DNA of 64,000 bases from Nitrosovibrio sp. Nv6 (GTDB lineage Bacteria; Pseudomonadota; Gammaproteobacteria; Burkholderiales; Nitrosomonadaceae): the NCBI RefSeq assembly GCF_900110495.1, contig NZ_FODX01000003.1:124001-188000 (forward strand). Reading direction: 5' to 3'. The notes beneath the pieces were generated by a model. That model had not been told where the DNA came from. It searched no databases and saw nothing but the letters and a program-made list of their open reading frames with translations. Shown here one piece after another: positions 1 to 64,000 of this stretch; the first letter of the stretch is position 1, and every line of letters starts with the position of its first letter. Position numbers and translations under genes: made by a program.

Positions 1-39
1 CCTGGTTGTACCCACTACAACTCGTTCCGAGGAGCTATC

Positions 40-1299
40 ATGATAACCAAATCATTTTCTGCCTTGTTCGCCGTGGTTTTTACCGCTACCGCTTGGGTAC
101 AACCCGCTTTCGGGCAACAGTTGCAAACCCAGATCGTCGCAACCGGCCTTGACCGGCCCTTGTTCGCCACCGCACCCGCCGGAGATTCGCGACTGTTCAT
201 TGTTGAGCAGGGCGGCTTGATCAAGGTACTCCAAAATGGGGCGGTGCTGCCAACCCCGTTCCTGGATTTATCCGACTCGGTCAATACCGAGGGCGAGCGT
301 GGCCTGCTCGGGATGGCATTTGATCCAAATTTTGCTTCCAACCACCGCTTTTATGTCGATTATATCGATAAGACTACCCTCAATACGGTAGTCGCTACGT
401 ATCAGGTGGGCACGGCTCAACCAAACGTAGCAGATGCCACAAGCGCCCAAACTATACTCACTGTCGCGCAACCCGAGTTCAACAATCACAAGGCCGGGTG
501 GATCGGTTTTCGCCCCGGCGAAGCAAATAACCTCTACATCGCCACCGGCGACGGCGGGTTCCGCAATGATCCCGGAAATCGCGCGCAAAATCTTTCCGAG
601 AATCTCGGCAAGATTCTGCGCGTCGACGTGTCTACCGATCGTTCGCCTGGTGACCCTACCCAATACGGTTATGCGATACCGGAGGGAAATGTTGCCGGCG
701 GCAACCCTGAAATCTACGCTTATGGGCTGCGCAATCCGTTCCGCGACAGTTTCGACCGCGAAACCGGCACCTTCTATATCGGGGATGTCGGGCAAAACGC
801 ACGCGAAGAGATCAACATTGGCGTCGCTGGCGGCAATTATGGGTGGCGCAAGTTTGAAGGCACACGGTTGAATTTTCCTGACGACCCCGAGATTCCAAAT
901 CACACACCACCCATTCATGAATATAGCCATACTGACGAAGGCGGCTCGGTCATCGGCGGCTATGTCTATCGTGGATCAGAGATCGAAGGGCTGGAAGGTA
1001 CTTATTTCTTCGCCGACTTCGTGAACGACAAGGTGATGTCCTTCGATCCCGCAGACCCCAACACGACACTCGCCGACCGCACTGCGGAACTGCTGTCCCC
1101 AACCGGCATTTCCGGTGGGATTACCTCGTTCGGCGAAGATGCTGCCGGTAACCTGTACCTGGTAAGTATCAACGGCCAAGTGGGGATGATCGCCGCCATA
1201 CCGGAACCGGAGAGCTACGCCATGATGCTGGCGGGAATGCTTCTGGTTGGGCTATGGGTCAGGCGGAGAGAAAAAGCGGACGCGTCTGTGCTCGTGTAA
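40..1299 (+). CDS. PQQ-dependent sugar dehydrogenase-like protein with PEP-CTERM anchor
   Basis: 419 aa exported protein of the glucose/sorbosone dehydrogenase (soluble PQQ-dependent, six-bladed beta-propeller) family. Residues 1-26 form a signal peptide ending near AFG-QQ. The propeller shows the family landmarks ERGLLGMAFDP (about 86-96), NNHKAGWIGF with the candidate catalytic His150, and YIATGDGG (about 167-173). Residues 387-411 are a PEP-CTERM sorting signal: IPEPES, a hydrophobic stretch, then RRRE, so an exosortase probably processes it. The ATG follows GAGGAG at a normal distance. The enzyme would oxidise a sugar or aldose outside the inner membrane, but the substrate cannot be read from the sequence and some family members are not proven dehydrogenases. 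It is convergent with the CRISPR array and stands alone. Confidence 0.85.
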   Translation: MITKSFSALFAVVFTATAWVQPAFGQQLQTQIVATGLDRPLFATAPAGDSRLFIVEQGGLIKVLQNGAVLPTPFLDLSDSVNTEGERGLLGMAFDPNFASNHRFYVDYIDKTTLNTVVATYQVGTAQPNVADATSAQTILTVAQPEFNNHKAGWIGFRPGEANNLYIATGDGGFRNDPGNRAQNLSENLGKILRVDVSTDRSPGDPTQYGYAIPEGNVAGGNPEIYAYGLRNPFRDSFDRETGTFYIGDVGQNAREEINIGVAGGNYGWRKFEGTRLNFPDDPEIPNHTPPIHEYSHTDEGGSVIGGYVYRGSEIEGLEGTYFFADFVNDKVMSFDPADPNTTLADRTAELLSPTGISGGITSFGEDAAGNLYLVSINGQVGMIAAIPEPESYAMMLAGMLLVGLWVRRREKADASVLV

Positions 1300-1390
1300 A
1301 ATTTGGATACGCCGAGTTACGGCTGGTGGTCGTACAGTTAATCATCGCCTGGCTACAGTTTTTTATCCGCTCATCAACACCTACTAACAA

Positions 1391-4300
1391 ATTTCAATCC
1401 TCGCCCGGCGGTTTGGCCGGGCGCTACCAGCCTCATGCAGCGTGTTACCTTTTGTTGTGGGGTTTCAATCCTCGCCCGGCGGTTTGGCCGGGCGCTACCG
1501 AGCCGAACAGGTTACCCATCCCTACAATAGCGGGTTTCAATCCTCGCCCGGCGGTTTGGCCGGGCGCTACTGGAGATATTCCGCGCAAATCCCGGCCAAC
1601 TTTCCGTTTCAATCCTCGCCCGGCGGTTTGGCCGGGCGCTACCCTTTTACTTGGACGTACCATGGGCAGCGATACAGTTTCAATCCTCGCCCGGCGGTTT
1701 GGCCGGGCGCTACCTAATCGCGGACTTATTTCCTCCAGCGCGCAACTGTTTCAATCCTCGCCCGGCGGTTTGGCCGGGCGCTACCGAAGGATATCGAGCT
1801 GCATGGCCTTGGCCACCGTGTTTCAATCCTCGCCCGGCGGTTTGGCCGGGCGCTACTATGAGATATCAAGGTAGGCAACTCCCTTGCGCGGTTTCAATCC
1901 TCGCCCGGCGGTTTGGCCGGGCGTACCCGGTTCATGCCGCCATACGTAAATATGGTGTTGAGTTTCAATCCTCGCCCGGCGGTTTGGCCGGGCGCTACCG
2001 CAAGGAGAGCGTAGTGATTTTTTACGTTTTTATGTTTCAATCCTCGCCCGGCGGTTTGGCCGGGCGCTACGCATCTACGACCACGGGGAATGTTGCTCTT
2101 TTGCGGTTTCAATCCTCGCCCGGCGGTTTGGCCGGGCGCTACCGCATGGAGTTTATCGAGGCCGTGAGCACGTTTATTGTTTCAATCCTCGCCCGGCGGT
2201 TTGGCCGGGCGCTACTCCGTTCCTGCTCGAACACAAACAAGCTCAACTAGTTTCAATCCTCGCCCGGCGGTTTGGCCGGGCGCTACAACGCGAATCGCGC
2301 GAGCACATAGCGGTTATCGCTGTTTCAATCCTCGCCCGGCGGTTTGGCCGGGCGCTACGCCGGGACCGGGAGAACAACTGCTACGGACTTGTGTTTCAAT
2401 CCTCGCCCGGCGGTTTGGCCGGGCGCTACGTTGCGCCAGTCGATACGGCGGCAAGTCCCGTTTGTTTCAATCCTCGCCCGGCGGTTTGGCCGGGCGCTAC
2501 ATAACGCGGATATGGAACCGGCTAAAAATTGTATGTTTCAATCCTCGCCCGGCGGTTTGGCCGGGCGCTACCTACGATTTGACCCGTCGGGGTGACGCGT
2601 TTAATCTTGTTTCAATCCTCGCCCGGCGGTTTGGCCGGGCGCTACGCGCGGGCTTCCGTATAGGCCAATTGGCTGATAAGAGTTTCAATCCTCGCCCGGC
2701 GGTTTGGCCGGGCGCTACCCCATCATCCCCTTGGGCAAGGGCGATCCGGCGAAGTTTCAATCCTCGCCCGGCGGTTTGGCCGGGCGCTACGTGCCGGACA
2801 CAGGACGCACTCCGAACGTGTCTGTGTTTCAATCCTCGCCCGGCGGTTTGGCCGGGCGCTACTGCGCTTCCTCGAAATCGCACTCGACAATAAGTCTGTT
2901 TCAATCCTCGCCCGGCGGTTTGGCCGGGCGCTACATCTGATGACATCTCCGACATGTGGCGCATTGGGGGTTTCAATCCTCGCCCGGCGGTTTGGCCGGG
3001 CGCTACCACGGGTTGGCGTCCCAGCTGCCTTCACCGTTGATGTTTCAATCCTCGCCCGGCGGTTTGGCCGGGCGCTACGCCGGAAAGGTTTGCTACCTTT
3101 GCCCATGCTGTTGCGTTTCAATCCTCGCCCGGCGGTTTGGCCGGGCGCTACATCGTCATACTCAACATGCCCGTGCACCGCAACAGTTTCAATCCTCGCC
3201 CGGCGGTTTGGCCGGGCGCTACTTCCGCGAGCCTTGAGTGCTTTCCTGCCCAATACTGTTTCAATCCTCGCCCGGCGGTTTGGCCGGGCGCTACGGCGTG
3301 CCGGGTGTTGAAGTTTTGCTACGCGGCAAGTTTCAATCCTCGCCCGGCGGTTTGGCCGGGCGCTACGCTTCCGGTTACGGTGATGGTGTTGCCGCTGCGA
3401 GTTTCAATCCTCGCCCGGCGGTTTGGCCGGGCGCTACCTCAAAGAAATAGTCGTACCAGTCGCTTATGCCGGTTTCAATCCTCGCCCGGCGGTTTGGCCG
3501 GGCGCTACCGCTGGCGTAACCCGCGCATGGGTATATCCGCAGGTTTCAATCCTCGCCCGGCGGTTTGGCCGGGCGCTACGTAATCATTTCCAACACAACG
3601 CCACATACCACATCGTTTCAATCCTCGCCCGGCGGTTTGGCCGGGCGCTACTGTAACCGTGCCAGCCACAGCCGGACTGATGGATGTTTCAATCCTCGCC
3701 CGGCGGTTTGGCCGGGCGCTACATGCCCGATCTCTGTTATCCATCCAGCCGAGTAGGGCGTTTCAATCCTCGCCCGGCGGTTTGGCCGGGCGCTACGCCG
3801 GGTTTGACCTTGACCACGTCAGTCACATCCCCGTTTCAATCCTCGCCCGGCGGTTTGGCCGGGCGCTACATCCAGGCTGCCGAGCCTTTTTCGAGCAGCC
3901 AGACGTTTCAATCCTCGCCCGGCGGTTTGGCCGGGCGCTACACGAGCTGATTGGCTACGACTTCCAGGCCGAACTGTTTCAATCCTCGCCCGGCGGTTTG
4001 GCCGGGCGCTACGACCAGTCCCCGGTATACTTTCCCGCCAGATTTATTGTTTCAATCCTCGCCCGGCGGTTTGGCCGGGCGCTACTTTCTTCCGTAGCCA
4101 CTCAACCTCATCCTCGAAGCGTTTCAATCCTCGCCCGGCGGTTTGGCCGGGCGCTACAATCTGACTCCTTGCCCTTGTCGCTGTATTTGTAAGTTTCAAT
4201 CCTCGCCCGGCGGTTTGGCCGGGCGCTACCTGATCACCCCCTGAAACTCCCTGGCTGCATTGGCGTTTCAATCCTCGCCCGGCGGTTTGGCCGGGCGCTA

Positions 4301-4518
4301 CCCAATAGCTTCGGCGGTGGGCTACTAGACTATACGGGTTTCAATCCTCGCCCGGCGGTTTGGCCGGGCGCTACGCTGGATAACGGATTGGAAAATGCCG
4401 CCCGATTTGGTTTCAATCCTCGCCCGGCGGTTTGGCCGGGCGCTACGCCAGGCTGGGCGGGAGAACAGCTTGTGCTTTGAGGTTTCAATCCTCGCCCGGC
4501 GGTTTGGCCGGGCGCTAC
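1391..4518 (-). CRISPR. Type I-C CRISPR array, 44 repeats / 43 spacers
   Basis: I count 44 copies of a 37-nt repeat at a 71-73 nt period, so spacers are about 34-36 nt. On the minus strand each repeat reads GTAG, then an 8-bp perfect stem CGCCCGGC/GCCGGGCG around loop CAAACC, then AGGATTGAAAC. Cleavage at the stem base, as known for type I-C Cas5, would leave an 11-nt 5' handle. The ATTGAAAC end and the cas genes both put transcription on the minus strand, from 4518 towards 1391. The leader-distal repeat (1391-1427) is degenerate at its last base (T for C in crRNA sense), as expected of the oldest end. The repeat at 1891-1926 lacks one C and is 36 nt. The other repeats look identical by eye. 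Open frames across the array are repeat artefacts. Confidence 0.98.
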
Positions 4519-4697
4519 AGTACAATTACAACACCTTCATGCAACAGAAAATTCTGTTGCGAATGCGCGAACCCTTTATCCCCAGCCGGAACAATCGAGG
4601 TGAAACATAGAATGTGAAGAGAATTGTTCATAATTGCCAAGCACTTGGATAAAGCGCGAATACCCCTGGTGTATTGCCATCGCTTGAGGTTCGCGCA
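4519..4697 (-). promoter_or_regulatory. CRISPR leader
   Basis: About 179 nt between the cas2 stop and the first (newest) repeat, with no gene. It should hold the array promoter and the spacer-integration signals. A perfect 9-bp inverted repeat, GCAACAGAA/TTCTGTTGC with a 2-nt gap, lies at 4541-4560, 22 bp from the first repeat. A second inverted pair of 11 bp (ATGCGCGAACC at 4563-4573 and its complement at 4688-4698) frames most of the leader and touches the cas2 stop codon. Leader identity follows from position and repeat polarity; no promoter was assigned. Confidence 0.8.
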
Positions 4698-4988
4698 TCA
4701 AATGACCAGAGGTCCTTCAAAATCTACCGCTCTGAAGTTTCCATGCTCCTTCACATGCAGCTCCACTGGCTCGGTTAAGCGGTAGATACGGAGATTGTCC
4801 TCTTTCTGATCAATCTCTGCTAATAACCTGCGTTCCAATTCTTCGTACTGCATCAAGTTAACCCGGCATTCGAATACCGATTTCTGCACACGCTGTCCTG
4901 TTCCTTCGCATACCTTCGCCACCCGACGGAGCCTCTTTCGCCCTTCCCTTGTTTCGGTTGAAACATCGTAAGTTACGATAATGAGCAT
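4698..4988 (-). CDS. cas2: Cas2, CRISPR adaptation endoribonuclease-fold protein
   Basis: 96 aa, normal Cas2 length. The first strand [13 protein letters not shown] carries the conserved Asp of the ferredoxin-like fold, followed by [26 protein letters not shown], typical of I-C Cas2. It forms the structural core of the Cas1-Cas2 integrase that adds spacers at the leader end. It starts 2 nt after the cas1 stop, so it is the last gene of the cas operon and lies next to the leader. It is complete, with no missing key residue. Confidence 0.97.
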
Positions 4989-4990
4989 GG

Positions 4991-6025
4991 CTACCTCGCG
5001 AGAAAGGGTAGGTATCCGTCCATCTCGCCGCGGATGGTTCGTGCCATAAAGCGAGCCTGAAGCTGTGGCAATAAGCCGATTGATAGTTTCTTTTCCAGTA
5101 GTGGATGGGTAATTACCTCCTGCTTACGCTCCTGATATGCTACCACCACCGCCTTTCTAGCATCGCCTTCCAAATAAACCGCACCGCCTTCGCGTTCTTT
5201 GAGATCATGTAAGGTGATCTGACCACGATTAATCAAGGTCAAGGCTAGCCGGTCCGCTAGAATAGCGCGGAACTCTTCCATCAAATCCAATGCCAATGCC
5301 GCCCTTCCAGGACGCACGGCATGGAGAAAACCCAATTGAGGATCAAGTCCCACGCTTTCCAGCGCCGAACGGCAATCGTTCATCACCATCGAATAGAGGA
5401 ACGATAATAGTGCATTGAAGCGATCACGTGGCGGGCGGCGCGATCGTCCATTCATTGTGAAAAATTCGCGTATGTTCCGCCGCACCAGGCGTGGTAACGC
5501 AGAGAAATAGATCTTTGCAGCATCCCCCTCCACTCCGCGTAACACATCAAGACTGCCTGTTATTGGCAGGTTACGAATCGAACGGGCCAAGGATTCCGCC
5601 GCCCCGCTTAGTATGTCTTGGTCTTCTGCATCATCCGCTTCACGCGCACCGCGCATCAGTACCTGGCGTGAATTCCGCAATTTTCCAGCAATCATCGCCT
5701 GCACTATTGCCAGCGCCAATTGCTCATCGGCAGCGACGCGATGTTGCGCCTGCCGCAACAGGATATTACCGCTCGCAGCCCCTTCCAGCCGTGCCTTGAA
5801 ACGCCCATTATTATCGAGCAAGACGAGGCTGATGCCGTCATCCGCACAGCGATGCATCAAAGCGGGGGAAACCATAATATTGCCGAAGCAGACGACCGAA
5901 CCAAGATGGTGCAGCGGTACCTGCATTTTCTTTTGACGCTCGACATCTATACGCAACGTATCATTTTCCAAATGTACGTAGGCTTGAGGTGTCATAACGT
6001 AAAGCGTATTAAGAACTTGATGCAT
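4991..6025 (-). CDS. cas1: Cas1, CRISPR integrase
   Basis: 344 aa, full length for type I-C Cas1. The N-terminal beta domain begins [26 protein letters not shown]. The C-terminal helical catalytic domain contains [20 protein letters not shown], the conserved His and Asp/Glu metal-site region. It catalyses protospacer integration at the leader-repeat junction with Cas2 and, in this subtype, Cas4. It begins 3 nt after the cas4 stop and ends 2 nt before cas2, so the three adaptation genes are tightly coupled. It looks intact, so the array is potentially still able to grow. Confidence 0.98.
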
Positions 6026-6028
6026 ACG

Positions 6029-6664
6029 TTACTCCGGTAAAAAAAGAGACGAGCGCAAGATTGCTTGCGCGGGCTTAGCCATTAGTGCTTCCGGTTGGCA
6101 AATCTCCTTCAACGAACACTCCTTGCAGCGTGCATCATTCGCCGGCGGTGGTAGTTTGCCGGACACCAGCAGCGTGCGTATTGCCGCTGTTATCTCTTCC
6201 ACCTGGCAGCGCAACGCATCAGTAATTATCACTTCCCGCCGACGTCGGGAAGTGTGGTGGTAAATCGCTCCGCGAGTAACTGATGTGCCAGTCATTTCTT
6301 CCAGACAGAGTGCCTGCGCCGCCAACTGCAAATTGTCATGCGCTTTAGCTTTGCGAGGACCATGCTTGGTCTCAACCGGATAGATGGTGCCGTCGTGACG
6401 AAACTCTACGGCATCACATCGGCCCGTTAATCCGAGCCGATCGGACCAGATCGGCAACGCACGTTCGACACGCGCGCCCGGCTGTGTTTCCCATCCCGGC
6501 TCATCAACACGAGCATGAACAGCGTCACCTCTGGCTGTATGGACGTTGCTGGAGAATTGCTGCTCGACATGAATCAACGCACACTGACGCGGACAATAGC
6601 TGTAATGCTGAAGTGCCGAAATCATGATCGGCTCGCATTCAGCTACCTCCTTGCTTTGATCCAT
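6029..6664 (-). CDS. cas4: Cas4, Fe-S exonuclease of spacer processing
   Basis: 211 aa PD-(D/E)XK nuclease. An N-terminal cysteine motif YSYCPRQCALIH and the C-terminal group CKECSLKEICQ supply the four Fe-S cluster cysteines. The central VETKHG stretch (about residues 95-100) carries the E-x-K of the nuclease site. Known role: trimming prespacers and fixing PAM orientation before Cas1-Cas2 integration. The start codon overlaps the cas7 stop by one base (TAATG), indicating translational coupling. The next gene, cas1, follows after 3 nt. Confidence 0.96.
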   Translation of the reverse strand: MDQSKEVAECEPIMISALQHYSYCPRQCALIHVEQQFSSNVHTARGDAVHARVDEPGWETQPGARVERALPIWSDRLGLTGRCDAVEFRHDGTIYPVETKHGPRKAKAHDNLQLAAQALCLEEMTGTSVTRGAIYHHTSRRRREVIITDALRCQVEEITAAIRTLLVSGKLPPPANDARCKECSLKEICQPEALMAKPAQAILRSSLFLPE

Positions 6665-7578
6665 TATCCCGCTCTACGAATCAAACTAACACCGGCAGGT
6701 AGTTCCGCATCATTGATGTGCATTCCATAATCGTCGAAATCGCGTGGCGCCGCTACGCTCTCCTTTAGCTGTGGACGAATACGGGCAAACAAATCATGGG
6801 CGCGAGCGTTTCCTAATTCGCTATCGTGCTTGAAAACGTACAAACCCCGAGTGGACATTTCGCCTCTGGCCGCGGAACGGTCATGTTCGAACATCTGCTC
6901 AAGCGCTTGCCAAAGCAACTCCAGGTCATCTTCCCCAAAACCAGTTTGCTTGGCGAGAAAGGATGATACAAACCCATGGGCCATGTAGAGGCCATAAGGA
7001 ACGGTAAACTTGCGGCCCATAGTGCGGTTATCACCGCCCTGCTTCTCAGCCTCGGCTTCCGTGGAAACAGCCATGCGGGTAATCGAATGCTCCAGCGTAA
7101 CAATTGGGTCAATGGAACGGGCAAAGGTTAGCTGCACCGGACCACGAACCTGACCACAATTTACTCCCAATGACATCACCGCGCCAAACGTGCGCACGTC
7201 AAAAAAATTGCGGCACATCCACCGACGCGCCTCATCAACTGCGTCGCCCCCCTTGCGTTTCTTGTCGTCACCTTCAAGCAGTTCCGGCTTGCCAATACCA
7301 ACGTATGCACGTTTGTGCTGGTTGTTCAGAACGGCCTTTTCTTTAACGTAAATCTCAAACCTCTTTTTCTCACCTGTTAATGATTCGGTTATTTCAGTTT
7401 GATCCTTCGTCATGCCGACGAAATTGCGCACCTTGCGTTTGAGGCTAACATCGGTAACCAACCCGCGTCCGGATTCAGCATCCAGGCGTGGCAAATTGCC
7501 CGCGTCCGGATCACCGTTGGGATTGCCGTCTTTTACGTCAAACAGTAAAACGAAGTCGTAACGATTGTTCAGTGCCAT
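6664..7578 (-). CDS. cas7: Cas7 (Csd2), type I-C Cascade backbone
   Basis: 304 aa RAMP-fold protein of the Csd2/Cas7c family, recognised by the N-terminal [20 protein letters not shown] motif and [16 protein letters not shown]. Several copies polymerise along the crRNA spacer to form the Cascade backbone. It lies 6 nt downstream of cas8c and overlaps cas4 by one base. Length and order (cas8c-cas7-cas4) are those of a standard I-C operon. Nothing looks broken. Confidence 0.97.
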
Positions 7579-7584
7579 GATTTT

Positions 7585-9294
7585 TTATTCTCCCTTGTTA
7601 TTGGATGGGGTGGATTCAGATTTCGTGAAAAAGGCTTGCCGCTGATGGTAATAGCCGATGGCGAAACGCCCTTGGTCGGCAAGGCTCAAATGCTGCGGAA
7701 AATCAGTAATCTCGGACATGATCTGACCAATGAGTTTTTCAAAGAAACGTTTACGCCCCTCTTCCAGCTTAGCGAGGTGGTGATTTTTAAGCTTCATCAG
7801 GTTGGCGAATACGGTAACCGGCGTGCTGGAAGCCGCCCCGTAGAAACGGTCTCGAATAGTGGCGCCTGGATTGATTGCTTCCTCCTGCACTTTTTCCAGG
7901 GCAGCAAATAGGCGCCCGATACGGTAGCCCGCATTATTGTTACTTTCATCGAGTGACACGGTGATCTCCTTCTCTTGAGTTCGGGAATAACGAATCTGCC
8001 GGTTCAGGCAGGCTTTGATAAGGGCTGCGCGTGGGTACTTAACTTCCTGCTCTGCACGGATGCGGCGAATGACCGCTTGCAACAACGTTGCGGGATAAGG
8101 CAAGCCGGCAAGAATTGCACGCATGAATTCGCCAGCAAGGTTGGGTGTGATGTTCTCTGACTTTCCTTGTGCAGCGGTGGAAACCAACAGCCGGAAAAGC
8201 GAGAGATGAGGTTTTTCAAAATTGGCGTGGGTAATGTCCAGATCGTCAAAGTGCTGCCGAATATGCACCGACATGTCAGCAATCGTGCCAATCAACCAGA
8301 AGCGGATACTTATGCGTGCCGCATTGGGAGCAAGACCAAGAACGTAAAAGTGGGTGGCACCATGACAATTGCTAAATGCTCCCGTATTTGGAGATTTAAA
8401 TAACGCCTCTACGGCGCGTGTTTGTTTTGTCGGATCGTCTTTCGGTGGCTCATCAAACAAGTCGGCAAAAATATCCTCAAGCTCCGTATGCCGTTCCGAC
8501 CAAAATACAGTTGAGGCATCACCCACTTGGATGCGCTGGTTGCTCTCCTTACTCAACAGATAATTGAGCGCCGTGGTATATGCGAAGGCAGCACGCTTTC
8601 CAACAGGAGCGTTTGCTCCCTGCTCCTTACCAAATGAGTTAAAAGCATCCTTGTTGAAAGAGACGATATTTGCGCCACTGGTTTGCGCATCGCGAACACC
8701 TCTGATAGCCGTATGGAGACGCTCGAAGCTATCAGCACCCCCAGTAATTAGACACCGTATCTGGGTTGTATCGGGGGCCTTATTTTCCTCAAGTGCCGCC
8801 CTAACCGCAGGGCGTTGGCAAATCAATTCGAGATCACCATTCAATCTGAAGGTCAGAACAGGATTTGTTTCCAAAATTTCTGGCCAGAGCAGATCGGCTT
8901 CCAACCGTGTCTTATCTCCTGTTTTGAAAAACAGGCTCACAGCTTTTAACCCGGTATCTTCTATTTTGAAAAACAACTCTTCCAAACGTGCCTGAAACGC
9001 CGCACATTGTTCCTGGACCCTATCCGGTTTACCGCGGCTAGTAACGCCCAACACGTATTCAGCGTTGTCCCACAGTATATTGGCAGCAATACCAGAGGTT
9101 TTTTTCTCCCCTTGGGGCACGAGAAAATTGCGAGGAATCCTCTTCTTTCCCTCAACATTGCGCGTATCCTCAATTTGCACGACCTTGCCAGCATGATCAA
9201 TTTCGATCACGAAGGGAATGCCCTTTAACTCAAAGCCGGCGCGTGGCAAATCCGGCTTACGCTCGTAATAATCGCATAGCGCTTGAAGAATCAT
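7585..9294 (-). CDS. cas8c: Cas8c (Csd1), type I-C Cascade large subunit
   Basis: 569 aa, typical Csd1 length. It starts MILQALCDYYERKPDLP, a family hallmark, and contains the LTGVADSF-like stretch CLITGGADSFERLHTAI and RFWLIGTIADM. In type I-C this subunit recognises the PAM and opens the DNA, and an internal start often yields the small subunit (Cas11c). An internal methionine in the C-terminal third could serve that purpose, but I cannot choose one from sequence alone. The start overlaps the cas5 stop as ATGA. Confidence 0.96.
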   Translation of the reverse strand: MILQALCDYYERKPDLPRAGFELKGIPFVIEIDHAGKVVQIEDTRNVEGKKRIPRNFLVPQGEKKTSGIAANILWDNAEYVLGVTSRGKPDRVQEQCAAFQARLEELFFKIEDTGLKAVSLFFKTGDKTRLEADLLWPEILETNPVLTFRLNGDLELICQRPAVRAALEENKAPDTTQIRCLITGGADSFERLHTAIRGVRDAQTSGANIVSFNKDAFNSFGKEQGANAPVGKRAAFAYTTALNYLLSKESNQRIQVGDASTVFWSERHTELEDIFADLFDEPPKDDPTKQTRAVEALFKSPNTGAFSNCHGATHFYVLGLAPNAARISIRFWLIGTIADMSVHIRQHFDDLDITHANFEKPHLSLFRLLVSTAAQGKSENITPNLAGEFMRAILAGLPYPATLLQAVIRRIRAEQEVKYPRAALIKACLNRQIRYSRTQEKEITVSLDESNNNAGYRIGRLFAALEKVQEEAINPGATIRDRFYGAASSTPVTVFANLMKLKNHHLAKLEEGRKRFFEKLIGQIMSEITDFPQHLSLADQGRFAIGYYHQRQAFFTKSESTPSNNKGE

Positions 9295-9947
9295 TCCCGC
9301 ACCTCCACCTTGGCTAAATCAAGTACGCCGCTTTTCAGTTCGGCACGAAAGAAACGGGGGTTAGGACTAGCGCGGTTGCCGTAATTCATGTCGTACAGCA
9401 TCCAGCCCAGATCACGGCTTTCCCCAATAGGTGCGGGCAACGCGTCGGGGCTATCAACCAGTTGGAAAGCAGCGGCAAATTCGCGGCAACCCAAATAAGG
9501 CTGGTTCACGCATTGGCCTTTGCTTGCGCGACGCTCGAACATGTCAAGAAATTTTCCGGAAGTATTGTTCTCACCAGCATTAGGAAGAAGCTCAAACCCG
9601 GCATGGATGCGGTAAGCGACATCGCGGAGGAATAGCCCTGCACGTTGCTGGCGCTCATCTTCTATGTAGAGCCCGAGGTCGCCACTACCGCTGTTCATAG
9701 CCGCCTGGGCATTGCGGGAAGACACTACCGCACCCACTTCATTACGCCGCAAGGTAATCCACTTGATCGGCTTCAGTACTTCGATCTTCATTACTTGCCA
9801 ACGTACTGCAGGCTTCCACAAGATTGCTTCATATATCGCGCGGGCGGCGGAAGGCGTGATGACGTCATAACTGACACGCTCCACCTTCATTTCAGGCCGA
9901 GTGAAACAGGCAAAATCACCTATTACCTCCAGACAAAATATCTTCAT
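9291..9947 (-). CDS. cas5c: Cas5 (Cas5d/c), crRNA-processing endonuclease
   Basis: 218 aa from the start at 9947 (MKIFCLEVIGDFACFTRPEM). I chose this over the in-frame ATG at 9974 because it fits family N-termini and has AGGGAAG seven bases upstream. In type I-C, Cas5 replaces Cas6: it cuts pre-crRNA at the base of the repeat hairpin and stays on the 5' handle. That agrees with the 11-nt AGGATTGAAAC handle predicted from the array. ERVSYDVITPSAARAIYEAILWKPA is the conserved N-terminal core. It overlaps cas8c by 4 nt. Confidence 0.95.
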   Translation of the reverse strand: MKIFCLEVIGDFACFTRPEMKVERVSYDVITPSAARAIYEAILWKPAVRWQVMKIEVLKPIKWITLRRNEVGAVVSSRNAQAAMNSGSGDLGLYIEDERQQRAGLFLRDVAYRIHAGFELLPNAGENNTSGKFLDMFERRASKGQCVNQPYLGCREFAAAFQLVDSPDALPAPIGESRDLGWMLYDMNYGNRASPNPRFFRAELKSGVLDLAKVEVRE

Positions 9948-9970
9948 TTTTTTTCTTCCCTGGTTAATGT

Positions 9971-12247
9971 TCATGCAATCAACTCATCGGGTGCGATGCC
10001 GCCATCAATCACTACACCAATAGAATCGTCATAAAGTCTGTCCCCCACTTGGGCGTAGATACCGGGCTGGACTTGATACACATCATCCTGCCTTTCCAAC
10101 TGCGTGAACAGGTATTTGGGTATGTTAACGGCATAGCGTTGCAGCTTACGCATCAGGTCCCGCTTCGGCCCAATGCTTGCCAATTCGTCGAGAAGCTTTG
10201 GACTCGTTCCGTACCGGACCAAAATAGTCTGATAGGCGCTATCGTCGATCAGCCGGAATTTTTGCGCAGCGGTACGAAACTGAATCTGGCCTTGCCGGGC
10301 GTCACTGGTAAGAAGATTAGTGATACGCTGCTTGTCCAATGAGGGCGCACGCACGTAGAGATGTTCGAAAAACTGCCTGGCAAGATTACGCCCCAGAACA
10401 TTCCGATCGGGTCCAGCCAATAAGCTGACCGAAATTTGCGCTGCTTGACGCAATAAGCCAGGCGGGGCCGGAGTTGGCGGCACAAAAATTACAACCCTCC
10501 CAAGGCTATTCAATTTACCTTCGCGATTGCATCTTCCTGCCGCCTGAGCAATGGAATCCAATCCCGCCAACGCGCGATAAACTATCGGAAAATCGACGTC
10601 TACCCCGGCTTCCACCAATTGGGTGCTAATGACGCGTAGCGGCTCCTTTCGTTTTAGCCGCGCCTTGATGTCGGCAATGACACGGCTGCGATGTTCACCG
10701 CACATTAATGCGGACAGATGCAGCGTATCTTTGGGCATAAGCCGGTGAAGCTGGCGCGCATCATCACGTCGATTGACTATGCAGAGTACGCTTGGATGTT
10801 GAACCAGCTCCGCCGACAAACTTTCCCAATCGCGTGGTGTGTTCAAATCGCACGGAATATCGACCTCTACCCGCTTTAGCGAGCTATACAGCGCTTCCGG
10901 ATCGTCGATGATTTCACTCAGATTATCCAGGCCACGAAATGACTGTTCGCCGAAACACTGGAATGATTCGAGCTTGGGCTGAGTAGCAGTGGAAAACAGG
11001 AAGGTAACTCCGTAGTGAGCCGCTAACAGGTTCATTACATCAGCAATGGGCTGAAGAAATTCCGGTGGAAGCAACTGGGCTTCGTCCAAGACGACCACAC
11101 TATTTACAATATTGTGTAACTTGCGGCAGCGACTGGTGCGGGAAGCAAATAAGGATTCAAAGAACTGAACGTTAGTCGTTACTATGATGGGAGCATCCCA
11201 ATTTTCCGTAGCCAAACGAGAGCGGGCTCTTTCATCTTTGTCCGGGTCCAGATTGGCGTGATGCTCAACTACGTTCTCGCCAAATATCTCGCGAAATATT
11301 CCCGCGGTTTGTTCGATGATGCTGGTGTACGGAATAACATAAATTACTCTTTGTTTGTCATGAAAACGGGAATGCTCCAAGGCGAAGGCCATACTTGCCA
11401 ATGTCTTACCTCCGCCTGTAGGCACCGTAAGGGAAAACAAACCTGGCGCGACGCAGGCCTTATCACGGCACTGGCGTAAAATATCGTTACGAATAACGTT
11501 GACCGGCGTGGGTTCAGCTTCGGAGGCTTTTCTCTCCATGTACTGGTCGAAGTCAGCCACCAAACTGGTCACATTACGGTAACCCACGCGTGCAGACGCT
11601 TTTTTGTCGTCCATGAACGCTTCGGTATCCAGAAAATCCGCATCCACGAGGCAGGAAAACAGCATGCGCAACCACAGTGCCAACCCGTCTGCTCCACCTG
11701 GGGACTTGCCCAACGGCGCTATACCCGGATCAGTTATTGCACCCGGAATCTCCGAGAATGGTAATGCCTCCAAATGCTCTTTGGCTTCCAAACGGTGTGC
11801 CAGCGCCGCTGCTCCAGTTTCCGAGGAAGACCAGTCCGGCAAGCCTGCATGATGGCCTGCAATCAGATAAGCCAGAAATCTCCCCTTCGCACCAATTTTT
11901 TTACAGGCGTAGATTGCACCGGCTGATGAATGATTTACTCGACCCGGTGAATCCTCAATATGTGCATCTTGCCGATCATAGCCGCTGGCTGATCTTATAT
12001 AATCCTGAAAGCTCGGTGAATATTTGCCAAGGTCGTGCCACAAACCTGCCAGTTCCGCCCATTCGCCAGCACCAAAAGCGTGAGCGTATCCTGCTGCTAA
12101 ACGGGAAACCTTTAACAGGTGATCATTCAATAAATGTTCATGCCAAACGCCATTGGCATCTTTCTTCACATGGGCCAGTATGCGATAGATCACCGGCATC
12201 TCTTCCATTTGGCTCTCATCCGTCATTATTAGCGCAACTCTCTCCAC
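9971..12247 (-). CDS. cas3: Cas3, HD nuclease-helicase
   Basis: 758 aa effector nuclease. The N-terminal HD domain shows GLWHDLGKYSPSF and AGHHAGLPDW. The superfamily II helicase follows with Walker A VPTGGGKTLASMAF, a DEAD-like box VLDEAQLLP, motif III FSTATQ and motif VI AAGRCNREG. It degrades target DNA after Cascade binding. It is the first gene of the cas operon. The frame runs to 12247, but the start could be a few codons inside (MTDESQ or MEEMPV). The intergenic region upstream carries a possible operator. All motifs are intact, so interference looks functional. Confidence 0.96.
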   Translation of the reverse strand: MERVALIMTDESQMEEMPVIYRILAHVKKDANGVWHEHLLNDHLLKVSRLAAGYAHAFGAGEWAELAGLWHDLGKYSPSFQDYIRSASGYDRQDAHIEDSPGRVNHSSAGAIYACKKIGAKGRFLAYLIAGHHAGLPDWSSSETGAAALAHRLEAKEHLEALPFSEIPGAITDPGIAPLGKSPGGADGLALWLRMLFSCLVDADFLDTEAFMDDKKASARVGYRNVTSLVADFDQYMERKASEAEPTPVNVIRNDILRQCRDKACVAPGLFSLTVPTGGGKTLASMAFALEHSRFHDKQRVIYVIPYTSIIEQTAGIFREIFGENVVEHHANLDPDKDERARSRLATENWDAPIIVTTNVQFFESLFASRTSRCRKLHNIVNSVVVLDEAQLLPPEFLQPIADVMNLLAAHYGVTFLFSTATQPKLESFQCFGEQSFRGLDNLSEIIDDPEALYSSLKRVEVDIPCDLNTPRDWESLSAELVQHPSVLCIVNRRDDARQLHRLMPKDTLHLSALMCGEHRSRVIADIKARLKRKEPLRVISTQLVEAGVDVDFPIVYRALAGLDSIAQAAGRCNREGKLNSLGRVVIFVPPTPAPPGLLRQAAQISVSLLAGPDRNVLGRNLARQFFEHLYVRAPSLDKQRITNLLTSDARQGQIQFRTAAQKFRLIDDSAYQTILVRYGTSPKLLDELASIGPKRDLMRKLQRYAVNIPKYLFTQLERQDDVYQVQPGIYAQVGDRLYDDSIGVVIDGGIAPDELIA

Positions 12248-12648
12248 TCACCCATATGCTGAAAGCCTATTACTATTCGTATGGCATATATAAGTATCAT
12301 TTTGATACTATGTCTCATCAATCTCCTTCTTGCAATTGGACCAAGGTACTACTTTCGGGCTTGAGATTATCTCTGCGTTTGTTGTTCCAAGTGGAGATGT
12401 TAAGCATGCTGCTTTCGATGGGTTGCGCTGCGCTCCACCCATCCTACGGCAGATACTCGAATAGCATACATGATGAATCTAACGTGGTTTTACATGAACT
12501 CCAAATGATCGCCTCTTTTGGTGGGCTTCGTTAACCCATCTGTTTAAATTCCAAAGCTTCTCTCGCCCCTGAAATACCAGTCCGAAAAACGCGCGTCTTG
12601 ACCTTCAGGCTCGGCAGCATGTAATGTTCGCCCCTTGTTGATGAGTCG
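12248..12648. promoter_or_regulatory. Divergent intergenic region with cas operon promoter side
   Basis: 401 nt with no credible gene between cas3 (leftward) and the squalene/phytoene synthase gene (rightward). Close to cas3, 12293-12309 holds a perfect inverted repeat AGTATCA-TTT-TGATACT in AT-rich sequence, a plausible operator or promoter overlap for the cas operon. Further right, 12417-12443 is a GATGGGT...ACCCATC hairpin, and 12520-12540 a weaker related stretch (TGGGCTTCGTTAACCCA). These resemble dispersed REP-like hairpins. No promoter boxes are claimed. Confidence 0.45.
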
Positions 12649-13707
12649 TTGTTGGAATTCCTATCTTTGAGTACTCTCCCCGCTACAGACGAACTTCTTC
12701 ACGGTATCCTCAAGCAGGTTTCCCGTTCGTTTTATCTCACGCTTAATGTGCTGCCGATTGGCGTGCGCGATCAGATGGGACTGTCGTATCTCTTTGCGCG
12801 CGCAGCGGATACCATCGCGGATACCGATCTGATCGACCGCGCGCAGCGGCTGAAATACCTTAATCAGTTTCGCGCGCAGTTCACAACCGCCGGGATTGAC
12901 TGGAAAGCCATTCAGGAGATTCAAACCGCGCTGATTCCTCATCAGAAGGACTCCGGAGAAAGTATTCTTCTACAGCGACTGGAAGACTGCTTCAGGCTGT
13001 ATGAGGAATACCCCGCCGGCGATCGGGAGCGAATCCAATGGCTGATGGAGGTACTGCCCGAGGGGATGGAAATGGACCTTACCCGCTTTCCGGGGGAATC
13101 CAGCTCGCAGCTCACCGCATTATCCACACTGGACGAGTTGGACCGGTACACTTACTATGTCGCTGGGTGTGTGGGTGAATTCTGGACCAGAATGGTCTGT
13201 GCGCATCGGCCGACAATGGACCGGTGGAACGTCGAAGAGATGTCCGCCGTTGGGGTGAGATTCGGAAAAGGGCTGCAACTCACGAATATTGTCAAGGACA
13301 TAGCGCGCGACCTGCATAATGGCCGCTGCTATGTGCCGGAGTCGCTCCTGGCCGAAGCTGGGTTGAAACCAGCCGATTTGCTGATTGAAACCAATCTGCC
13401 GAAATTCAGGCCGGTGCTGAACCGGCTCATCAGGCTCGCCATGGAGCACCTGGATCAAGGCTGGATTTATACCATGGCGATTCCTGTCTCCGAGATCCGC
13501 CAGCGGTTGGCTTGCATCTGGCCGATATTATTGGCCGGCGAGACATTGAAACGTGTCGCGATTGCGCCTGACTTGCTTGACCCGGCCGTTAATATCAAAG
13601 CGCCCCGCAGCGTTGTTTATCGTGTGGTAGCGCTGACGACCCTCACTTGTGCCAATGCCTATGTGGCAACTACTTATTGGGATAGCCTCAGAAAGCAGGT
13701 TGCCTGA
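12649..13707 (+). CDS. Squalene/phytoene synthase family protein
   Basis: 352 aa trans-isoprenyl diphosphate synthase, head-to-head type. SRSFYLTLNVLP (about residues 25-36) opens the fold. The two aspartate-rich Mg-diphosphate sites are ARAADTIADTD (about 51-61) and NIVKDIARD. It would join two farnesyl or geranylgeranyl diphosphates to make squalene (for hopanoids) or a carotenoid precursor. GLSYLFARAADTIADT is closer to squalene-synthase-like members than to HpnC/HpnD, but I cannot fix the product. The frame opens after a stop at 12622 with no ATG. TTG at 12649 or 12652 is the likeliest start, so the N-terminus is uncertain. Confidence 0.8.
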   Translation: MLEFLSLSTLPATDELLHGILKQVSRSFYLTLNVLPIGVRDQMGLSYLFARAADTIADTDLIDRAQRLKYLNQFRAQFTTAGIDWKAIQEIQTALIPHQKDSGESILLQRLEDCFRLYEEYPAGDRERIQWLMEVLPEGMEMDLTRFPGESSSQLTALSTLDELDRYTYYVAGCVGEFWTRMVCAHRPTMDRWNVEEMSAVGVRFGKGLQLTNIVKDIARDLHNGRCYVPESLLAEAGLKPADLLIETNLPKFRPVLNRLIRLAMEHLDQGWIYTMAIPVSEIRQRLACIWPILLAGETLKRVAIAPDLLDPAVNIKAPRSVVYRVVALTTLTCANAYVATTYWDSLRKQVA

Positions 13708-13837
13708 GCCGTAGATGAGGGTCCCCGGCATGAATCGACGATGAACGCCGGAGGTCTGAGGGGCCGAGATTTGAGCTCTGACGTTTGAGCAAGATAAAAC
13801 AGGGGTTGTACCCCAGAATTTTTGTCGTGCCGCATCC

Positions 13838-15520
13838 ATGAATAAATCTCCAGAAAAACCTGGTTCTCTGACAACCGCACCTCCCGCCATCGGATTCATC
13901 GCTACCGCGGGACGATGGCTCGACGTCAATATTCTTGCACTGGGGCGCGAAATGCGACTGTCCTATCTACCCCCGCTCATGGTTTATGCCGCAGCCGGGA
14001 TTTCCGGCCTGACGGCTATCGTCGGCACGTTTTACGTCAAGGAGCGATTGGGGCTTTCAGCCGAGTTTCTGGCGGCGCTCGGGTTCTGGATGATGCTTCC
14101 GTGGGCCTTGAAGATGCCGCTCGGCCATCTGGTCGATCTTGTATGGCGATGGAAGAGCCTGCTCGTATATCTGGGCGCAGGCTTGATTACGGTGAGTTTG
14201 GTGATCATGATCGGGTTGCTAGGGCACCTTGATGCTATGCGCGCTGTCGCCACGGTGGAAGCCTGGTACGTCACATCGGCACTGCTTGCGCCCATCGGCT
14301 ATGTGCTTCAGGATGTTGTGGCGGACGCCATGACAGTGGAAGCGGTTCCCAGGGTGGATGCGAACGGCCATCCGTTGACGCTTGAAAATCGCAAGTCCAT
14401 GCATGTCACCATGCAAACGCTAGGACGTGTTGCCATCATCACCGGGGGGATTCTCGTCTCCGTGGTGAATGTTTTTGTGCTGCAAGGCGTAGGCGAATTA
14501 CCCGAGGCGCAGAAAGCGGCCGCTTATCTTTTCGTCTACGAGCTCGCCTTGATCATCCCGCTGGTTTCGGTTGCTGGTGTTTTATTCGCTTCCTGGCTAC
14601 GGCGGCGCGACGTGGCGCGACTCGTCACGCAAGGGCATAGCCGCCACGAAGCTGAAGCGCTGCTCGGCGCCTACGCGGACCCTCCTCCGGTCAACTGGTG
14701 GATTCTCGGCGGCGGACTGGCCTTTACCGCGATATCGCTGAGTGTGGGCCTGAGCCGTATTCCCGGCGGTGAAGAAATAATTTTTGTCGTATCCATGGCA
14801 ATCGTTCTATTTCTGATGTGGCGACTGACTGGCGAACTGGAGCCCGAAGCGCGCAACGTACTGGTGGGTACGGCGATTTTGATATTCGTTTTCCGGGCAA
14901 TGCCCTCGCCTGGCGCCGGCTCGACATGGTGGATGATCGACAGCCTGGGTTTCGATCAGCAGTTTCTCGCCGCATTGTCGTTGATCGGGGCAACGCTTAC
15001 GCTCGCGGGAATGTTCATCTTTCGCCGCTTCATGGCGGAACGTTCGATTGCTTATATCATCGGTGCGCTCACCATCGCGGGAACCCTGCTATCGCTGCCG
15101 ATAGTAGGCATGTATTTCGGCTTGCATGAATGGACCGCCTCCGTTACCGGCGGTGTCGTTGATGCGCGATTCATTGCCGTGATCGATACCGCGCTGGAGT
15201 CGCCTCTGGGCCAGATCGCCATGATCCCGATGCTCGCCTGGATCGCCAACTCGGCGCCCGAAAGGCTCAAGGCTACTTTCTTTGCGGTGATGGCATCGTT
15301 CACCAATCTTGCCTTATCCGCTTCGCAGCTTGGTACGAAGTATATGAACCAGATTTTTGTGGTGACGCGCCAGGTAGAAGATCCTGACACTGGCAAGATC
15401 GTGGTCCCCGCCGATTACAGCGAGCTGGGTCTGCTGTTGATCGCAGTGACCATGATCGGCTTTGCGCTGCCATTGCTGTCTATCGTGTTGCTCAAGCACA
15501 CGCGCTTCCGCAATGCATGA
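13838..15520 (+). CDS. Multi-pass transporter, MFS / folate-biopterin (BT1)-like
   Basis: 560 aa integral membrane protein with about 12 hydrophobic segments. The N-terminal block LPPLMVYAAAGISGLTAIVGTFYVKERLGLSAEF..ALGFWMMLPWALKMPLGHLVDL has the look of BT1/folate-biopterin transporters within the major facilitator superfamily. The long loop after helix 6 contains a basic stretch SWLRRRDVARL. The substrate is unknown. It follows the synthase gene by 130 nt on the same strand, perhaps co-transcribed, though the gap leaves room for its own promoter. The ATG start gives an ordinary cytoplasmic N-terminus of about 35 residues. Confidence 0.7.
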   Translation: MNKSPEKPGSLTTAPPAIGFIATAGRWLDVNILALGREMRLSYLPPLMVYAAAGISGLTAIVGTFYVKERLGLSAEFLAALGFWMMLPWALKMPLGHLVDLVWRWKSLLVYLGAGLITVSLVIMIGLLGHLDAMRAVATVEAWYVTSALLAPIGYVLQDVVADAMTVEAVPRVDANGHPLTLENRKSMHVTMQTLGRVAIITGGILVSVVNVFVLQGVGELPEAQKAAAYLFVYELALIIPLVSVAGVLFASWLRRRDVARLVTQGHSRHEAEALLGAYADPPPVNWWILGGGLAFTAISLSVGLSRIPGGEEIIFVVSMAIVLFLMWRLTGELEPEARNVLVGTAILIFVFRAMPSPGAGSTWWMIDSLGFDQQFLAALSLIGATLTLAGMFIFRRFMAERSIAYIIGALTIAGTLLSLPIVGMYFGLHEWTASVTGGVVDARFIAVIDTALESPLGQIAMIPMLAWIANSAPERLKATFFAVMASFTNLALSASQLGTKYMNQIFVVTRQVEDPDTGKIVVPADYSELGLLLIAVTMIGFALPLLSIVLLKHTRFRNA

Positions 15521-15757
15521 TCCGCTCAGGCTATCGGATATTTTATACGTTCAGCATATCATCGCAGGCACCTGCCGCGGTTAAGTCAATGGCATTTCCA
15601 GCCGCCTGGCCGTCTACTTGACATTATCTCAACCGGAGGACATCATTCGAAGGGTGAGGTCGAGGAATTACTTATCGATCCGATCACGATTCCGAGCATC
15701 GCGCAAAGCCGCTGATTTCCTCTCCTTTAACAATCCTCCTGGACCTGGAGAAAACCC

Positions 15758-16048
15758 ATGCTGCGACAAAAAGGCCGCGTAAATTTATTTGCGCTGCTGC
15801 TGATCATTTTTGCGGCAGCAATGGCATACTGGCTCTGGCGAGCCCATGCTCAGGTGTCCCTGGAAATCGAGCTTGCATGCCGTCTGCCTTCCGCCGAAGC
15901 CTGCGCTGCCGCAAAGGCACGTTATACGGATAGTTTTTTATCCGCATGGCTTTCGCAAATGTTCCCGTGGATTCTTCCGTTCCTCCCTGCCTTTATTTAT
16001 GCATTCTTTTTTCGCTGGCTGCGGAAAAACAAGCAGGCCGGCACTTAA
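15758..16048 (+). CDS. Small membrane protein, unknown function
   Basis: 96 aa. Two hydrophobic helices (about residues 9-27 and 66-87) flank a polar segment with two cysteines (ELACRLPSAEACAAAKARY), probably periplasmic given the basic ends MLRQKGR and RWLRKNKQ. A purine-rich CTGGAGAAA lies 5 nt before the ATG. I do not recognise a family. The Cys pair could form a disulphide. It stands alone, 237 nt after the transporter gene. Confidence 0.55.
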   Translation: MLRQKGRVNLFALLLIIFAAAMAYWLWRAHAQVSLEIELACRLPSAEACAAAKARYTDSFLSAWLSQMFPWILPFLPAFIYAFFFRWLRKNKQAGT

Positions 16049-16228
16049 GGAATTCCTTACCACGGTGTTGCGGTTGATTGAAGGTAATGAAATATGTGTT
16101 GGCGGAGTAAGGCACTCGATGGTTCGGAATGGCAATAGTTGAGGTATTACGTGAGTTCGCATACGGCGCAATACGCTCCGCTGTTACGCCCTGCAACTAC
16201 TACAACTGCACCTCCTGGTAGTAACCTT

Positions 16229-17428
16229 TTATTCCGTTCGAAGCGCTTCGATTGGATTTAACCGTGCTGCTCGCATGGCTGGAACGACACCGGCGGCAAG
16301 ACCGATCAGTATCGAGATTCCCAACGCCCCCAGGACATAATCCCATGGGGTGTGTACTGGCAGGCCAACCTCCAGGGACTTTATCAGCCAGGCGACCCCG
16401 GTGCCGATAGCCAGACCGCCCAGTCCGCCCAATGTAGCGAGCAAGGTGGATTCCATCAGGAACAGAATGCGGATGCGCGCTCGCGTGGCGCCTAGCGCAG
16501 TGAGCAGACCGATCTCGGCGACGCGTTCGGTCACGGCAATATGCATCAGCGTGACCATGCCCACTGCCCCGACCAGCAAGGATATCCCGCCAAGTGCGGC
16601 AACAGCAAAGAGCAGCACATCCAGCACGGTATTTAGGGTTTTCAGCATTTGCTGTTGTGGCGTGATGGTGAAATCCTCACGGCCATGCCTTGCAACCATG
16701 ATGCGGCGGATATCGTCAACCACGGCTTTGAGGGGAGCGCCGGGCCGATAGGCAATATTGATTTCCATCACACCCTCGCGATTGAAAATTTCCAGTGCGC
16801 GTGTGGTGGGAATGAACACGGTATCGTCAAGGTCGAACCCCAGCACCTGTCCTTTTGACTCCATGACGCCGATCACCCTGAAGCGGGATGTGCCCACCTG
16901 CAACTTGGCGCCCAGTGGATTGGCGTTGCCGAACAATTCTGTGCGCACCTTGGACCCGAGCACCGCGTAAGCACGCGGGTTGCGGGGATCATCTGCAGGC
17001 AGGAACTGGCCTGTTGACACTTTCATATTGAAGGCGCGTGCAAAATCCGGGCCTTCACCGTAGACCGTAACCCGGCGGCTGCGTCCACGGGCGCTGATTT
17101 CCGCGTTACCGATCACGCCGGCATTGACGTATTGCGGATAACGCGAAGCCTTCAGTGCCAGCGCATCTTCAATAGTAAGCAGCCGCGCGCTCCCTATCGC
17201 GCCCAGCGATGCGCCATGCGTGCTGATTTTGCCCGGCGTGATGGTTATGATGTTGGTGCCGAATTGAGTGAACTCCGACAGCACAAATTGATGGATTCCT
17301 TCACCGATAGAGGTCAGCAGGATGACTGCCGCAATCCCGATCCCAATGCCCGTTGCGGACAGGAAAGTACGCAGCCGGTGCGCGGTGAGCGAGCGCAGAG
17401 CAAAACGCAGCATATCGATAGCGCTCAT
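16229..17428 (-). CDS. ABC exporter permease (MacB/FtsX type), second copy
   Basis: 399 aa. One N-terminal transmembrane helix (about 20-40, SATGIGIGIAAVILLTSIGEG), a large periplasmic MacB-PCD domain (about 45-260), and three C-terminal helices (about 275-395, with ERVAEIGLLTALGATRARIRILFLMES, the FtsX coupling region). It ends with the standard AARLNPIEALR. It lies 37 nt downstream of a paralogous permease, and both probably act with the ATPase at 19641 and the adaptor at 20413 as a MacAB-like exporter of a peptide, lipid or drug. The substrate is unknown. Confidence 0.88.
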   Translation of the reverse strand: MSAIDMLRFALRSLTAHRLRTFLSATGIGIGIAAVILLTSIGEGIHQFVLSEFTQFGTNIITITPGKISTHGASLGAIGSARLLTIEDALALKASRYPQYVNAGVIGNAEISARGRSRRVTVYGEGPDFARAFNMKVSTGQFLPADDPRNPRAYAVLGSKVRTELFGNANPLGAKLQVGTSRFRVIGVMESKGQVLGFDLDDTVFIPTTRALEIFNREGVMEINIAYRPGAPLKAVVDDIRRIMVARHGREDFTITPQQQMLKTLNTVLDVLLFAVAALGGISLLVGAVGMVTLMHIAVTERVAEIGLLTALGATRARIRILFLMESTLLATLGGLGGLAIGTGVAWLIKSLEVGLPVHTPWDYVLGALGISILIGLAAGVVPAMRAARLNPIEALRTE

Positions 17429-17429
17429 T

Positions 17430-17473
17430 GCTTATTTTCCGCTCATTTTTTCACTCATTTTCCACTCATTTTC
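17430..17473. repeat. Four imperfect 11-bp tandem units at a permease gene junction
   Basis: On the plus strand the units are GCTTATTTTCC, GCTCATTTTTT, CACTCATTTTC and CACTCATTTTC. They cover the stop codon of the upstream permease (17466-17468) and the gap before the next start. Each minus-strand unit carries AATGAG or a close variant, so they supply spare TGA stops. This looks like slippage-made sequence at a junction between two coupled genes. Confidence 0.6.
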
Positions 17474-18677
17474 CACTGAGCGCTTTCACAGGATCAAGCC
17501 GCGCCGCGCGCGCGGCAGGCAAAAGGCTGGCGAGCAGGCCTGTCACGAAGGCAACTGCAATTCCCGCAATACTGGCCCAGGTCGGGGGCCAGGCGGGAAG
17601 CTGAGGATAGGCCAGACGGATTAACAGACTACCCAGCTGTCCGAGTGCAAAGCCGGTGATAGCGCCCACCAGTGACAGCCAGACTGCCTCCGCCAGGAAC
17701 AAACGATGAATATCGGCTGATGGGGCGCCTATGGCTTTCAACAGCCCGATCTCCGATGTGCGCTGGCTGACCGCCACCAGCATCACATTCATCACCAGAA
17801 TACCGGCCACGGCCAGACTGATGGCGGCGATGCCGGCCACGCCGAGGGTCAACGCCCGCAGAATGCGGTCGAAGGTGGCCAGCACAGCATCCTGGGTAAT
17901 GACGGTAACGTCTTCTTCACCATCGTGGCGCTGTTTCAAAACTTCGCCTATCGCTTCTTTGGCGGAAATGAGGCCACCACGGCTTTTGGTTTCAACCAGT
18001 ATACGAAAGAGCGACGAAGTGTTGAAAAGCGCCTGGGCATAATTAATGGGGATAACGACGATTTCATCGGAGTTGAAACCCATTGATTCCCCTTGGGGCG
18101 CAAGCACGCCGGACACCAGAAAACGCCGGTCACCAAGCCTCACCCGCTGTCCGACGGCATGGCTCTGAGGAAAGAATTCCTGGGCAAGCTTTGCACCGAG
18201 AAGAATCTGCGCGCTGCCCCCTCCTTTCCCTTTTTCTTGTGCCAGAAAGCTGCCCTGCGCGAGCTTCATGTGCCGTATGGGCAGTATGTCCGCCGTGCTG
18301 CCCAGCACGGTAACTTCGCGCAGACGGCCGGCGGCCACAAGTTCCGCAACGCCAACGTTGAGGGGCGCATAGCGCCTGACCTGGGGGAGATGGCCAAGCG
18401 CCCTGGCATCTTCCAGGGTCAAATCGCGCGGCGTCTGCCCTAGTGCAGCACCAGGAAATCCACCCGACGTTTCCGCTCGTCCAGGCAAAACAGCAATCAG
18501 ATTGGTACCGATTGAGGAAAACTGGCCAACCACATAGCGCCGTGCTCCGTCCCCCAAAGCAGTCAGCACTACCACTGCCGCCACACCCAATGCCATCGCC
18601 AGAACGATGAGCAGTGAACGGGTTCGATAGCTCGCAACAGTTTTTAGAGAAAACTGCAAGGTGTCGCGCAGTTTCAT
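17466..18677 (-). CDS. ABC exporter permease (MacB/FtsX type), first copy
   Basis: 403 aa with the same architecture as its downstream neighbour: N-terminal helix (SLLIVLAMALGVAAVVVLTALGDG), periplasmic MacB-PCD domain, then three helices with QRTSEIGLLKAIGAPSADIHRLFLAEA. It ends AARLDPVKAL. The two permeases are clearly diverged, which suggests a heterodimer. In an undisturbed operon the ATPase would be expected directly upstream. Here a nuclease gene and a MITE-like element lie between them, so this permease may need its own promoter or read-through. Confidence 0.88.
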   Translation of the reverse strand: MKLRDTLQFSLKTVASYRTRSLLIVLAMALGVAAVVVLTALGDGARRYVVGQFSSIGTNLIAVLPGRAETSGGFPGAALGQTPRDLTLEDARALGHLPQVRRYAPLNVGVAELVAAGRLREVTVLGSTADILPIRHMKLAQGSFLAQEKGKGGGSAQILLGAKLAQEFFPQSHAVGQRVRLGDRRFLVSGVLAPQGESMGFNSDEIVVIPINYAQALFNTSSLFRILVETKSRGGLISAKEAIGEVLKQRHDGEEDVTVITQDAVLATFDRILRALTLGVAGIAAISLAVAGILVMNVMLVAVSQRTSEIGLLKAIGAPSADIHRLFLAEAVWLSLVGAITGFALGQLGSLLIRLAYPQLPAWPPTWASIAGIAVAFVTGLLASLLPAARAARLDPVKALSGK

Positions 18678-18732
18678 GTGCCTTGGAACTTAAGTTGGAA
18701 CATGGCTTATCTCTTTATGCTGAGCTACAGGC

Positions 18733-18898
18733 TAGCAGCCTGTCGGACTTGAAGAATCGAAGCGAAAAAGTGACTGGGTGAGGACAGATTTTGAGGATTT
18801 TGAAGGCCAATAGTTATTCTATTGGCCAAAAAAGCGGCGAAATATGGACCAGCCAGACGCTTTTGCAGCCGATTTCCTTTAAGTCCGACAGGCTGCTA
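18733..18898. mobile_element. MITE-like non-autonomous element with 18-bp terminal inverted repeats
   Basis: 166 bp bounded by TAGCAGCCTGTCGGACTT (18733-18750) and its exact complement (18881-18898). The TA at each outer end could be a 2-bp target duplication, as known for IS630/mariner-type transposition. An internal 9-bp hairpin GGCCAATAG/CTATTGGCC lies at about 18808-18830. No coding frame is present. The right end supplies the TAG stop codon of the nuclease gene. The family assignment is inference from the ends alone. Confidence 0.75.
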
Positions 18899-19366
18899 AT
18901 CCCACATTTCGCGCCATTTCCATGGCGGCCGCGCATGGGGATCGGCCCATAATCCCCGCTTAGCGACCTTGGCTTCTTCCTGCAGAAGATTGAGACTGGG
19001 ATCTTTCACATACCGGTTGTATACCCAGGCCAGGCCGCGCTTCACCTGTTCTTCGCCTGCATCGAAATCTCCACAGCGAACCTTGGCAAGCATGCGTCCA
19101 TATTGATCTTTCCCTTTCGGAGTCACTGTCACCTGCTCCCAAAAACAGAGGTCCGAAAGGGACTGTTTTGCATCTGCGCCGAACGGCTGGTTTTTTTCCG
19201 GGGCATCGATTCCAGCGAGGCGCACTCTTACCCATTTCTTGTCTATTACCACTACCAGATTATCGCCGTCAGAAATATTGATTACCTGGCCGGTAATATC
19301 CGCATAGGCGAACTGGGGAAAGAAAAAGAATATGACCAATGCAAGGCCAACAAAGGTATGCTGCAT
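18896..19366 (-). CDS. Secreted thermonuclease-like (SNase) protein
   Basis: 156 aa. A signal peptide (about 1-22, cleaved after AYA) precedes a staphylococcal-nuclease OB-fold domain: ITGQVINISDGDNL, then RVRLAGIDAPEKNQPFGADAK with the catalytic Arg and Glu, then KDQYGRMLAKV with the second Arg. A C-terminal GLWADP..PPW motif completes the domain. It is a Ca-dependent sugar-nonspecific nuclease by family, exported to periplasm or medium. Its stop TAG lies in the end of the adjacent MITE-like element, so the last residues may differ from the ancestral protein. It interrupts an ABC-exporter gene set to which it has no obvious functional tie. Confidence 0.9.
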   Translation of the reverse strand: MQHTFVGLALVIFFFFPQFAYADITGQVINISDGDNLVVVIDKKWVRVRLAGIDAPEKNQPFGADAKQSLSDLCFWEQVTVTPKGKDQYGRMLAKVRCGDFDAGEEQVKRGLAWVYNRYVKDPSLNLLQEEAKVAKRGLWADPHARPPWKWREMWD

Positions 19367-19640
19367 TATGGATGCCTGCTTCTTGCTCGTAGTGTTCTGA
19401 AATTGTTATCAATACCGTCAACGGTAGTGGCGGCTATCAGCCTGTGGCCGGTGGACCGAACTGCCGAATATTTCGGTCGAGCCGTGCGGTATTATCAATT
19501 GAATTTTTTGGCTATTCAATAGGGATGGAGGAATCGAGGGACCAAGGGATCGAGCTTCGGATCGGTTAGTAATCCAGGCCTCACAACCTGTCTCATACAT
19601 CCGGTTCATCTCCACAGTAACTTGTAATTTTATGGGCTGT

Positions 19641-20312
19641 TCATTTTTCGTCAGCCACAATTTCACCATCCCGCATGGCAATGTGACGAAGCGCCCGTGC
19701 GCCCAGCTCCCGATCATGAGTAACGACGATAAGTGTCGTTCCCGCCTTGTGCAGCCGTTCCAGCAGCGCCATCACTTCCGCGCCGATGCGGTGATCGAGA
19801 TTGCCGGTGGGTTCATCCGCCAGCAAAGCTGTCGGCCGCAGGATCGTCGCACGAGCGATCGCGACGCGCTGGCGCTGGCCGCCCGATAGTTCCGCCGGCC
19901 GGTGTGCGGCGCGATCACCCAGATCGAATCCCAGCAGAGCTTCATTTACACGTGATTTTCGCTCAGCAGGAGCAATGCCTTCAAGTATCAATGGCAATTC
20001 AATATTTTCCGCCGCCGTCAACCTTGGCACAAGATGGAATGACTGAAACACGAATCCGATTTTCTCTCGCCGTACGCGCGCCTGCTCGGTCTCGGACAGG
20101 CTGGTGACATCCTCTCCGTCCAGCTCATAGCGGCCGCTATCGGGTTGATCGAGTAATCCTATGATATTGAGCAGGGTGGATTTGCCGGATCCGGAGGGGC
20201 CCATGATGGAGACATATTCACCGGATTCGATCTCCAGATCGACCCCGGCCAGCGCGCGCACGTCCTGATCTCCCATATGAAACACGCGTGAGATGGCGGC
20301 AAGGTGAATCAT
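19641..20312 (-). CDS. ABC transporter ATPase (MacB/LolD type)
   Basis: 223 aa single-domain ATPase. Walker A GPSGSGKSTLLNIIG (about 38-52), signature LSGGQRQRVAIARA (about 141-154), Walker B ALLADEPTGNLD, and the H-loop VVTHD are all present. It drives the MacAB-like exporter with the upstream adaptor and the two FtsX permeases further downstream. The gap of 274 nt to the nuclease gene holds no convincing gene. Confidence 0.95.
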   Translation of the reverse strand: MIHLAAISRVFHMGDQDVRALAGVDLEIESGEYVSIMGPSGSGKSTLLNIIGLLDQPDSGRYELDGEDVTSLSETEQARVRREKIGFVFQSFHLVPRLTAAENIELPLILEGIAPAERKSRVNEALLGFDLGDRAAHRPAELSGGQRQRVAIARATILRPTALLADEPTGNLDHRIGAEVMALLERLHKAGTTLIVVTHDRELGARALRHIAMRDGEIVADEK

Positions 20313-20412
20313 TCTTGGAATTATCAGCGGGATGGGCGGATTGAGGCGGAACCCGCCGGGATTGGCACGATTAATCGAAGCTCGCAGCCTCTATTTATCC
20401 TGCGACCGGAGA

Positions 20413-21567
20413 TCATGGCTCGGTCGCCTTTTCCCTGATTTGCATCCCGGCTTTCACGTCTTCCTCATCAGACGAGAGCAGCACTTTGTCGCCTTCCTTC
20501 AGGCCGCTGATAACCTCGGTAAAAGCCCAGTTGGCGAGGCCGGTTTCCAGACTTCGCTCGGCTAAACGGTTCTCCTCATCGACCACCAGCACCTTGCGGT
20601 TTTGCCGGATTGCCTGTGTCGGCACACGCAGCACGTTGTCGTGCCGCTCTATGACAACCTCGACATCGGCACTGTACCCCACCAGCAGTGCATGTTTCGG
20701 TATCTCTTCAAAATCTACCTCGACATCCACGGTGCGCGCCTGTTTCTCGACCTCGGTGACGTAGGGCGCGATACGCCTCACTTTTCCGTCAAAAACCTGA
20801 CCGGGAAGCGCATCCAACGTAATGCGTGCAAATTGCCCGGTTTTCAGTTTGGGCGCGTCAACCTCATCCATTGGCGCAGTAACGTACAAACAGGTGTCGT
20901 CTATCAGGTCAACCGCTGGCGGCGTAGGGATACCCGGTGGTGAGGGTGTGGCGTATTCGCCAAGCTCGCCGGTAACAAGCGCCACAATGCCCGGGAATGG
21001 CGCGGTCAAAACTGTACGCTCCAGTCCGGCTTGCGTCACACGGACTTGCGCCTGCGCGCGTTTCACGTCTGACTCGGTTGCGTCGCAATTGGCCTGCCGG
21101 GCGCGCGCTTCCGCATCCGCATTCTCCCGGCTCTGGGGACTGACGAAACCTCTGTCGGCAAGCTGACGAGTGCGCTCAGCTTCGCGGTGCGCATTTTCAG
21201 CCAAGACACAAGCTTCGCGCCGGCGTCCCTCGGCTGTCGCAAGTTGCCGGCGGGCCAGGTCACGCTGGGCGGCAAGGTCAGTGTTCCACAGTTCCAGCAG
21301 CACCTGCCCCTTTTCCACGCGGTCCCCTTCTTTTACCAGGAGCCTGACAATCTGGCCACCCGATGCCGGTGCAAGCTTTGCGCGGCGGCAAGCTGTTATG
21401 GTTCCCGCCCGCGTATTTACCACTGTGGATTCCACAGTGCCACGCTTGATGGTGGCAAGTTCAACCTCTATCGGTTCGGGACGTGTTGATAACCAGATTG
21501 CGTAGCCCCCCACCGCCAGAATCACTACAACGATTAGAAGACGGATCAGTGTTTTTGTTGTTGGCAT
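20413..21567 (-). CDS. HlyD/MacA-type periplasmic adaptor
   Basis: 384 aa from MPTTKTLIRLL at 21567; the longer frame to 21609 has no better signal. One N-terminal membrane helix (about 6-25) anchors a periplasmic membrane-fusion protein with a lipoyl half-motif (AKLAPASGGQIVRLLVKEGDRVEKGQVLLEL), a coiled hairpin rich in Arg/Glu (about 95-160, RDLARRQLATAEGRRREA), the second lipoyl half (VLTAPFPGIV), and a beta-barrel. It should link the inner-membrane exporter to an outer-membrane channel. It is the first gene of the ATPase/permease set, about 100 nt upstream of the ATPase. Confidence 0.9.
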   Translation of the reverse strand: MPTTKTLIRLLIVVVILAVGGYAIWLSTRPEPIEVELATIKRGTVESTVVNTRAGTITACRRAKLAPASGGQIVRLLVKEGDRVEKGQVLLELWNTDLAAQRDLARRQLATAEGRRREACVLAENAHREAERTRQLADRGFVSPQSRENADAEARARQANCDATESDVKRAQAQVRVTQAGLERTVLTAPFPGIVALVTGELGEYATPSPPGIPTPPAVDLIDDTCLYVTAPMDEVDAPKLKTGQFARITLDALPGQVFDGKVRRIAPYVTEVEKQARTVDVEVDFEEIPKHALLVGYSADVEVVIERHDNVLRVPTQAIRQNRKVLVVDEENRLAERSLETGLANWAFTEVISGLKEGDKVLLSSDEEDVKAGMQIREKATEP

Positions 21568-21714
21568 GACAAGCAGAATAAATTGCGTGGACGCAATGTA
21601 ACATTTCAAACGACATACGGGACCGCCTCATCTGTAACCGAAGTCGTCACCGACACAATATCGCGATGGTTGGTTTGACTCGCTCGCCATTGCACGCCAT
21701 TAAGCGGGCCAACC

Positions 21715-22875
21715 TTACCCGGCATTCATTATGGTCAGCGGTAGTTCTCTCTGGTGCATCACGCTGGCGTTCTGCGAAACGCTGCCTGAAGATAATGAGC
21801 TGGCGCGCACGCCCAGCAATCGCAATTTCCGTTTGAGCGGGGCCCGCCGCAAGCATTCTTCAGCCGCACGGCGGATCGCAACGGCATCTGCGGCAGGACA
21901 GGATAACGTAATATCGCGGGTTATGGTGCTGAAGTCCTCAAATCGCAACTTGATACCGACTGTGCGAGCCGTGTAACCCCTGCGCTGGAGGTCTTGTGCC
22001 AGATCTGTACACAGGGCGGTGAAAATTTCCGACAAAAGAGGACGGTCCCGGCGGACATGAAGGTTGCGCTCGAAAGTGGTTTCGCGGCTGATCGACTTGG
22101 GTTCGGAGTTTGTAACTACCGGGCGCTCGTCTATACCACGCGAAACATCGTGTAACCAGCAGCCGTAGCTGCGGCCGAAGTGCATCTGCAGAAAGTCAGC
22201 GTCGGCTCGCGCCAATTCGGCGATGGTGGTGATCCCAAGCGCAGCCAGCTTTTGGGCCGCTTTAGGACCGATTCCATTGATTTTTCGAACAGGGAGGGGC
22301 CAGATCCGGCTCGGGATATCCGCCAGCGCCAGGATCGTGAGGCCATCCGGTTTTTCCAGGTCTGAACAGATTTTCGATAACAGCTTGTTGGGCGTCACTC
22401 CAATGGAACAGGAAAGGCCGGTGCTTTCCCGCACAGCCTGCTTGATGCGACGTGCAAGCATCTCCGTCTCGCCCGATAGCTCGGTCAGGTCGATATAAAT
22501 CTCGTCAATGCCCCGGTCTTCGATGTGGGGAGCAATATCGGCAACCGCTGCCTTGAACAGGCTCGAATAATGCCGGTAAGCGGCGAAATCCGCAGGCAGC
22601 AGGATGGCGTCGGGAGCCAGGTGTGCTGCCTTCATCAGACCCATGGCGGAGGAGACGCCAAAAACGCGGGCTTCGTAGGTGGCCGTGGTTACGACGCCTC
22701 GGCCGGCATAATCCCGCAAGCGCGTGAAGCGCTTGCGGCCGTCTTCGAGCAGTATCGGTTGCCGATCGCTCCGTCCGCCGATAACGACCGGTAGCCCACG
22801 CAATTCTGGGTAGCGAAGCAATTCAACCGACGCATAGAACGCATCCATATCAAGATGAGCAATACGTCGGCCCAT
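21715..22875 (-). CDS. dinB: DNA polymerase IV (Y-family, translesion)
   Basis: 386 aa. Catalytic Asp in RIAHLDMDAFYASVE (residues 4-18), the palm motif GIDEIYIDLTEL (about 104-115) with the Asp-Glu pair, and SIGVTPNKLLSKICSDLEKPDG (about 136-158). A helix-hairpin-helix INGIGPKAAQKLAALG follows, then the little-finger domain. The C-terminal QRELPL (near 375-380) fits the beta-clamp binding motif, so it can load on the replisome. Full length. It stands between two exporter gene sets. No LexA box was identified upstream. Confidence 0.95.
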   Translation of the reverse strand: MGRRIAHLDMDAFYASVELLRYPELRGLPVVIGGRSDRQPILLEDGRKRFTRLRDYAGRGVVTTATYEARVFGVSSAMGLMKAAHLAPDAILLPADFAAYRHYSSLFKAAVADIAPHIEDRGIDEIYIDLTELSGETEMLARRIKQAVRESTGLSCSIGVTPNKLLSKICSDLEKPDGLTILALADIPSRIWPLPVRKINGIGPKAAQKLAALGITTIAELARADADFLQMHFGRSYGCWLHDVSRGIDERPVVTNSEPKSISRETTFERNLHVRRDRPLLSEIFTALCTDLAQDLQRRGYTARTVGIKLRFEDFSTITRDITLSCPAADAVAIRRAAEECLRRAPLKRKLRLLGVRASSLSSGSVSQNASVMHQRELPLTIMNAG

Positions 22876-22926
22876 TTTGCAGCCTGCCCGATCAGAACGG
22901 AACCGGCAAAATCTGACGGTGTTTCA

Positions 22927-25428
22927 TCAAATCTTGCGTAATGTCATGAGCGGCGGCGTTGAAAGCGCCGCGCGGGTTCCCATCAACCCCGCCGCGGTCA
23001 CGCCTACCATCCCCGTGAGCAAGCCGGTCAGCCATATCCATGGATTGAAAGTGTAAGCCAGATGCAACGCATATTCACCGATGACATATCCGAGCGCGCT
23101 GGCGCCTGCCGCGGCGAAAAGACCCGCAAGTCCACCCAGTATGGCAAATTCCGCAGCCCAGGCGCGCGCAAGTTGCCCACGCCTTGCCCCCAGGGTGCGG
23201 AATATGGCAGCCTCATGAATGCGCTCATCCTGAGTGGAAACGATGGCGGCATACAACACCGCCAGTCCCGCCAGCAAAGTAAACAGAAAAACAAACTCAA
23301 CCGCATTGGTCACCTGTTCAATTACCTTCTGGACCTGGCTGATAATGTTCGCTACATCCAGCACAAGCAGGTTGGGAAAAGCCTTGATCAGTTCGTTTGT
23401 GACTTCTATCTGCTCAGGCGGCAGGTGGAAACTGGTCACGTAGCTTGCCGGATAGTTCTCCAGCACACCCGGCGGGGTAACCACGAAAAAGTTGACGCGG
23501 AACGAATCCCAGTTCACTTTTCGCAGACTGGTAACCTTGGCGGAAAATGGGGTGCCCGCGACGTCGTATGTCATCGTGTCGCCCACTTCGATGCCAAGCG
23601 TCTTCGCAATGTCCTCTTCCAGCGACAACTCCGCCTTGCCCCTCTCCCCGCTTTTCCACCACCGGCCTTTGACAATCTCATTGTCGCTCTGCAATTCATC
23701 CGTCCAGGACAGATTGAACTCACGCTCCACGAGCCGCTTTGCGCGAATATCGGCATATTCGTCCGATGCTACAGGCTCCCCGTTGATCTCTGTCAGACGT
23801 CCGCGCACCATGGGAAAGACCGGCGGCCGTTCCATATCGTGCTGGTCGAAGAAAGCCGCCAACGGCCGTAACTGGTCTACCTGGATATTTATCAGAAAAT
23901 GATTGGGGGCGTCAGGCGGCAGAGTACTACGCCAATTCTGCAACATATCATCTCGAATGAGTGTCAGCGCGAGGAGCGCCATCAATCCCAATCCCAACGA
24001 TACCGCCTGTACCACGCTGGAGGTTGCGCGCCGGCGGATGCTTGCCAGCCCATAACGCCACGCACCCGCTGTCTGACTGCGCATGTGCGATAGCGCTTTT
24101 AGCAGAAGGAATCCAAGCAAACCGAAAACCGCTATTGCCGCAATGAATCCGCCTATGACAGACGCCCCCAGGCGCACGTCGCCGGCTTTCCATAAAAACA
24201 GTGCCGACAACGCTATCAGCCCCAGCGCGTAGCCTGTGATACTAAAAGAATTCGGCATGCCGATATCGCGGCGCAATACCCGCAATGCGGGCACGCTTCG
24301 CAGGTTGAGCAGGGGTGGCAATGCAAAGCCGAGCAATAACACCATGCCGGTCAGCAAGCCGTGCACAGCTGGCCACACGCTGGGCCATGGCAATTCCGCT
24401 TCCACCAGTCCGGAAAGGAAAAAAGTCAATGCTTCCTGTGCGGCAAAACCAAGCAGGCAGCCAAGCCCGCTGGCGATCAACCCCAGCGTAAGGAAGTGAT
24501 ACAGGTACAGGCGCAACATCGCCCCCTGGCTTGCCCCCAGACAACGCATTACCGCGCAGCCGTCGAGATGGCGCTGGGTGAAGCGGCGTACGGCAAGCGC
24601 CGCCGCCGCTGCGGCCAGCACTACGCTTGCCAGCGCCGTCAGGCTTAGAAATTTTTCCGCCCGCTCCAGCGCCGCCTTGATCTCGGGGCGGGCATCGCGG
24701 ATACCCTCGATTCTTTCTCCGAGCATCAAACGCGATTGGGCCCACTTCCTGAAATTCTCCACTTCACCGGATTCTCCCGAAACCAGAAGACGATAGCTGA
24801 TCCGGCTGCCTTCCTGCACCAACCCGGTTGCGGGCAGGTCGGCCGCGTTGATCAATACGCGCGGGCGCAGATTGAGAAAACCAATGGAATAATCCGGCTC
24901 CTGCGTTATCAGAGCGGAAACGACAAGATTTGCCGCACCCACTTCAATTGCGTCGCCTCGCTTGAGATCGAGGCGGACCATGAGCTTCTCGTCAACCCAT
25001 GCTGAGCCGGGCGAGGGAATCGAATTGGCGACTTGGGTAGTCTTGGGCGATACATTGCTGAAATCCTCACTGATTCGCAACTCGCCCCGCAAGGGATAAC
25101 CTGCTGTAACCGCCTTGATTTCCGTCAACAGGCTGAATTCCCCCTTCGCAGTCATACTGGGGAATTTAAGGGCTGTTGACACATTCAGCCCAAGCCGTTT
25201 CGCTTCGTCGGCATAATGAGCAGCCAGTGGATGGTCGGAAAAAATTATCAAATCCGCCCCAAGCAACTGGTTGCCCTGGCGGGAAAGCGCCATTTGCACA
25301 CGGTCGGCAAAAAATCCTACCGTGGTCATTCCGCCTACCGCGATGATCAACGCAATGACCAGTACGCGGAGTTCCCCTGCGCGCCAGTCGCGGCGGAGCA
25401 TACGGAACGAAAGTTTCATAATATTCAT
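22927..25428 (-). CDS. Large FtsX-like ABC permease (YbbP type)
   Basis: 833 aa. An N-terminal helix after MKLSFRMLRRDWRAGELRVLVIALIIAVGG, a long periplasmic domain, and two FtsX units of 3-4 helices (about 260-400 and 705-830). ERIHEAAIFRTLGARRGQLARAWAAEFAILG is the second coupling region. It resembles YbbP, whose partners are usually a YbbA ATPase and a TesA esterase. Neither is adjacent here; the ATPase at 19641 is the only candidate in the window. Role unknown, probably lipid or lipoprotein handling. The ATG at 25428 has a possible alternative three codons in (MKLSF). Confidence 0.85.
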   Translation of the reverse strand: MNIMKLSFRMLRRDWRAGELRVLVIALIIAVGGMTTVGFFADRVQMALSRQGNQLLGADLIIFSDHPLAAHYADEAKRLGLNVSTALKFPSMTAKGEFSLLTEIKAVTAGYPLRGELRISEDFSNVSPKTTQVANSIPSPGSAWVDEKLMVRLDLKRGDAIEVGAANLVVSALITQEPDYSIGFLNLRPRVLINAADLPATGLVQEGSRISYRLLVSGESGEVENFRKWAQSRLMLGERIEGIRDARPEIKAALERAEKFLSLTALASVVLAAAAAALAVRRFTQRHLDGCAVMRCLGASQGAMLRLYLYHFLTLGLIASGLGCLLGFAAQEALTFFLSGLVEAELPWPSVWPAVHGLLTGMVLLLGFALPPLLNLRSVPALRVLRRDIGMPNSFSITGYALGLIALSALFLWKAGDVRLGASVIGGFIAAIAVFGLLGFLLLKALSHMRSQTAGAWRYGLASIRRRATSSVVQAVSLGLGLMALLALTLIRDDMLQNWRSTLPPDAPNHFLINIQVDQLRPLAAFFDQHDMERPPVFPMVRGRLTEINGEPVASDEYADIRAKRLVEREFNLSWTDELQSDNEIVKGRWWKSGERGKAELSLEEDIAKTLGIEVGDTMTYDVAGTPFSAKVTSLRKVNWDSFRVNFFVVTPPGVLENYPASYVTSFHLPPEQIEVTNELIKAFPNLLVLDVANIISQVQKVIEQVTNAVEFVFLFTLLAGLAVLYAAIVSTQDERIHEAAIFRTLGARRGQLARAWAAEFAILGGLAGLFAAAGASALGYVIGEYALHLAYTFNPWIWLTGLLTGMVGVTAAGLMGTRAALSTPPLMTLRKI

Positions 25429-25500
25429 GGGAGTGCTATGAATCCAATTCTCATTATGTACATTGAACTCATTTGTGATGTTCGTTATGCGCCAACTGCA

Positions 25501-25857
25501 TTAGCCTTGCCCGACAGCGCGAAAGACCGACGTACCGGGGTAATGCTTCGTTCCCCATCTGCTTATCGCCTCCAATACAGGCCTCAGGTCCTTACCCTTC
25601 TCTGTCAGCACGTATTCGTAACGTTCGGGTTTCTGCTGGTAGGCCCGGCGGGTAACAAGACCAGCAACTTCCAGCCGCTTCAGCCGATGCGCAAGTATGT
25701 TCGAAGCGATATTTTCCGGCGAAGATATCAATTCCTGATAGCGGCGCTTGCCCAATACCAGGTCGCGAATGATCAGCAGCGTCCATTTGTCACCGAAGAT
25801 GTCCAGCCCATTCGTAATAGGACATTGTGATCGCTCAAACATCAGTTTGTTATCCAT
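25501..25857 (-). CDS. HxlR-family transcriptional regulator
   Basis: 118 aa from MDNKLMFERSQCPITNGL at 25857. I prefer this start to 25899 because the longer frame would overlap operator-like repeats and family members begin near the conserved Cys. A winged helix-turn-helix with CPI (single Cys, possible redox or electrophile sensing), GDKWTLLIIRDLVLGKRRYQELISS, and LTEKGKDLRPVL. HxlR proteins often respond to aldehydes, quinones or disulphide stress and control a divergent gene. The divergent neighbour is the GST-like gene at 26029. Confidence 0.93.
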   Translation of the reverse strand: MDNKLMFERSQCPITNGLDIFGDKWTLLIIRDLVLGKRRYQELISSPENIASNILAHRLKRLEVAGLVTRRAYQQKPERYEYVLTEKGKDLRPVLEAISRWGTKHYPGTSVFRAVGQG

Positions 25858-25890
25858 GTCTTGTACCTGAGTCATAGCCCATCTAGCCGG

Positions 25891-25985
25891 AACTTGCATA
25901 ATGTAATGCAGTAACTTGCATCTTGCAAGACAGTAAAGTAAGCTACCGCAACCTGCAATCCCGTCCGACTTGTGGATTGCAAGTT
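25891..25985. promoter_or_regulatory. Repeated operator-like sites between HxlR and GST genes
   Basis: Three copies of the octamer AACTTGCA: direct at 25891-25898 and 25913-25920, and inverted (TGCAAGTT) at 25978-25985. The middle copy runs into a small palindrome, CTTGCATCTTGCAAG (25916-25930). They sit in the divergent promoter interval, the expected place for an HxlR dimer to bind. This supports mutual control of both genes. It is sequence pattern only, with no binding evidence. Confidence 0.6.
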
Positions 25986-26028
25986 ATAGTCCGATCGCAT
26001 CCGCCGGACATGTCATAATGAGGCAGTC

Positions 26029-26739
26029 ATGTTGATACTTTACCAATTCCAGCGTACCTGGGGTAATCCAAATCTCAGTCATTTCTGCTGTAAAACGGAA
26101 ACATATCTGAGAATGGCGGAGATCGAGTATGACATAAAGACAACGCTTCCATTGTCTGCGCCAAAGGGAAAACTGCCTTATATCAAGGATGGCGATCTGA
26201 AACTGGCGGATTCCCGCTTCATCTTACGGCATCTTAAAACCAGATATAAAGATCTCGATAAAGGATTAAATCCGTCAGAGTCGGCACTGTCGTTAGCGAT
26301 GCAGCGATTGATCGAAGAACATCTGTTCTGGGTCACGATGTATTCGCGGTGGCAGTATACGGATGCAAATTGGCAGGTCAACAAAAAAGCGGTATTCGGA
26401 GTTTTGCCGCCTGTCATTCGCGATGTGGCAGCCCTCGTCTACCGTTACAGGATCGGGCGGCAAATTTATGGTCACGGCATAGGCCGGCACAAACCCGAAG
26501 AGATTTTCGAGCTTGGCATGCTGGATATCGACGCGCTATCCGCATGCCTGGGGGACAAGAAATATTTTCTGGGCGATCAACCGACCACCCTAGATGCCAG
26601 CGCCTTCGGATTCCTGATCAATACTATTGCTTGCCCGATCGAATCGCCCGTCAAGGATCACGGCTTGTCGAAGAGCAATTTGAGAAATTACGTGGATCGG
26701 ATCAAGACGGAATATTATGCCGATTTGCGGCAACCATAG
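26029..26739 (+). CDS. Glutathione S-transferase-like (metaxin/Faxc-type) protein
   Basis: 236 aa. A thioredoxin-like N-terminal domain (LILYQFQRTWGNPNLSHFCCKTETYLRMAEIEYDI, then KGKLPYIKDGDLKLADSRFILRHL) with the cis-Pro of LPYI and the glutathione-site ADS. The C-terminal helical domain contains KKYFLGDQPTTLDASAFGF. The double Cys (FCCKTE) and the overall spacing match the bacterial GST_N_4/GST_C_6 (failed-axon-connections-like) group, not classic detoxifying GSTs. The substrate is unknown. It is divergent from an HxlR regulator, consistent with inducible stress response. Confidence 0.82.
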   Translation: MLILYQFQRTWGNPNLSHFCCKTETYLRMAEIEYDIKTTLPLSAPKGKLPYIKDGDLKLADSRFILRHLKTRYKDLDKGLNPSESALSLAMQRLIEEHLFWVTMYSRWQYTDANWQVNKKAVFGVLPPVIRDVAALVYRYRIGRQIYGHGIGRHKPEEIFELGMLDIDALSACLGDKKYFLGDQPTTLDASAFGFLINTIACPIESPVKDHGLSKSNLRNYVDRIKTEYYADLRQP

Positions 26740-26870
26740 TTCTGTTTTACCCGTCTAAAACACAGTTCAACCGTATAAAACCTTATTTTCCCTTGTCCCA
26801 TGGAGTTCCCCCCATCGACAGCCGTCGATAAATAATGAGATTATTATTTGTTATAACTGATACTTAAAAT

Positions 26871-28493
26871 CTAAAATTCGGCCAAATGCTCGAACAGCCG
26901 CGCGACCGCCTCAGCACCTGGATCAGCGTGACCGACCAATTGCTTGGCATTTACATAGGAAGCGCGACCGGCATTCGCCTTGCTCATGTAGACAGTGCGA
27001 TCGGCACCCGCACGCGCGGCTCTCGCTGCGTCGGGCAGGCTCTCTTCCAGGGCATCAAGGGCCGGCGCAAGGGCGTCGACCATGGTACGGTCACCCGGAC
27101 GTGCCCCGCCGATCTCCTGCATTCTCCGCAATCCGGCCTGCAACGCTCTCCGGATTGATAAGCCGCTTGAGGCCGCGTCGCCCGTTGCGGCGAAGAAGAT
27201 CGCGAGGAGTACACCGAACGAGCCTCCCATGGTTCTGGAAAGCTCCAAGCCAATGGCGCGATAGAGCTGGGTATGGTCGGCAAGCGGCAATCGGTCCATG
27301 GCGCTGATCAGGGCGCGTGCCGCGCCGGCCAGCGTGCTGCCGGTGTCGCCATCGCCTGACTTCGCGTCGAGCGCGTTGAGGTCGTTCTCGGCGGCGATCA
27401 GAACCTCGCAGCATCTGGTCAGGAACTCCCTGGTCGGCTTGTGCATCGAGGGCATCGGAACGACAGGTGTCAGGCCGTCCGGAAGCGCCTGAACCGGGAC
27501 CTGGCCCAGCCGGGAGACCCGCGGCCATGCCGCCAGCGGTGTGTGCTGCTTGAGCAGGGCGATCTCGGCATCGTCGGCAGGATAGACCGAAATCGAGAAG
27601 CCATGCATGTCGAGCGATGTCATCATGGCCGCCGGCCCGATGACGTGGGTTATCCGCTCGCCAATCGCTGACCGCCGGATTTCGTTGAGGATGATCGACA
27701 TCTCGATGACCGACGTGCCGCCGAGATTGTTGACCATAGCGACATGCGGCTTTTCTTCCATTGCAGCTGACAGGCGCTCGACCATGGCAGCGACAGCTTC
27801 GCTCGCGTCCTTGAACTCGACCTGCTCAACCCCGGCTTCACCGTGGATGCCAAGCCCAAGCTCGGCCATGCCGGACGGGATGCGATCCTCCTTTGGCGAA
27901 CCTGGGATGGTGCAGGTGTTTAGCGACATGCCGATGCTTTTTGTCTTTGACACGACCTTGCGCGCGGCCGCGGCGACGTGCGCCAAGTCGGCGCCATTCT
28001 CGGCCAACGCGCCGGCTATCTTGTGCACGAAAAGCGTGCCGGCGACGCCGCGGGCTTGGGGCAAGTCGGGCAACGCCACATCATCGTCGACGATGACTAT
28101 CTCGACATTCAAGCCAAACTGGCGAGCGCGTTCGGCCGCCAGCCCGAAATTCAATCGGTCACCGGTATAATTCTTGACGATGAGCAGGCAGCCGGACGAT
28201 CCCGTCACGGCAAGGATGCCCGCCAGTACCGCGTCGACTGTCGGCGAGGTGAAGATGTCGCCGCACACCGCAGCCGTCAGCATCCCTTCCCCGACGAAAC
28301 CCGCATGTGCCGGTTCGTGGCCCGATCCGCCTCCGGAGATCAACGCGACCTTGGACTTATCCCAGTCATTGCGTACGACCACCCGTATATGCGGATAGCC
28401 GTCGAGCCGCGCCAGGTTACCGCCAGACGCCGCGACCAGACCATCGACGGCTTCGGTGACGATGCTTTCTTTGGTGTTGATGAACTGGGCCAT
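26871..28493 (-). CDS. Dihydroxyacetone kinase, DhaK-DhaL fusion
   Basis: 540 aa ATP-dependent type. The DhaK part (1 to about 325) has ISGGGSGHEPAHAGFVG and the substrate-binding GLGIHGEAG with His217, which forms the hemiaminal with dihydroxyacetone. The DhaL part (about 350-540) has the ATP/Mg site DAKSGDGDTGSTLAG and GGSFGVLLAIF. It phosphorylates dihydroxyacetone or a related ketose. Its codons are much richer in G/C than those of neighbours such as the GST gene, and IS-like sequence ends 6 nt before its start, so lateral acquisition is likely. No good ribosome site is visible because the start abuts the element. It is convergent with the GST gene. Confidence 0.92.
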   Translation of the reverse strand: MAQFINTKESIVTEAVDGLVAASGGNLARLDGYPHIRVVVRNDWDKSKVALISGGGSGHEPAHAGFVGEGMLTAAVCGDIFTSPTVDAVLAGILAVTGSSGCLLIVKNYTGDRLNFGLAAERARQFGLNVEIVIVDDDVALPDLPQARGVAGTLFVHKIAGALAENGADLAHVAAAARKVVSKTKSIGMSLNTCTIPGSPKEDRIPSGMAELGLGIHGEAGVEQVEFKDASEAVAAMVERLSAAMEEKPHVAMVNNLGGTSVIEMSIILNEIRRSAIGERITHVIGPAAMMTSLDMHGFSISVYPADDAEIALLKQHTPLAAWPRVSRLGQVPVQALPDGLTPVVPMPSMHKPTREFLTRCCEVLIAAENDLNALDAKSGDGDTGSTLAGAARALISAMDRLPLADHTQLYRAIGLELSRTMGGSFGVLLAIFFAATGDAASSGLSIRRALQAGLRRMQEIGGARPGDRTMVDALAPALDALEESLPDAARAARAGADRTVYMSKANAGRASYVNAKQLVGHADPGAEAVARLFEHLAEF

Positions 28494-28499
28494 GTTTTC

Positions 28500-28609
28500 G
28501 GCTCTGTTGCAAAAAATGATTTTTGATAAAAAGTGAATTTAAAAATTATTAAAAAATATTTAGTTAAATATTAAAATATAGCTGTTTCTTATTTTTTTTC
28601 AACAGAGCC
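28500..28609. mobile_element. 110-bp AT-rich element with IS-like inverted ends
   Basis: GGCTCTGTTG at 28500 is matched by CAACAGAGCC ending at 28609, each followed inward by a run of A/T. The interior is almost pure A/T with no frame. GGCTCTGTTGCAAA is the known end sequence of IS6-family elements (IS6100-like), so this may be a deletion remnant or a MITE of that group. Its right end carries the stop codon of allophanate hydrolase, and its left end lies 6 nt from the dhaKL start, where it may act as an improvised promoter. Confidence 0.65.
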
Positions 28610-30482
28610 CCCTAGACTTGCCAAGTTGTTGCAAGTACTCTCGCCAGCCTCCAAATCGGCTAATATCCTCGGCATCCGCAACCGCATAACGCTCGCATAA
28701 AAAGCCTTGTACCGCTGTACCGTCCGCCAGAGTAATGGTGCCGATGCCCAGTGGCGCGGGTATACCCGCCACAAAGCTGCCGAATTCACGCACTGGCAAT
28801 TCCCAAACCTCGACTTCGATGGCTACTCCCTGCTCATTCCTGTCCACGCGCACCAATCCCGGACGCTTCGGGGGCTCTCCCGGCAGGGCGTAGAGTTTAT
28901 AATCGGGGGAAGTGGTTGTGCTCGCCCTTAGTCGCCCGTTGCGGCTGGTCAGTTGTCCATTCAACGGCAAGCCGGACAAATGCGCACCGCAGACCGCCAC
29001 TCGTATCTGGTCAGATGGGTCAGATGGCGGGCTGAACTGCAATTTCTGTGGCGGCACTTGGGATGAAACCTTTTCCGACGGATATTCGTTTCGCATGGGA
29101 ACGCCAGCAGCGCCAGGAGATAACCCATAGGCTTGTTGAATACGTCCGGCAAGATGCAGCAGCCGCTCATCCTGATGGGCTGGCGCCGCCAGCGTTATGC
29201 CAAAAGGCAATCCATCGTTCTGGAAGCCGGCCGGTACCGCCACTGCGGCATAATCCAGAAGATTCATGAAATTGGTGTAATAGCCAAGATTCGCATTAAG
29301 ACGTACGGGGTCTTCCTGCATCGCCTCGATCGTATAGATGGTTCCGACGGTTGGGGTCAACAGGCAATCCACGTCCGTCCAGATATAATCAGCCTGACGT
29401 TTAAGCGCATGCAACCGGTACAAGCTGTTGTATGCATCCGCAGCGGAATATCGGTGTGCGCCAGCAATTATTTCCCGCACGGGAGGAATCACCTGGTCGC
29501 TGTGCACGTCAAAAAACTGTTGAATCGCGGCGTAACGTTCGGCCACCCAAGGGCCGTCATAGAGCAGGCGCGCTGCTTCCTGAAAGGGCGTAAAGTCTAT
29601 CTCGATGGCCTCTCCGCCCAAAGCTTGCAGTTTTGCCACGGTCTCCGTGAACAGACGCTCACTCTCGTTATTGCCAAAGAATTGCAGTTGTTGCTGGCGA
29701 GGTACACCGAAGCGGAACCGTTGCAAGCTGAAATCGTTGTCACTGCCCTTTCTCTGGCGCGAATAAATATCTTCGGCATCGTAGCCGGCGGCTGCTACTT
29801 CAAGAACACGCTCCGCATCAGCAGCGGTAAGGGCAAAGATGGAAACACAATCCAGCGAGCGACAGGCGGGAACAACACCGCGCGTGGAAAGCCAGCCTCT
29901 CGTTGGCTTATACCCGATCAGATTATTGAACGCGGCGGGAACTCTGCCGGAACCCGCGGTATCGGTTCCCAGGCTGAAGCAAACCAGACCTTTTGCTAGC
30001 GCTACCGCCGAGCCCGAGCTCGAACCTCCCGAAATGTATTCGGGATTAAATGCGTTGCGGCAAGCGCCATAGGGAGAACGGGTGCCGTTCAACCCGGTGG
30101 CGAACTGATCCAGATTGGTCTTGCCAATGGGAATCGCACCGGCATCGATCAATCTCCGAACTACCGTTGCACTGCGTTGCGGGGTGTATGCAAACGCCGG
30201 GCAAGCCGCTGTGGTTGGTACGCCGGCCAGGTCAATATTGTCCTTGATGGCGAAGGGAACACCATACAGCGGCATTGCCGCCATCCCTTTTTCTTCCGCT
30301 GCAAGGGCATACTGCCTCAACGATTCCAGCGGTAGCGTGTAGATCCAGACATGATCGGAGTCCTCGCGAATTTCGGCATGAACCGCCTCTACCATCCGGC
30401 TTGGAGTCAGCTCGCCGCTGGCATAGCGTTGAAGCAGGGATGGGATGTCGCCCAGGCTTTCTACTGATAGCAGCTTGTCCAT
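28599..30482 (-). CDS. atzF: Allophanate hydrolase
   Basis: 627 aa from ATG 30482, which lies 2 nt after the carboxylase stop; the longer frame upstream is only overlap. The amidase-signature domain has Lys80 (PFAIKDN), cis-Ser154 (SGGSSSGSA) and the nucleophile Ser178 (GTDTAGSGR). The C-terminal domain (about 490-627, VAVCGAHLSGLPLNGQL..GFLCE) is the decarboxylating part of AtzF. It converts allophanate to 2 CO2 and 2 NH3, the last step of the pathway encoded upstream. The final residues GLC and the stop come from an inserted IS-like end. The conserved FGGWREYL is intact, so activity should remain. Confidence 0.95.
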   Translation of the reverse strand: MDKLLSVESLGDIPSLLQRYASGELTPSRMVEAVHAEIREDSDHVWIYTLPLESLRQYALAAEEKGMAAMPLYGVPFAIKDNIDLAGVPTTAACPAFAYTPQRSATVVRRLIDAGAIPIGKTNLDQFATGLNGTRSPYGACRNAFNPEYISGGSSSGSAVALAKGLVCFSLGTDTAGSGRVPAAFNNLIGYKPTRGWLSTRGVVPACRSLDCVSIFALTAADAERVLEVAAAGYDAEDIYSRQRKGSDNDFSLQRFRFGVPRQQQLQFFGNNESERLFTETVAKLQALGGEAIEIDFTPFQEAARLLYDGPWVAERYAAIQQFFDVHSDQVIPPVREIIAGAHRYSAADAYNSLYRLHALKRQADYIWTDVDCLLTPTVGTIYTIEAMQEDPVRLNANLGYYTNFMNLLDYAAVAVPAGFQNDGLPFGITLAAPAHQDERLLHLAGRIQQAYGLSPGAAGVPMRNEYPSEKVSSQVPPQKLQFSPPSDPSDQIRVAVCGAHLSGLPLNGQLTSRNGRLRASTTTSPDYKLYALPGEPPKRPGLVRVDRNEQGVAIEVEVWELPVREFGSFVAGIPAPLGIGTITLADGTAVQGFLCERYAVADAEDISRFGGWREYLQQLGKSRGLC

Positions 30483-30484
30483 AT

Positions 30485-33400
30485 TCACTCTTCCTGAACG
30501 ATAAGCAACATCTGACCCGCGGCCACGTGTCCGCCTTGCTTGCAAAATAGCTTCCGCACCGTGCCACTGATGGGCGCCTCCACGGCGAATTCCATTTTCA
30601 TGGATTCGACTACCACAACCGGGTTGCCCATTTCGATGCGCTGCCCTTCCTCTACCAGAAGCTTCCATACTGTACCGGTTACGTGTGCGCTTATGGCTTG
30701 TGCGCCTTCCGGCAGATCCAGCTCGCTTTGCGTATCTGCTTCCTCAAGCGTGGCTTCGCTCACGTACTCTGCCCTACCCTCAACTTTCCAGCGTTCGCGC
30801 TCGGCTTCAAAGGCGGCTTGCTGCCTGGCTTTAAAGGCACTTATTTCCACCCAGTTCTGTTGCAGGAACACGTTGTACTGTTTCAAACTGAACGTAGTTT
30901 CCTCGATCCGCAGTTTGAAGTGCCCGGTTATAAAATCCCTGCGCAGCTTGAGCAATTCGCTCTCGCTAACCGGATAAAAACGAATTTGATCGAAGAAACG
31001 CAGTAGCCATGGCTTGCCTTCCTTGAAATCGGCCGTCTGGCGATAGCGATTCCACATTTGTACAGTGCGGCCGACAAACTGATAACCGCCCGGACCTTCC
31101 ATGCCATATATACACAGGTAAGCCCCGCCTATGCCTACAGCATTTTCAGGCGTCCACGTGCGCGCCGGGTTGTACTTGGTGGTGACGAGGCGATGACGAG
31201 GATCCACCGGCGTTGCCACGGGAGCACCCAAATATACATCGCCTAGCCCCATCACCAGATAGCTCGCCTCGAACAGGATATTCTGTACCTCCTCGGTCTT
31301 CGTCAATCCATTGATCCTGCGGATAAACTCGATATTGCTCGGGCACCAGGGCGCATCACTGCGCACGGACTGCATGTATTTCTCGATTGCCAACCGCGTT
31401 GCGCCGTCGTCCCACGACAACGGGAGATATACGACGCGAGTGGGAACCTCCATTTGCTCGATGTCCGGCAGCTTCTTTTCCGCAGCGATCAGAACATCCA
31501 GCAGCTTGTCGCGCGAAAGCACGCGTGAATCGAAATGGATTTGCAAAGTGCGGATGCCTGGCGTCAGATCGAGAATACCTTTGAGCCGGCCTCTATCAGC
31601 GGCGCTCCCCGACCGTTCCATGAGCCATTCCATGAGCGCGTGCGCACGAAAGCGTAAATTGAGATCGAGTTCCAGCGGGCCATACTCGACCAGCAGATTT
31701 TTATCGCCCGCCTGGCGGTATACCACCTGAACCTGGCGAGCGCTTTGCGGAATGAAGTGGAGAACTGGTGTTGCCGCTGCGGATCTCACTGACTCAGGCA
31801 CTGGCGGGATCACTTCTGGAACCCGAAGATGCTTTAGCGTTGCATCCTGCAATTTTTCCAGGGCAAGTGCGTGATCCATCGACAGCCGACAAAAACGTAC
31901 GCTATCGCCCGGTTTAAGTTGCCCCATTTTCCATAATTCGGCCTGAACGATGGTGACGGGACAAACGAACCCCCCCAAGCTGGGGCCATCCGGGCCCAGT
32001 ATTACCGGCATGTCACCGGTAAAATCCACCGTGCCCAGCGCATACGCATTGTCGTGAATGTTGGAGGGATGCAACCCCGCTTCGCCGCCGTCGCTGCGCG
32101 CCCAGTGCGGTTTGGGGCCAATGAGACGCACACCGCTGCGGCTTGAGTTGTAATGCACTTTCCAGTCAACCGCGAAAAGCGTTTGAATATCGTCTTCGGT
32201 AAAAAAATCCGGCGCACCGTGCGGACCATACAGCACGCCAATTTCCCATTTATCGCTGTAATAGGGAATCAGTTCCTCCGCCAGCGTGCGCTGGGCACGG
32301 GCGCCCCGGACCTTTTTGCTCTCTTTGGCATCCACGATATGCAATACATCGCCGGTTACAAGAGTGCGCCCGGCGTGTCCGCCGAACTGGCCGAGAGTAA
32401 AAGTGGATTTGCTGCCCAGATAATCCGGAACCTGAAAACCGCCTTGAACCGCCAGATAAGCGCGGCAGCCATGATCCACGAGTTTACCGAACTGCAATAA
32501 CGAGCCAGCCTTGACTGGATGCGATTGCCAATACGCCAGAGGCTCGCCGTCCAGCCGCACCTCCATGGGCGCGCCGCCTATTGCGATTACGCTGTCGCAG
32601 TTGAAACGCAGGGTCGGGCCGGCGAGGGTGATTTCGAGCCCGGCCTTATCTTCGGTATTGTTAACCAGACGATTGGCCAGCCGGAACGCCAGGCTATCCA
32701 TCGGGCCGGATGGCGGCACGCCAACACTCCAGTAGCCGGTCCGCCCCGGATAGTCCTGCACCGTGGTCTGCACACCGGGACTGATGACGTCGATAGTGTG
32801 GGCAATGTAATGAAAGCCATTCAGGAAGCTCGTTGTATGGCAGCCACTGCGAAACATCTCGCCGTCCAGAATCTGTTCGAGATAGCCTGAATTGGTTTCG
32901 ACTCCCTGCAATGCGGTTGCATCCAACGCAGCCAGGAGCTTGGCAATGGCCTGCTCCCGGTCGGCCGCATGCACGATAATTTTTGCCAGCATGGGATCAT
33001 AGAACGGAGAGATCTCGACGCCTCGTTCCACCCAGGTTTCGACTCTTGCCGCAGATGGCGGCGGAAACTCGGCTGCGGTGAGCGTGCCGCACGACGGTTG
33101 AAAATCCCTGGCCGGATTCTCCGCGTACACGCGAACCTGAATCGATGCACCGCTCGGCTGTATGTCGAACGAATCCAGTGGCGGCAGGTCTCCAGCGATT
33201 TGCCGTACCATCCATTCCACCAGGTCGATACCGGTCACCTCTTCAGTCACGCCGTGCTCGACCTGCAGGCGCGTATTCACCTCAAGAAAATAGAATTCGC
33301 CAGTGGATGCGTCGAAGATGTATTCCACGGTACCAGCGCACTGATAGGCGACGGCTTTGCCCAGACGTACTGCGGCCTCCAGCAGAGCCTGGCGTAAATG

Positions 33401-34144
33401 GGGGGGCAGGTGGGCCGCGGGTGTTTCCTCGATCACCTTCTGGTTGCGCCGCTGCATGGAACAATCGCGTTCGCCCAGCGCAATGACGCCGCCCTTGCCA
33501 TCGCCGAAAATTTGCACTTCGATATGACGCGCATTCTCGACATATTTTTCCAGGAATAGGCCGGCGTCCTTGAAATTGTTTTGCGCGAGGTATTTCACCG
33601 ATTCGTACGCCGCGCTCAACTCTTCTTTATTCCAGCACAAGCGCATTCCAATACCGCCGCCCCCCGCCGTACTCTTCAGCATGACGGGATAACCAATATG
33701 CGCCGCCTGACGGAGTGCGTCTTCCACGTCTTCCAGCAAGCCGGTTCCGGGCAGCAGCGGCACATCGTTCTGCAATGCCAGTTCGCGTGCCGTATGCTTC
33801 AGGCCGAAAGCACGCATCTGCTGTGGAGTGGGGCCGATGAAGCAAATACCTTCCAGCGCGCATTGCTCGGCGAATTCAGCCTGCTCGCTGAGGAAGCCGT
33901 ATCCGGGATGAATGGCCTTTGCACCAGCCCGATTGGCGACTTCCAGGATCTTGTCTGCGCGCAGATAACTTTCCGCGGCAACGCCACTGCCGATGCAATA
34001 TGCCTCATCCGCTTCGATCACGTGCCGGGACAGCGCATCGGCGTCGGTAAAGACCGCCACGCTTTTAACGTTCATGCGGCGCAGCGTGCGGATGATGCGG
34101 CAGGCGATGGCGCCGCGATTGGCTATTAATACTTTCTCGAACAT
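30485..34144 (-). CDS. Urea carboxylase family enzyme, probably guanidine carboxylase
   Basis: 1219 aa biotin enzyme. Biotin carboxylase domain 1 to about 450 ([20 protein letters not shown]-grasp [12 protein letters not shown]). Carboxyltransferase of KipA/KipI type, about 455-1100 ([32 protein letters not shown]). Biotinyl domain about 1150-1219 with Lys1183 in ESMKMEF. The family carboxylates urea or guanidine with ATP and bicarbonate. The ykkC riboswitch and DUF1989 partners in this operon are known marks of guanidine carboxylases. GTVDFTGD has Asp707 where, as I recall, fungal urea carboxylases carry Asn; that point needs an alignment. The product would be carboxyguanidine. Confidence 0.9.
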
Positions 34145-34232
34145 GATCTATTCCCTGTTGGCGGTGAGTCGAGCTGCGCTGGATGATTTCAGGAAAACAC
34201 CAGGGCGAATTCAAGGGCTAATTCAAAAATAT

Positions 34233-34922
34233 CTAATCGAATGTCATATCATCGGGATCATCCCAGATCAACAGGCGGATCGGTGTAGGATTGTAAGCGT
34301 TGCATGGATTGTTCAATTGCGGGCAGTTCGAAATCAGCACCACCACGTCCATTTCAGCTTTCATCTCCACATACTTGCCAGGCGCGGATACACCATCCAC
34401 AAACTCCAGACCGCCCTCTTCCGACACCGGCACATTCATGAAAAAATTGATGTTACTGGGAAGATCGCGCTTATTTATGCCGAGATGCTCGCAAACCGGT
34501 TCATGCGTCAGCGCATGCAGGAAGTTGTCGCGGCAACTGTGCATCGGAAATTTCTCCAGCGCATAGCGCACAGTGTTGCTCTCGGCCGCGCATGCGCCAC
34601 CCAGCGTATCATGCCGTCCGCATGTATCCGCGATGATAGTGAGCATGACATTGCCGAAGTTGGAATACAGCTTGCTGCCGGTAGTCAGATAGAGTCTCTT
34701 CTGCCGGCGAATGGTATCGGTTGCGCTATATCGTTCAAAGGCATGGGATGCATTGAAGAACAACGTATCGACAGCCTGATTACCCTCCAGATCGACGATA
34801 CGGAACACCTGTCCCTCCGTGACCAGCTTCGTCCATGGTTCCCCCGCGGCGCAGATCTCATCCACCACCGCAACTTCAGGATCGAGCCTGCTTTCGGCAA
34901 AACGCTTCGTATTCGTATTCAT
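34233..34922 (-). CDS. DUF1989 protein, probable carboxyguanidine deiminase subunit
   Basis: 229 aa from [13 protein letters not shown] (34922), whose ATG overlaps the stop of the previous gene as ATGA. Often annotated urea carboxylase-associated protein 1. Conserved elements: [36 protein letters not shown] (metal-site type Cys/His), [10 protein letters not shown], and [11 protein letters not shown]. Published work on guanidine operons assigns the DUF1989 pair (CgdA/CgdB) to carboxyguanidine hydrolysis, giving allophanate and ammonia. Which of the two subunits this is I cannot say. It sits 88 nt before the carboxylase gene. Confidence 0.85.
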
Positions 34923-35650
34923 ATGGCACCTCCATGACAGGCATATAAACGCTGGGTATTTTGCAGGGCGCGCAGATTCTCGGAAATGCGCGTGCATTGC
35001 GTAACCGCCGAGGATGGCGTCATGAAAGCCGCCATGTTGACTGCGCCGGGCTTATAAGCCTCTGCCGGATCAAGTGGATGCGGCGCTGCGGATAACACCA
35101 TCAGCGTGTCCATTTCGAAACTCAAATCCACATAATCTCCGGCTTTGCTGTTGCCCGGATGAAATGTCAATTCGCCTGACGAGCTGGCGGTCACCTTGCT
35201 GAAGAAATTGATATTGGATACCACATCACGCATGCCCAGACCCCACTTTGCCAATTCGATCAACATTCCATCCAGCCCGCTGCGAAACATTTCGTTACGA
35301 AGCTCCTGATACCGTCCCGTTCCGTACTTCCGGCGTATCAGGTCGGCATCGCTCATGCCGCAGACGGTATCGTTCCAGCCTGATGTATCTTCCGTAATGC
35401 AGCAGAAAATGCGCCCCATGTCCGAGTGGCAGGCATGCCCTTTGGTCAGGCGGAAGGTGTGCTGGGATTTAAGCGTATCCGCCATGTTGTAGCGTTCCAG
35501 TTTTTCTTCCTGGTTGAAAAATAGCACCGCGGCATTTGCTCCACCCGACACATCCGTCAAACGCAGCGTCGTTCCCCGCCGCACGATGCCAGACCAGTGG
35601 CATCCACCAGGGATATGTTGTTCCCAAATATATGCATCCGGTTGGTTCAT
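34919..35650 (-). CDS. DUF1989 protein, probable carboxyguanidine deiminase partner
   Basis: 243 aa from [16 protein letters not shown] (35650); the frame to 35716 overlaps the permease end and has no better start. A paralogue of the next gene and often called urea carboxylase-associated protein 2. It carries [44 protein letters not shown], and [11 protein letters not shown]. The two proteins are thought to form a heteromer converting carboxyguanidine to allophanate. Its stop overlaps the start of the second subunit by 4 nt, fitting equal dosage. It starts 66 nt after the permease stop. Confidence 0.85.
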
Positions 35651-35716
35651 ATTTTTTCTCCTCATTGCGATAAATTTTTCACTTGAATCGAATGTCCAGA
35701 TATATGCATAGCTCAT

Positions 35717-37201
35717 TCACTGCGGCGCCACGCTTTTTGAAGCAGGTTTTTTTCGAATTTTATTCGTCAGAATGTAGAGGGCCGTAATGCTCACGATACT
35801 GCCCAGCACCAGGGGCACGGCCCATAGCTGCCACCAGGGTGCATCAGGCGCGGTGGCATAAGCGCGGGGCCAGGCGATATTGACGAGTTCAAATACCGAC
35901 CAGATGAAAGCCACCGTATTGATCACCAGCCCCCAGACGCCCAGCTTCAACTCGCCCAGATCCGGGTTCCAGCGTCCTGTGAGCCGGGTGTACAACCCAA
36001 CCCCGGTCGTCATGGAGAACATGGCGTAGAGTCCTCCCGTGCCAAAGGCAATCACCGTGGCGACCGCTCCATCGTTCAGCCCGAACAGCAACCCCAGGCC
36101 AGCCAGCGATACGGTACATAAAACTGCATTGCGCGGCGTCCTGTCTGCCGCCAACCGGCTTAGCACAGCAGGCATATTGCCTTCGCGGGCCATTGAATAA
36201 ACGATACGCGAGGTATATTTCACGACGGATGCGCCACAAGCAAGGAACGCGACCATGACGATGCCCAAAAAGGGTTTCTCGGCCCATTCCCCAAAGCTGC
36301 TTGCTATCACAGGAGTGATGGGATCCGACGTGGCGCTGGCGCCAAGCAGTGTATCGCGGTCGAATGCCAGCGTCAGCGCAGCGGAATTGAAGAGCACCAC
36401 CGACCCCACTACACACAAGGAAAAGAAGATGGCGCGCGGCACCATTCGCTTTGGCTCATGCGTTTCCTCAGCGATGGTGGAGCAGGCGTCAAAACCGATG
36501 AACGCCCAACCAGCGATGGCGAGCGCTGCCAGAAATGCCGAGGTCTCGCTGGGCGCCGTGCCAGTACCCAGATGCTGGAATAATTCGGAAAAAGGATGTT
36601 GCCGGAAGAATAAAAACAATAGAAGCGCCACGCCAAGCGATCCAACCACCTCCGCATATACCCCCATTGTGATTACAAGCTTGAAGATATTGATGTGAGC
36701 GAGGTTGAGCAAGGCGCACAGCAGTAGAAACACCGCGCCCCATATTACCAGTGCGTGCCCGGTTTGGCTCTCGGCTCCAAAAAAAATGGAAAGCCAGACG
36801 CCCCCGGTGTAGGCGGTTGTGGTTAGCATTGCAATGGTGGAGCTGACGTAGATGACCCCGGCGAATTGTCCCGCCGCGACACCGCCGAGTTGACGCGCCC
36901 ACTTGTAAGCGCCGCCTGCGATCGGGAATTGCGAGGACAGCTCCGCATAGACAGTAGCGACCAGCAACTGCATCACCAGACAGGTAGCCAGCGCGGCAAA
37001 CCAGCCTCCCCCTGTGACAACTGTCTGTACGCTAATGATGGCGTAGAGCCCAACCACCGGCGAAACAACGGCAAAACCGAGGGTGAAGCTGTTCCAGACG
37101 CTCATGCTGCGGTGGAGTTTATCGGCAGTGGCGGCCGTGGCGGGCTTGGCGGGTGCCACGGCGGAGGTCGCAGAAGAATGCTTATTCCCGTTTGCCTTCA
37201 T
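35717..37201 (-). CDS. APC-family permease, candidate guanidine importer
   Basis: 494 aa, about 12 helices, amino acid-polyamine-organocation superfamily. WNSFTLGFAVVSPVVGLYAI and the FIGFDACSTIAEETHEPKRMVPRAI signature (about residues 235-259) are typical of the permeases linked to urea-carboxylase-type operons. The 30-residue N-terminal tail is Ala/Thr/Lys rich. As first main gene after a guanidine-I riboswitch it is the natural guanidine uptake candidate. Its ATG overlaps the stop of a small upstream ORF as ATGA, and no strong Shine-Dalgarno of its own is seen, so its translation may depend on that ORF. Confidence 0.88.
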   Translation of the reverse strand: MKANGNKHSSATSAVAPAKPATAATADKLHRSMSVWNSFTLGFAVVSPVVGLYAIISVQTVVTGGGWFAALATCLVMQLLVATVYAELSSQFPIAGGAYKWARQLGGVAAGQFAGVIYVSSTIAMLTTTAYTGGVWLSIFFGAESQTGHALVIWGAVFLLLCALLNLAHINIFKLVITMGVYAEVVGSLGVALLLFLFFRQHPFSELFQHLGTGTAPSETSAFLAALAIAGWAFIGFDACSTIAEETHEPKRMVPRAIFFSLCVVGSVVLFNSAALTLAFDRDTLLGASATSDPITPVIASSFGEWAEKPFLGIVMVAFLACGASVVKYTSRIVYSMAREGNMPAVLSRLAADRTPRNAVLCTVSLAGLGLLFGLNDGAVATVIAFGTGGLYAMFSMTTGVGLYTRLTGRWNPDLGELKLGVWGLVINTVAFIWSVFELVNIAWPRAYATAPDAPWWQLWAVPLVLGSIVSITALYILTNKIRKKPASKSVAPQ

Positions 37202-37395
37202 CGGCCTGGCGCCTCTTTCGAAAAGAGTGTAACCATTCCGCCCGGCGTATAATTCACGAGCCTGTTCGTGTGGGCAAAAACACCATTCGGGGAGACTGAA
37301 AGTTTCTCTGTCCTCGCGGTATCCGATGTACCCGAGATGCCCGAAACATGGCCGATTATTGCAAAAAAGGAGAAAAATATGGAAGAGAAGTGCAT
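37198..37395 (-). CDS. Small leader ORF coupled to the permease
   Basis: 65 aa, MHFSSIFFSFFAIIGHVSG followed by a polar tail ending TLFSKEAPGR. AAAGGAG lies 8 nt before the ATG at 37395, the best ribosome site in this leader, and the stop TGA overlaps the permease ATG. The hydrophobic start looks like a signal sequence. No family is recognised. It lies between the riboswitch and the operon, so it may relay riboswitch control of translation to the permease, or may be a short membrane peptide. The coding claim rests on signal placement, not homology. Confidence 0.5.
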   Translation of the reverse strand: MHFSSIFFSFFAIIGHVSGISGTSDTARTEKLSVSPNGVFAHTNRLVNYTPGGMVTLFSKEAPGR

Positions 37396-37454
37396 GATCA
37401 AGTCTCCTTTATCAGCGGGTTAAATTCCAAGAGCCAATGTATTTGATTACATTA

Positions 37455-37562
37455 TCTCCCGGGTTTTTATCCCTCCGTGGAGCCTCGTCATGACGAAGCC
37501 GGAAACTCTCGGACCAGACACTTCCAATCAGCCAATAAGGAAGAGGAAGCCGGAACCCTAGT
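37455..37562 (-). ncRNA. Guanidine-I (ykkC) riboswitch
   Basis: Reading 5' to 3' on the minus strand the aptamer shows the conserved blocks in order: CTAGGGTTCCGG (37561-37550), CTGGTCCGAGAG (37517-37506), then ACGGAGGGATAAAAACCCGGGAGA (37478-37455, read in two parts ACGGAGGGAT and AAAAACCCGGGAGA). These are the hallmarks of the ykkC-yxkD class that binds free guanidinium. It precedes the permease, DUF1989, carboxylase and allophanate hydrolase genes, which matches known guanidine operons. No terminator U-run is visible between aptamer and genes, so control is more likely translational or by another means. Confidence 0.95.
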
Positions 37563-37587
37563 TTCTCATCTACATCCGCCGTACTGG

Positions 37588-37628
37588 TTTGACGCCCTTT
37601 GACATAGTGTCATGGAAAGAGCGTCAAA
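37588..37628. promoter_or_regulatory. Long imperfect hairpin upstream of riboswitch
   Basis: TTTGACGC (37588-37595) and GCGTCAAA (37621-37628) form a perfect 8-bp outer stem. Inside, CTTT/AAAG and GACA/TGTC extend it nearly to the centre. On the minus strand it lies about 26 nt upstream of the aptamer, and TTGACG in it looks like a -35 box, so it may be a dyad operator overlapping the operon promoter. A role as terminator for another transcript is possible but no gene ends here. Confidence 0.45.
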
Positions 37629-37796
37629 TGAAGTACAGCTATTACAAGCGCACAGCTATTACAACAACTGCTGCTGAAATTAAATTTTACACGCCTGATC
37701 CAGAAAAACAACAATAAGTTGTATTTTTTGATCTGTCCCACACCTGGCCGGAATCTATGCGAGCATGAGCCAGTGTGGATAAACGTTGAAATGTTG

Positions 37797-38474
37797 CTAC
37801 GTTTTTTTTCGGGCTACAACAACACCATCACGCGTGGGATTGATAAAAGCGTCAAATTCGGGATCATTGAAAATGAGCGTATTATGCTCAAGAATCGCTT
37901 CGGTCCAGCCGGGAACAATATCGACATAATGTTCCACCGCCACTCTTCCATGCCAAAGCACATTGTCCGCAATATAAAGACCGCCGGGACGAACCCGGTC
38001 TTTTGCCATATTCCAAATCTGGGGATAATCGCCCTTGTCGGCATCGTTGTAGCAAATGTCGAACAGCCCTTCAGTCTGCGCGAATATCTCCTGCGCCATC
38101 CCTATGCGGAAATCGACTCTTTTCGATAAACCCGTAGACCTTAGATATTGCTCAGCCTTTTCCTTATTGAGAGGGTCTCCATCGGTGCAAATCACCCGTC
38201 CATCCTGGCCAACAGCCTTTGCAAACCAATAGGCGGAATAACCGTATCCGCTGCCAAACTCGAATATGCGTTCAGCATTGATTGTCTTCGCCAGTGTCTC
38301 GAGAAAAATACCCACCAACCGGCCAACGATAGGAAAATTGTTTTTTGCCGCGACAGCCTCCATCTCGGCCAGGACGGGATGATCCGTTTGCCCCACCAGG
38401 CTGCGCATATATTTGTCAACTGCCGGATTGACCGGGTCCAGCAGGGAAGGATTCACAATGGTTCGAGATTGCAT
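37797..38474 (-). CDS. SAM-dependent O-methyltransferase (COMT-like)
   Basis: 225 aa from ATG 38474, 10 nt after GAGGAG; the longer frame uses TTG. A class I methyltransferase of the O-methyltransferase family 3 type: SAM motif FEFGSGYGYSAYWFAKAVG (about 73-91), acidic loop CTDGDP, metal-binding/catalytic YNDADKGDYP, and ADNVLWHG. Members methylate catechols or similar small hydroxylated substrates with a divalent cation. It is transcribed in the same direction as the guanidine operon but lies upstream of its promoter, and there is no operon link. Confidence 0.88.
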   Translation of the reverse strand: MQSRTIVNPSLLDPVNPAVDKYMRSLVGQTDHPVLAEMEAVAAKNNFPIVGRLVGIFLETLAKTINAERIFEFGSGYGYSAYWFAKAVGQDGRVICTDGDPLNKEKAEQYLRSTGLSKRVDFRIGMAQEIFAQTEGLFDICYNDADKGDYPQIWNMAKDRVRPGGLYIADNVLWHGRVAVEHYVDIVPGWTEAILEHNTLIFNDPEFDAFINPTRDGVVVARKKT

Positions 38475-38875
38475 ATTGTCATTACTCCTCAAAAAATAAA
38501 CAGGAATTTAAACAGTGTGCTGAATTCGACTCCCTGATTTGACTCTACGCTCAACACAAAGGCGGGTCAACGGCCACGGCGGCGTGACCAGGACTGCTGG
38601 CCGGAGTCATCGGTTGCCGGCATTATTCAGGGCTAGCCGGACAATAAGGGCACGATTTGGTGTACAATTGCATTCTCCCCCCCAATTGGCTGTACGGATG
38701 GGACTCGCCACGTGCCGGGATTGGATACAGAGCGCGGGTGAGTGAACCAGCGCGGCCGACGGGAAACCCAATCGCAACATATTGAACCTGGCGCGGGCTC
38801 ACGAAATTCTCGCGATACTCTCAGGCAATACTGTCCCCTTGCTGTAAATTTAATCAAACTTGAAACGAGGCTGAA
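38475..38875. other. Divergent intergenic region, no gene seen
   Basis: 401 nt between the methyltransferase and rnk. No frame here looks real. GTACAATTG and CAATTGG-C-TGTAC around 38660-38695 make an interrupted inverted repeat with a run of C in the loop. ACTCTCAGGCAAT at about 38817-38829 recalls the 3' block of glycine riboswitches, but the other conserved blocks are absent. Promoters for both flanking genes must lie here; none is assigned. Confidence 0.4.
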
Positions 38876-39289
38876 ATGACTAGCAGACCGCAAATTGTAT
38901 TGACATCTCAGGACCTGGACAGGCTCGAAACCTTGCTTGAGTCGCTGCCTGCCAATGCCTTCCCTGGCAGCGCGGATCTGCGGGCAGAACTCGATCGCGC
39001 CGAAATTGTCGAGCCCGAGCAGATTCCACCTTCCGTGGTAACCATGAATTCAACCGTGCGCTTCAGTATCGATTCGTCGGGAGAAGACTTCTGCCTGACC
39101 CTGGTCTATCCGAAAGATGTCGATGGCACCGGAGATAAAATTTCCATTCTCGCACCGGTTGGCAGTGCACTCCTCGGCCTTGCCACCGGGGATGAGATAG
39201 AGTGGCCCAGGCCGGGTGGAGGCACGATAAAGGTACGGATAGTGGAAATCGTCTATCAACCGGAACGTGAAGGAAAATTCTATCGTTAG
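38876..39289 (+). CDS. rnk: Nucleoside diphosphate kinase regulator, Rnk/GreA-C-like
   Basis: 137 aa. An N-terminal helical part (ILTSQDLDRLETLLESL) and a GreA/GreB-type C-terminal FKBP-like domain (VTMNSTVRFSIDSSGED..LTLVYPKD, ISILAPVGSALLGLATGDEIEWPRPGGG). This is the usual length and layout of Rnk, which binds RNA polymerase near the secondary channel and influences nucleotide pools. Unlike GreA it has only a short N-terminal coil. Single gene, ATG start. Confidence 0.9.
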   Translation: MTSRPQIVLTSQDLDRLETLLESLPANAFPGSADLRAELDRAEIVEPEQIPPSVVTMNSTVRFSIDSSGEDFCLTLVYPKDVDGTGDKISILAPVGSALLGLATGDEIEWPRPGGGTIKVRIVEIVYQPEREGKFYR

Positions 39290-39379
39290 AGTAGCGCCTC
39301 AATCGAAACCAGCATAAATTGCAATCAGAGTAGGGGACCGACGGTCGATGGTTCGGCGTACAATCGACGTACAATGCAG

Positions 39380-39468
39380 GATGCATAAGAAATGCGCATT
39401 GCATCTATTCAATCTTCATATTCACGATAGTGCGATGCAGGGTGCAATAAGCGAAGCGCATTGCATCG
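39380..39468. repeat. Two REP-like hairpins
   Basis: GATGCA...TGCATC at 39380-39405 and CGATGCA...TGCATCG at 39433-39468 share the core GCGCATTGCATC. The second has AATAAGCGAAGCGCATTGC. A close copy, AATAAGCAAAGCGCATTGCTTCGTATGA, lies at about 41265-41291 beyond the next gene. Repetition with hairpin potential in intergenic DNA is typical of REP-type families. The interval 39290-39599 has no gene. Confidence 0.6.
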
Positions 39469-39599
39469 TATCTATCTTTCATATCCAGGCCGCGGGAACC
39501 TGTATAAAAACCGCTATCAATTGTTCAGCTGTTTAAAATTCTGCCTGGCTCTGCTATAGTTGCGGCCAATTTTTGATCTGGAAACGCAACCTTCCCGCC

Positions 39600-41237
39600 A
39601 TGAGCCTGCCCAGTTGCCCGGCTTCTCAAGCCATAAGCATAAAAACCATCCTGCCGAATACGTTTTCCGCCACGCCTGCAATACGCAGGCTTGAATCCTT
39701 TTTGAAATTTTGCCTTTTTGCAGGAATCCTGGGGACCGCCCCCCAGGTTTTTGCGGCGGAGCCGGAAAACGGCACTCGATTTGACTGGTCGAAAGTTCCT
39801 CCCGTAACAGCTCCATCCCGTCCGGGTATGTTTACGATAGCGCCATCCGGGCCGGGTTACTACTCACTGGGGGATCATGTAACCGGGAACCAGCGCCCCG
39901 CTCCGCCTGTTTCCCCCTACGCCCCCTATGCGCTGATGACCACGCCGGCTTTTGACATCGATTTCCGCTACCTGGAAAAGCCGGAGCATGAAAAGAATAT
40001 TTTTGACCCCCTCAAGCGCATCCATCTCGGTGATGACTTCCTTTTGTCCTTCGGAGGCAACTTCTGGTATCGGTATGCGCGGGAATCCGACGCCCGGTTA
40101 ACCACCACAAACGACAACTACCATTTGATCCGCAGCCGGTTCCATGCGGACTTCTGGTATCAGGATCGAGTTCGCTTATTTGCCGAGTTTCTGGATGCGC
40201 GTACCTTCGGCCAGGGCTTGACGCCGCTTCCCACGGACGTCAATCACACCGACATGCTGAATCTTTTTGCGGATATCAAAATCGCCAACGTCAAAGATGG
40301 CCCGGCTTATCTGCGCGTAGGCCGTCAGGAGTTGCTCTATGGCTCGCAAAGGCTGATCTCCACTCTTGACTGGGTCAATACGCGGCGCACCTTCCAGGGC
40401 GTAAAAGGATTCTGGCGCAGCCCGACATTTGATCTGGACGCATTCTGGGTACGTCCGATGAATACGGAAAGAGGCAGATTCGATAACTGGGATGAAAAGC
40501 GCGAATTCTTTGGCTTATGGGGAACGTACAAGCCCAGGAAGGGGCAGCTGGCCGATTTTTATTTCCTGAGCCTGGACGACAACCGGGGTCTGGCTCTCGG
40601 CAGAAATAACATGAGAGGCGATTCGATTGTGCATACGGTCGGCAGCCGCCTTGCTGGCGACTACAACCAGTTTCTGTACGAACTGGAAGGCATGTATCAA
40701 TTCGGCCAGTATTCCAATCAGAACATTTCGGCCTTCGCCGTCGCCTCGGGCGCCGGCTACCACTTCAAGGAAGCGCCGATGAATCCCCAGTTCTGGCTCC
40801 GCTATGACTTCGCCTCGGGCGACAACAACCTGAGCGATGGCAGCCGCAACACCTTCAACCAGCTTTTCCCCTTCGGAAACTATTATTTAGGCTGGATCGA
40901 CCGCGTGGGCAGACAGAATATCCACGACTTCAACGCCCAGATTAATCTTCATCCCCAGCCATGGGCTACGTTTACCGCCCAGTATCACCGGTTCTACCTC
41001 GCAAATAAACGCGACTTTCTGTACAACGCCGCAGGCGCCGCCACCTTGCGGGATGCCACAGGCCAGTCAGGCAGCTATGTCGGCGATGAGATCGACTTCC
41101 GTCTCAACATTCATGTCGACCGGCACGAGGACGTGCTCGTGGGATATTCGAAACTGTTTGCCGGCGACTTTCTGAAGGCGCAAGCGCCGCGTGTTTCGCC
41201 GGACCTCTTCTATGTCCAGTACAACTTTCGTTTTTAA
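39600..41237 (+). CDS. Alginate-export-family outer-membrane porin
   Basis: 545 aa from ATG 39600; the frame opens earlier only at a TTG. A long signal peptide ends near VFA-AEPENG (about 50). The mature protein has the beta-barrel pattern of the Alginate_exp (AlgE-like) family: HLGDDFLLSFGGNFWYRYAR, FHADFWYQDRVRLFAEFLDARTFGQG, YLRVGRQELLYGSQRLIS and a terminal aromatic strand ending YVQYNFRF. It would be an outer-membrane channel for an acidic polysaccharide or similar anion. No polysaccharide synthesis genes are adjacent, so the substrate is open. REP-like hairpins flank it on both sides. Confidence 0.88.
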   Translation: MSLPSCPASQAISIKTILPNTFSATPAIRRLESFLKFCLFAGILGTAPQVFAAEPENGTRFDWSKVPPVTAPSRPGMFTIAPSGPGYYSLGDHVTGNQRPAPPVSPYAPYALMTTPAFDIDFRYLEKPEHEKNIFDPLKRIHLGDDFLLSFGGNFWYRYARESDARLTTTNDNYHLIRSRFHADFWYQDRVRLFAEFLDARTFGQGLTPLPTDVNHTDMLNLFADIKIANVKDGPAYLRVGRQELLYGSQRLISTLDWVNTRRTFQGVKGFWRSPTFDLDAFWVRPMNTERGRFDNWDEKREFFGLWGTYKPRKGQLADFYFLSLDDNRGLALGRNNMRGDSIVHTVGSRLAGDYNQFLYELEGMYQFGQYSNQNISAFAVASGAGYHFKEAPMNPQFWLRYDFASGDNNLSDGSRNTFNQLFPFGNYYLGWIDRVGRQNIHDFNAQINLHPQPWATFTAQYHRFYLANKRDFLYNAAGAATLRDATGQSGSYVGDEIDFRLNIHVDRHEDVLVGYSKLFAGDFLKAQAPRVSPDLFYVQYNFRF

Positions 41238-41304
41238 GACAAAAGCATAAAAATACAGGATTCAATAAGCAAAGCGCATTGCTTCGTATGAGCGGTAGCG
41301 GTAG

Positions 41305-41330
41305 GTTGGGTTAGCAAAGCGTAACCCAAC
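41305..41330. terminator. Hairpin between convergent genes
   Basis: GTTGGGTTA (41305-41313) and TAACCCAAC (41322-41330) form a perfect 9-bp stem with loop GCAAAGCG. It lies between the convergent ends of the porin gene and apt, so it could end transcription from both sides. There is no U-run, and the same motif type (GGGTTRGCAAAGCGTAACCC) is a common dispersed repeat, so it may be only a REP-like element. Confidence 0.5.
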
Positions 41331-41384
41331 GGTACCCCAACGAAAAAAATACCTTTGGCGCTTCAGCGATATGCCGGATGAAAA

Positions 41385-41912
41385 TCAGTCACCCTCAAAC
41401 TCGCATAACGCGAATACCTTAAGCCCCTGATCCTCCAACCGCGATCTTCCGCCGATATCCGGCAGATCAATAACAAAACAGCACTCCACAACCTCAGCTC
41501 CCATTTCCTGTATCAGTGCAGCCGCGGCCTCTGCCGTTCCGCCAGTCGCGATGAGGTCGTCCACCAGCAGCACACGATCCCCTTTCTGAATCGCATCCAC
41601 ATGAATTTCGATGCGATCGCTGCCATATTCCAACTGGTAATCCCGCCCACGCGTTTCGGCAGGCAGCTTGCCCTTCTTACGTACCGGCACGAAACCTATA
41701 CCAAGCTCGTAAGCGACGGGCGCGCCAATGATGAAGCCACGTGATTCAATACCGGCAATCTTGTCAATCTTCGTGTCTTTATAGCGGCTGGCAATTTCCT
41801 GAATGGTGGCGCGCAATCCCACAGGATCTTTAAGCAACGTAGTGATGTCCCGAAACATGATGCCTTCATGGGGATAATGCGGGACGGTGCGGATGCGGGA
41901 TTTGATTTGCAT
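41385..41912 (-). CDS. apt: Adenine phosphoribosyltransferase
   Basis: 175 aa, normal length. The PRPP-binding signature VLLVDDLIATGGTAEAA (about residues 121-137) and the APRT-specific GIESRGFIIGAPVAYELG (about 65-82) and FRDITTLLKDP are all present. It salvages adenine to AMP in the cytoplasm. Single gene, divergent from the tRNA-Ser gene. Confidence 0.96.
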   Translation of the reverse strand: MQIKSRIRTVPHYPHEGIMFRDITTLLKDPVGLRATIQEIASRYKDTKIDKIAGIESRGFIIGAPVAYELGIGFVPVRKKGKLPAETRGRDYQLEYGSDRIEIHVDAIQKGDRVLLVDDLIATGGTAEAAAALIQEMGAEVVECCFVIDLPDIGGRSRLEDQGLKVFALCEFEGD

Positions 41913-42075
41913 GACAAAGTCCTGTTTCTGGTTTTTGATTTTGGAACGCTAAACATCCGTCATACCTCTTTGGATGATTGCGTTTTTCCGCTATGGTACC
42001 GGAAAAGTTGCCGGAAACGCCGTTCTGGTTTATCCTTTGCGCCCCTGCCGGTTGCCGGCCGGGATTCCTTCAACA

Positions 42076-42167
42076 GGAGAGATGGCCGAGTGGTTTAAGG
42101 TACACGCCTGGAAAGCGTGCGTACGGCTTCAACCGTACCGAGGGTTCGAATCCCTCTCTCTCCGCCA
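42076..42167 (+). tRNA. tRNA-Ser (anticodon GGA)
   Basis: 92 nt with encoded CCA. Acceptor stem GGAGAGA/TCTCTCC, D-arm with GCCGAGTGGTTTAAGGT, anticodon stem ACGC/GCGT with loop CTGGAAA (GGA at 42110-42112), a long variable arm (GCGTACGGCTTCAACCGTACC) as in class II tRNAs, and a TTCGAAT T-loop. Reads UCC/UCU serine codons. The defence island begins about 290 nt downstream, and tRNA-Ser genes are common integration sites, but no duplicated 3' end was found. Confidence 0.98.
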
Positions 42168-42453
42168 GTTCGGAGCAGAACTACGAACGCCGCTATTGCG
42201 GATTTTACGCCTGAGACGGCAACAACGGCCGAGTAGATCGCCCTTTGATCCCAAAAATGCAGACCTAATCGTCCGCGAGCTGACCCACCAAGCGAGCCCA
42301 AGTCACCACGACAGCCACCTCGATTCGCATTCACAAGCATTGCGAGAACGTCACGCAGAAAGTATTTCGGGATCTTCAAGCGTTTGTGTAGTTGGGCCCA
42401 AAGGACCGTCCTAAAGAATTTCGTTCGAATCTTGCCAACGACTGCTGACTGCG

Positions 42454-44499
42454 CTACCCTGGGAAACCCAGTGCCCGAGCCGCCGCGATTATCCCCTCGC
42501 CGTGCAAGGCCTGCTTTCGAGAAGGTCGCCTCCCATCTCGCGCAAGCTTTCCGAGACTGAAAGAAAGGCTTCTCTGCCACGACTGCAGGGTCTGTGTATC
42601 CTTTGCCCATGCTGCGACGCTAAACCATGTTTCCGCGGGAATACTGCTGACGCGAGTTATCAGCTCTGCTTCGACAGCTGATGTCTGTTCTTCCACCACA
42701 TGGCTCCCCCCACGAACCTGCGCCGTGTCTCGGCTAATAAGTTCACCTTCGACTTGGGGCGGAATGCTTATCTCGCGCTCTCGAAATCGGTCCCAACAGA
42801 CTTCCTTCTTACACCATTCGGTAATGTTCTGTCCACCCGACGGGGTGGTAATGTGCTCGTGAGTGTGGACACACAACGTCTCGATGAAGGCGGACAGTGC
42901 CCAAGACAGGCCCTGCGAACGCCAGATCGTATCGAGGTCGATGCGCTTGGCGGTTCGGTGGGAAATCCACGCGAGGGTGTAGGTAACGATGTTGGCGCGA
43001 TAGCCGCCGAATTTTTGCCTGGAGACAATACGTTCGGTTTCCTTGAACAGTAGAGCACGCGCGACGGCGCGCCTGAAATAGACTTCGTCTGGGACGAAGG
43101 CGCCTCGCTGCTCAACTAGGTCCATGAAGTGGAGGTAGCACTTCTGACCACCTCGGCTCACGATATGCGGCAGCTGCGACCATGTTTGCTCAAATTTCGC
43201 TAGATCCGTCTTTGTGATCATCTGCCGACGCGGTTGGATTGCCTCGTAGGCCTTGCGTTCGATGAGAGTTCGGTTCTGGGCGAGGGCATCATGATATTGA
43301 CCGCGGGCGCGCTCGTAGAACCATTTCGACTGGCGCTGCATCCCGGGTGCCGGCGGTGCCCAAATCAACCGCGACAGCTCCTCCATTCTTCTGTGAAACG
43401 GATGGTTCGATGAGAAGTCGGTCATGTTGACCTTATTCTGGTTATTCGCCGACTGCGATATGCGCGGTGCAATATGCTCCACGTCACCGTCCGAGAATAT
43501 CTCGGTGATCTTCACCGGAACGTGAAGACGGCTGGCGTCCACCTTGTCCTTTCGTGACGCGCGGAAGATCGACCCGGTCGTCTGGCCGCCGTTCACTATC
43601 TGAAAGTCGTCAGCTGTGAGCAGATCGGCCGTGCCGTCACCATTATCATGGATCACGACGCCAGAGGCAGTGACTGAGAGCCCGTTGTTGAATGCGAGGA
43701 ACATCTGGGGTTCTTCGATAATTGTCTTCCGAATACTTTGATTGACCTTGCCCTTGAGCTGCAGGAAGCTGCGCACATTCCGCTCCAGCAGTCTCGGCCC
43801 GAACTGCTTGTACATCATGACGATGAGATCACCCGGCAGGACTGCAAAGAGGCAGCGATATCCTCCCTCCTCAGACGTTGACGTGATGCATCGGATGGGA
43901 CTGCCGTGCATCTTCGTGAAGTCAATGCGGATCGCCTCGCGCCCGCGACTGGACGAAGCCGACCGGTAAATTCGCCGCAGATCCCATAGATGGCTTGAAA
44001 CCTCGATCTCACCGAGCGTCTTATTGTCGATCCGTTCGATGCTTGCGAGGGAATCGGTGATTACAAATAGCCTTACATTGCTGAGGTCAGCTCGGGCCTG
44101 CCAGATCGAACGGACCATGTCGTAGCCGTCCGACGCCTCCTCCAGTCTCTTGTGCCCCCCTTCGAAAGCCTTTCCCAGAAATGCCGACAGCCGCTTGAAC
44201 GCCGTGTTGATCTCGCTTTTCGGGGTCGAGACCGCGGTTCCGTCGAGGTACGGCAGGCAGAGAAAGAGATCGAGTCGGTCATTGTCTTCCGACAAAAAAT
44301 AACCGCTGCAGCGTATTCCGTGGGCCTCAAACGAGCAGGAAATGCCATCGTCGATCTCGCCGGCCTCGGTCAGATATTCCAACATGATCTCCGTGAATAC
44401 CTCGGCCCGCAGAGCGCCGTCATCAGCAGCGTCGGCCCGCGCGATCACGTCCTGCTGGACACTGCGCGCAAATGCGTTGAGCTCATCAAGTTCATTCAT
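42454..44499 (-). CDS. AIPR-family protein (abortive infection phage resistance)
   Basis: 681 aa. The AIPR core spans about 220-420: LLERNVRSFLQLKGKVNQSIRKTI, FLAFNNGLSVTASGV, and FQIVNGGQTTGSIFRA, then SQSANNQNKVNMTDFSSN. It was first linked to abortive phage resistance; the fold is often paired with nucleases, and the molecular activity is not settled. It is last in the five-gene island operon and its start overlaps the upstream PD-(D/E)XK gene by 8 nt. The C-terminal 200 residues resemble no domain I know. Confidence 0.88.
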   Translation of the reverse strand: MNELDELNAFARSVQQDVIARADAADDGALRAEVFTEIMLEYLTEAGEIDDGISCSFEAHGIRCSGYFLSEDNDRLDLFLCLPYLDGTAVSTPKSEINTAFKRLSAFLGKAFEGGHKRLEEASDGYDMVRSIWQARADLSNVRLFVITDSLASIERIDNKTLGEIEVSSHLWDLRRIYRSASSSRGREAIRIDFTKMHGSPIRCITSTSEEGGYRCLFAVLPGDLIVMMYKQFGPRLLERNVRSFLQLKGKVNQSIRKTIIEEPQMFLAFNNGLSVTASGVVIHDNGDGTADLLTADDFQIVNGGQTTGSIFRASRKDKVDASRLHVPVKITEIFSDGDVEHIAPRISQSANNQNKVNMTDFSSNHPFHRRMEELSRLIWAPPAPGMQRQSKWFYERARGQYHDALAQNRTLIERKAYEAIQPRRQMITKTDLAKFEQTWSQLPHIVSRGGQKCYLHFMDLVEQRGAFVPDEVYFRRAVARALLFKETERIVSRQKFGGYRANIVTYTLAWISHRTAKRIDLDTIWRSQGLSWALSAFIETLCVHTHEHITTPSGGQNITEWCKKEVCWDRFREREISIPPQVEGELISRDTAQVRGGSHVVEEQTSAVEAELITRVSSIPAETWFSVAAWAKDTQTLQSWQRSLSFSLGKLARDGRRPSRKQALHGEGIIAAARALGFPG

Positions 44500-45508
44500 G
44501 AGTCGACCTTAACAACTCGATCACGGTTTCCTTGGTAATCTCATGGCTCGAGAGGTCATCAGCTATAATCGTATAGCGGATGTCGCCCACACCCGGAGGG
44601 AGGTTGGCCTCGGTGAGCCGAGGAAAATCGCCGTCGACACGGAAAATACGCATCCCGAAGACACGGAAGCGATGAGCGCCATAGAGCGGCGCGTGAACGT
44701 CGAGATAGCCGCACTGCATGAGTCGCAGATCAAACTCCCGTGATGCCGCTGGGTCCGGTTGCAGCGCAATCCGCAGGCGGCTGACGAGATCGGGGAGCGT
44801 GATACCTTCAGTTGCGCTCTCGTCGAGCCGAACATGCGCGAGTAGCAGGGTATGGTGAGTGCGCTCGTCGAGCTGCTTCTCGTTTGCAATCATAAGGCGA
44901 GTACGGCGCTTGGTAAACGTTGTCTTGACTTCGACCGCCAATCCCTCTATCTCGAAATCCTGGTGTGCGCCATCGGGTCCTACCCACGAAAGCACCCCCA
45001 CAAGGGGGTCGAGCGCGGAAAGCTGCAGATGTTCGAGCACCATCAATTCCCCGAATAGCCCACGCTGACTTTCATCAGATAGTCCCTCGAGGGGTACGCG
45101 CTCCAAGAGTCCCTGCCACATGCAGAGGCGATCGATGCAGCGACGTAGGGCAGAGGCCCCACCACGCTCCAATGCGACCACATTGACGAGATCGGCCGAC
45201 AGAACCGCGAAGATGTCCAGCAGGCGCTGGTCCTCGAGCATAACTCTAAGAATGGTACGTACACCCGAGTTAGTCTCGAGCACCTCATGGGTCACCCGTA
45301 CGCCGCGGCAAGTAGGAACGCGACCTGCAAAGAGCCCCTGTTCACCATTTCCTTCAACCAGTAGACCGGGCCCGCGGCTTGGCCAATATATGCAGGCGAA
45401 CATATCGACCGGGGCAGTCTTGTTTAGCCTGCGCCGATCCATGCCAGTGGCGTTTCGATTGCCATTTCCAAGATCCTGCCACAGTTCGAGCATCTCAGCC
45501 GGGTTCAT
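44492..45508 (-). CDS. PD-(D/E)XK motif protein (PF14390 / DUF4420 type)
   Basis: 338 aa. A central DFEIEGLAVEVKTTF (about residues 187-201) supplies the D...E-x-K of the restriction-endonuclease fold, preceded by SQRGLFGELMVLEHL with an acidic helix. The overall layout fits the PF14390 family found beside Z1 and GHKL proteins in restriction-linked operons. It is the best nuclease candidate of this island. Its start overlaps the Z1 gene stop as ATGA and its stop overlaps the AIPR gene. Confidence 0.85.
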   Translation of the reverse strand: MNPAEMLELWQDLGNGNRNATGMDRRRLNKTAPVDMFACIYWPSRGPGLLVEGNGEQGLFAGRVPTCRGVRVTHEVLETNSGVRTILRVMLEDQRLLDIFAVLSADLVNVVALERGGASALRRCIDRLCMWQGLLERVPLEGLSDESQRGLFGELMVLEHLQLSALDPLVGVLSWVGPDGAHQDFEIEGLAVEVKTTFTKRRTRLMIANEKQLDERTHHTLLLAHVRLDESATEGITLPDLVSRLRIALQPDPAASREFDLRLMQCGYLDVHAPLYGAHRFRVFGMRIFRVDGDFPRLTEANLPPGVGDIRYTIIADDLSSHEITKETVIELLRSTHE

Positions 45509-48237
45509 TCGAAGAGCTCCTCGAGCTGCTTGACGCTATTTTCCGCATATTCGATCAGAGGTGCATCGTCGTCGAAAGGAAAACTGACTGCAAAGCCCAT
45601 CAGCGGGACCTCTTTCCCGGTGCCCCAATCGATCGGATAGATGAGCAATAGACCGTTTTCGAAGTCGCGCTGCTTCCTGATGAACGGTCCGCCCGGTATC
45701 TCAGGCCTGTCGCCCTTTGGAGCGGTTTTCTTCTCCCACGCAGCAGTCGTGGCAGCGAGGGCTGCCAAATACTTGGACTCGTCGAGGTCAGTGGCTTCGT
45801 CACTCGGACTCACTAGGCGCCCGATGGTGTATTTCCACCTGTCACCCTCGGAGCGGTTGTCGCGTTGGATCAGCGTGACTGGATATGGCCCGATGGACAG
45901 CGATTTCTTCGACCGTCCCGCTGCAACGAGCGATACTGTCCAGCGCGTGAGCCTTCCGTTCTTGACGCGATCAGTGATATATTCCGAGATCGCTTGGGAG
46001 TTCGCCTTCCAGGAGTCCCGGGACGTTTCGAGCGCGCGCATCAGAGTCGCTATCTCGCTACCCTCGACATCTTTCCAAGCATAGCGCCCACTGGCGCCTT
46101 TGATCCGAGGCAACCGTTCAAGGAAGGCCGCAAAGGTGCCGAAGTTGCGCTCAGCACTCGCCAAATCGAATGACACAGTTTCCGATATCGTGCCGGAAAA
46201 GCCGGCGCGAATGCGCGTTCCAGCGCGCATCTTGTTTGCGGCGGTAATAAGAAGGCCATCCGGATGTGTCCGAACGCGGTTGCCGAACTGCAGTGGATTT
46301 CCTCCGATCGCGAACATGAGATCAAACTCCTCCCGGAGCTCGGCAGTCGCGGTGGCAATATGGCGGTACCATTTAAGAAGTTCCGGTGAGGTGTAGAGCC
46401 GGCAGAGGTCCGCGTAGCGGGGACGGTAGCCGAACCAGCGTCCCATCTGCATTAGCGTATCGTACATGCGAGACGTCCGGACAAAGTAGCTGACCGACAG
46501 TCCTTCGAGGGTCAAGCCGCGGGAGAGCTTGTCGCCGCCGACCGCGATTACCGACAGGCCGCGGGGATGCTCGCGGTAGTCCAATGCATCCTTCGCCGAG
46601 CCGTTGATCTTGCGAACCACGATACGCTTCGTCGCATCGAACAAGTACCGCTTCACCTCGTCCCATGACACTTCCGGAAGATCATGGTCGGGCAGGGCCT
46701 CGCGAAGCGCTGACGCGTTGGCGGCAAAATCTCGTTCCCAGAGGTCATGCAGTCGCTTTTCAACGTAGCCACCCGCCCCGGGGAATTCGAGCTGTCGGCG
46801 GATGTCGATGAGTTCCTCATCGAGAAGCCGCGCTACTTGTTCCTGTACCAGTGTGAACCGAGTCACATGGACCAGCATGGAATTGTCGACTTCAGCATCT
46901 CCACGGACCCTCCGCGCGGCGCAGGTAAGGATAAAGGCGAGAACAGCTTCGTGCAGCGTGTCCGGTAGCTCGGAGACCCGAAGCGCCTTCTTGTGACGTG
47001 GCGGAAAGATGGCGTCCGCATCAAAAACCGGACGGATTATGGGCAGGCCGGCTTCATCATCGGCTGAACCTGGACGCTTGAGTCCGAAGACCTTCTCCGC
47101 GCCGATATAGTTCGATGGAGCCGGGATATTAATGATGAAGCTGCTGGGAAACAAGTCCTTGCCTACATCCTTCGCGAACGCCTCGTGATGCATAAAGACA
47201 TTGGCAAAGGGGGTCGCTGTGTATCCGACATAGGCACTCTTCTGAAAGGCTGTTAGGAGCTGACGGATCAGGCGATTCGTCCGTGTCGGATCATTGTCCT
47301 CGTTGATGTTTCCATCCTCGTCTCGATACTCGTTCGTATTTGCGGACGCGTTGTCAGCCTCATCGTCGATGACCAGAAGCGAGATATCACGAATGGCGCG
47401 GCCACCAGGCACCGCTGGGTCGCTCTCGCCGCGGACGGAGAGAACCCACGCGATCAGATTTGTGAGGATCGAAACTCGCTTCTTGACTACGAGAATGACC
47501 GGATCACGGCCGCCCGGAACAATCTTCGTTCCCTGCGCGGTCCCTCGTCGAAAGTCGCCAGTCTCTGTGCTGCTGGTCAGCGAATGTGCGACAAGGAACG
47601 GCGCGCCAGGCATCGCGCCGGCGCCGATACGCTGGTTTTCCTGCTCGAACACGAGGTTGAGTCTTGTGTCGAAGCCCAGAAACCCCTCATCAAGCCGGAG
47701 CTGCGTCTGGCTACGCAGGCTGTTGTGAACACCGGCAAGGACTATGATGAGCGGGAAACCGCTGTCGACCGCCTTGCATATAAGCCCGATGTAATTCGAC
47801 GTTTTTCCAGACTGCACATCGCCGACAACTAGGCCGCGGCGGTCCCAATCTCCTGGTGTATCCGGGTCGCGAAGACGATCGAGGATGTCGTCCGTCAGCC
47901 GGTCCAACTGGATCAGGACGTCCCTTGGGATGCGCTTGCGCTTCTCGAGGAAGTGCCTATAGCGTTCCCAGAAGGCGAAGTGCAGCGTTTCGCGCTTGGC
48001 ACCGATCCACGCGCGGAATTCCTTGTCGTCTATGACCGAATAACCGCCAACATGGACGTTGTTGTCGGCCTCGAGCTCCTTAGTGAGGCGTTTGAGATCG
48101 ATATCGGCGAACGTCGGCATGGCGCCGACGGCTGTGACGACCCTTTCCAGCGCCTCCTGAGTGATCCTGCTTTCCATCATGAGAAGTCCGCTTGCCACGG
48201 CATAGGCGCTGGCAAACCTTGCTTCCGCTGAACCCAT
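45505..48237 (-). CDS. Z1-domain superfamily II helicase-like protein
   Basis: 910 aa from the ATG at 48237, which has GGAGG 8 nt upstream; the ATG at 48243 is too close to that site. Walker A GDVQSGKTSNYIGL (about 140-153), a DEAD-like box LLVIDDEADNAS (about 285-296), the SF2-like block AFQKSAYVGYTATPFANVF, and the Z1 core GLSVIAVGGDKLSRGLTLEGLSVSYF then QMGRWFGYRP. Z1 proteins occur with GHKL ATPases and nucleases in predicted restriction systems and probably translocate DNA. The stop overlaps the next gene by 4 nt. Confidence 0.92.
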   Translation of the reverse strand: MGSAEARFASAYAVASGLLMMESRITQEALERVVTAVGAMPTFADIDLKRLTKELEADNNVHVGGYSVIDDKEFRAWIGAKRETLHFAFWERYRHFLEKRKRIPRDVLIQLDRLTDDILDRLRDPDTPGDWDRRGLVVGDVQSGKTSNYIGLICKAVDSGFPLIIVLAGVHNSLRSQTQLRLDEGFLGFDTRLNLVFEQENQRIGAGAMPGAPFLVAHSLTSSTETGDFRRGTAQGTKIVPGGRDPVILVVKKRVSILTNLIAWVLSVRGESDPAVPGGRAIRDISLLVIDDEADNASANTNEYRDEDGNINEDNDPTRTNRLIRQLLTAFQKSAYVGYTATPFANVFMHHEAFAKDVGKDLFPSSFIINIPAPSNYIGAEKVFGLKRPGSADDEAGLPIIRPVFDADAIFPPRHKKALRVSELPDTLHEAVLAFILTCAARRVRGDAEVDNSMLVHVTRFTLVQEQVARLLDEELIDIRRQLEFPGAGGYVEKRLHDLWERDFAANASALREALPDHDLPEVSWDEVKRYLFDATKRIVVRKINGSAKDALDYREHPRGLSVIAVGGDKLSRGLTLEGLSVSYFVRTSRMYDTLMQMGRWFGYRPRYADLCRLYTSPELLKWYRHIATATAELREEFDLMFAIGGNPLQFGNRVRTHPDGLLITAANKMRAGTRIRAGFSGTISETVSFDLASAERNFGTFAAFLERLPRIKGASGRYAWKDVEGSEIATLMRALETSRDSWKANSQAISEYITDRVKNGRLTRWTVSLVAAGRSKKSLSIGPYPVTLIQRDNRSEGDRWKYTIGRLVSPSDEATDLDESKYLAALAATTAAWEKKTAPKGDRPEIPGGPFIRKQRDFENGLLLIYPIDWGTGKEVPLMGFAVSFPFDDDAPLIEYAENSVKQLEELFE

Positions 48238-48242
48238 TGTCA

Positions 48243-49769
48243 TTACCTCCTTTTCATCAGCTCTTGTATCTCGCTTTCTCTTCTGGCAACCTCATCGAGA
48301 AACCCAGCAAGCTGCTCTGGAAAATGATTGAACGGCTCCATGCCAGCAAGTGCCCGGGCAGCGTCCGCACGATTTCGTCCCTGATCCACCATTGCGAAAA
48401 ACACCGCTTCCATCGCTTGACGCAGATCAGAGGGTGAATCCTCGAATGGTCCGCCGAAGGCGTTTGGTGCTTCGGCATTGTTGATTACGATCAGCGGTGT
48501 AGGAACCGCCTGTTCGACGAGGTTGAGCAAGGCTCGGACGGCTGCCTTATCGCCTGTGTCGCCTAGTACCTTGCGCACGAGTGGATGATCACGATTTACC
48601 TTGTAGAACGTCTTCCCGTGCCTAACTAGGTGCGTCCAGAGAAAGACTTGATTGTCGCCGTGCTGACGCTGGAGTACCTTGCCGCGATGCCGGTATATTT
48701 TCGCAGCCCGGCCTCTGGCAGCGCGTGCCAAACGCTGCAGGTCCTTATGAAGGACGGTCGGCGGTCGTGCGCGCGATTTCTTGACGTCGATTTGCCAAAT
48801 GAGATCGGACGAATTGCCGAGGTCGACCCGGATTCGGGCGAGCTTGTAATGCTCTTCCTTCTGCATTCCAAGGCCCAGCCAATCGCCCGCGACCAGCAGG
48901 CGGCGGTTCCGGTAGATGTAAAAACCCTGATGGGCGTTCCATCCTTTTGGTCCCGCCGCCAAGGCATGGCGTTCTGCAGATAACTTGCTGTGATGCGGAA
49001 GGATGAACGGCTTCACGACCACTTCCTCGTTCCCGAAGACCAAGGTCTCAGATGGCATAGGATCAACCGCGTCCGCATCTTCGAGGAATGGATCCCAAGG
49101 CTCGATCGGTCTGCCGTTAAGGTGAATTCGAATGGAATTTCTACCCCGCAGAAATCGGTGAAAGACCATGGCAAGATGGAGTTTCACCGCATCGGCGCGC
49201 TCTCTGAAATGCCGTTGTGCCACTTCGTCATCCAGAGATGCGTCGCCGACGAGCTGATCGAGACGATCCCAGAACAGGACGGTGCCCGTCGCTTGATCCG
49301 CCAGCACTTCATGGTCCGTCGGCGGAAGCAGATCGATACCCTTGAGAAGTCGCCATTCTCCAGTTCCCGTCGAGGCGATGTAATCGAGATCCCAGCGTCG
49401 GACGACTGTGGTGGAGGACGTTGCCTTGCTCATTACCGTCAGGCATCGGCATTGGGAAATCGATGCGGTCTTCATGCCAAGACCGAAGCGGCCGAGATCA
49501 TTCGCAGACCTTTCGGCGAGCGGGCCGAGACTCCCAGGGCGCATAGCCTGCACTAAACCCATTTCCGTCATCCCGTCGCCGTCATCACGGATGATGATCC
49601 GCGAGTCTGCTCCCTTCCAGTTGAGATCGATCCAGATGTTACGGGCGCGGGCAGTGATGCTATTGTCTACGATATCAGCCAGCGCAGTCGGAAGGTCGTA
49701 CCCGAATGCACGAAGGGATTCGAAGAGCTCCACCGCTCCGGGATTGGCAATGTCAAACTCAGGCGACAT
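48243..49769 (-). CDS. GHKL ATPase (MORC/MutL-like) of a restriction-type system
   Basis: 508 aa from MSPEFDIANPGAVELFESL at 49769; the frame to 49817 gives a longer overlap. The ATP site has motif I DLPTALADIVDNSITARA, motif II IIRDDGDGMTEMGL and motif III DLGRFGLGMKTASIS, the Bergerat fold of Hsp90, MutL and MORC. It lacks the MutL C-terminal domain. Such ATPases beside Z1 and methylase genes were described as the bacterial relatives of eukaryotic MORC. It overlaps the methyltransferase 3' end by 11 nt and its stop touches the Z1 gene start region. Confidence 0.92.
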   Translation of the reverse strand: MSPEFDIANPGAVELFESLRAFGYDLPTALADIVDNSITARARNIWIDLNWKGADSRIIIRDDGDGMTEMGLVQAMRPGSLGPLAERSANDLGRFGLGMKTASISQCRCLTVMSKATSSTTVVRRWDLDYIASTGTGEWRLLKGIDLLPPTDHEVLADQATGTVLFWDRLDQLVGDASLDDEVAQRHFRERADAVKLHLAMVFHRFLRGRNSIRIHLNGRPIEPWDPFLEDADAVDPMPSETLVFGNEEVVVKPFILPHHSKLSAERHALAAGPKGWNAHQGFYIYRNRRLLVAGDWLGLGMQKEEHYKLARIRVDLGNSSDLIWQIDVKKSRARPPTVLHKDLQRLARAARGRAAKIYRHRGKVLQRQHGDNQVFLWTHLVRHGKTFYKVNRDHPLVRKVLGDTGDKAAVRALLNLVEQAVPTPLIVINNAEAPNAFGGPFEDSPSDLRQAMEAVFFAMVDQGRNRADAARALAGMEPFNHFPEQLAGFLDEVARRESEIQELMKRR

Positions 49770-51387
49770 GGGAAAGCCTCTTCCTGTTATCGTTTTGCTC
49801 GGGTGATAGGCCAGCACCCACGTGCTCAGTCTCGATCAGTATTGCGCTCAGCGCCTCGCCGATCCAGCGGGCCAGTAGCGGCGGTACGGCATTGCCAACT
49901 TGGATATATTGCTGAGTGCGGTTGCCCTTGAAGAAATAGTTGTCAGGAAATGTCTGAAGGCGCGCCGCTTCCCTCACCGAAAGGCTCCGGCATTGGAGTG
50001 GGTCGGGATGGATAAAATAGTGTCCGTCTTTTGAGATGTGACTGGTGACGGTCGTGGATGGCGCTCCGGCAAGCTGTACACGAAACCTGTCGGCGAATTT
50101 TCCGGATGTCCAGTTCTGGTGGGCCGGTGCAAGATCGGGAGGAAAATCCGAGGCCTTCGGCGAGCGACCGCTCGCCTCCGCGTAGACCGCAGCGTAGAAG
50201 TAGCGTGCAAGATCGCTTTCCATATGACACCGCGCCTGATGGTTTGGAAGCGTGGTGAGGCGGGTATCAATGAGCCAATCCCGCAGCTCGGCGGGGCACT
50301 TGGCCGCGATGCCTACACCTTTGCCTTCACGCCCTGGTAGCTCGTTTGTGGCGGCGAGACATGCACGATACTTCGCCGCTCGCGTGGCAAATGCCAGATG
50401 CTGGTCGGCGGGCAAGCCGGAATCGATCTCCGCCACCTTTGCCATTGCTCGAAGCACGACATTACGCCATTCGCTATCGCCATCCGCTGATTTGCTGAGG
50501 CCGCTCCTGAGCCTTGGCATCCCATCAAGCACGCTGCCAATTGTGACTGAAGAACGGCGGTGATCGAGCCACGCACCGAGCGAGCTGTCAGGAATCCGCT
50601 GGGCAAGGTCACCACGTATTCCGACGACGATGACACGGTGACGCGCCTGCGGAATTCCGAAATCCTCGGATCGGATTACGAAGTCCACGGCCTTTGGTTC
50701 AAGCCGCCCAACATCCAGTTGCCGTCCCAATCGAGGCGCTAAGGCAAGCAACCTGTAGCGCTCACTATCCCTATGATCGCCGCGGAGATCTTCCAGTACA
50801 CCGTCGAATATGCGGCTTTTCCCATCGACCGACGACGAGAGCATTCCCTTCACATTCTCCATCACGAACGCGGCGGGACGTAGCCGCCTAAGAATACGAA
50901 TATACTCCTCGTATAGGAAGTGGCGTCGGTCCTCCTTCGGACTATAGCCTTCCTTGCCCTGATTTCGGGCTCGCCCGACAAGAGAATAGGCTTGGCAGGG
51001 CGGCCCCCCGATGAGCACGACATTTCCTGCATTGGTATCACGGATTTTGTCAAGCCGGGCGTCGAGTCGGTCGGCAGAATCTTCGACGCCCAGCTCAAGC
51101 TGCCATGCTTCCTCCTTGACCTTCGCCCATTCCTTCGGATAGAGCTCAGCCCAGTCCGGTTCGGCGGTCCCCTCGTTCAGGAACCGATAATAGTTGTCCG
51201 GAAGGTTGCCGCCGAACAGACGAAGGAAGCTACGAAGCAGTAGGGTAGAATAAGCCGTCGTCTCTTTCTCGATGGAGAGCGCGATAGAAAAGGGGCGATC
51301 GCCAGTACTGTCGAGGACGCTGGAAAACCCCTCAGCCAAGCCCCCGGGACCAGCAAAAATGTCTACGACGGCATATTTTGACGACAT
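49759..51387 (-). CDS. DNA (cytosine-5) methyltransferase
   Basis: 542 aa. Motif I VDIFAGPGGLAEGFSS (about 8-23), motif IV GGPPCQAYSLVGRARN with the catalytic Cys (about 128-143), motif VI MENVKGML, motif VIII-like QARHRVIVVGIR, and motif X QVGNAVPPLLARWIG near the C-terminus. The region between VIII and X is the likely target-recognition part; its sequence specificity cannot be read. It leads the island operon and presumably protects self DNA from the GHKL/Z1/nuclease proteins. Divergent from vsr. Confidence 0.96.
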   Translation of the reverse strand: MSSKYAVVDIFAGPGGLAEGFSSVLDSTGDRPFSIALSIEKETTAYSTLLLRSFLRLFGGNLPDNYYRFLNEGTAEPDWAELYPKEWAKVKEEAWQLELGVEDSADRLDARLDKIRDTNAGNVVLIGGPPCQAYSLVGRARNQGKEGYSPKEDRRHFLYEEYIRILRRLRPAAFVMENVKGMLSSSVDGKSRIFDGVLEDLRGDHRDSERYRLLALAPRLGRQLDVGRLEPKAVDFVIRSEDFGIPQARHRVIVVGIRGDLAQRIPDSSLGAWLDHRRSSVTIGSVLDGMPRLRSGLSKSADGDSEWRNVVLRAMAKVAEIDSGLPADQHLAFATRAAKYRACLAATNELPGREGKGVGIAAKCPAELRDWLIDTRLTTLPNHQARCHMESDLARYFYAAVYAEASGRSPKASDFPPDLAPAHQNWTSGKFADRFRVQLAGAPSTTVTSHISKDGHYFIHPDPLQCRSLSVREAARLQTFPDNYFFKGNRTQQYIQVGNAVPPLLARWIGEALSAILIETEHVGAGLSPEQNDNRKRLSHVA

Positions 51388-51462
51388 TCAGAATTCTCTA
51401 GATGCTAAGGGTAAAATGAATGAAGAGTATCACGTTGCACAAAAAAAGAGAGGTAGTAAACC

Positions 51463-51918
51463 GTGGCGGATGTGGTTGATCCTCCAACTCGTTCTCGTAT
51501 GATGGCCGGCATCCGGGGCGCAAACACCAAACCCGAACTGCTTCTGCGACGGCGCCTGCATGCTGCAGGCCTGCGCTACCGCCTCCATGTCGCCGACCTT
51601 CCGGGCCGTCCTGACATCGTTTTTCCTAGCCGTCGAGCAGTGGTGTTCGTGCATGGCTGTTTCTGGCATCGGCATCCTGGTTGTCACTGGTGCACTACTC
51701 CAGCATCGAATCGAGATTTCTGGACCATCAAGTTCAATGCAAATATGGACCGTGACCAACAACATATCGCAAAACTGATAGCCTTGGGCTGGCGGGTGGC
51801 TGTGATCTGGGAATGCGCATTTCGAGATGGAAAGATCGAAAGTGTCGCGCTGGCACTACGCAAATGGCTCGATGGGGTCGATGCTTTTTTTGAGACCGAT
51901 CTAGTTCGCCGCCGATAA
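51463..51918 (+). CDS. vsr: Very-short-patch mismatch endonuclease
   Basis: 151 aa from GTG 51463 with AGAGAGG upstream. PTRSRMMAGIRGANTKPELLLRRRLHAAGLRYRLH, then GRPDIVFPSRRAVVFVHGCFWHRH with the catalytic Asp and the zinc/active-site His and Cys residues, then RDQQHIAKLIALGWRVAVIWEC. It nicks beside T:G mismatches made by deamination of 5-methylcytosine, so it belongs with the divergent methyltransferase. Complete length. Confidence 0.96.
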   Translation: MADVVDPPTRSRMMAGIRGANTKPELLLRRRLHAAGLRYRLHVADLPGRPDIVFPSRRAVVFVHGCFWHRHPGCHWCTTPASNRDFWTIKFNANMDRDQQHIAKLIALGWRVAVIWECAFRDGKIESVALALRKWLDGVDAFFETDLVRRR

Positions 51919-51939
51919 CAATTCCGGTTCAAGCCCTCC

Positions 51940-52202
51940 CTACGGCACTGGAAGCCACGCCGAATCCCACACAGCGAGGGTTTTGCGATGATTTCGATTC
52001 GCTTTCTCAATTCGCGCCTCGATCCACTCCATCTCCTGAACTGTTGATCTCTCCCGATTAGTCGAAACGGAACCGGATGCATGTGGCGCATGGCAGCATG
52101 CTCGTTGATTCCAGCGATGCAAGAGGTTTCTACGTATTGGGTGCTGGGGGATGGATAGGTTTTTGCTAGGATAAGTATTCGCTCTTTACGTACTTTTTCC
52201 AT
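51940..52202 (-). pseudogene. Frameshifted remnant of an unknown gene
   Basis: The start reads MEKVRKERILILAKTYPSPS, TQYVETSCIAGINEHAAMR and HPVPFRLI in one frame. Then the reading passes to another frame as EMEWIEARIEKANRNHR before ending. Both halves look like one conserved protein that I have seen near restriction genes, but I have no name for it. The shift lies near 52045-52060. After NHR the sequence no longer resembles it, so the gene is both frameshifted and cut short. It lies just past vsr. Confidence 0.5.
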
Positions 52203-52249
52203 CATGAATTTTGTCCGCCACCTCAAGAAACACCATTGCCTTAGGATGA

Positions 52250-52494
52250 CTACGGCTTATTTGCATCCTTCTTTAGACTTTCCGAAAGATTGCGCATCAA
52301 TCGCAAACCGCTCTCAGGTATCTCGGGCTGGCCGGTCTTGATCCTGGCAAAGTCAGGGTGGGTGGGATCAAGCAACAGGTTGCGCTCGACCGGGATTACC
52401 ACGCTCGGGACCTTCAGCACTGAGCACTTGCCATCGCGCAGCCATTGACTCTTTAGCCACACGGTGCCGAGCGAAAAAAACAGGCCCGAATAAA
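52250..52494 (-). pseudogene. C-terminal fragment of a RES-domain toxin
   Basis: About 80 codons open from just after an in-frame stop. LGTVWLKSQWLRDG, KCSVLKVPSVVIPVERNLLL and DPTHPDFARI match the C-terminal half of RES-domain toxins (NAD-degrading toxins of Xre-RES modules). The N-terminal half with the Arg and Glu residues, and an antitoxin gene, are absent. Between here and 52902 I see no intact gene. Confidence 0.6.
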
Positions 52495-52861
52495 GTCAAT
52501 CCGTTTTTTATGCGTACTGAATACACAAAATTGCTGTTGTCGGATGCAATTTGCCTATCGCAATTGTGATCTCCATCGCACAACAGGACATTCATGGCGT
52601 CACCCTCCCGTTGAAGTACAACGCCTAGCGAACGAACTGTCTCCGAGTTCATACCTGTAAGATCTTACAGCTACCCAGAAATCCCATTTGAGTATCTAAT
52701 TGTGTGCCCTTCGTCTTCATAGTAAGCGTTTGGCTTGCACGAATTGACAAAAATAATGCAGCAAAACATGTAGATAATACTCCTTCACCGTTCCCATCCC
52801 TTCCATGCTCCTGAAATCACCTACCCAAATCAAATCAGGCTAACCAGCCACGTAATGCCCG

Positions 52862-52882
52862 ATCAATAATCAATAATCAATA
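52862..52882 (+). repeat. Heptanucleotide tandem repeat in tyrosinase 5' region
   Basis: Three perfect ATCAATA units followed by a degenerate fourth (ATCATAA), ending 1 nt before the AAGAGG ribosome site. Slipped-strand change of copy number would alter the spacing between promoter and start without touching the frame. Confidence 0.7.
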
Positions 52883-52902
52883 ATCATAAAGAGGTTTATT
52901 CA

Positions 52903-54612
52903 ATGCAAGACAAGAAATTGCAGTCATCATCACCCATGTCACGCCGCACATTTTTAAAAGCGACAGCTGCGGCTGCTACTGCAGTGGGCGCGGCCGCGCT
53001 TCCATTCGGTCAATCGTATGCACAAGGGACTGCCAAGTACCGGCGCTTGAACCTTTTAAATCCGGAGGCGAAGCGAACCATCAATAGCTACAAAAAGGCG
53101 ATCCATGCAATGCTCAGGCTGCCGCCGGAAGATCCGCGCAACTGGTACCGCATTGCCCTCACGCACACGATGGACTGCCCGCACGGCAACTGGTGGTTTC
53201 TGGTTTGGCATCGCGGCTATATAGGATGGTTCGAGCAGATTTGCCGGGAGCTCAGCGGCGATCCGAGTTTTGCGCTTCCGTATTGGGATTGGACCGAAAA
53301 CACGGACCCCAGAAGTCCGTTTCAACCGGGTGTTCCCGACGTCATGTTTGAGGATGTGCTCACACCGGCTCATCCTGCCTATATTGGGCAATCCGGAGAA
53401 TTCCAGGCCCGATTCCGCGACGTTGTCGCGAAGGCGAGCTACTGGAAACGAATTTATAAGGACGGTCAATTTGACGACGAGACGCAATATGGCCAACTCC
53501 TCGCTCGCGGGGTCCGATCTCCCGATGATCTCTGGTTCGATATCCTGAATGACCCGAGAGGCCTGTTCTTTTTCGATCAAGCCCATGCTCGCGGCTTGAC
53601 GAGAGAGAAGCCTGGATTTGATGAGAAAACGACAAAGGCTGTTTCGCTGGAAACGCTGCTGGCTGCACTTTCGCCACGGGATTTCACCACCTTCAACAGC
53701 CCTAAAACCGCGGGTCATAGCGGTTTGACCGGATTCGGCGTACTGGAAGGCCAACCGCACAACAGGGTTCATAATTGTGTTGGGGGTATCTTCACCGATC
53801 AAGGCGGCGAAACCACTGACAGCGGCGGTTTCATGCAGGCCAACCTGTCGCCTGTCGACCCTCTCTTTTTCCTGCACCACGCGAACATCGACCGGCTTTG
53901 GGACGTGTGGACCCGCAAGCAGCAGGCGCTTGGATACCCGGTGCTGCCGGAAGATCCGGATTACAAGGCATGGTCAAAAGAACCGTTCATGTTCTTTGTC
54001 GATTCGAAAGGGAAGCCGGTAACCAAAAGAACCGCCGGCGACTATGCCACGATAGGAGATTTCAACTACAGCTATCAGCCCGGATCAGGTGAGCAGATCG
54101 TTCCAAAAGGTCTGGCCGCCTCTGCCGCCAAGGCGGCTGCGGCAGCCCGGATCGAGCGTTTCAGCGCGCAAGTTACTGATTCGACAATAAGCGCGGGAGA
54201 TGCGGCCAGTGGCGCTGTGACGATTCCACCCGCGCTGCTCCAGGCAGGATCACGACCGGACGCGCCAACGCTGTTTGCGAAGGTTACGCTCGCCCTGCCT
54301 CCACTGGCGCATGGCCATGATTTCGCTGTTCTGGTAAATGCGCCCGACAATGCCGCGATTGGTCCATCAAGTCCGCATTACGTGGGTACTCTTTCGATGT
54401 TCGGTCACCACGTCGTGCACGCACCCATCACATTCACGGTACCTCTCTCAGGTGCACTTGCCGCGATTCGTGAGGGTAATCAGCTCAAGGCAGGCGCGCC
54501 ATTGAATATCCAGGTTGTTCCGGAAAAAATGGCAATGCCTGGAGTACTGACGGCAAAGCACGGCGTGGAGACAAGGGCAGAAGTTCTTTCCATCGTGGTG
54601 GAAGCGCATTGA
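52903..54612 (+). CDS. Tat-exported tyrosinase family copper oxidase
   Basis: 569 aa. Twin-arginine signal SRRTFLKATAAAA (13-25) then a cleavage region near SYAQ. Type 3 copper site: CuA His88, His94 and His103 (THTMDCPHGNWWFLVWHRG) and CuB His286, His290 and His325/326 (PHNRVHNCVGG, FFLHHANIDRLWDVW). It oxidises phenols to quinones in the periplasm, presumably loaded with copper before export. The C-terminal 180 residues form an additional beta domain like that covering the site in plant-type polyphenol oxidases. AGAGG lies 8 nt before the ATG. First gene of an operon with a secreted protein and a multicopper oxidase. Confidence 0.92.
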   Translation: MQDKKLQSSSPMSRRTFLKATAAAATAVGAAALPFGQSYAQGTAKYRRLNLLNPEAKRTINSYKKAIHAMLRLPPEDPRNWYRIALTHTMDCPHGNWWFLVWHRGYIGWFEQICRELSGDPSFALPYWDWTENTDPRSPFQPGVPDVMFEDVLTPAHPAYIGQSGEFQARFRDVVAKASYWKRIYKDGQFDDETQYGQLLARGVRSPDDLWFDILNDPRGLFFFDQAHARGLTREKPGFDEKTTKAVSLETLLAALSPRDFTTFNSPKTAGHSGLTGFGVLEGQPHNRVHNCVGGIFTDQGGETTDSGGFMQANLSPVDPLFFLHHANIDRLWDVWTRKQQALGYPVLPEDPDYKAWSKEPFMFFVDSKGKPVTKRTAGDYATIGDFNYSYQPGSGEQIVPKGLAASAAKAAAAARIERFSAQVTDSTISAGDAASGAVTIPPALLQAGSRPDAPTLFAKVTLALPPLAHGHDFAVLVNAPDNAAIGPSSPHYVGTLSMFGHHVVHAPITFTVPLSGALAAIREGNQLKAGAPLNIQVVPEKMAMPGVLTAKHGVETRAEVLSIVVEAH

Positions 54613-54620
54613 CCGGGAAG

Positions 54621-55091
54621 ATGATGTGCGGATTACGCGGATTATGCGGATTACGCGGATTATGCGGATTACGCAAATTACGATTGCGCCTTGCGTCAGT
54701 CATTGTCGTACTGATGTGTTCCGCCGCGTGTATGAGCAGCGCAATCGCAGAGGATGAAACCCGGCCGAATCTGATCGAATTGCCGATCACGCGCCCACCC
54801 GCCAATGGGGAAGCAGTTTGGGTCCAGATTCGCGCGGGCGCACTTCCGCGAGGGACGGAGATCAGGATCAGTACTCCCGATGGAGTACTGCTCGGTACCG
54901 CCTCGTCTTTCCCTGCACTAAGCGGACAAGAAGAAGCCGTTACGCACACCATCCCTCTTCCCCAGAACGTCATCACAAGCGGACGCGTGCGGCTGCGCCT
55001 GGAAGTCGAAGCGCCGGGTGAGCCCGCTCGTGCTCCGCAGCCCCGAGAAATTGAAAGCATCGATTTGATTTATGTACCCATTAGCAAATGA
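54621..55091 (+). CDS. Small exported protein of the tyrosinase operon
   Basis: 156 aa from ATG 54621, 8 nt after the tyrosinase stop. The N-terminus is a repeat-derived GLRGLCGLRGLCGLR stretch, then a hydrophobic segment LASVIVVLMCSAACMSSAIA, a signal peptide. The mature part (about 48-156) is beta-rich (PPANGEAVWVQIRAGALPRGTEIRIS..LRLEVEAPG) with no Cys or His cluster. No family is recognised. It might help assemble or tether the oxidases. A start further in (after the repeats) is possible. Confidence 0.7.
   Translation: MMCGLRGLCGLRGLCGLRKLRLRLASVIVVLMCSAACMSSAIAEDETRPNLIELPITRPPANGEAVWVQIRAGALPRGTEIRISTPDGVLLGTASSFPALSGQEEAVTHTIPLPQNVITSGRVRLRLEVEAPGEPARAPQPREIESIDLIYVPISK
54628..54681 (+). 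repeat. 9-bp tandem repeat inside a signal peptide
   Basis: Six units of GCGGATTAC/T in a row: five perfect alternating C and T at the last base, and a sixth, GCAAATTAC. Unit length keeps frame, so copy-number change would lengthen or shorten the n-region (GLR/GLC) of the encoded signal peptide. Confidence 0.85.
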
Positions 55092-55166
55092 GAGCAATTA
55101 AGAGCAACCGAGAGTAACTGAGTCCGCAATATTCGTGTATCCATGTTGGTTCAATTGGAGAATTTC

Positions 55167-57146
55167 ATGTCCCTGGTGTCCCGTCCCCTCCCCGCCCTTG
55201 CACTGTCCGCAGTTGCGTTGTGCGCCTTTACATCCGTTGCAAATGCCCAATTGGAGCATTCGCGCGTGGTGGAAAATCCGCCTTTGCTGAACATCATCCG
55301 CCAAGCTCAGCCGCGCGCCGTGGCCAAAGGCATGCCTCTGCCGGCAACCGAAACAGCGTTAGATCTGAATGTCACCTACACCGACGGCAAGATCTGGAAT
55401 CCGGCTGAACACCGTTACGACGCGGTGAAGCTGCGGAGCTATCAGGGCAAGGGAGTCAATCCTGATGCTCCTTATGTATCGCCTACCATCTCAATCTTTC
55501 CTGGTGAGACGATCCGGATGACGTTGAACAATCAGTTGCCGCCGGATCCAAGTTGCTCGACGAAGATTGAGAACGTCAACACGCCTCACTGCTTCAACGG
55601 GACAAATCTGCATACCCATGGCCTATGGGTAAACCCTGCTGGAAACGGTGATAACGTGCTGATCTCCATCAACCCCGGCGTCAGCTTCCAGTATGAGTAC
55701 AAGGTGCCGTCAGACCACCCCGCAGGCACATTCTGGTACCACACGCACCGCCATGGATCCACCGCATTGCAAGTGGCCAGCGGCATGGCCGGGGCGCTTA
55801 TCATCCGCGGCACACGTTTCCCCTCGCAGAACGCGAACGGCGATATCGATACATTGCTTACGCCCACCAGCACTCAGCCTTTCACGGAGCGTCTACTGGT
55901 TATGCAGCAAATCCAGTACGCCTGCCGCGATGCCCAGGGGAAGATCAAGACAAACCCGGACGGCAGCTATAAATGCGATCCCAGGGATGTTGGCGGTGTC
56001 GAAGGTTATGACCAGTTCGGTCCCGGATCGTGGCCAGCTTCGGGCAGGTATACGAGTATCAATGGCCAGGTCCTCCCCGTCTTTAAAGGGGCGAAAACGG
56101 GTCAGATTGAACGTTGGCGCGTAATTCATGGCGGCGTTCGCGATACCATCAATCTGAAATTCCGCAAGCTTAAGGAAGGCAGCCGCAGTTCGGCCCGATT
56201 AACGGCAGCCCAGCACGACGCGTACGTGCAAGAGAATTGCACCGGTCCGGCATTGCCCCAGTATCTGATCGCAGCGGATGGGCTGACCACAAAAGCCGTG
56301 ATCAAGACAGATGTCACGGTTTATCAGCCTGCCTACCGCTGGGATGCTTTGATGGTGTTTCCGCAATCCGGTGTTTATTGCGTGGTTGATGACGCCGCTT
56401 CAGCATCTGCAAGTGTCGAACAGACTGCGCCGTCCCGTCAACTGCTGGGTTTCGTCCGCGTCGATCAGGACCGGCCCGTTCCGGACGATGTCACTCGTTA
56501 CTTGACTTCGGAACTCGTTACCGCAGCCAGGCTTAATATGCCGGGACAGATTCGGGGCAAGGTGGAAAGCGACCTGCGCGATGGGTTGAAGCTTTCCAAG
56601 TTCGTGCCGCATGCCGACATCGAGAATGGCGAAGTTACCGGCACGCAGGAAATGACGTTCAATATAGACGTCAACCAAAATCCGGCACAGTTCCAGGTGA
56701 ACGGCAAACCCTACGATCCAGGTAGAATCGACCGGGTACTCAAACTGGGCGGGGTGGATGAATGGACGCTGAAATCGGATTTCGTCAGCCATCCCTTCCA
56801 TATCCACATCAATCCGTTCCAGATCGTTAAAATACTGGATCCCAACGGGAAAGACGTCAGTACCGCTGACGCCGTGGATTCGATGGATACTACAGATGGA
56901 ATTCCCGATCCGCAGTATCGCGCCCTGAAGGGCGTGTGGAAGGATACGCTATGGGTGAAAAACCTGGTTCCCCCCGGCAATCCTCCTGGTCAGTACACAC
57001 TGGTCGTCCGCACCCGTTATCAACGCTACATCGGTGACTTCGTGCTGCATTGCCACATCCTGGACCATGAGGACCAGGGGATGATGCAAAACGTTCGCAT
57101 CGCCCTACCTGACGGCAGAGGAAATGCAAGCCAGGGTCATCACTAG
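55167..57146 (+). CDS. Secreted multicopper oxidase
   Basis: 659 aa from ATG 55167, with GGAG upstream; the ATG at 55143 lacks a clear site. A signal peptide ends at about ANA-QLEH. Copper ligands in the four standard blocks: LHTHGLWVNP, FWYHTHRHGS, HPFHIHINPF and FVLHCHILDHEDQGMM, which holds the His-Cys-His of the type 1/type 3 sites. Cupredoxin domains 1-3 in order. Laccase-like: it oxidises phenols or metal ions with O2. It lies 75 nt after the small exported protein gene, and with tyrosinase makes a two-oxidase set for phenolic substrates. Confidence 0.92.
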   Translation: MSLVSRPLPALALSAVALCAFTSVANAQLEHSRVVENPPLLNIIRQAQPRAVAKGMPLPATETALDLNVTYTDGKIWNPAEHRYDAVKLRSYQGKGVNPDAPYVSPTISIFPGETIRMTLNNQLPPDPSCSTKIENVNTPHCFNGTNLHTHGLWVNPAGNGDNVLISINPGVSFQYEYKVPSDHPAGTFWYHTHRHGSTALQVASGMAGALIIRGTRFPSQNANGDIDTLLTPTSTQPFTERLLVMQQIQYACRDAQGKIKTNPDGSYKCDPRDVGGVEGYDQFGPGSWPASGRYTSINGQVLPVFKGAKTGQIERWRVIHGGVRDTINLKFRKLKEGSRSSARLTAAQHDAYVQENCTGPALPQYLIAADGLTTKAVIKTDVTVYQPAYRWDALMVFPQSGVYCVVDDAASASASVEQTAPSRQLLGFVRVDQDRPVPDDVTRYLTSELVTAARLNMPGQIRGKVESDLRDGLKLSKFVPHADIENGEVTGTQEMTFNIDVNQNPAQFQVNGKPYDPGRIDRVLKLGGVDEWTLKSDFVSHPFHIHINPFQIVKILDPNGKDVSTADAVDSMDTTDGIPDPQYRALKGVWKDTLWVKNLVPPGNPPGQYTLVVRTRYQRYIGDFVLHCHILDHEDQGMMQNVRIALPDGRGNASQGHH

Positions 57147-57167
57147 CCGCTAGCCGTACTGCCTCGT

Positions 57168-57194
57168 CCGGAGATGATGCAAGGTTATCTCCGG
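57168..57194 (+). terminator. Terminator-like hairpin after the oxidase operon
   Basis: CCGGAGAT (57168-57175) and ATCTCCGG (57187-57194) form an 8-bp stem with an 11-nt loop, 22 nt past the multicopper oxidase stop. A U-run is missing, so termination strength is unclear. The rest of 57195-57475 holds no gene I can support. Confidence 0.5.
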
Positions 57195-57475
57195 CGCCCC
57201 TACACTGAGCAACTGAATACCCCAGGTACCAGTGTTCGAAAAAAATCTATGCAAGTCTACTCGAGCATCACTTTGGCTTGAATATCCTGGTCAGAAACCA
57301 ATTGGTCTCTTCCCGCGAAGCCTTGTCAGCCGGCGAATCGTACGCAAGGGACAGGTTGAATCTGTAGCTGAGCAGGATAGTTTACCGGGGAGAAGGATTC
57401 GGCAAGGTATAATATCCAATGCCTGATTTCATAAATACGGAGGCTGTCCCTCGTAATTTTGGGAAACCGACAAAT

Positions 57476-58432
57476 ATGAGCCGCTACTACGCATTCAACG
57501 GCGATGCCGATGGATTATGCGCGCTGCATCAGCTTCGGCTGGCAGACCCGGCACCGGCAGAACTGATCACCGGGGTCAAGCGGGATATCAGGCTGCTTGA
57601 TCGGGTGCAGGCTGGGTCTGGCGATCAGATAATCGTGCTCGATATTTCACTGGATAGTAATCGTACAGGACTCATGCGATTGCTCGAAGCTGGCGCAACC
57701 GTCGAATACTTCGATCACCACTATGCCGGCGAAATACCCCGGCACGATAATTTCATCCCACACATTGACGTATCGGCAGATGTGTGTACCAGTATTCTGG
57801 TTGATCGCCATCTGGAGGGACGGTATCGATTATGGGCAATCGTTGCCGCCTTTGGCGACAACCTTGGGCAACGTGCCTGCGCGCTGGCGGAATCGGTGGG
57901 ACTTGCCGAACGGCAAATAGAAAAGCTGGCGCGCCTGGGCGAGTACCTGAACTACAACGGATACGGCGATACCGTGGAAGATCTGCATTACCCTCCGGTT
58001 GAGCTGTATGAAAAAATGAAGCCATATCCTGATCCATTTGTTTTTATCGCCGAATCGCCCGCCTTTACTCGGCTTGAAACGGGGTTCCGTGATGATATCG
58101 GTATGATCGATTCTTTGTCTCCCGTGCTGGAGGGCGTTCACCATGCGGCTTATTTACTGCCGGATGCGCCTTGGGCGAGGCGGGTGAGTGGTATCTTTGC
58201 AAATAGACTTGCGAACAGCAACCCGTCGCGCGCTCATGCAGTGATCACGCCCAACCGATACGGAGATTACTCGGTCAGCGTGCGTTCATCGAAGGCAAAT
58301 CCGCAGGGCGCCGATATACTTTGCATGAAGTTTGAGACTGGAGGCGGCCGCAAGGCGGCGGCGGGAATAAACAGGCTGCGGGCAGACTCGTTTGCGCGGT
58401 TTCTCACGTCTTTCACGGAACAGTTCAGCTGA
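57476..58432 (+). CDS. DHH-family phosphoesterase
   Basis: 318 aa from ATG 57476 (MSRYYAFNGDADGLCALHQL); the longer frame lacks a good site. Motif I NGDADG, motif II VLDISLDS, motif III the eponymous DHH in EYFDHHYAG, and the C-terminal DHHA1 nucleic-acid motif GGGRKAAAGIN. These suit a manganese phosphoesterase acting on short oligonucleotides or cyclic dinucleotides. It is not close enough to RecJ (no extra domains) to assign. It lies 115 nt before the kinase-P-loop fusion gene on the same strand. Confidence 0.85.
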   Translation: MSRYYAFNGDADGLCALHQLRLADPAPAELITGVKRDIRLLDRVQAGSGDQIIVLDISLDSNRTGLMRLLEAGATVEYFDHHYAGEIPRHDNFIPHIDVSADVCTSILVDRHLEGRYRLWAIVAAFGDNLGQRACALAESVGLAERQIEKLARLGEYLNYNGYGDTVEDLHYPPVELYEKMKPYPDPFVFIAESPAFTRLETGFRDDIGMIDSLSPVLEGVHHAAYLLPDAPWARRVSGIFANRLANSNPSRAHAVITPNRYGDYSVSVRSSKANPQGADILCMKFETGGGRKAAAGINRLRADSFARFLTSFTEQFS

Positions 58433-58547
58433 AATTCCCGTTGGGTGTCTGCAGCATGTAACTTCATGGATCAAGCCTGCCTCAACCTTTTGGCGTAACC
58501 CGTGAGTACATTATTCTTATTTGCCTGAACAGCGTAATGACGTCGTA

Positions 58548-60176
58548 ATGGACATGCCGCCCAAACAATCACAACCGCTTCCCCATACTCCACGAGCTGA
58601 AGGAGATATTCAAAACAGACTGATCAAGGCCTTGATGGACTGTAGCCGCTATCCTCATGCGGCCAGGAGCGTACGGCTGGCCGAGACGCACATTTCGTGT
58701 GTACTGCTAGCCGGGAGGTATGCATATAAGATAAAGAAACCAGTCGATTTGGGCTTTCTCAATTTTACCAGCCTGGCATCGCGCCGCTATTATTGCGATG
58801 AAGAAATTCGGCTTAACCGGCGTCTCGCGCCGAAAATATATCTTGATGTCATTCCCATCGGCGGCACGCCGGAAAGACCCGAGTTCGGAGCACTGCCAGC
58901 TATAGAATATGCTATCCGGATGCGGCGTTTCCCCGCTTCCGGGCAGTTCGATCGACTGGCGGCACACAATAAAATTTTGCCAGAGCACATCGACAGCCTG
59001 GCGTTCAAGATCGCAGATTTCCATAATGCCCTGCCCGTAACGGAAGCAGCATCAGCGTTCGGTTCCCCAGATGTCATATATTCAGCGGTGGCGCAAACTT
59101 TGGACCGGCTGCAAGCCGCGCTCAAGGGCAGCAAAGATGAAGGCAGTGTGGCCGCCTTGCGCCATGCCAGTGAAAAAGAATATGCCGGATGCAAGAAACA
59201 CTTCGTACATCGCCACGCACAGGGTTTTATACGTGAGTGTCATGGAGATCTGCATCTTGGCAATATTGCACTCATTGATGGGCAGCCCGTTCCCTTCGAT
59301 GGTATCGAGTTCGATCCTGCGCTGCGCTGGATCGATGTGATGAGCGAAGTTGCCTTTACCGTCATGGATCTGCTGCATTACAAGCGCGCTGACCTGGCCT
59401 ACCGTTTTTTGAATGGCTATCTGGAGGTCACCGGTGATTATGATGGCGTATCCGTATTGCGCTTCTATATCGTCTACCGTGCCGCCGTTCGCGCCATGGT
59501 CAACGCAATCCGCGCCAGACAGACGAGCCTGTCCAAACGCGTCAAGGCCGAGGGTCTGGCAAGGTGCCGCAGTTTTCTTGCTCTGGCTGTGGAACGCGTC
59601 GGGTATTACCAGCCTGGGCTGGTCATCACCCACGGCTTGCCGGGATCTGGCAAGACAACCTTTGCGCAGGCCGCGCTGGAGCAGCTTCAGGCAATCCGCA
59701 TCCGCTCCGATGTGGAACGCAAGCGTTTATTCGGACTGGCTCCGCTGGCGGATAGCAGCACGCATGCGAGCAGCATTTACAGCGCGGACGCGACACGGCG
59801 GACGTACGCACGACTCCTCGAATTGGCTAAAGGCTTGCTCACCGCTGGTATGCCGGTGATTGTAGATGCTGCTTTTCTCAATCAGAATGAGCGTGAACAT
59901 TTCCGTCAGCTCGCACATGAATTGGCGGCGCCATTTGCCATCGCGTCAATGAAATCCAGCACAGCGACATTGCGTTCACGCATCATGCAGCGACAGAGTC
60001 AATCGAACGATGCCTCTGAAGCCGATCTCGCCGTGCTGGAATTATTGCAGGAAAAGCAGGAAGCGCTATCCGCGCAGGAGCGCGCAGTTACGGTAGAGTT
60101 CGTCAATGAGGAAGCGGGTATCACTGCCGATGAGCCGGCGTGGAAGAAGCTGAAACAGTTGTTGGGCACGACATAA
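58548..60176 (+). CDS. Aminoglycoside-phosphotransferase-like / P-loop kinase fusion
   Basis: 542 aa from ATG 58548; the frame opens at a TTG 27 nt earlier. An N-terminal APH-fold kinase (about 25-340; catalytic HGDLHLGNIALIDGQPVPFDGIEF, Asp and Asn in place) is joined to a P-loop domain (about 360-540; HGLPGSGKTTFAQAAL Walker A). This COG2187-COG0645 arrangement is widespread and uncharacterised; the substrate is unknown, and antibiotic resistance should not be assumed from the name. All motifs intact. Confidence 0.85.
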   Translation: MDMPPKQSQPLPHTPRAEGDIQNRLIKALMDCSRYPHAARSVRLAETHISCVLLAGRYAYKIKKPVDLGFLNFTSLASRRYYCDEEIRLNRRLAPKIYLDVIPIGGTPERPEFGALPAIEYAIRMRRFPASGQFDRLAAHNKILPEHIDSLAFKIADFHNALPVTEAASAFGSPDVIYSAVAQTLDRLQAALKGSKDEGSVAALRHASEKEYAGCKKHFVHRHAQGFIRECHGDLHLGNIALIDGQPVPFDGIEFDPALRWIDVMSEVAFTVMDLLHYKRADLAYRFLNGYLEVTGDYDGVSVLRFYIVYRAAVRAMVNAIRARQTSLSKRVKAEGLARCRSFLALAVERVGYYQPGLVITHGLPGSGKTTFAQAALEQLQAIRIRSDVERKRLFGLAPLADSSTHASSIYSADATRRTYARLLELAKGLLTAGMPVIVDAAFLNQNEREHFRQLAHELAAPFAIASMKSSTATLRSRIMQRQSQSNDASEADLAVLELLQEKQEALSAQERAVTVEFVNEEAGITADEPAWKKLKQLLGTT

Positions 60177-60425
60177 AAAGCATTACGTTTGAGCGTTGAT
60201 TTCGGAAATAAGCTGGAACAAAATCGCGCCCATTCGCGGCCATATTGGACACGATGGACCTGATCCCCCTCAACTCTCGCCGGGGAGTTCCGATAGGCCT
60301 GTTCTCAAGGAAGCCCGATTCCTTTTCGATCATCGCCGTGATAACCTTTACTTTACTTTGCTTAATCTTATCTGATTGCTACGCTTGAGCGCGGTAATTC
60401 CCAGGCAGTAATCAGATTTATTGCC

Positions 60426-61151
60426 ATGCTCCGGACCACATTACGCTTGCCGGTCACAACCCTGCCGCAGCCGGATGAAACGACCTGTGGACCCACCTGC
60501 CTGCATACCATTTACAGTTATTGGGGAAAGACCGAGCCGTTGGAAAGCATCATTGCCCGCACCCGTAAACTGGAAAGCGGCGGTGGCACCTTCGCTGTTT
60601 TTCTGGCTTGCGATGCTCTGCGCAATGGCTTTCAGGCGACAATATATACATATAACCTTACTGTATTCGATCCCACCTGGTTTGTCGCCGGAGTGAATAT
60701 TGCCGATCGGCTCCGGCAGCAGCGCGAGGTAAAAGAGAATCCCAGGCTGCGGCACGCCACCGACGGCTATCTGGAATTTCTGCGCCTGGGCGGAAGGCTG
60801 CGCCTGACCGACCTCTCTCAGTCACTCATTCACGGCCTCTTGCGTCGCGGTCTGCCTATCCTGACGGGATTGAGCTCTACCTTTCTTTATCGCGCCTCGC
60901 GGGAGTATGGACCGCATGACATACCGGACGATGTGCGCGGCTATCCGGCCGGCCATTTTGTTGTCATGGCCGGCTATAACCGGGATAAGCGTACCGTTCT
61001 GATAGCCGATCCTTACGGGCCGTCCCAGGAATACTGGAGTAATATCGATCGGGTTATGGGCGCCGTGATGCTGGGCATTGTGACGCATGACGCCAATTTG
61101 CTGGTTATCCATTCATATCGGCAGCCTGCCGAGCAGGCCGAGGGGCGATGA
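60426..61151 (+). CDS. C39-like papain-fold peptidase
   Basis: 241 aa. The catalytic Cys in DETTCGPTCLHTIYSYWG (about 18-35) and His in GHFVVMAGYNRDKRTVLIADP (about 179-199) give the bacteriocin-processing C39 fold, but without ABC transporter domains and without a leader for export. First gene of a three-gene operon; its stop overlaps the next start as ATGA. It probably trims a small peptide or amide in the cytoplasm. No peptide precursor gene is seen nearby. Confidence 0.78.
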   Translation: MLRTTLRLPVTTLPQPDETTCGPTCLHTIYSYWGKTEPLESIIARTRKLESGGGTFAVFLACDALRNGFQATIYTYNLTVFDPTWFVAGVNIADRLRQQREVKENPRLRHATDGYLEFLRLGGRLRLTDLSQSLIHGLLRRGLPILTGLSSTFLYRASREYGPHDIPDDVRGYPAGHFVVMAGYNRDKRTVLIADPYGPSQEYWSNIDRVMGAVMLGIVTHDANLLVIHSYRQPAEQAEGR

Positions 61152-62389
61152 ACGCCTTACAGGCATTCTCCGGCTACGGCATAGAGCTGGAGTATATGAT
61201 CGTCGATCGCGAGACTCTTTCGGTCTTGCCGGTGGCTGACGAGCTGCTGCAGAGGCTCTCGGGAACGCGCGCTTCCGAGGTAGGGCAAGGTGCGCTGGCA
61301 TGGTCCAACGAACTGGTGCTGCACCTGCTCGAACTCAAAAATGTAAATCCCGTCTCCGAAATGGAATCCCTACCGGCGGCCTTTCAGGGCGAGGTTCAGC
61401 GAATTAATCGCCTGCTCGAACCCATGGGGGCCAGGCTCATGCCTGGCGGCATGCATCCGTGGATGGACCCTGGCACTGAGACACGGCTGTGGCCACATGA
61501 CAATGCAGATATCTATCGCGCCTATGACCGGATCTTCAATTGCAAGCGGCATGGCTGGGCCAATCTGCAGAGCATGCATCTCAATCTGCCCTTTGCCGGT
61601 GACCATGAATTTACGCGTCTTCACGCTGCCGTCCGGCTGCTGCTGCCTATCCTCCCGGCGCTGTCCGCGAGTTCGCCAATCGCCGATGGCGGCAACTCCG
61701 GTTTTCTCGATTTTCGCATGGAAAACTATTGCACACATCAAATAAGGATACCCTCGACGATAGGCCGGGTGATCCCGGAAACGGCCACTAGCCGCGCCGT
61801 GTACGAGGCAGAAATTCTGGCGCCGATGTACGAGGACATCGCGGTGTTTGATGAAGAAGGAATTCTGGAGCATGAATGGCTCAATGCGCGCGGCGCAGTT
61901 CCCCGCTTCGACCGCAACGCCATCGAAATACGCGTGGTGGACACACAGGAATGTCCGGAGGCTAACCTCGCCATTGCCGCTGCCGCAGTTGATGTTGTGC
62001 GAACTCTCTACGATGAAACCTGTGCGCCACTTGCGGAACAGCAGGCCTTCGATACGGATGCACTGATCAGGATCATGCGGGCTTGCATACGCGATGCCGA
62101 GCGAGCGGTGATAACGGATTCCGTATATCTGCGGCTTATGGGCTTTCCCGCTCAGCGTTGCGAAGTCCGCGAGCTGTGGCAGCATCTCATCGCACGAATG
62201 ATGGGAAACCAGCCTGAACAACGAAAAACCTGGCAGAACGGACTCCAAACCATGCTGAAGCACGGTCCGCTGGCCCGCCGCATTCTGCTCGCCCTGGGCT
62301 CCGACTACAGCAGGACCCGGCTGATGGCCGTCTATCGGGAACTGTGCGAGTGTCTGGAAGAAGGGCGGATGTTTTTGGGGATGAGTTAG
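61148..62389 (+). CDS. Glutamate-cysteine ligase type 2 (GCS2/YbdK-like)
   Basis: 413 aa carboxylate-amine ligase. GYGIELEYMIVDRETL, a central MPGGMHPWMDP, and FLDFRMENYCTHQIRIPSTIGRVIPE fit the GCS2 family, whose members join Glu or another carboxylate to an amine with ATP. Active glutathione synthesis is not implied; YbdK-type enzymes are weak ligases and some are anabolic peptide ligases. The 4-nt overlap with the peptidase gene argues for joint function. Ordinary length. Confidence 0.85.
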   Translation: MNALQAFSGYGIELEYMIVDRETLSVLPVADELLQRLSGTRASEVGQGALAWSNELVLHLLELKNVNPVSEMESLPAAFQGEVQRINRLLEPMGARLMPGGMHPWMDPGTETRLWPHDNADIYRAYDRIFNCKRHGWANLQSMHLNLPFAGDHEFTRLHAAVRLLLPILPALSASSPIADGGNSGFLDFRMENYCTHQIRIPSTIGRVIPETATSRAVYEAEILAPMYEDIAVFDEEGILEHEWLNARGAVPRFDRNAIEIRVVDTQECPEANLAIAAAAVDVVRTLYDETCAPLAEQQAFDTDALIRIMRACIRDAERAVITDSVYLRLMGFPAQRCEVRELWQHLIARMMGNQPEQRKTWQNGLQTMLKHGPLARRILLALGSDYSRTRLMAVYRELCECLEEGRMFLGMS

Positions 62390-62445
62390 CGTATTTATCG
62401 GTTTGTCGTCAAACGCTGTTCACATGAGGGAGGTCATAAGGGAGG

Positions 62446-63168
62446 TTGAGTGATAAGGCAGCCTTGACTGATATATTCCACTTTTTGATTACCTGCGAAC
62501 ATGGCGGCAATCGAATTCCACAATGCTACCAGCAATTCTTTGGCGGCTTTGAGTCTTTGCTGCGCAGCCATCGCGGCTACGACCGCGGCGCCCTGCGCAT
62601 GGCGAAGGAGCTTGCGAAGGCGCTTGACGCTCCTTTGTTTGCCGCTGCCACAAGCCGTCTGCTAATCGATCTCAACCGCTCGGTCCACCATCCGCAACTT
62701 TATTCCGAGGCCATTCGATTTGCGCCGGCCGCGGTCCGTTGCGAGATTCTGACACGCTACTACATGCCTTATCGCACCTCGGCCGAGGCCAGTATTGCCG
62801 AGGCGATTGGACGCGGCGAAAAAATCATCCATATCTCATCACACAGTTTCACGCCGGAACTCAATGGACAAATCCGCAATGCCGATATCGGCCTGCTTTA
62901 TGATCCGTCACGACCTCACGAGCGGGATTTGTGCAGGCGGTGGCGGACAAACCTCAAAGCGTGCGCCCCCGGCCTGATGGTACGCCGCAACTATCCCTAC
63001 GCGGGCAGGGCTGACGGTTTTGTTACTTACCTGCGCCGCCGTTTTTCCGCAGATACCTATATTGGAATAGAGCTGGAAATCAACCAGAAACATGTTCTTG
63101 AGGGCGGTCCTCAATGGCGTGAATTGCGAAGGGTGATACTTGAAACACTTCAGAAAGCCGTTGCATGA
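62446..63168 (+). CDS. N-formylglutamate amidohydrolase family protein
   Basis: 240 aa. FLITCEHGGNRIP, AATSRLLIDLNRS, HISSHSFTPELNGQIRNADIGLLYDP and GIELEINQKHV fit the FGase (HutG2) family of zinc amidases. The known member releases formate and glutamate in histidine breakdown, but no hut genes are near. The neighbours (C39 peptidase and GCS2 ligase) point to handling of a modified glutamyl peptide instead. No ATG is available: the likely start is TTG 62446 after GGGAGG, and the exact N-terminus is uncertain. Confidence 0.8.
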   Translation: MSDKAALTDIFHFLITCEHGGNRIPQCYQQFFGGFESLLRSHRGYDRGALRMAKELAKALDAPLFAAATSRLLIDLNRSVHHPQLYSEAIRFAPAAVRCEILTRYYMPYRTSAEASIAEAIGRGEKIIHISSHSFTPELNGQIRNADIGLLYDPSRPHERDLCRRWRTNLKACAPGLMVRRNYPYAGRADGFVTYLRRRFSADTYIGIELEINQKHVLEGGPQWRELRRVILETLQKAVA

Positions 63169-63242
63169 ACTATCATGTAGTAGGAGCTTTTACAGTCGCA
63201 CTTGTTTATTTTATGTAGCGAATCAGAAATTTCGGGAGGTAT

Positions 63243-64000
63243 ATGGCTATCATTGGTATCGACCTCGGCACTTCCAACTCTGCAGCCGCGGTTCTACGCG
63301 GCGGACGGCCGGTTATTATTCCCAGCGCCGAGGGTATCAGCATCGGTGGCAAAGCGTTCCCCAGCTACGTCGCGCTTACCGCCGACGGGCAGATTCTGGT
63401 AGGCGAGCCGGCACGGCGCCAAGCGGCGGCAAATCCGGAAGGAACCGCCAGCGCTTTCAAGCGCAGGATGGGCAAACGGGAAATCATCCGTCTAAGAGAA
63501 CGCGAATACTCGCCGGAACAGCTCTCTGCTTTTTTGTTGCAGAAGATCAAGCGCGATGCCGAAGCCTTTCTGGGTGAAGCCGTGGCAAAAGTCGTGGTGA
63601 CGGTGCCTGCTTATTTCGACGACAATCAACGCTCCGCAACCAAGGACGCATGCCGTATTGCCGGGCTCGAGGTTGTACGCCTCGTCAACGAACCGACGGC
63701 TGCTTCACTGGCTTACGGGCTGGACCGGCTGGGCCAGGAATTGCGCATCGCCGTGATCGATCTGGGCGGCGGCACGCTGGACGTTACTATCATGGAATTT
63801 GGCAAGGGCGTGTTCGAGGTCAAGGCCACCAGCGGCGACACCCAGCTTGGCGGCACTGACATGAACCAGCGTATTTTTGAGCATCTGGTGGAGCGCTTTC
63901 ATATGGCTGTAGGCGTGGACGTGCGTAATGATGCCAAGGCGGCGGCACGCCTGCTGGAAGCGGCGGAAGCAGCAAAGATCGAACTCACCGCCAACATCAC
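63243..64000 (+). CDS. Hsp70-family chaperone, partial at window end
   Basis: About 252 codons up to the last base with no stop, so the C-terminal part lies outside. [18 protein letters not shown] is the first phosphate motif of the DnaK ATPase, followed by [44 protein letters not shown] and [16 protein letters not shown]. It resembles specialised Hsp70 forms (HscC-like) more than DnaK, since the loop before residue 90 is short. GGGAGG precedes the ATG by 3 nt. It follows the amidohydrolase by 74 nt on the same strand. Confidence 0.9.

Follow-up and report, generated by a model that had tools for sequence, protein, structure and literature searches.

A guanidine-I riboswitch operon of Nitrosovibrio sp. 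Nv6: a predicted translational switch and a possible leader ORF relay to the importer gene

The operon and its host

The window (the whole stretch of DNA analysed, 64,000 nucleotides of contig NZ_FODX01000003.1 of Nitrosovibrio sp. Nv6) carries on its minus strand an operon headed by a guanidine-I riboswitch aptamer, followed by a short leader ORF and by genes for an APC-type permease, two DUF1989 proteins (UAAP1 and UAAP2), a carboxylase and an allophanate hydrolase (Table 1). The original prediction had placed such an aptamer at the head of the operon and had set a covariance-model search as one of its two refutation tests; this search was run and passed, and the match is the only guanidine-I match found in a search of the genome. 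The gene order given there was confirmed by the reading frames and by NCBIfam models, and the leader ORF, absent from that prediction, is added here. Junctions of 2–4 nt, claimed at several places, were found between UAAP1 and UAAP2 (4-nt overlap) and between carboxylase and hydrolase (2-nt gap), and not upstream of the carboxylase gene, where the gap is 88 nt; the permease and UAAP1 genes abut only when UAAP1 is given its longer frame. Both UAAP genes adjoin each other next to the carboxylase gene, as in the CgdAB-type arrangement.

Table 1. Features of the operon and its leader region (positions within the window)
Feature	Position	Strand	Evidence
Guanidine-I riboswitch aptamer	37454..37572	-	Rfam RF00442, 85.2 bits (gathering 63), E 8.6e-14, full length
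Aptamer P2 3′ strand with CUCC, proposed anti-SD/anti-start strand	37479..37492	-	Duplex with SD-start in 75/75 loci (56 distinct pairs); register test
Proposed anti-aptamer hairpin (CCCGGGAG ... CUCUUGG)	37427..37463	-	Local folds, 79 loci
Leader SD (AAAGGAG) and ATG, proposed gated site	37393..37410	-	Pattern and duplex analysis
Leader ORF, 65 aa	37198..37395	-	Strong SD; stop overlaps permease ATG by 4 nt (ATGA)
APC-type permease, predicted guanidine importer	35717..37201	-	APC-type NCBIfam matches, each under its curated cut-off; importer role predicted in passages of PMC11410670
DUF1989/UAAP1, putative carboxyguanidine deiminase subunit (homology)	34919..35650, open frame from 35716	-	TIGR03425, 329.5 bits (cut-off 206)
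DUF1989/UAAP2, putative carboxyguanidine deiminase subunit (homology)	34233..34922	-	TIGR03424, 339.1 bits (cut-off 285)
Probable guanidine carboxylase (annotated urea carboxylase)	30485..34144	-	TIGR02712, 1942 bits (cut-off 1304); D707 and D969
Allophanate hydrolase	28599..30482	-	TIGR02713, 820 bits (cut-off 511)

Does the carboxylase belong to guanidine or to urea metabolism? In the alignment, D707 corresponds to N1330 of the K. lactis urea amidolyase (5i8i), and D969 falls, by numbering, at K. lactis position 1584; Asp at both positions was required by Palatinszky et al. to call guanidine carboxylases (passages of PMC11410670). Both UAAP proteins score above the cut-offs of curated models whose names still say urea. 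Very probably this locus is the guanidine carboxylase operon already on record, and the urea annotations of its genes can be read as homology labels, as originally proposed, a reading supported by the aptamer, the Asp markers and the UAAP models. A true urea carboxylase or urea amidolyase operon, which the family names would imply (urea carboxylase for TIGR02712, urea amidolyase associated for TIGR03424/03425), is extremely improbable given an Asp in place of the Asn that the urea enzyme carries at K. lactis position 1330, the guanidine-I aptamer, the presence of the UAAP pair, used by the guanidine pathway (passages of PMC11410670), and a separate urease elsewhere in the genome; urea carboxylase identity was rejected on the marker residue itself.

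The host genome encodes a bacterial AMO (PF02461, 404 bits; PF12942, the archaeal AMO model, was unsuitable), a urease alpha subunit away from the operon, and a single full TIGR02712 protein, and among the best 80 of 227 loci the permease nearest to that of the window, from Nitrosovibrio sp. Nv4, is 98% identical to it. The AMO, the urease and the Nv4 permease place the host among the ammonia oxidisers of the Nitrosospira/Nitrosovibrio group. This part of the earlier suggestion stood; its extension to guanidine as a fuel is weak, having been published for comammox and being unproven in AOB, because none of the five AOB strains tested, all with the gene set, used guanidine as sole substrate, and three of the five turned over part of the guanidine only with ammonium present (passages of PMC11410670).

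According to the same passages, 135 of 145 AOB genomes from betaproteobacteria encode guanidine degradation, by the carboxylase pathway only (Palatinszky 2024, PMC11410670), N. multiformis is shown in Fig. 1c, the APC permease is predicted as guanidine importer, and the riboswitch class is described as acting on transcription. For most betaproteobacterial AOB, among them N. multiformis, the operon and its guanidine reading have already been published, and since the gene set is known, guanidine use by ammonia oxidisers is no new idea.

Comparison of nitrifier loci

The best 80 of 227 nitrifier loci and 30 further ones, including that of the window, were compared, leaving 79 after filtering. Loci without a recognised aptamer upstream (11) and loci sharing the first 110 nt after the aptamer were left out, as was L045, in which the 5′ end of the aptamer was unrecognised. 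The set of 75 loci used below omits L014, L020 and L077 (no SD-start found by pattern) and L068 (the pattern matched the permease's own SD), and permease starts were corrected manually in L017, L030 and L048.

A candidate translational expression platform

An SD and a start codon lie downstream of the aptamer in 75 of the 79 loci, the SD being 40–53 nt past the aptamer end in 71 of these 75. The 3′ strand of P2 can pair with this SD-start, with a mean duplex energy of −16.7 kcal/mol (56 distinct pairs from 75 loci) that was reached in none of 300 controls with partners swapped between species (−14.9 ± 0.2 kcal/mol); shuffling the SD stretch gave −6.0 kcal/mol, and the duplex of the window itself has −14.4 kcal/mol. 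Near the start codon, 425 of 480 cells are paired in register (60 distinct rows), and sliding the register in a single direction by 1, 2 and 3 leaves 185, 131 and 246 paired. Position −1 is filled by A-T in 32 rows, G-C in 19 and G-T in 5, and is unpaired in 4; position −2 holds A-T in 56 rows, G-C in 2 and G-T in 2. Covariation at the start codon itself is partial: L018 and L021, which start with GUG, still pair (L018 with a P2 CAC), and in L016 an AUG faces CAC unpaired. An earlier idea, an anti-SD helix CUCUU:AGGAG, was set aside once the folds showed the P2 strand pairing instead.

Local folds also give an alternative hairpin that holds the CCCGGGAG end of the aptamer in 75 of 79 loci (at least 5 of the first 9 nt paired). 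When the aptamer is sealed off, the mean opening cost from SD to start codon drops from 9.5 to 7.0 kcal/mol and is lower in 62 of 75 loci, in an estimate that folds the tail alone and in which 13 of 75 loci fail to open; for the SD pentamer alone the cost is lower in 55 of 75. In a first, cruder fold estimate, where P3 alone was imposed, the SD became no more accessible: its mean accessibility went from 0.36 to 0.30, with a rise in 24 of 76 loci. None of nine terminator-like sites falls between aptamer and permease. Taken together, a translational expression platform, in which the P2 3′ strand of the aptamer would pair with the SD and start codon, is likely. Such a platform is unsurprising in itself, since only 10% of Pseudomonadota riboswitches are reported to have terminators (passages of PMC12452182).

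To what extent can this arrangement be generalised? Among 28 guanidine-I loci inspected outside the main set, 25 have an SD-start, four of these (L014, L135, L139, L144) being from the window's own family; the mean duplex is −11.0, against −7.05 when shuffled, with strong duplexes in L136 (−20.7) and L142 (−18.0) and values weaker than shuffled in L123, L125 and L131. With SD-starts and duplexes in these loci, the platform is not exclusive to nitrifiers, and is less regular in other families of the same order. There, short ORFs also begin at the first start in L122, L123, L132, L136 and L141. L136 and L141, which belong to another family, have a similar 21-aa ORF after the aptamer, with a strong P2:SD-start pairing (−20.7 and −14.2).

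The leader ORF between aptamer and permease

What does the gated start open? In 19 of 75 loci, all of which fall in the Nitrosomonas region of the permease tree, it is the start of the permease itself; in 51, the window included, a short ORF of 14–123 aa begins there; and in five, all comammox, the frame that it opens continues into the permease as an N-terminal extension. On the tree of the 75 permeases these three arrangements need 3 changes, against a shuffled mean of 21.6. The comammox fusions of leader and permease (L082, L084, L091, L092, L094) are a possible end-point of a relay. A divergent permease branch of the same genus (L007, L012, L013, L025; length 0.71, full support) again lies behind an aptamer and a leader.

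In 39 of 51 loci, at most 14 nt separate the leader stop from the permease start; of the other 12 stops, four are at −27, two at −58, one at +20 and one at +26, and those of four N. communis-type leaders fall between −30 and −95. Taking one locus for each of 13 leader types, which were grouped by eye without the N. communis type (this type fails, making 10 of 14 if included) and are not 13 independent cases, since the leader DNA of types K, L and M is related, 10 obey the 14-nt rule. In a null where the leader interior was shuffled with dinucleotides kept and the length varied by 0–2 nt, the mean was 1.5 and the maximum 6, none of 3000 draws reaching 10; within 30 nt, the count is 12 of 13 against a null mean of 3.2 (0 of 3000).

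The peptide itself seems less constrained. Among related leaders, coding selection was sought in the form of a third-position excess, and no general one was found: differences at the three codon positions are 4/8/9 in group A, 38/40/43 in C, 20/13/19 in D, 16/18/17 in E, 5/2/2 in H and 5/11/8 in J. Group K is an exception, with a third-position excess (15/12/28), and comammox leaders have a lower rate at second positions (0.198 against 0.275 and 0.260). The N-terminal sequence MHF(H/S)S recurs among the leaders of Nitrosospira and comammox, and this conservation of the first codons may serve RNA pairing instead of the peptide. Judging by the stop placement statistics and the lack of a general third-position excess, selection seems to act more on preserving the reading frame and the stop position than on the peptide. 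The opening cost of permease starts is 10.0, against 7.6 in control windows, and these starts look somewhat occluded.

These comparisons slightly favour a leader acting as a translational relay, with a peptide of little importance. The main alternative, possible if rather unlikely, keeps the platform as described and dispenses with the relay: the permease would use its own SD, and guanidine would act on how well the transcript survives (Rho or decay), which would be coupled to any translation of the leader. It draws on the weak-to-fair SD-like match, 3–6 nt, that the permease has in most leader loci, on the 12 of 51 leaders that end away from the permease start, and on the Mbox of M. tuberculosis, which joins uORF translational control with Rho termination (passages of PMC12810186), and it has to contend with leader stops that fall at the permease start far above the null and with permease starts that seem somewhat occluded. 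A leader encoding a functional small protein is quite improbable: the shared N-terminus of Nitrosospira and comammox leaders, the excess in group K and the comammox second-position rate would fit it, against the six groups that have no such excess and against lengths and sequences so unlike one another. For the relay, L020 is a natural test case of its loss: its SD is kept, its leader start reads ATA, and its permease has a separate, strong SD.

Proposed mechanism

Around these parts, marker residues and duplex and ORF statistics, we infer a ligand response, a two-state switch, leader translation, re-initiation, transport and enzyme activity. Without guanidine, the P2 3′ strand of the aptamer would pair with the downstream SD and start codon, and the 3′ end of the aptamer would be held in a second hairpin, so that ribosomes would be unable to start. 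With guanidine, P2 and P3 would form and the start site would be freed. In the window, the freed start would be that of the 65-aa leader ORF, and ribosomes finishing the leader would restart at the overlapping permease AUG; the permease would then bring guanidine in, and the carboxylase, the deiminase pair and the allophanate hydrolase would convert it into three ammonia and CO2. This explanation as a whole, a guanidine operon under a translational ON switch with a leader relay to the permease, is fairly probable. Evenly balanced is the broader proposal that, in AOB of the Nitrosospira group and in comammox Nitrospira, the guanidine switch controls a leader of nearly free sequence and the importer is reached only by re-initiation, the gated start and the gene having drifted up to ~360 nt apart with the P2 strand still acting as anti-start.

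Relation to known systems

The guanidine-I class was reportedly first described by Nelson et al. in 2017.

The window shares with published AOB guanidine operons the riboswitch, the APC permease, the Asp-marked carboxylase, the deiminase pair and the allophanate hydrolase (passages of PMC11410670); unlike here, those text passages contain no leader ORF or expression platform, and call the switch class transcriptional. The closest tested precedent for the combination of riboswitch, uORF, AUGA overlap and re-initiation is the ppe2 B12 riboswitch of M. tuberculosis with uPPE2 (passages of PMC11260477), in which the switch controls initiation at a short out-of-frame uORF and the ppe2 gene is reached by termination-reinitiation. 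Both hallmarks of the ppe2 type are found in the window, namely a uORF whose SD pairs with an aptamer strand and a uORF stop overlapping the downstream start. The ppe2 system is an OFF switch with a B12 aptamer, shown by experiment, whereas that of the window would be an ON switch; unlike in ppe2, the anti-start strand would be the aptamer's own P2, and the leader varies in length and sequence. The pe20 Mbox of M. tuberculosis similarly has a translational platform directly on a small uORF, and differs in its Mg2+ ligand, its Rho termination and its highly conserved uORF (passages of PMC12810186), the peptide here not being conserved.

A leader or relay arrangement behind a guanidine-I aptamer was not found described in a mostly open-access literature, nor in the passages of PMC11410670 or PMC7266159. 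What is new here is the translational platform and the leader ORF as drawn from 79 nitrifier loci, their absence from print not being established. If true, the level of control would be new, and a translational rather than a transcriptional fusion would report guanidine; many nitrifier genomes would hold a leader ORF between switch and importer, and importer translation may help explain the poor guanidine use of the AOB strains tested. Direct start, relay and fusion would then form a natural series for a riboswitch that retains control of a gene with a displaced start.

Other features of the window

At the end of the operon (28500-28609), an AT-rich stretch lies between inverted 10-mers (GGCTCTGTTG / CAACAGAGCC). 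This element has no second copy in the genome, is missing from the same junction in Nitrosovibrio sp. Nv4, and alters the final residues of the allophanate hydrolase. Elsewhere in the window (1391-4518 and 4991-12247), a minus-strand CRISPR array, with 43 Rfam CRISPR-DR9 matches and 42 perfect repeats, lies beside ORFs that resemble, by eye, a type I-C cas set.
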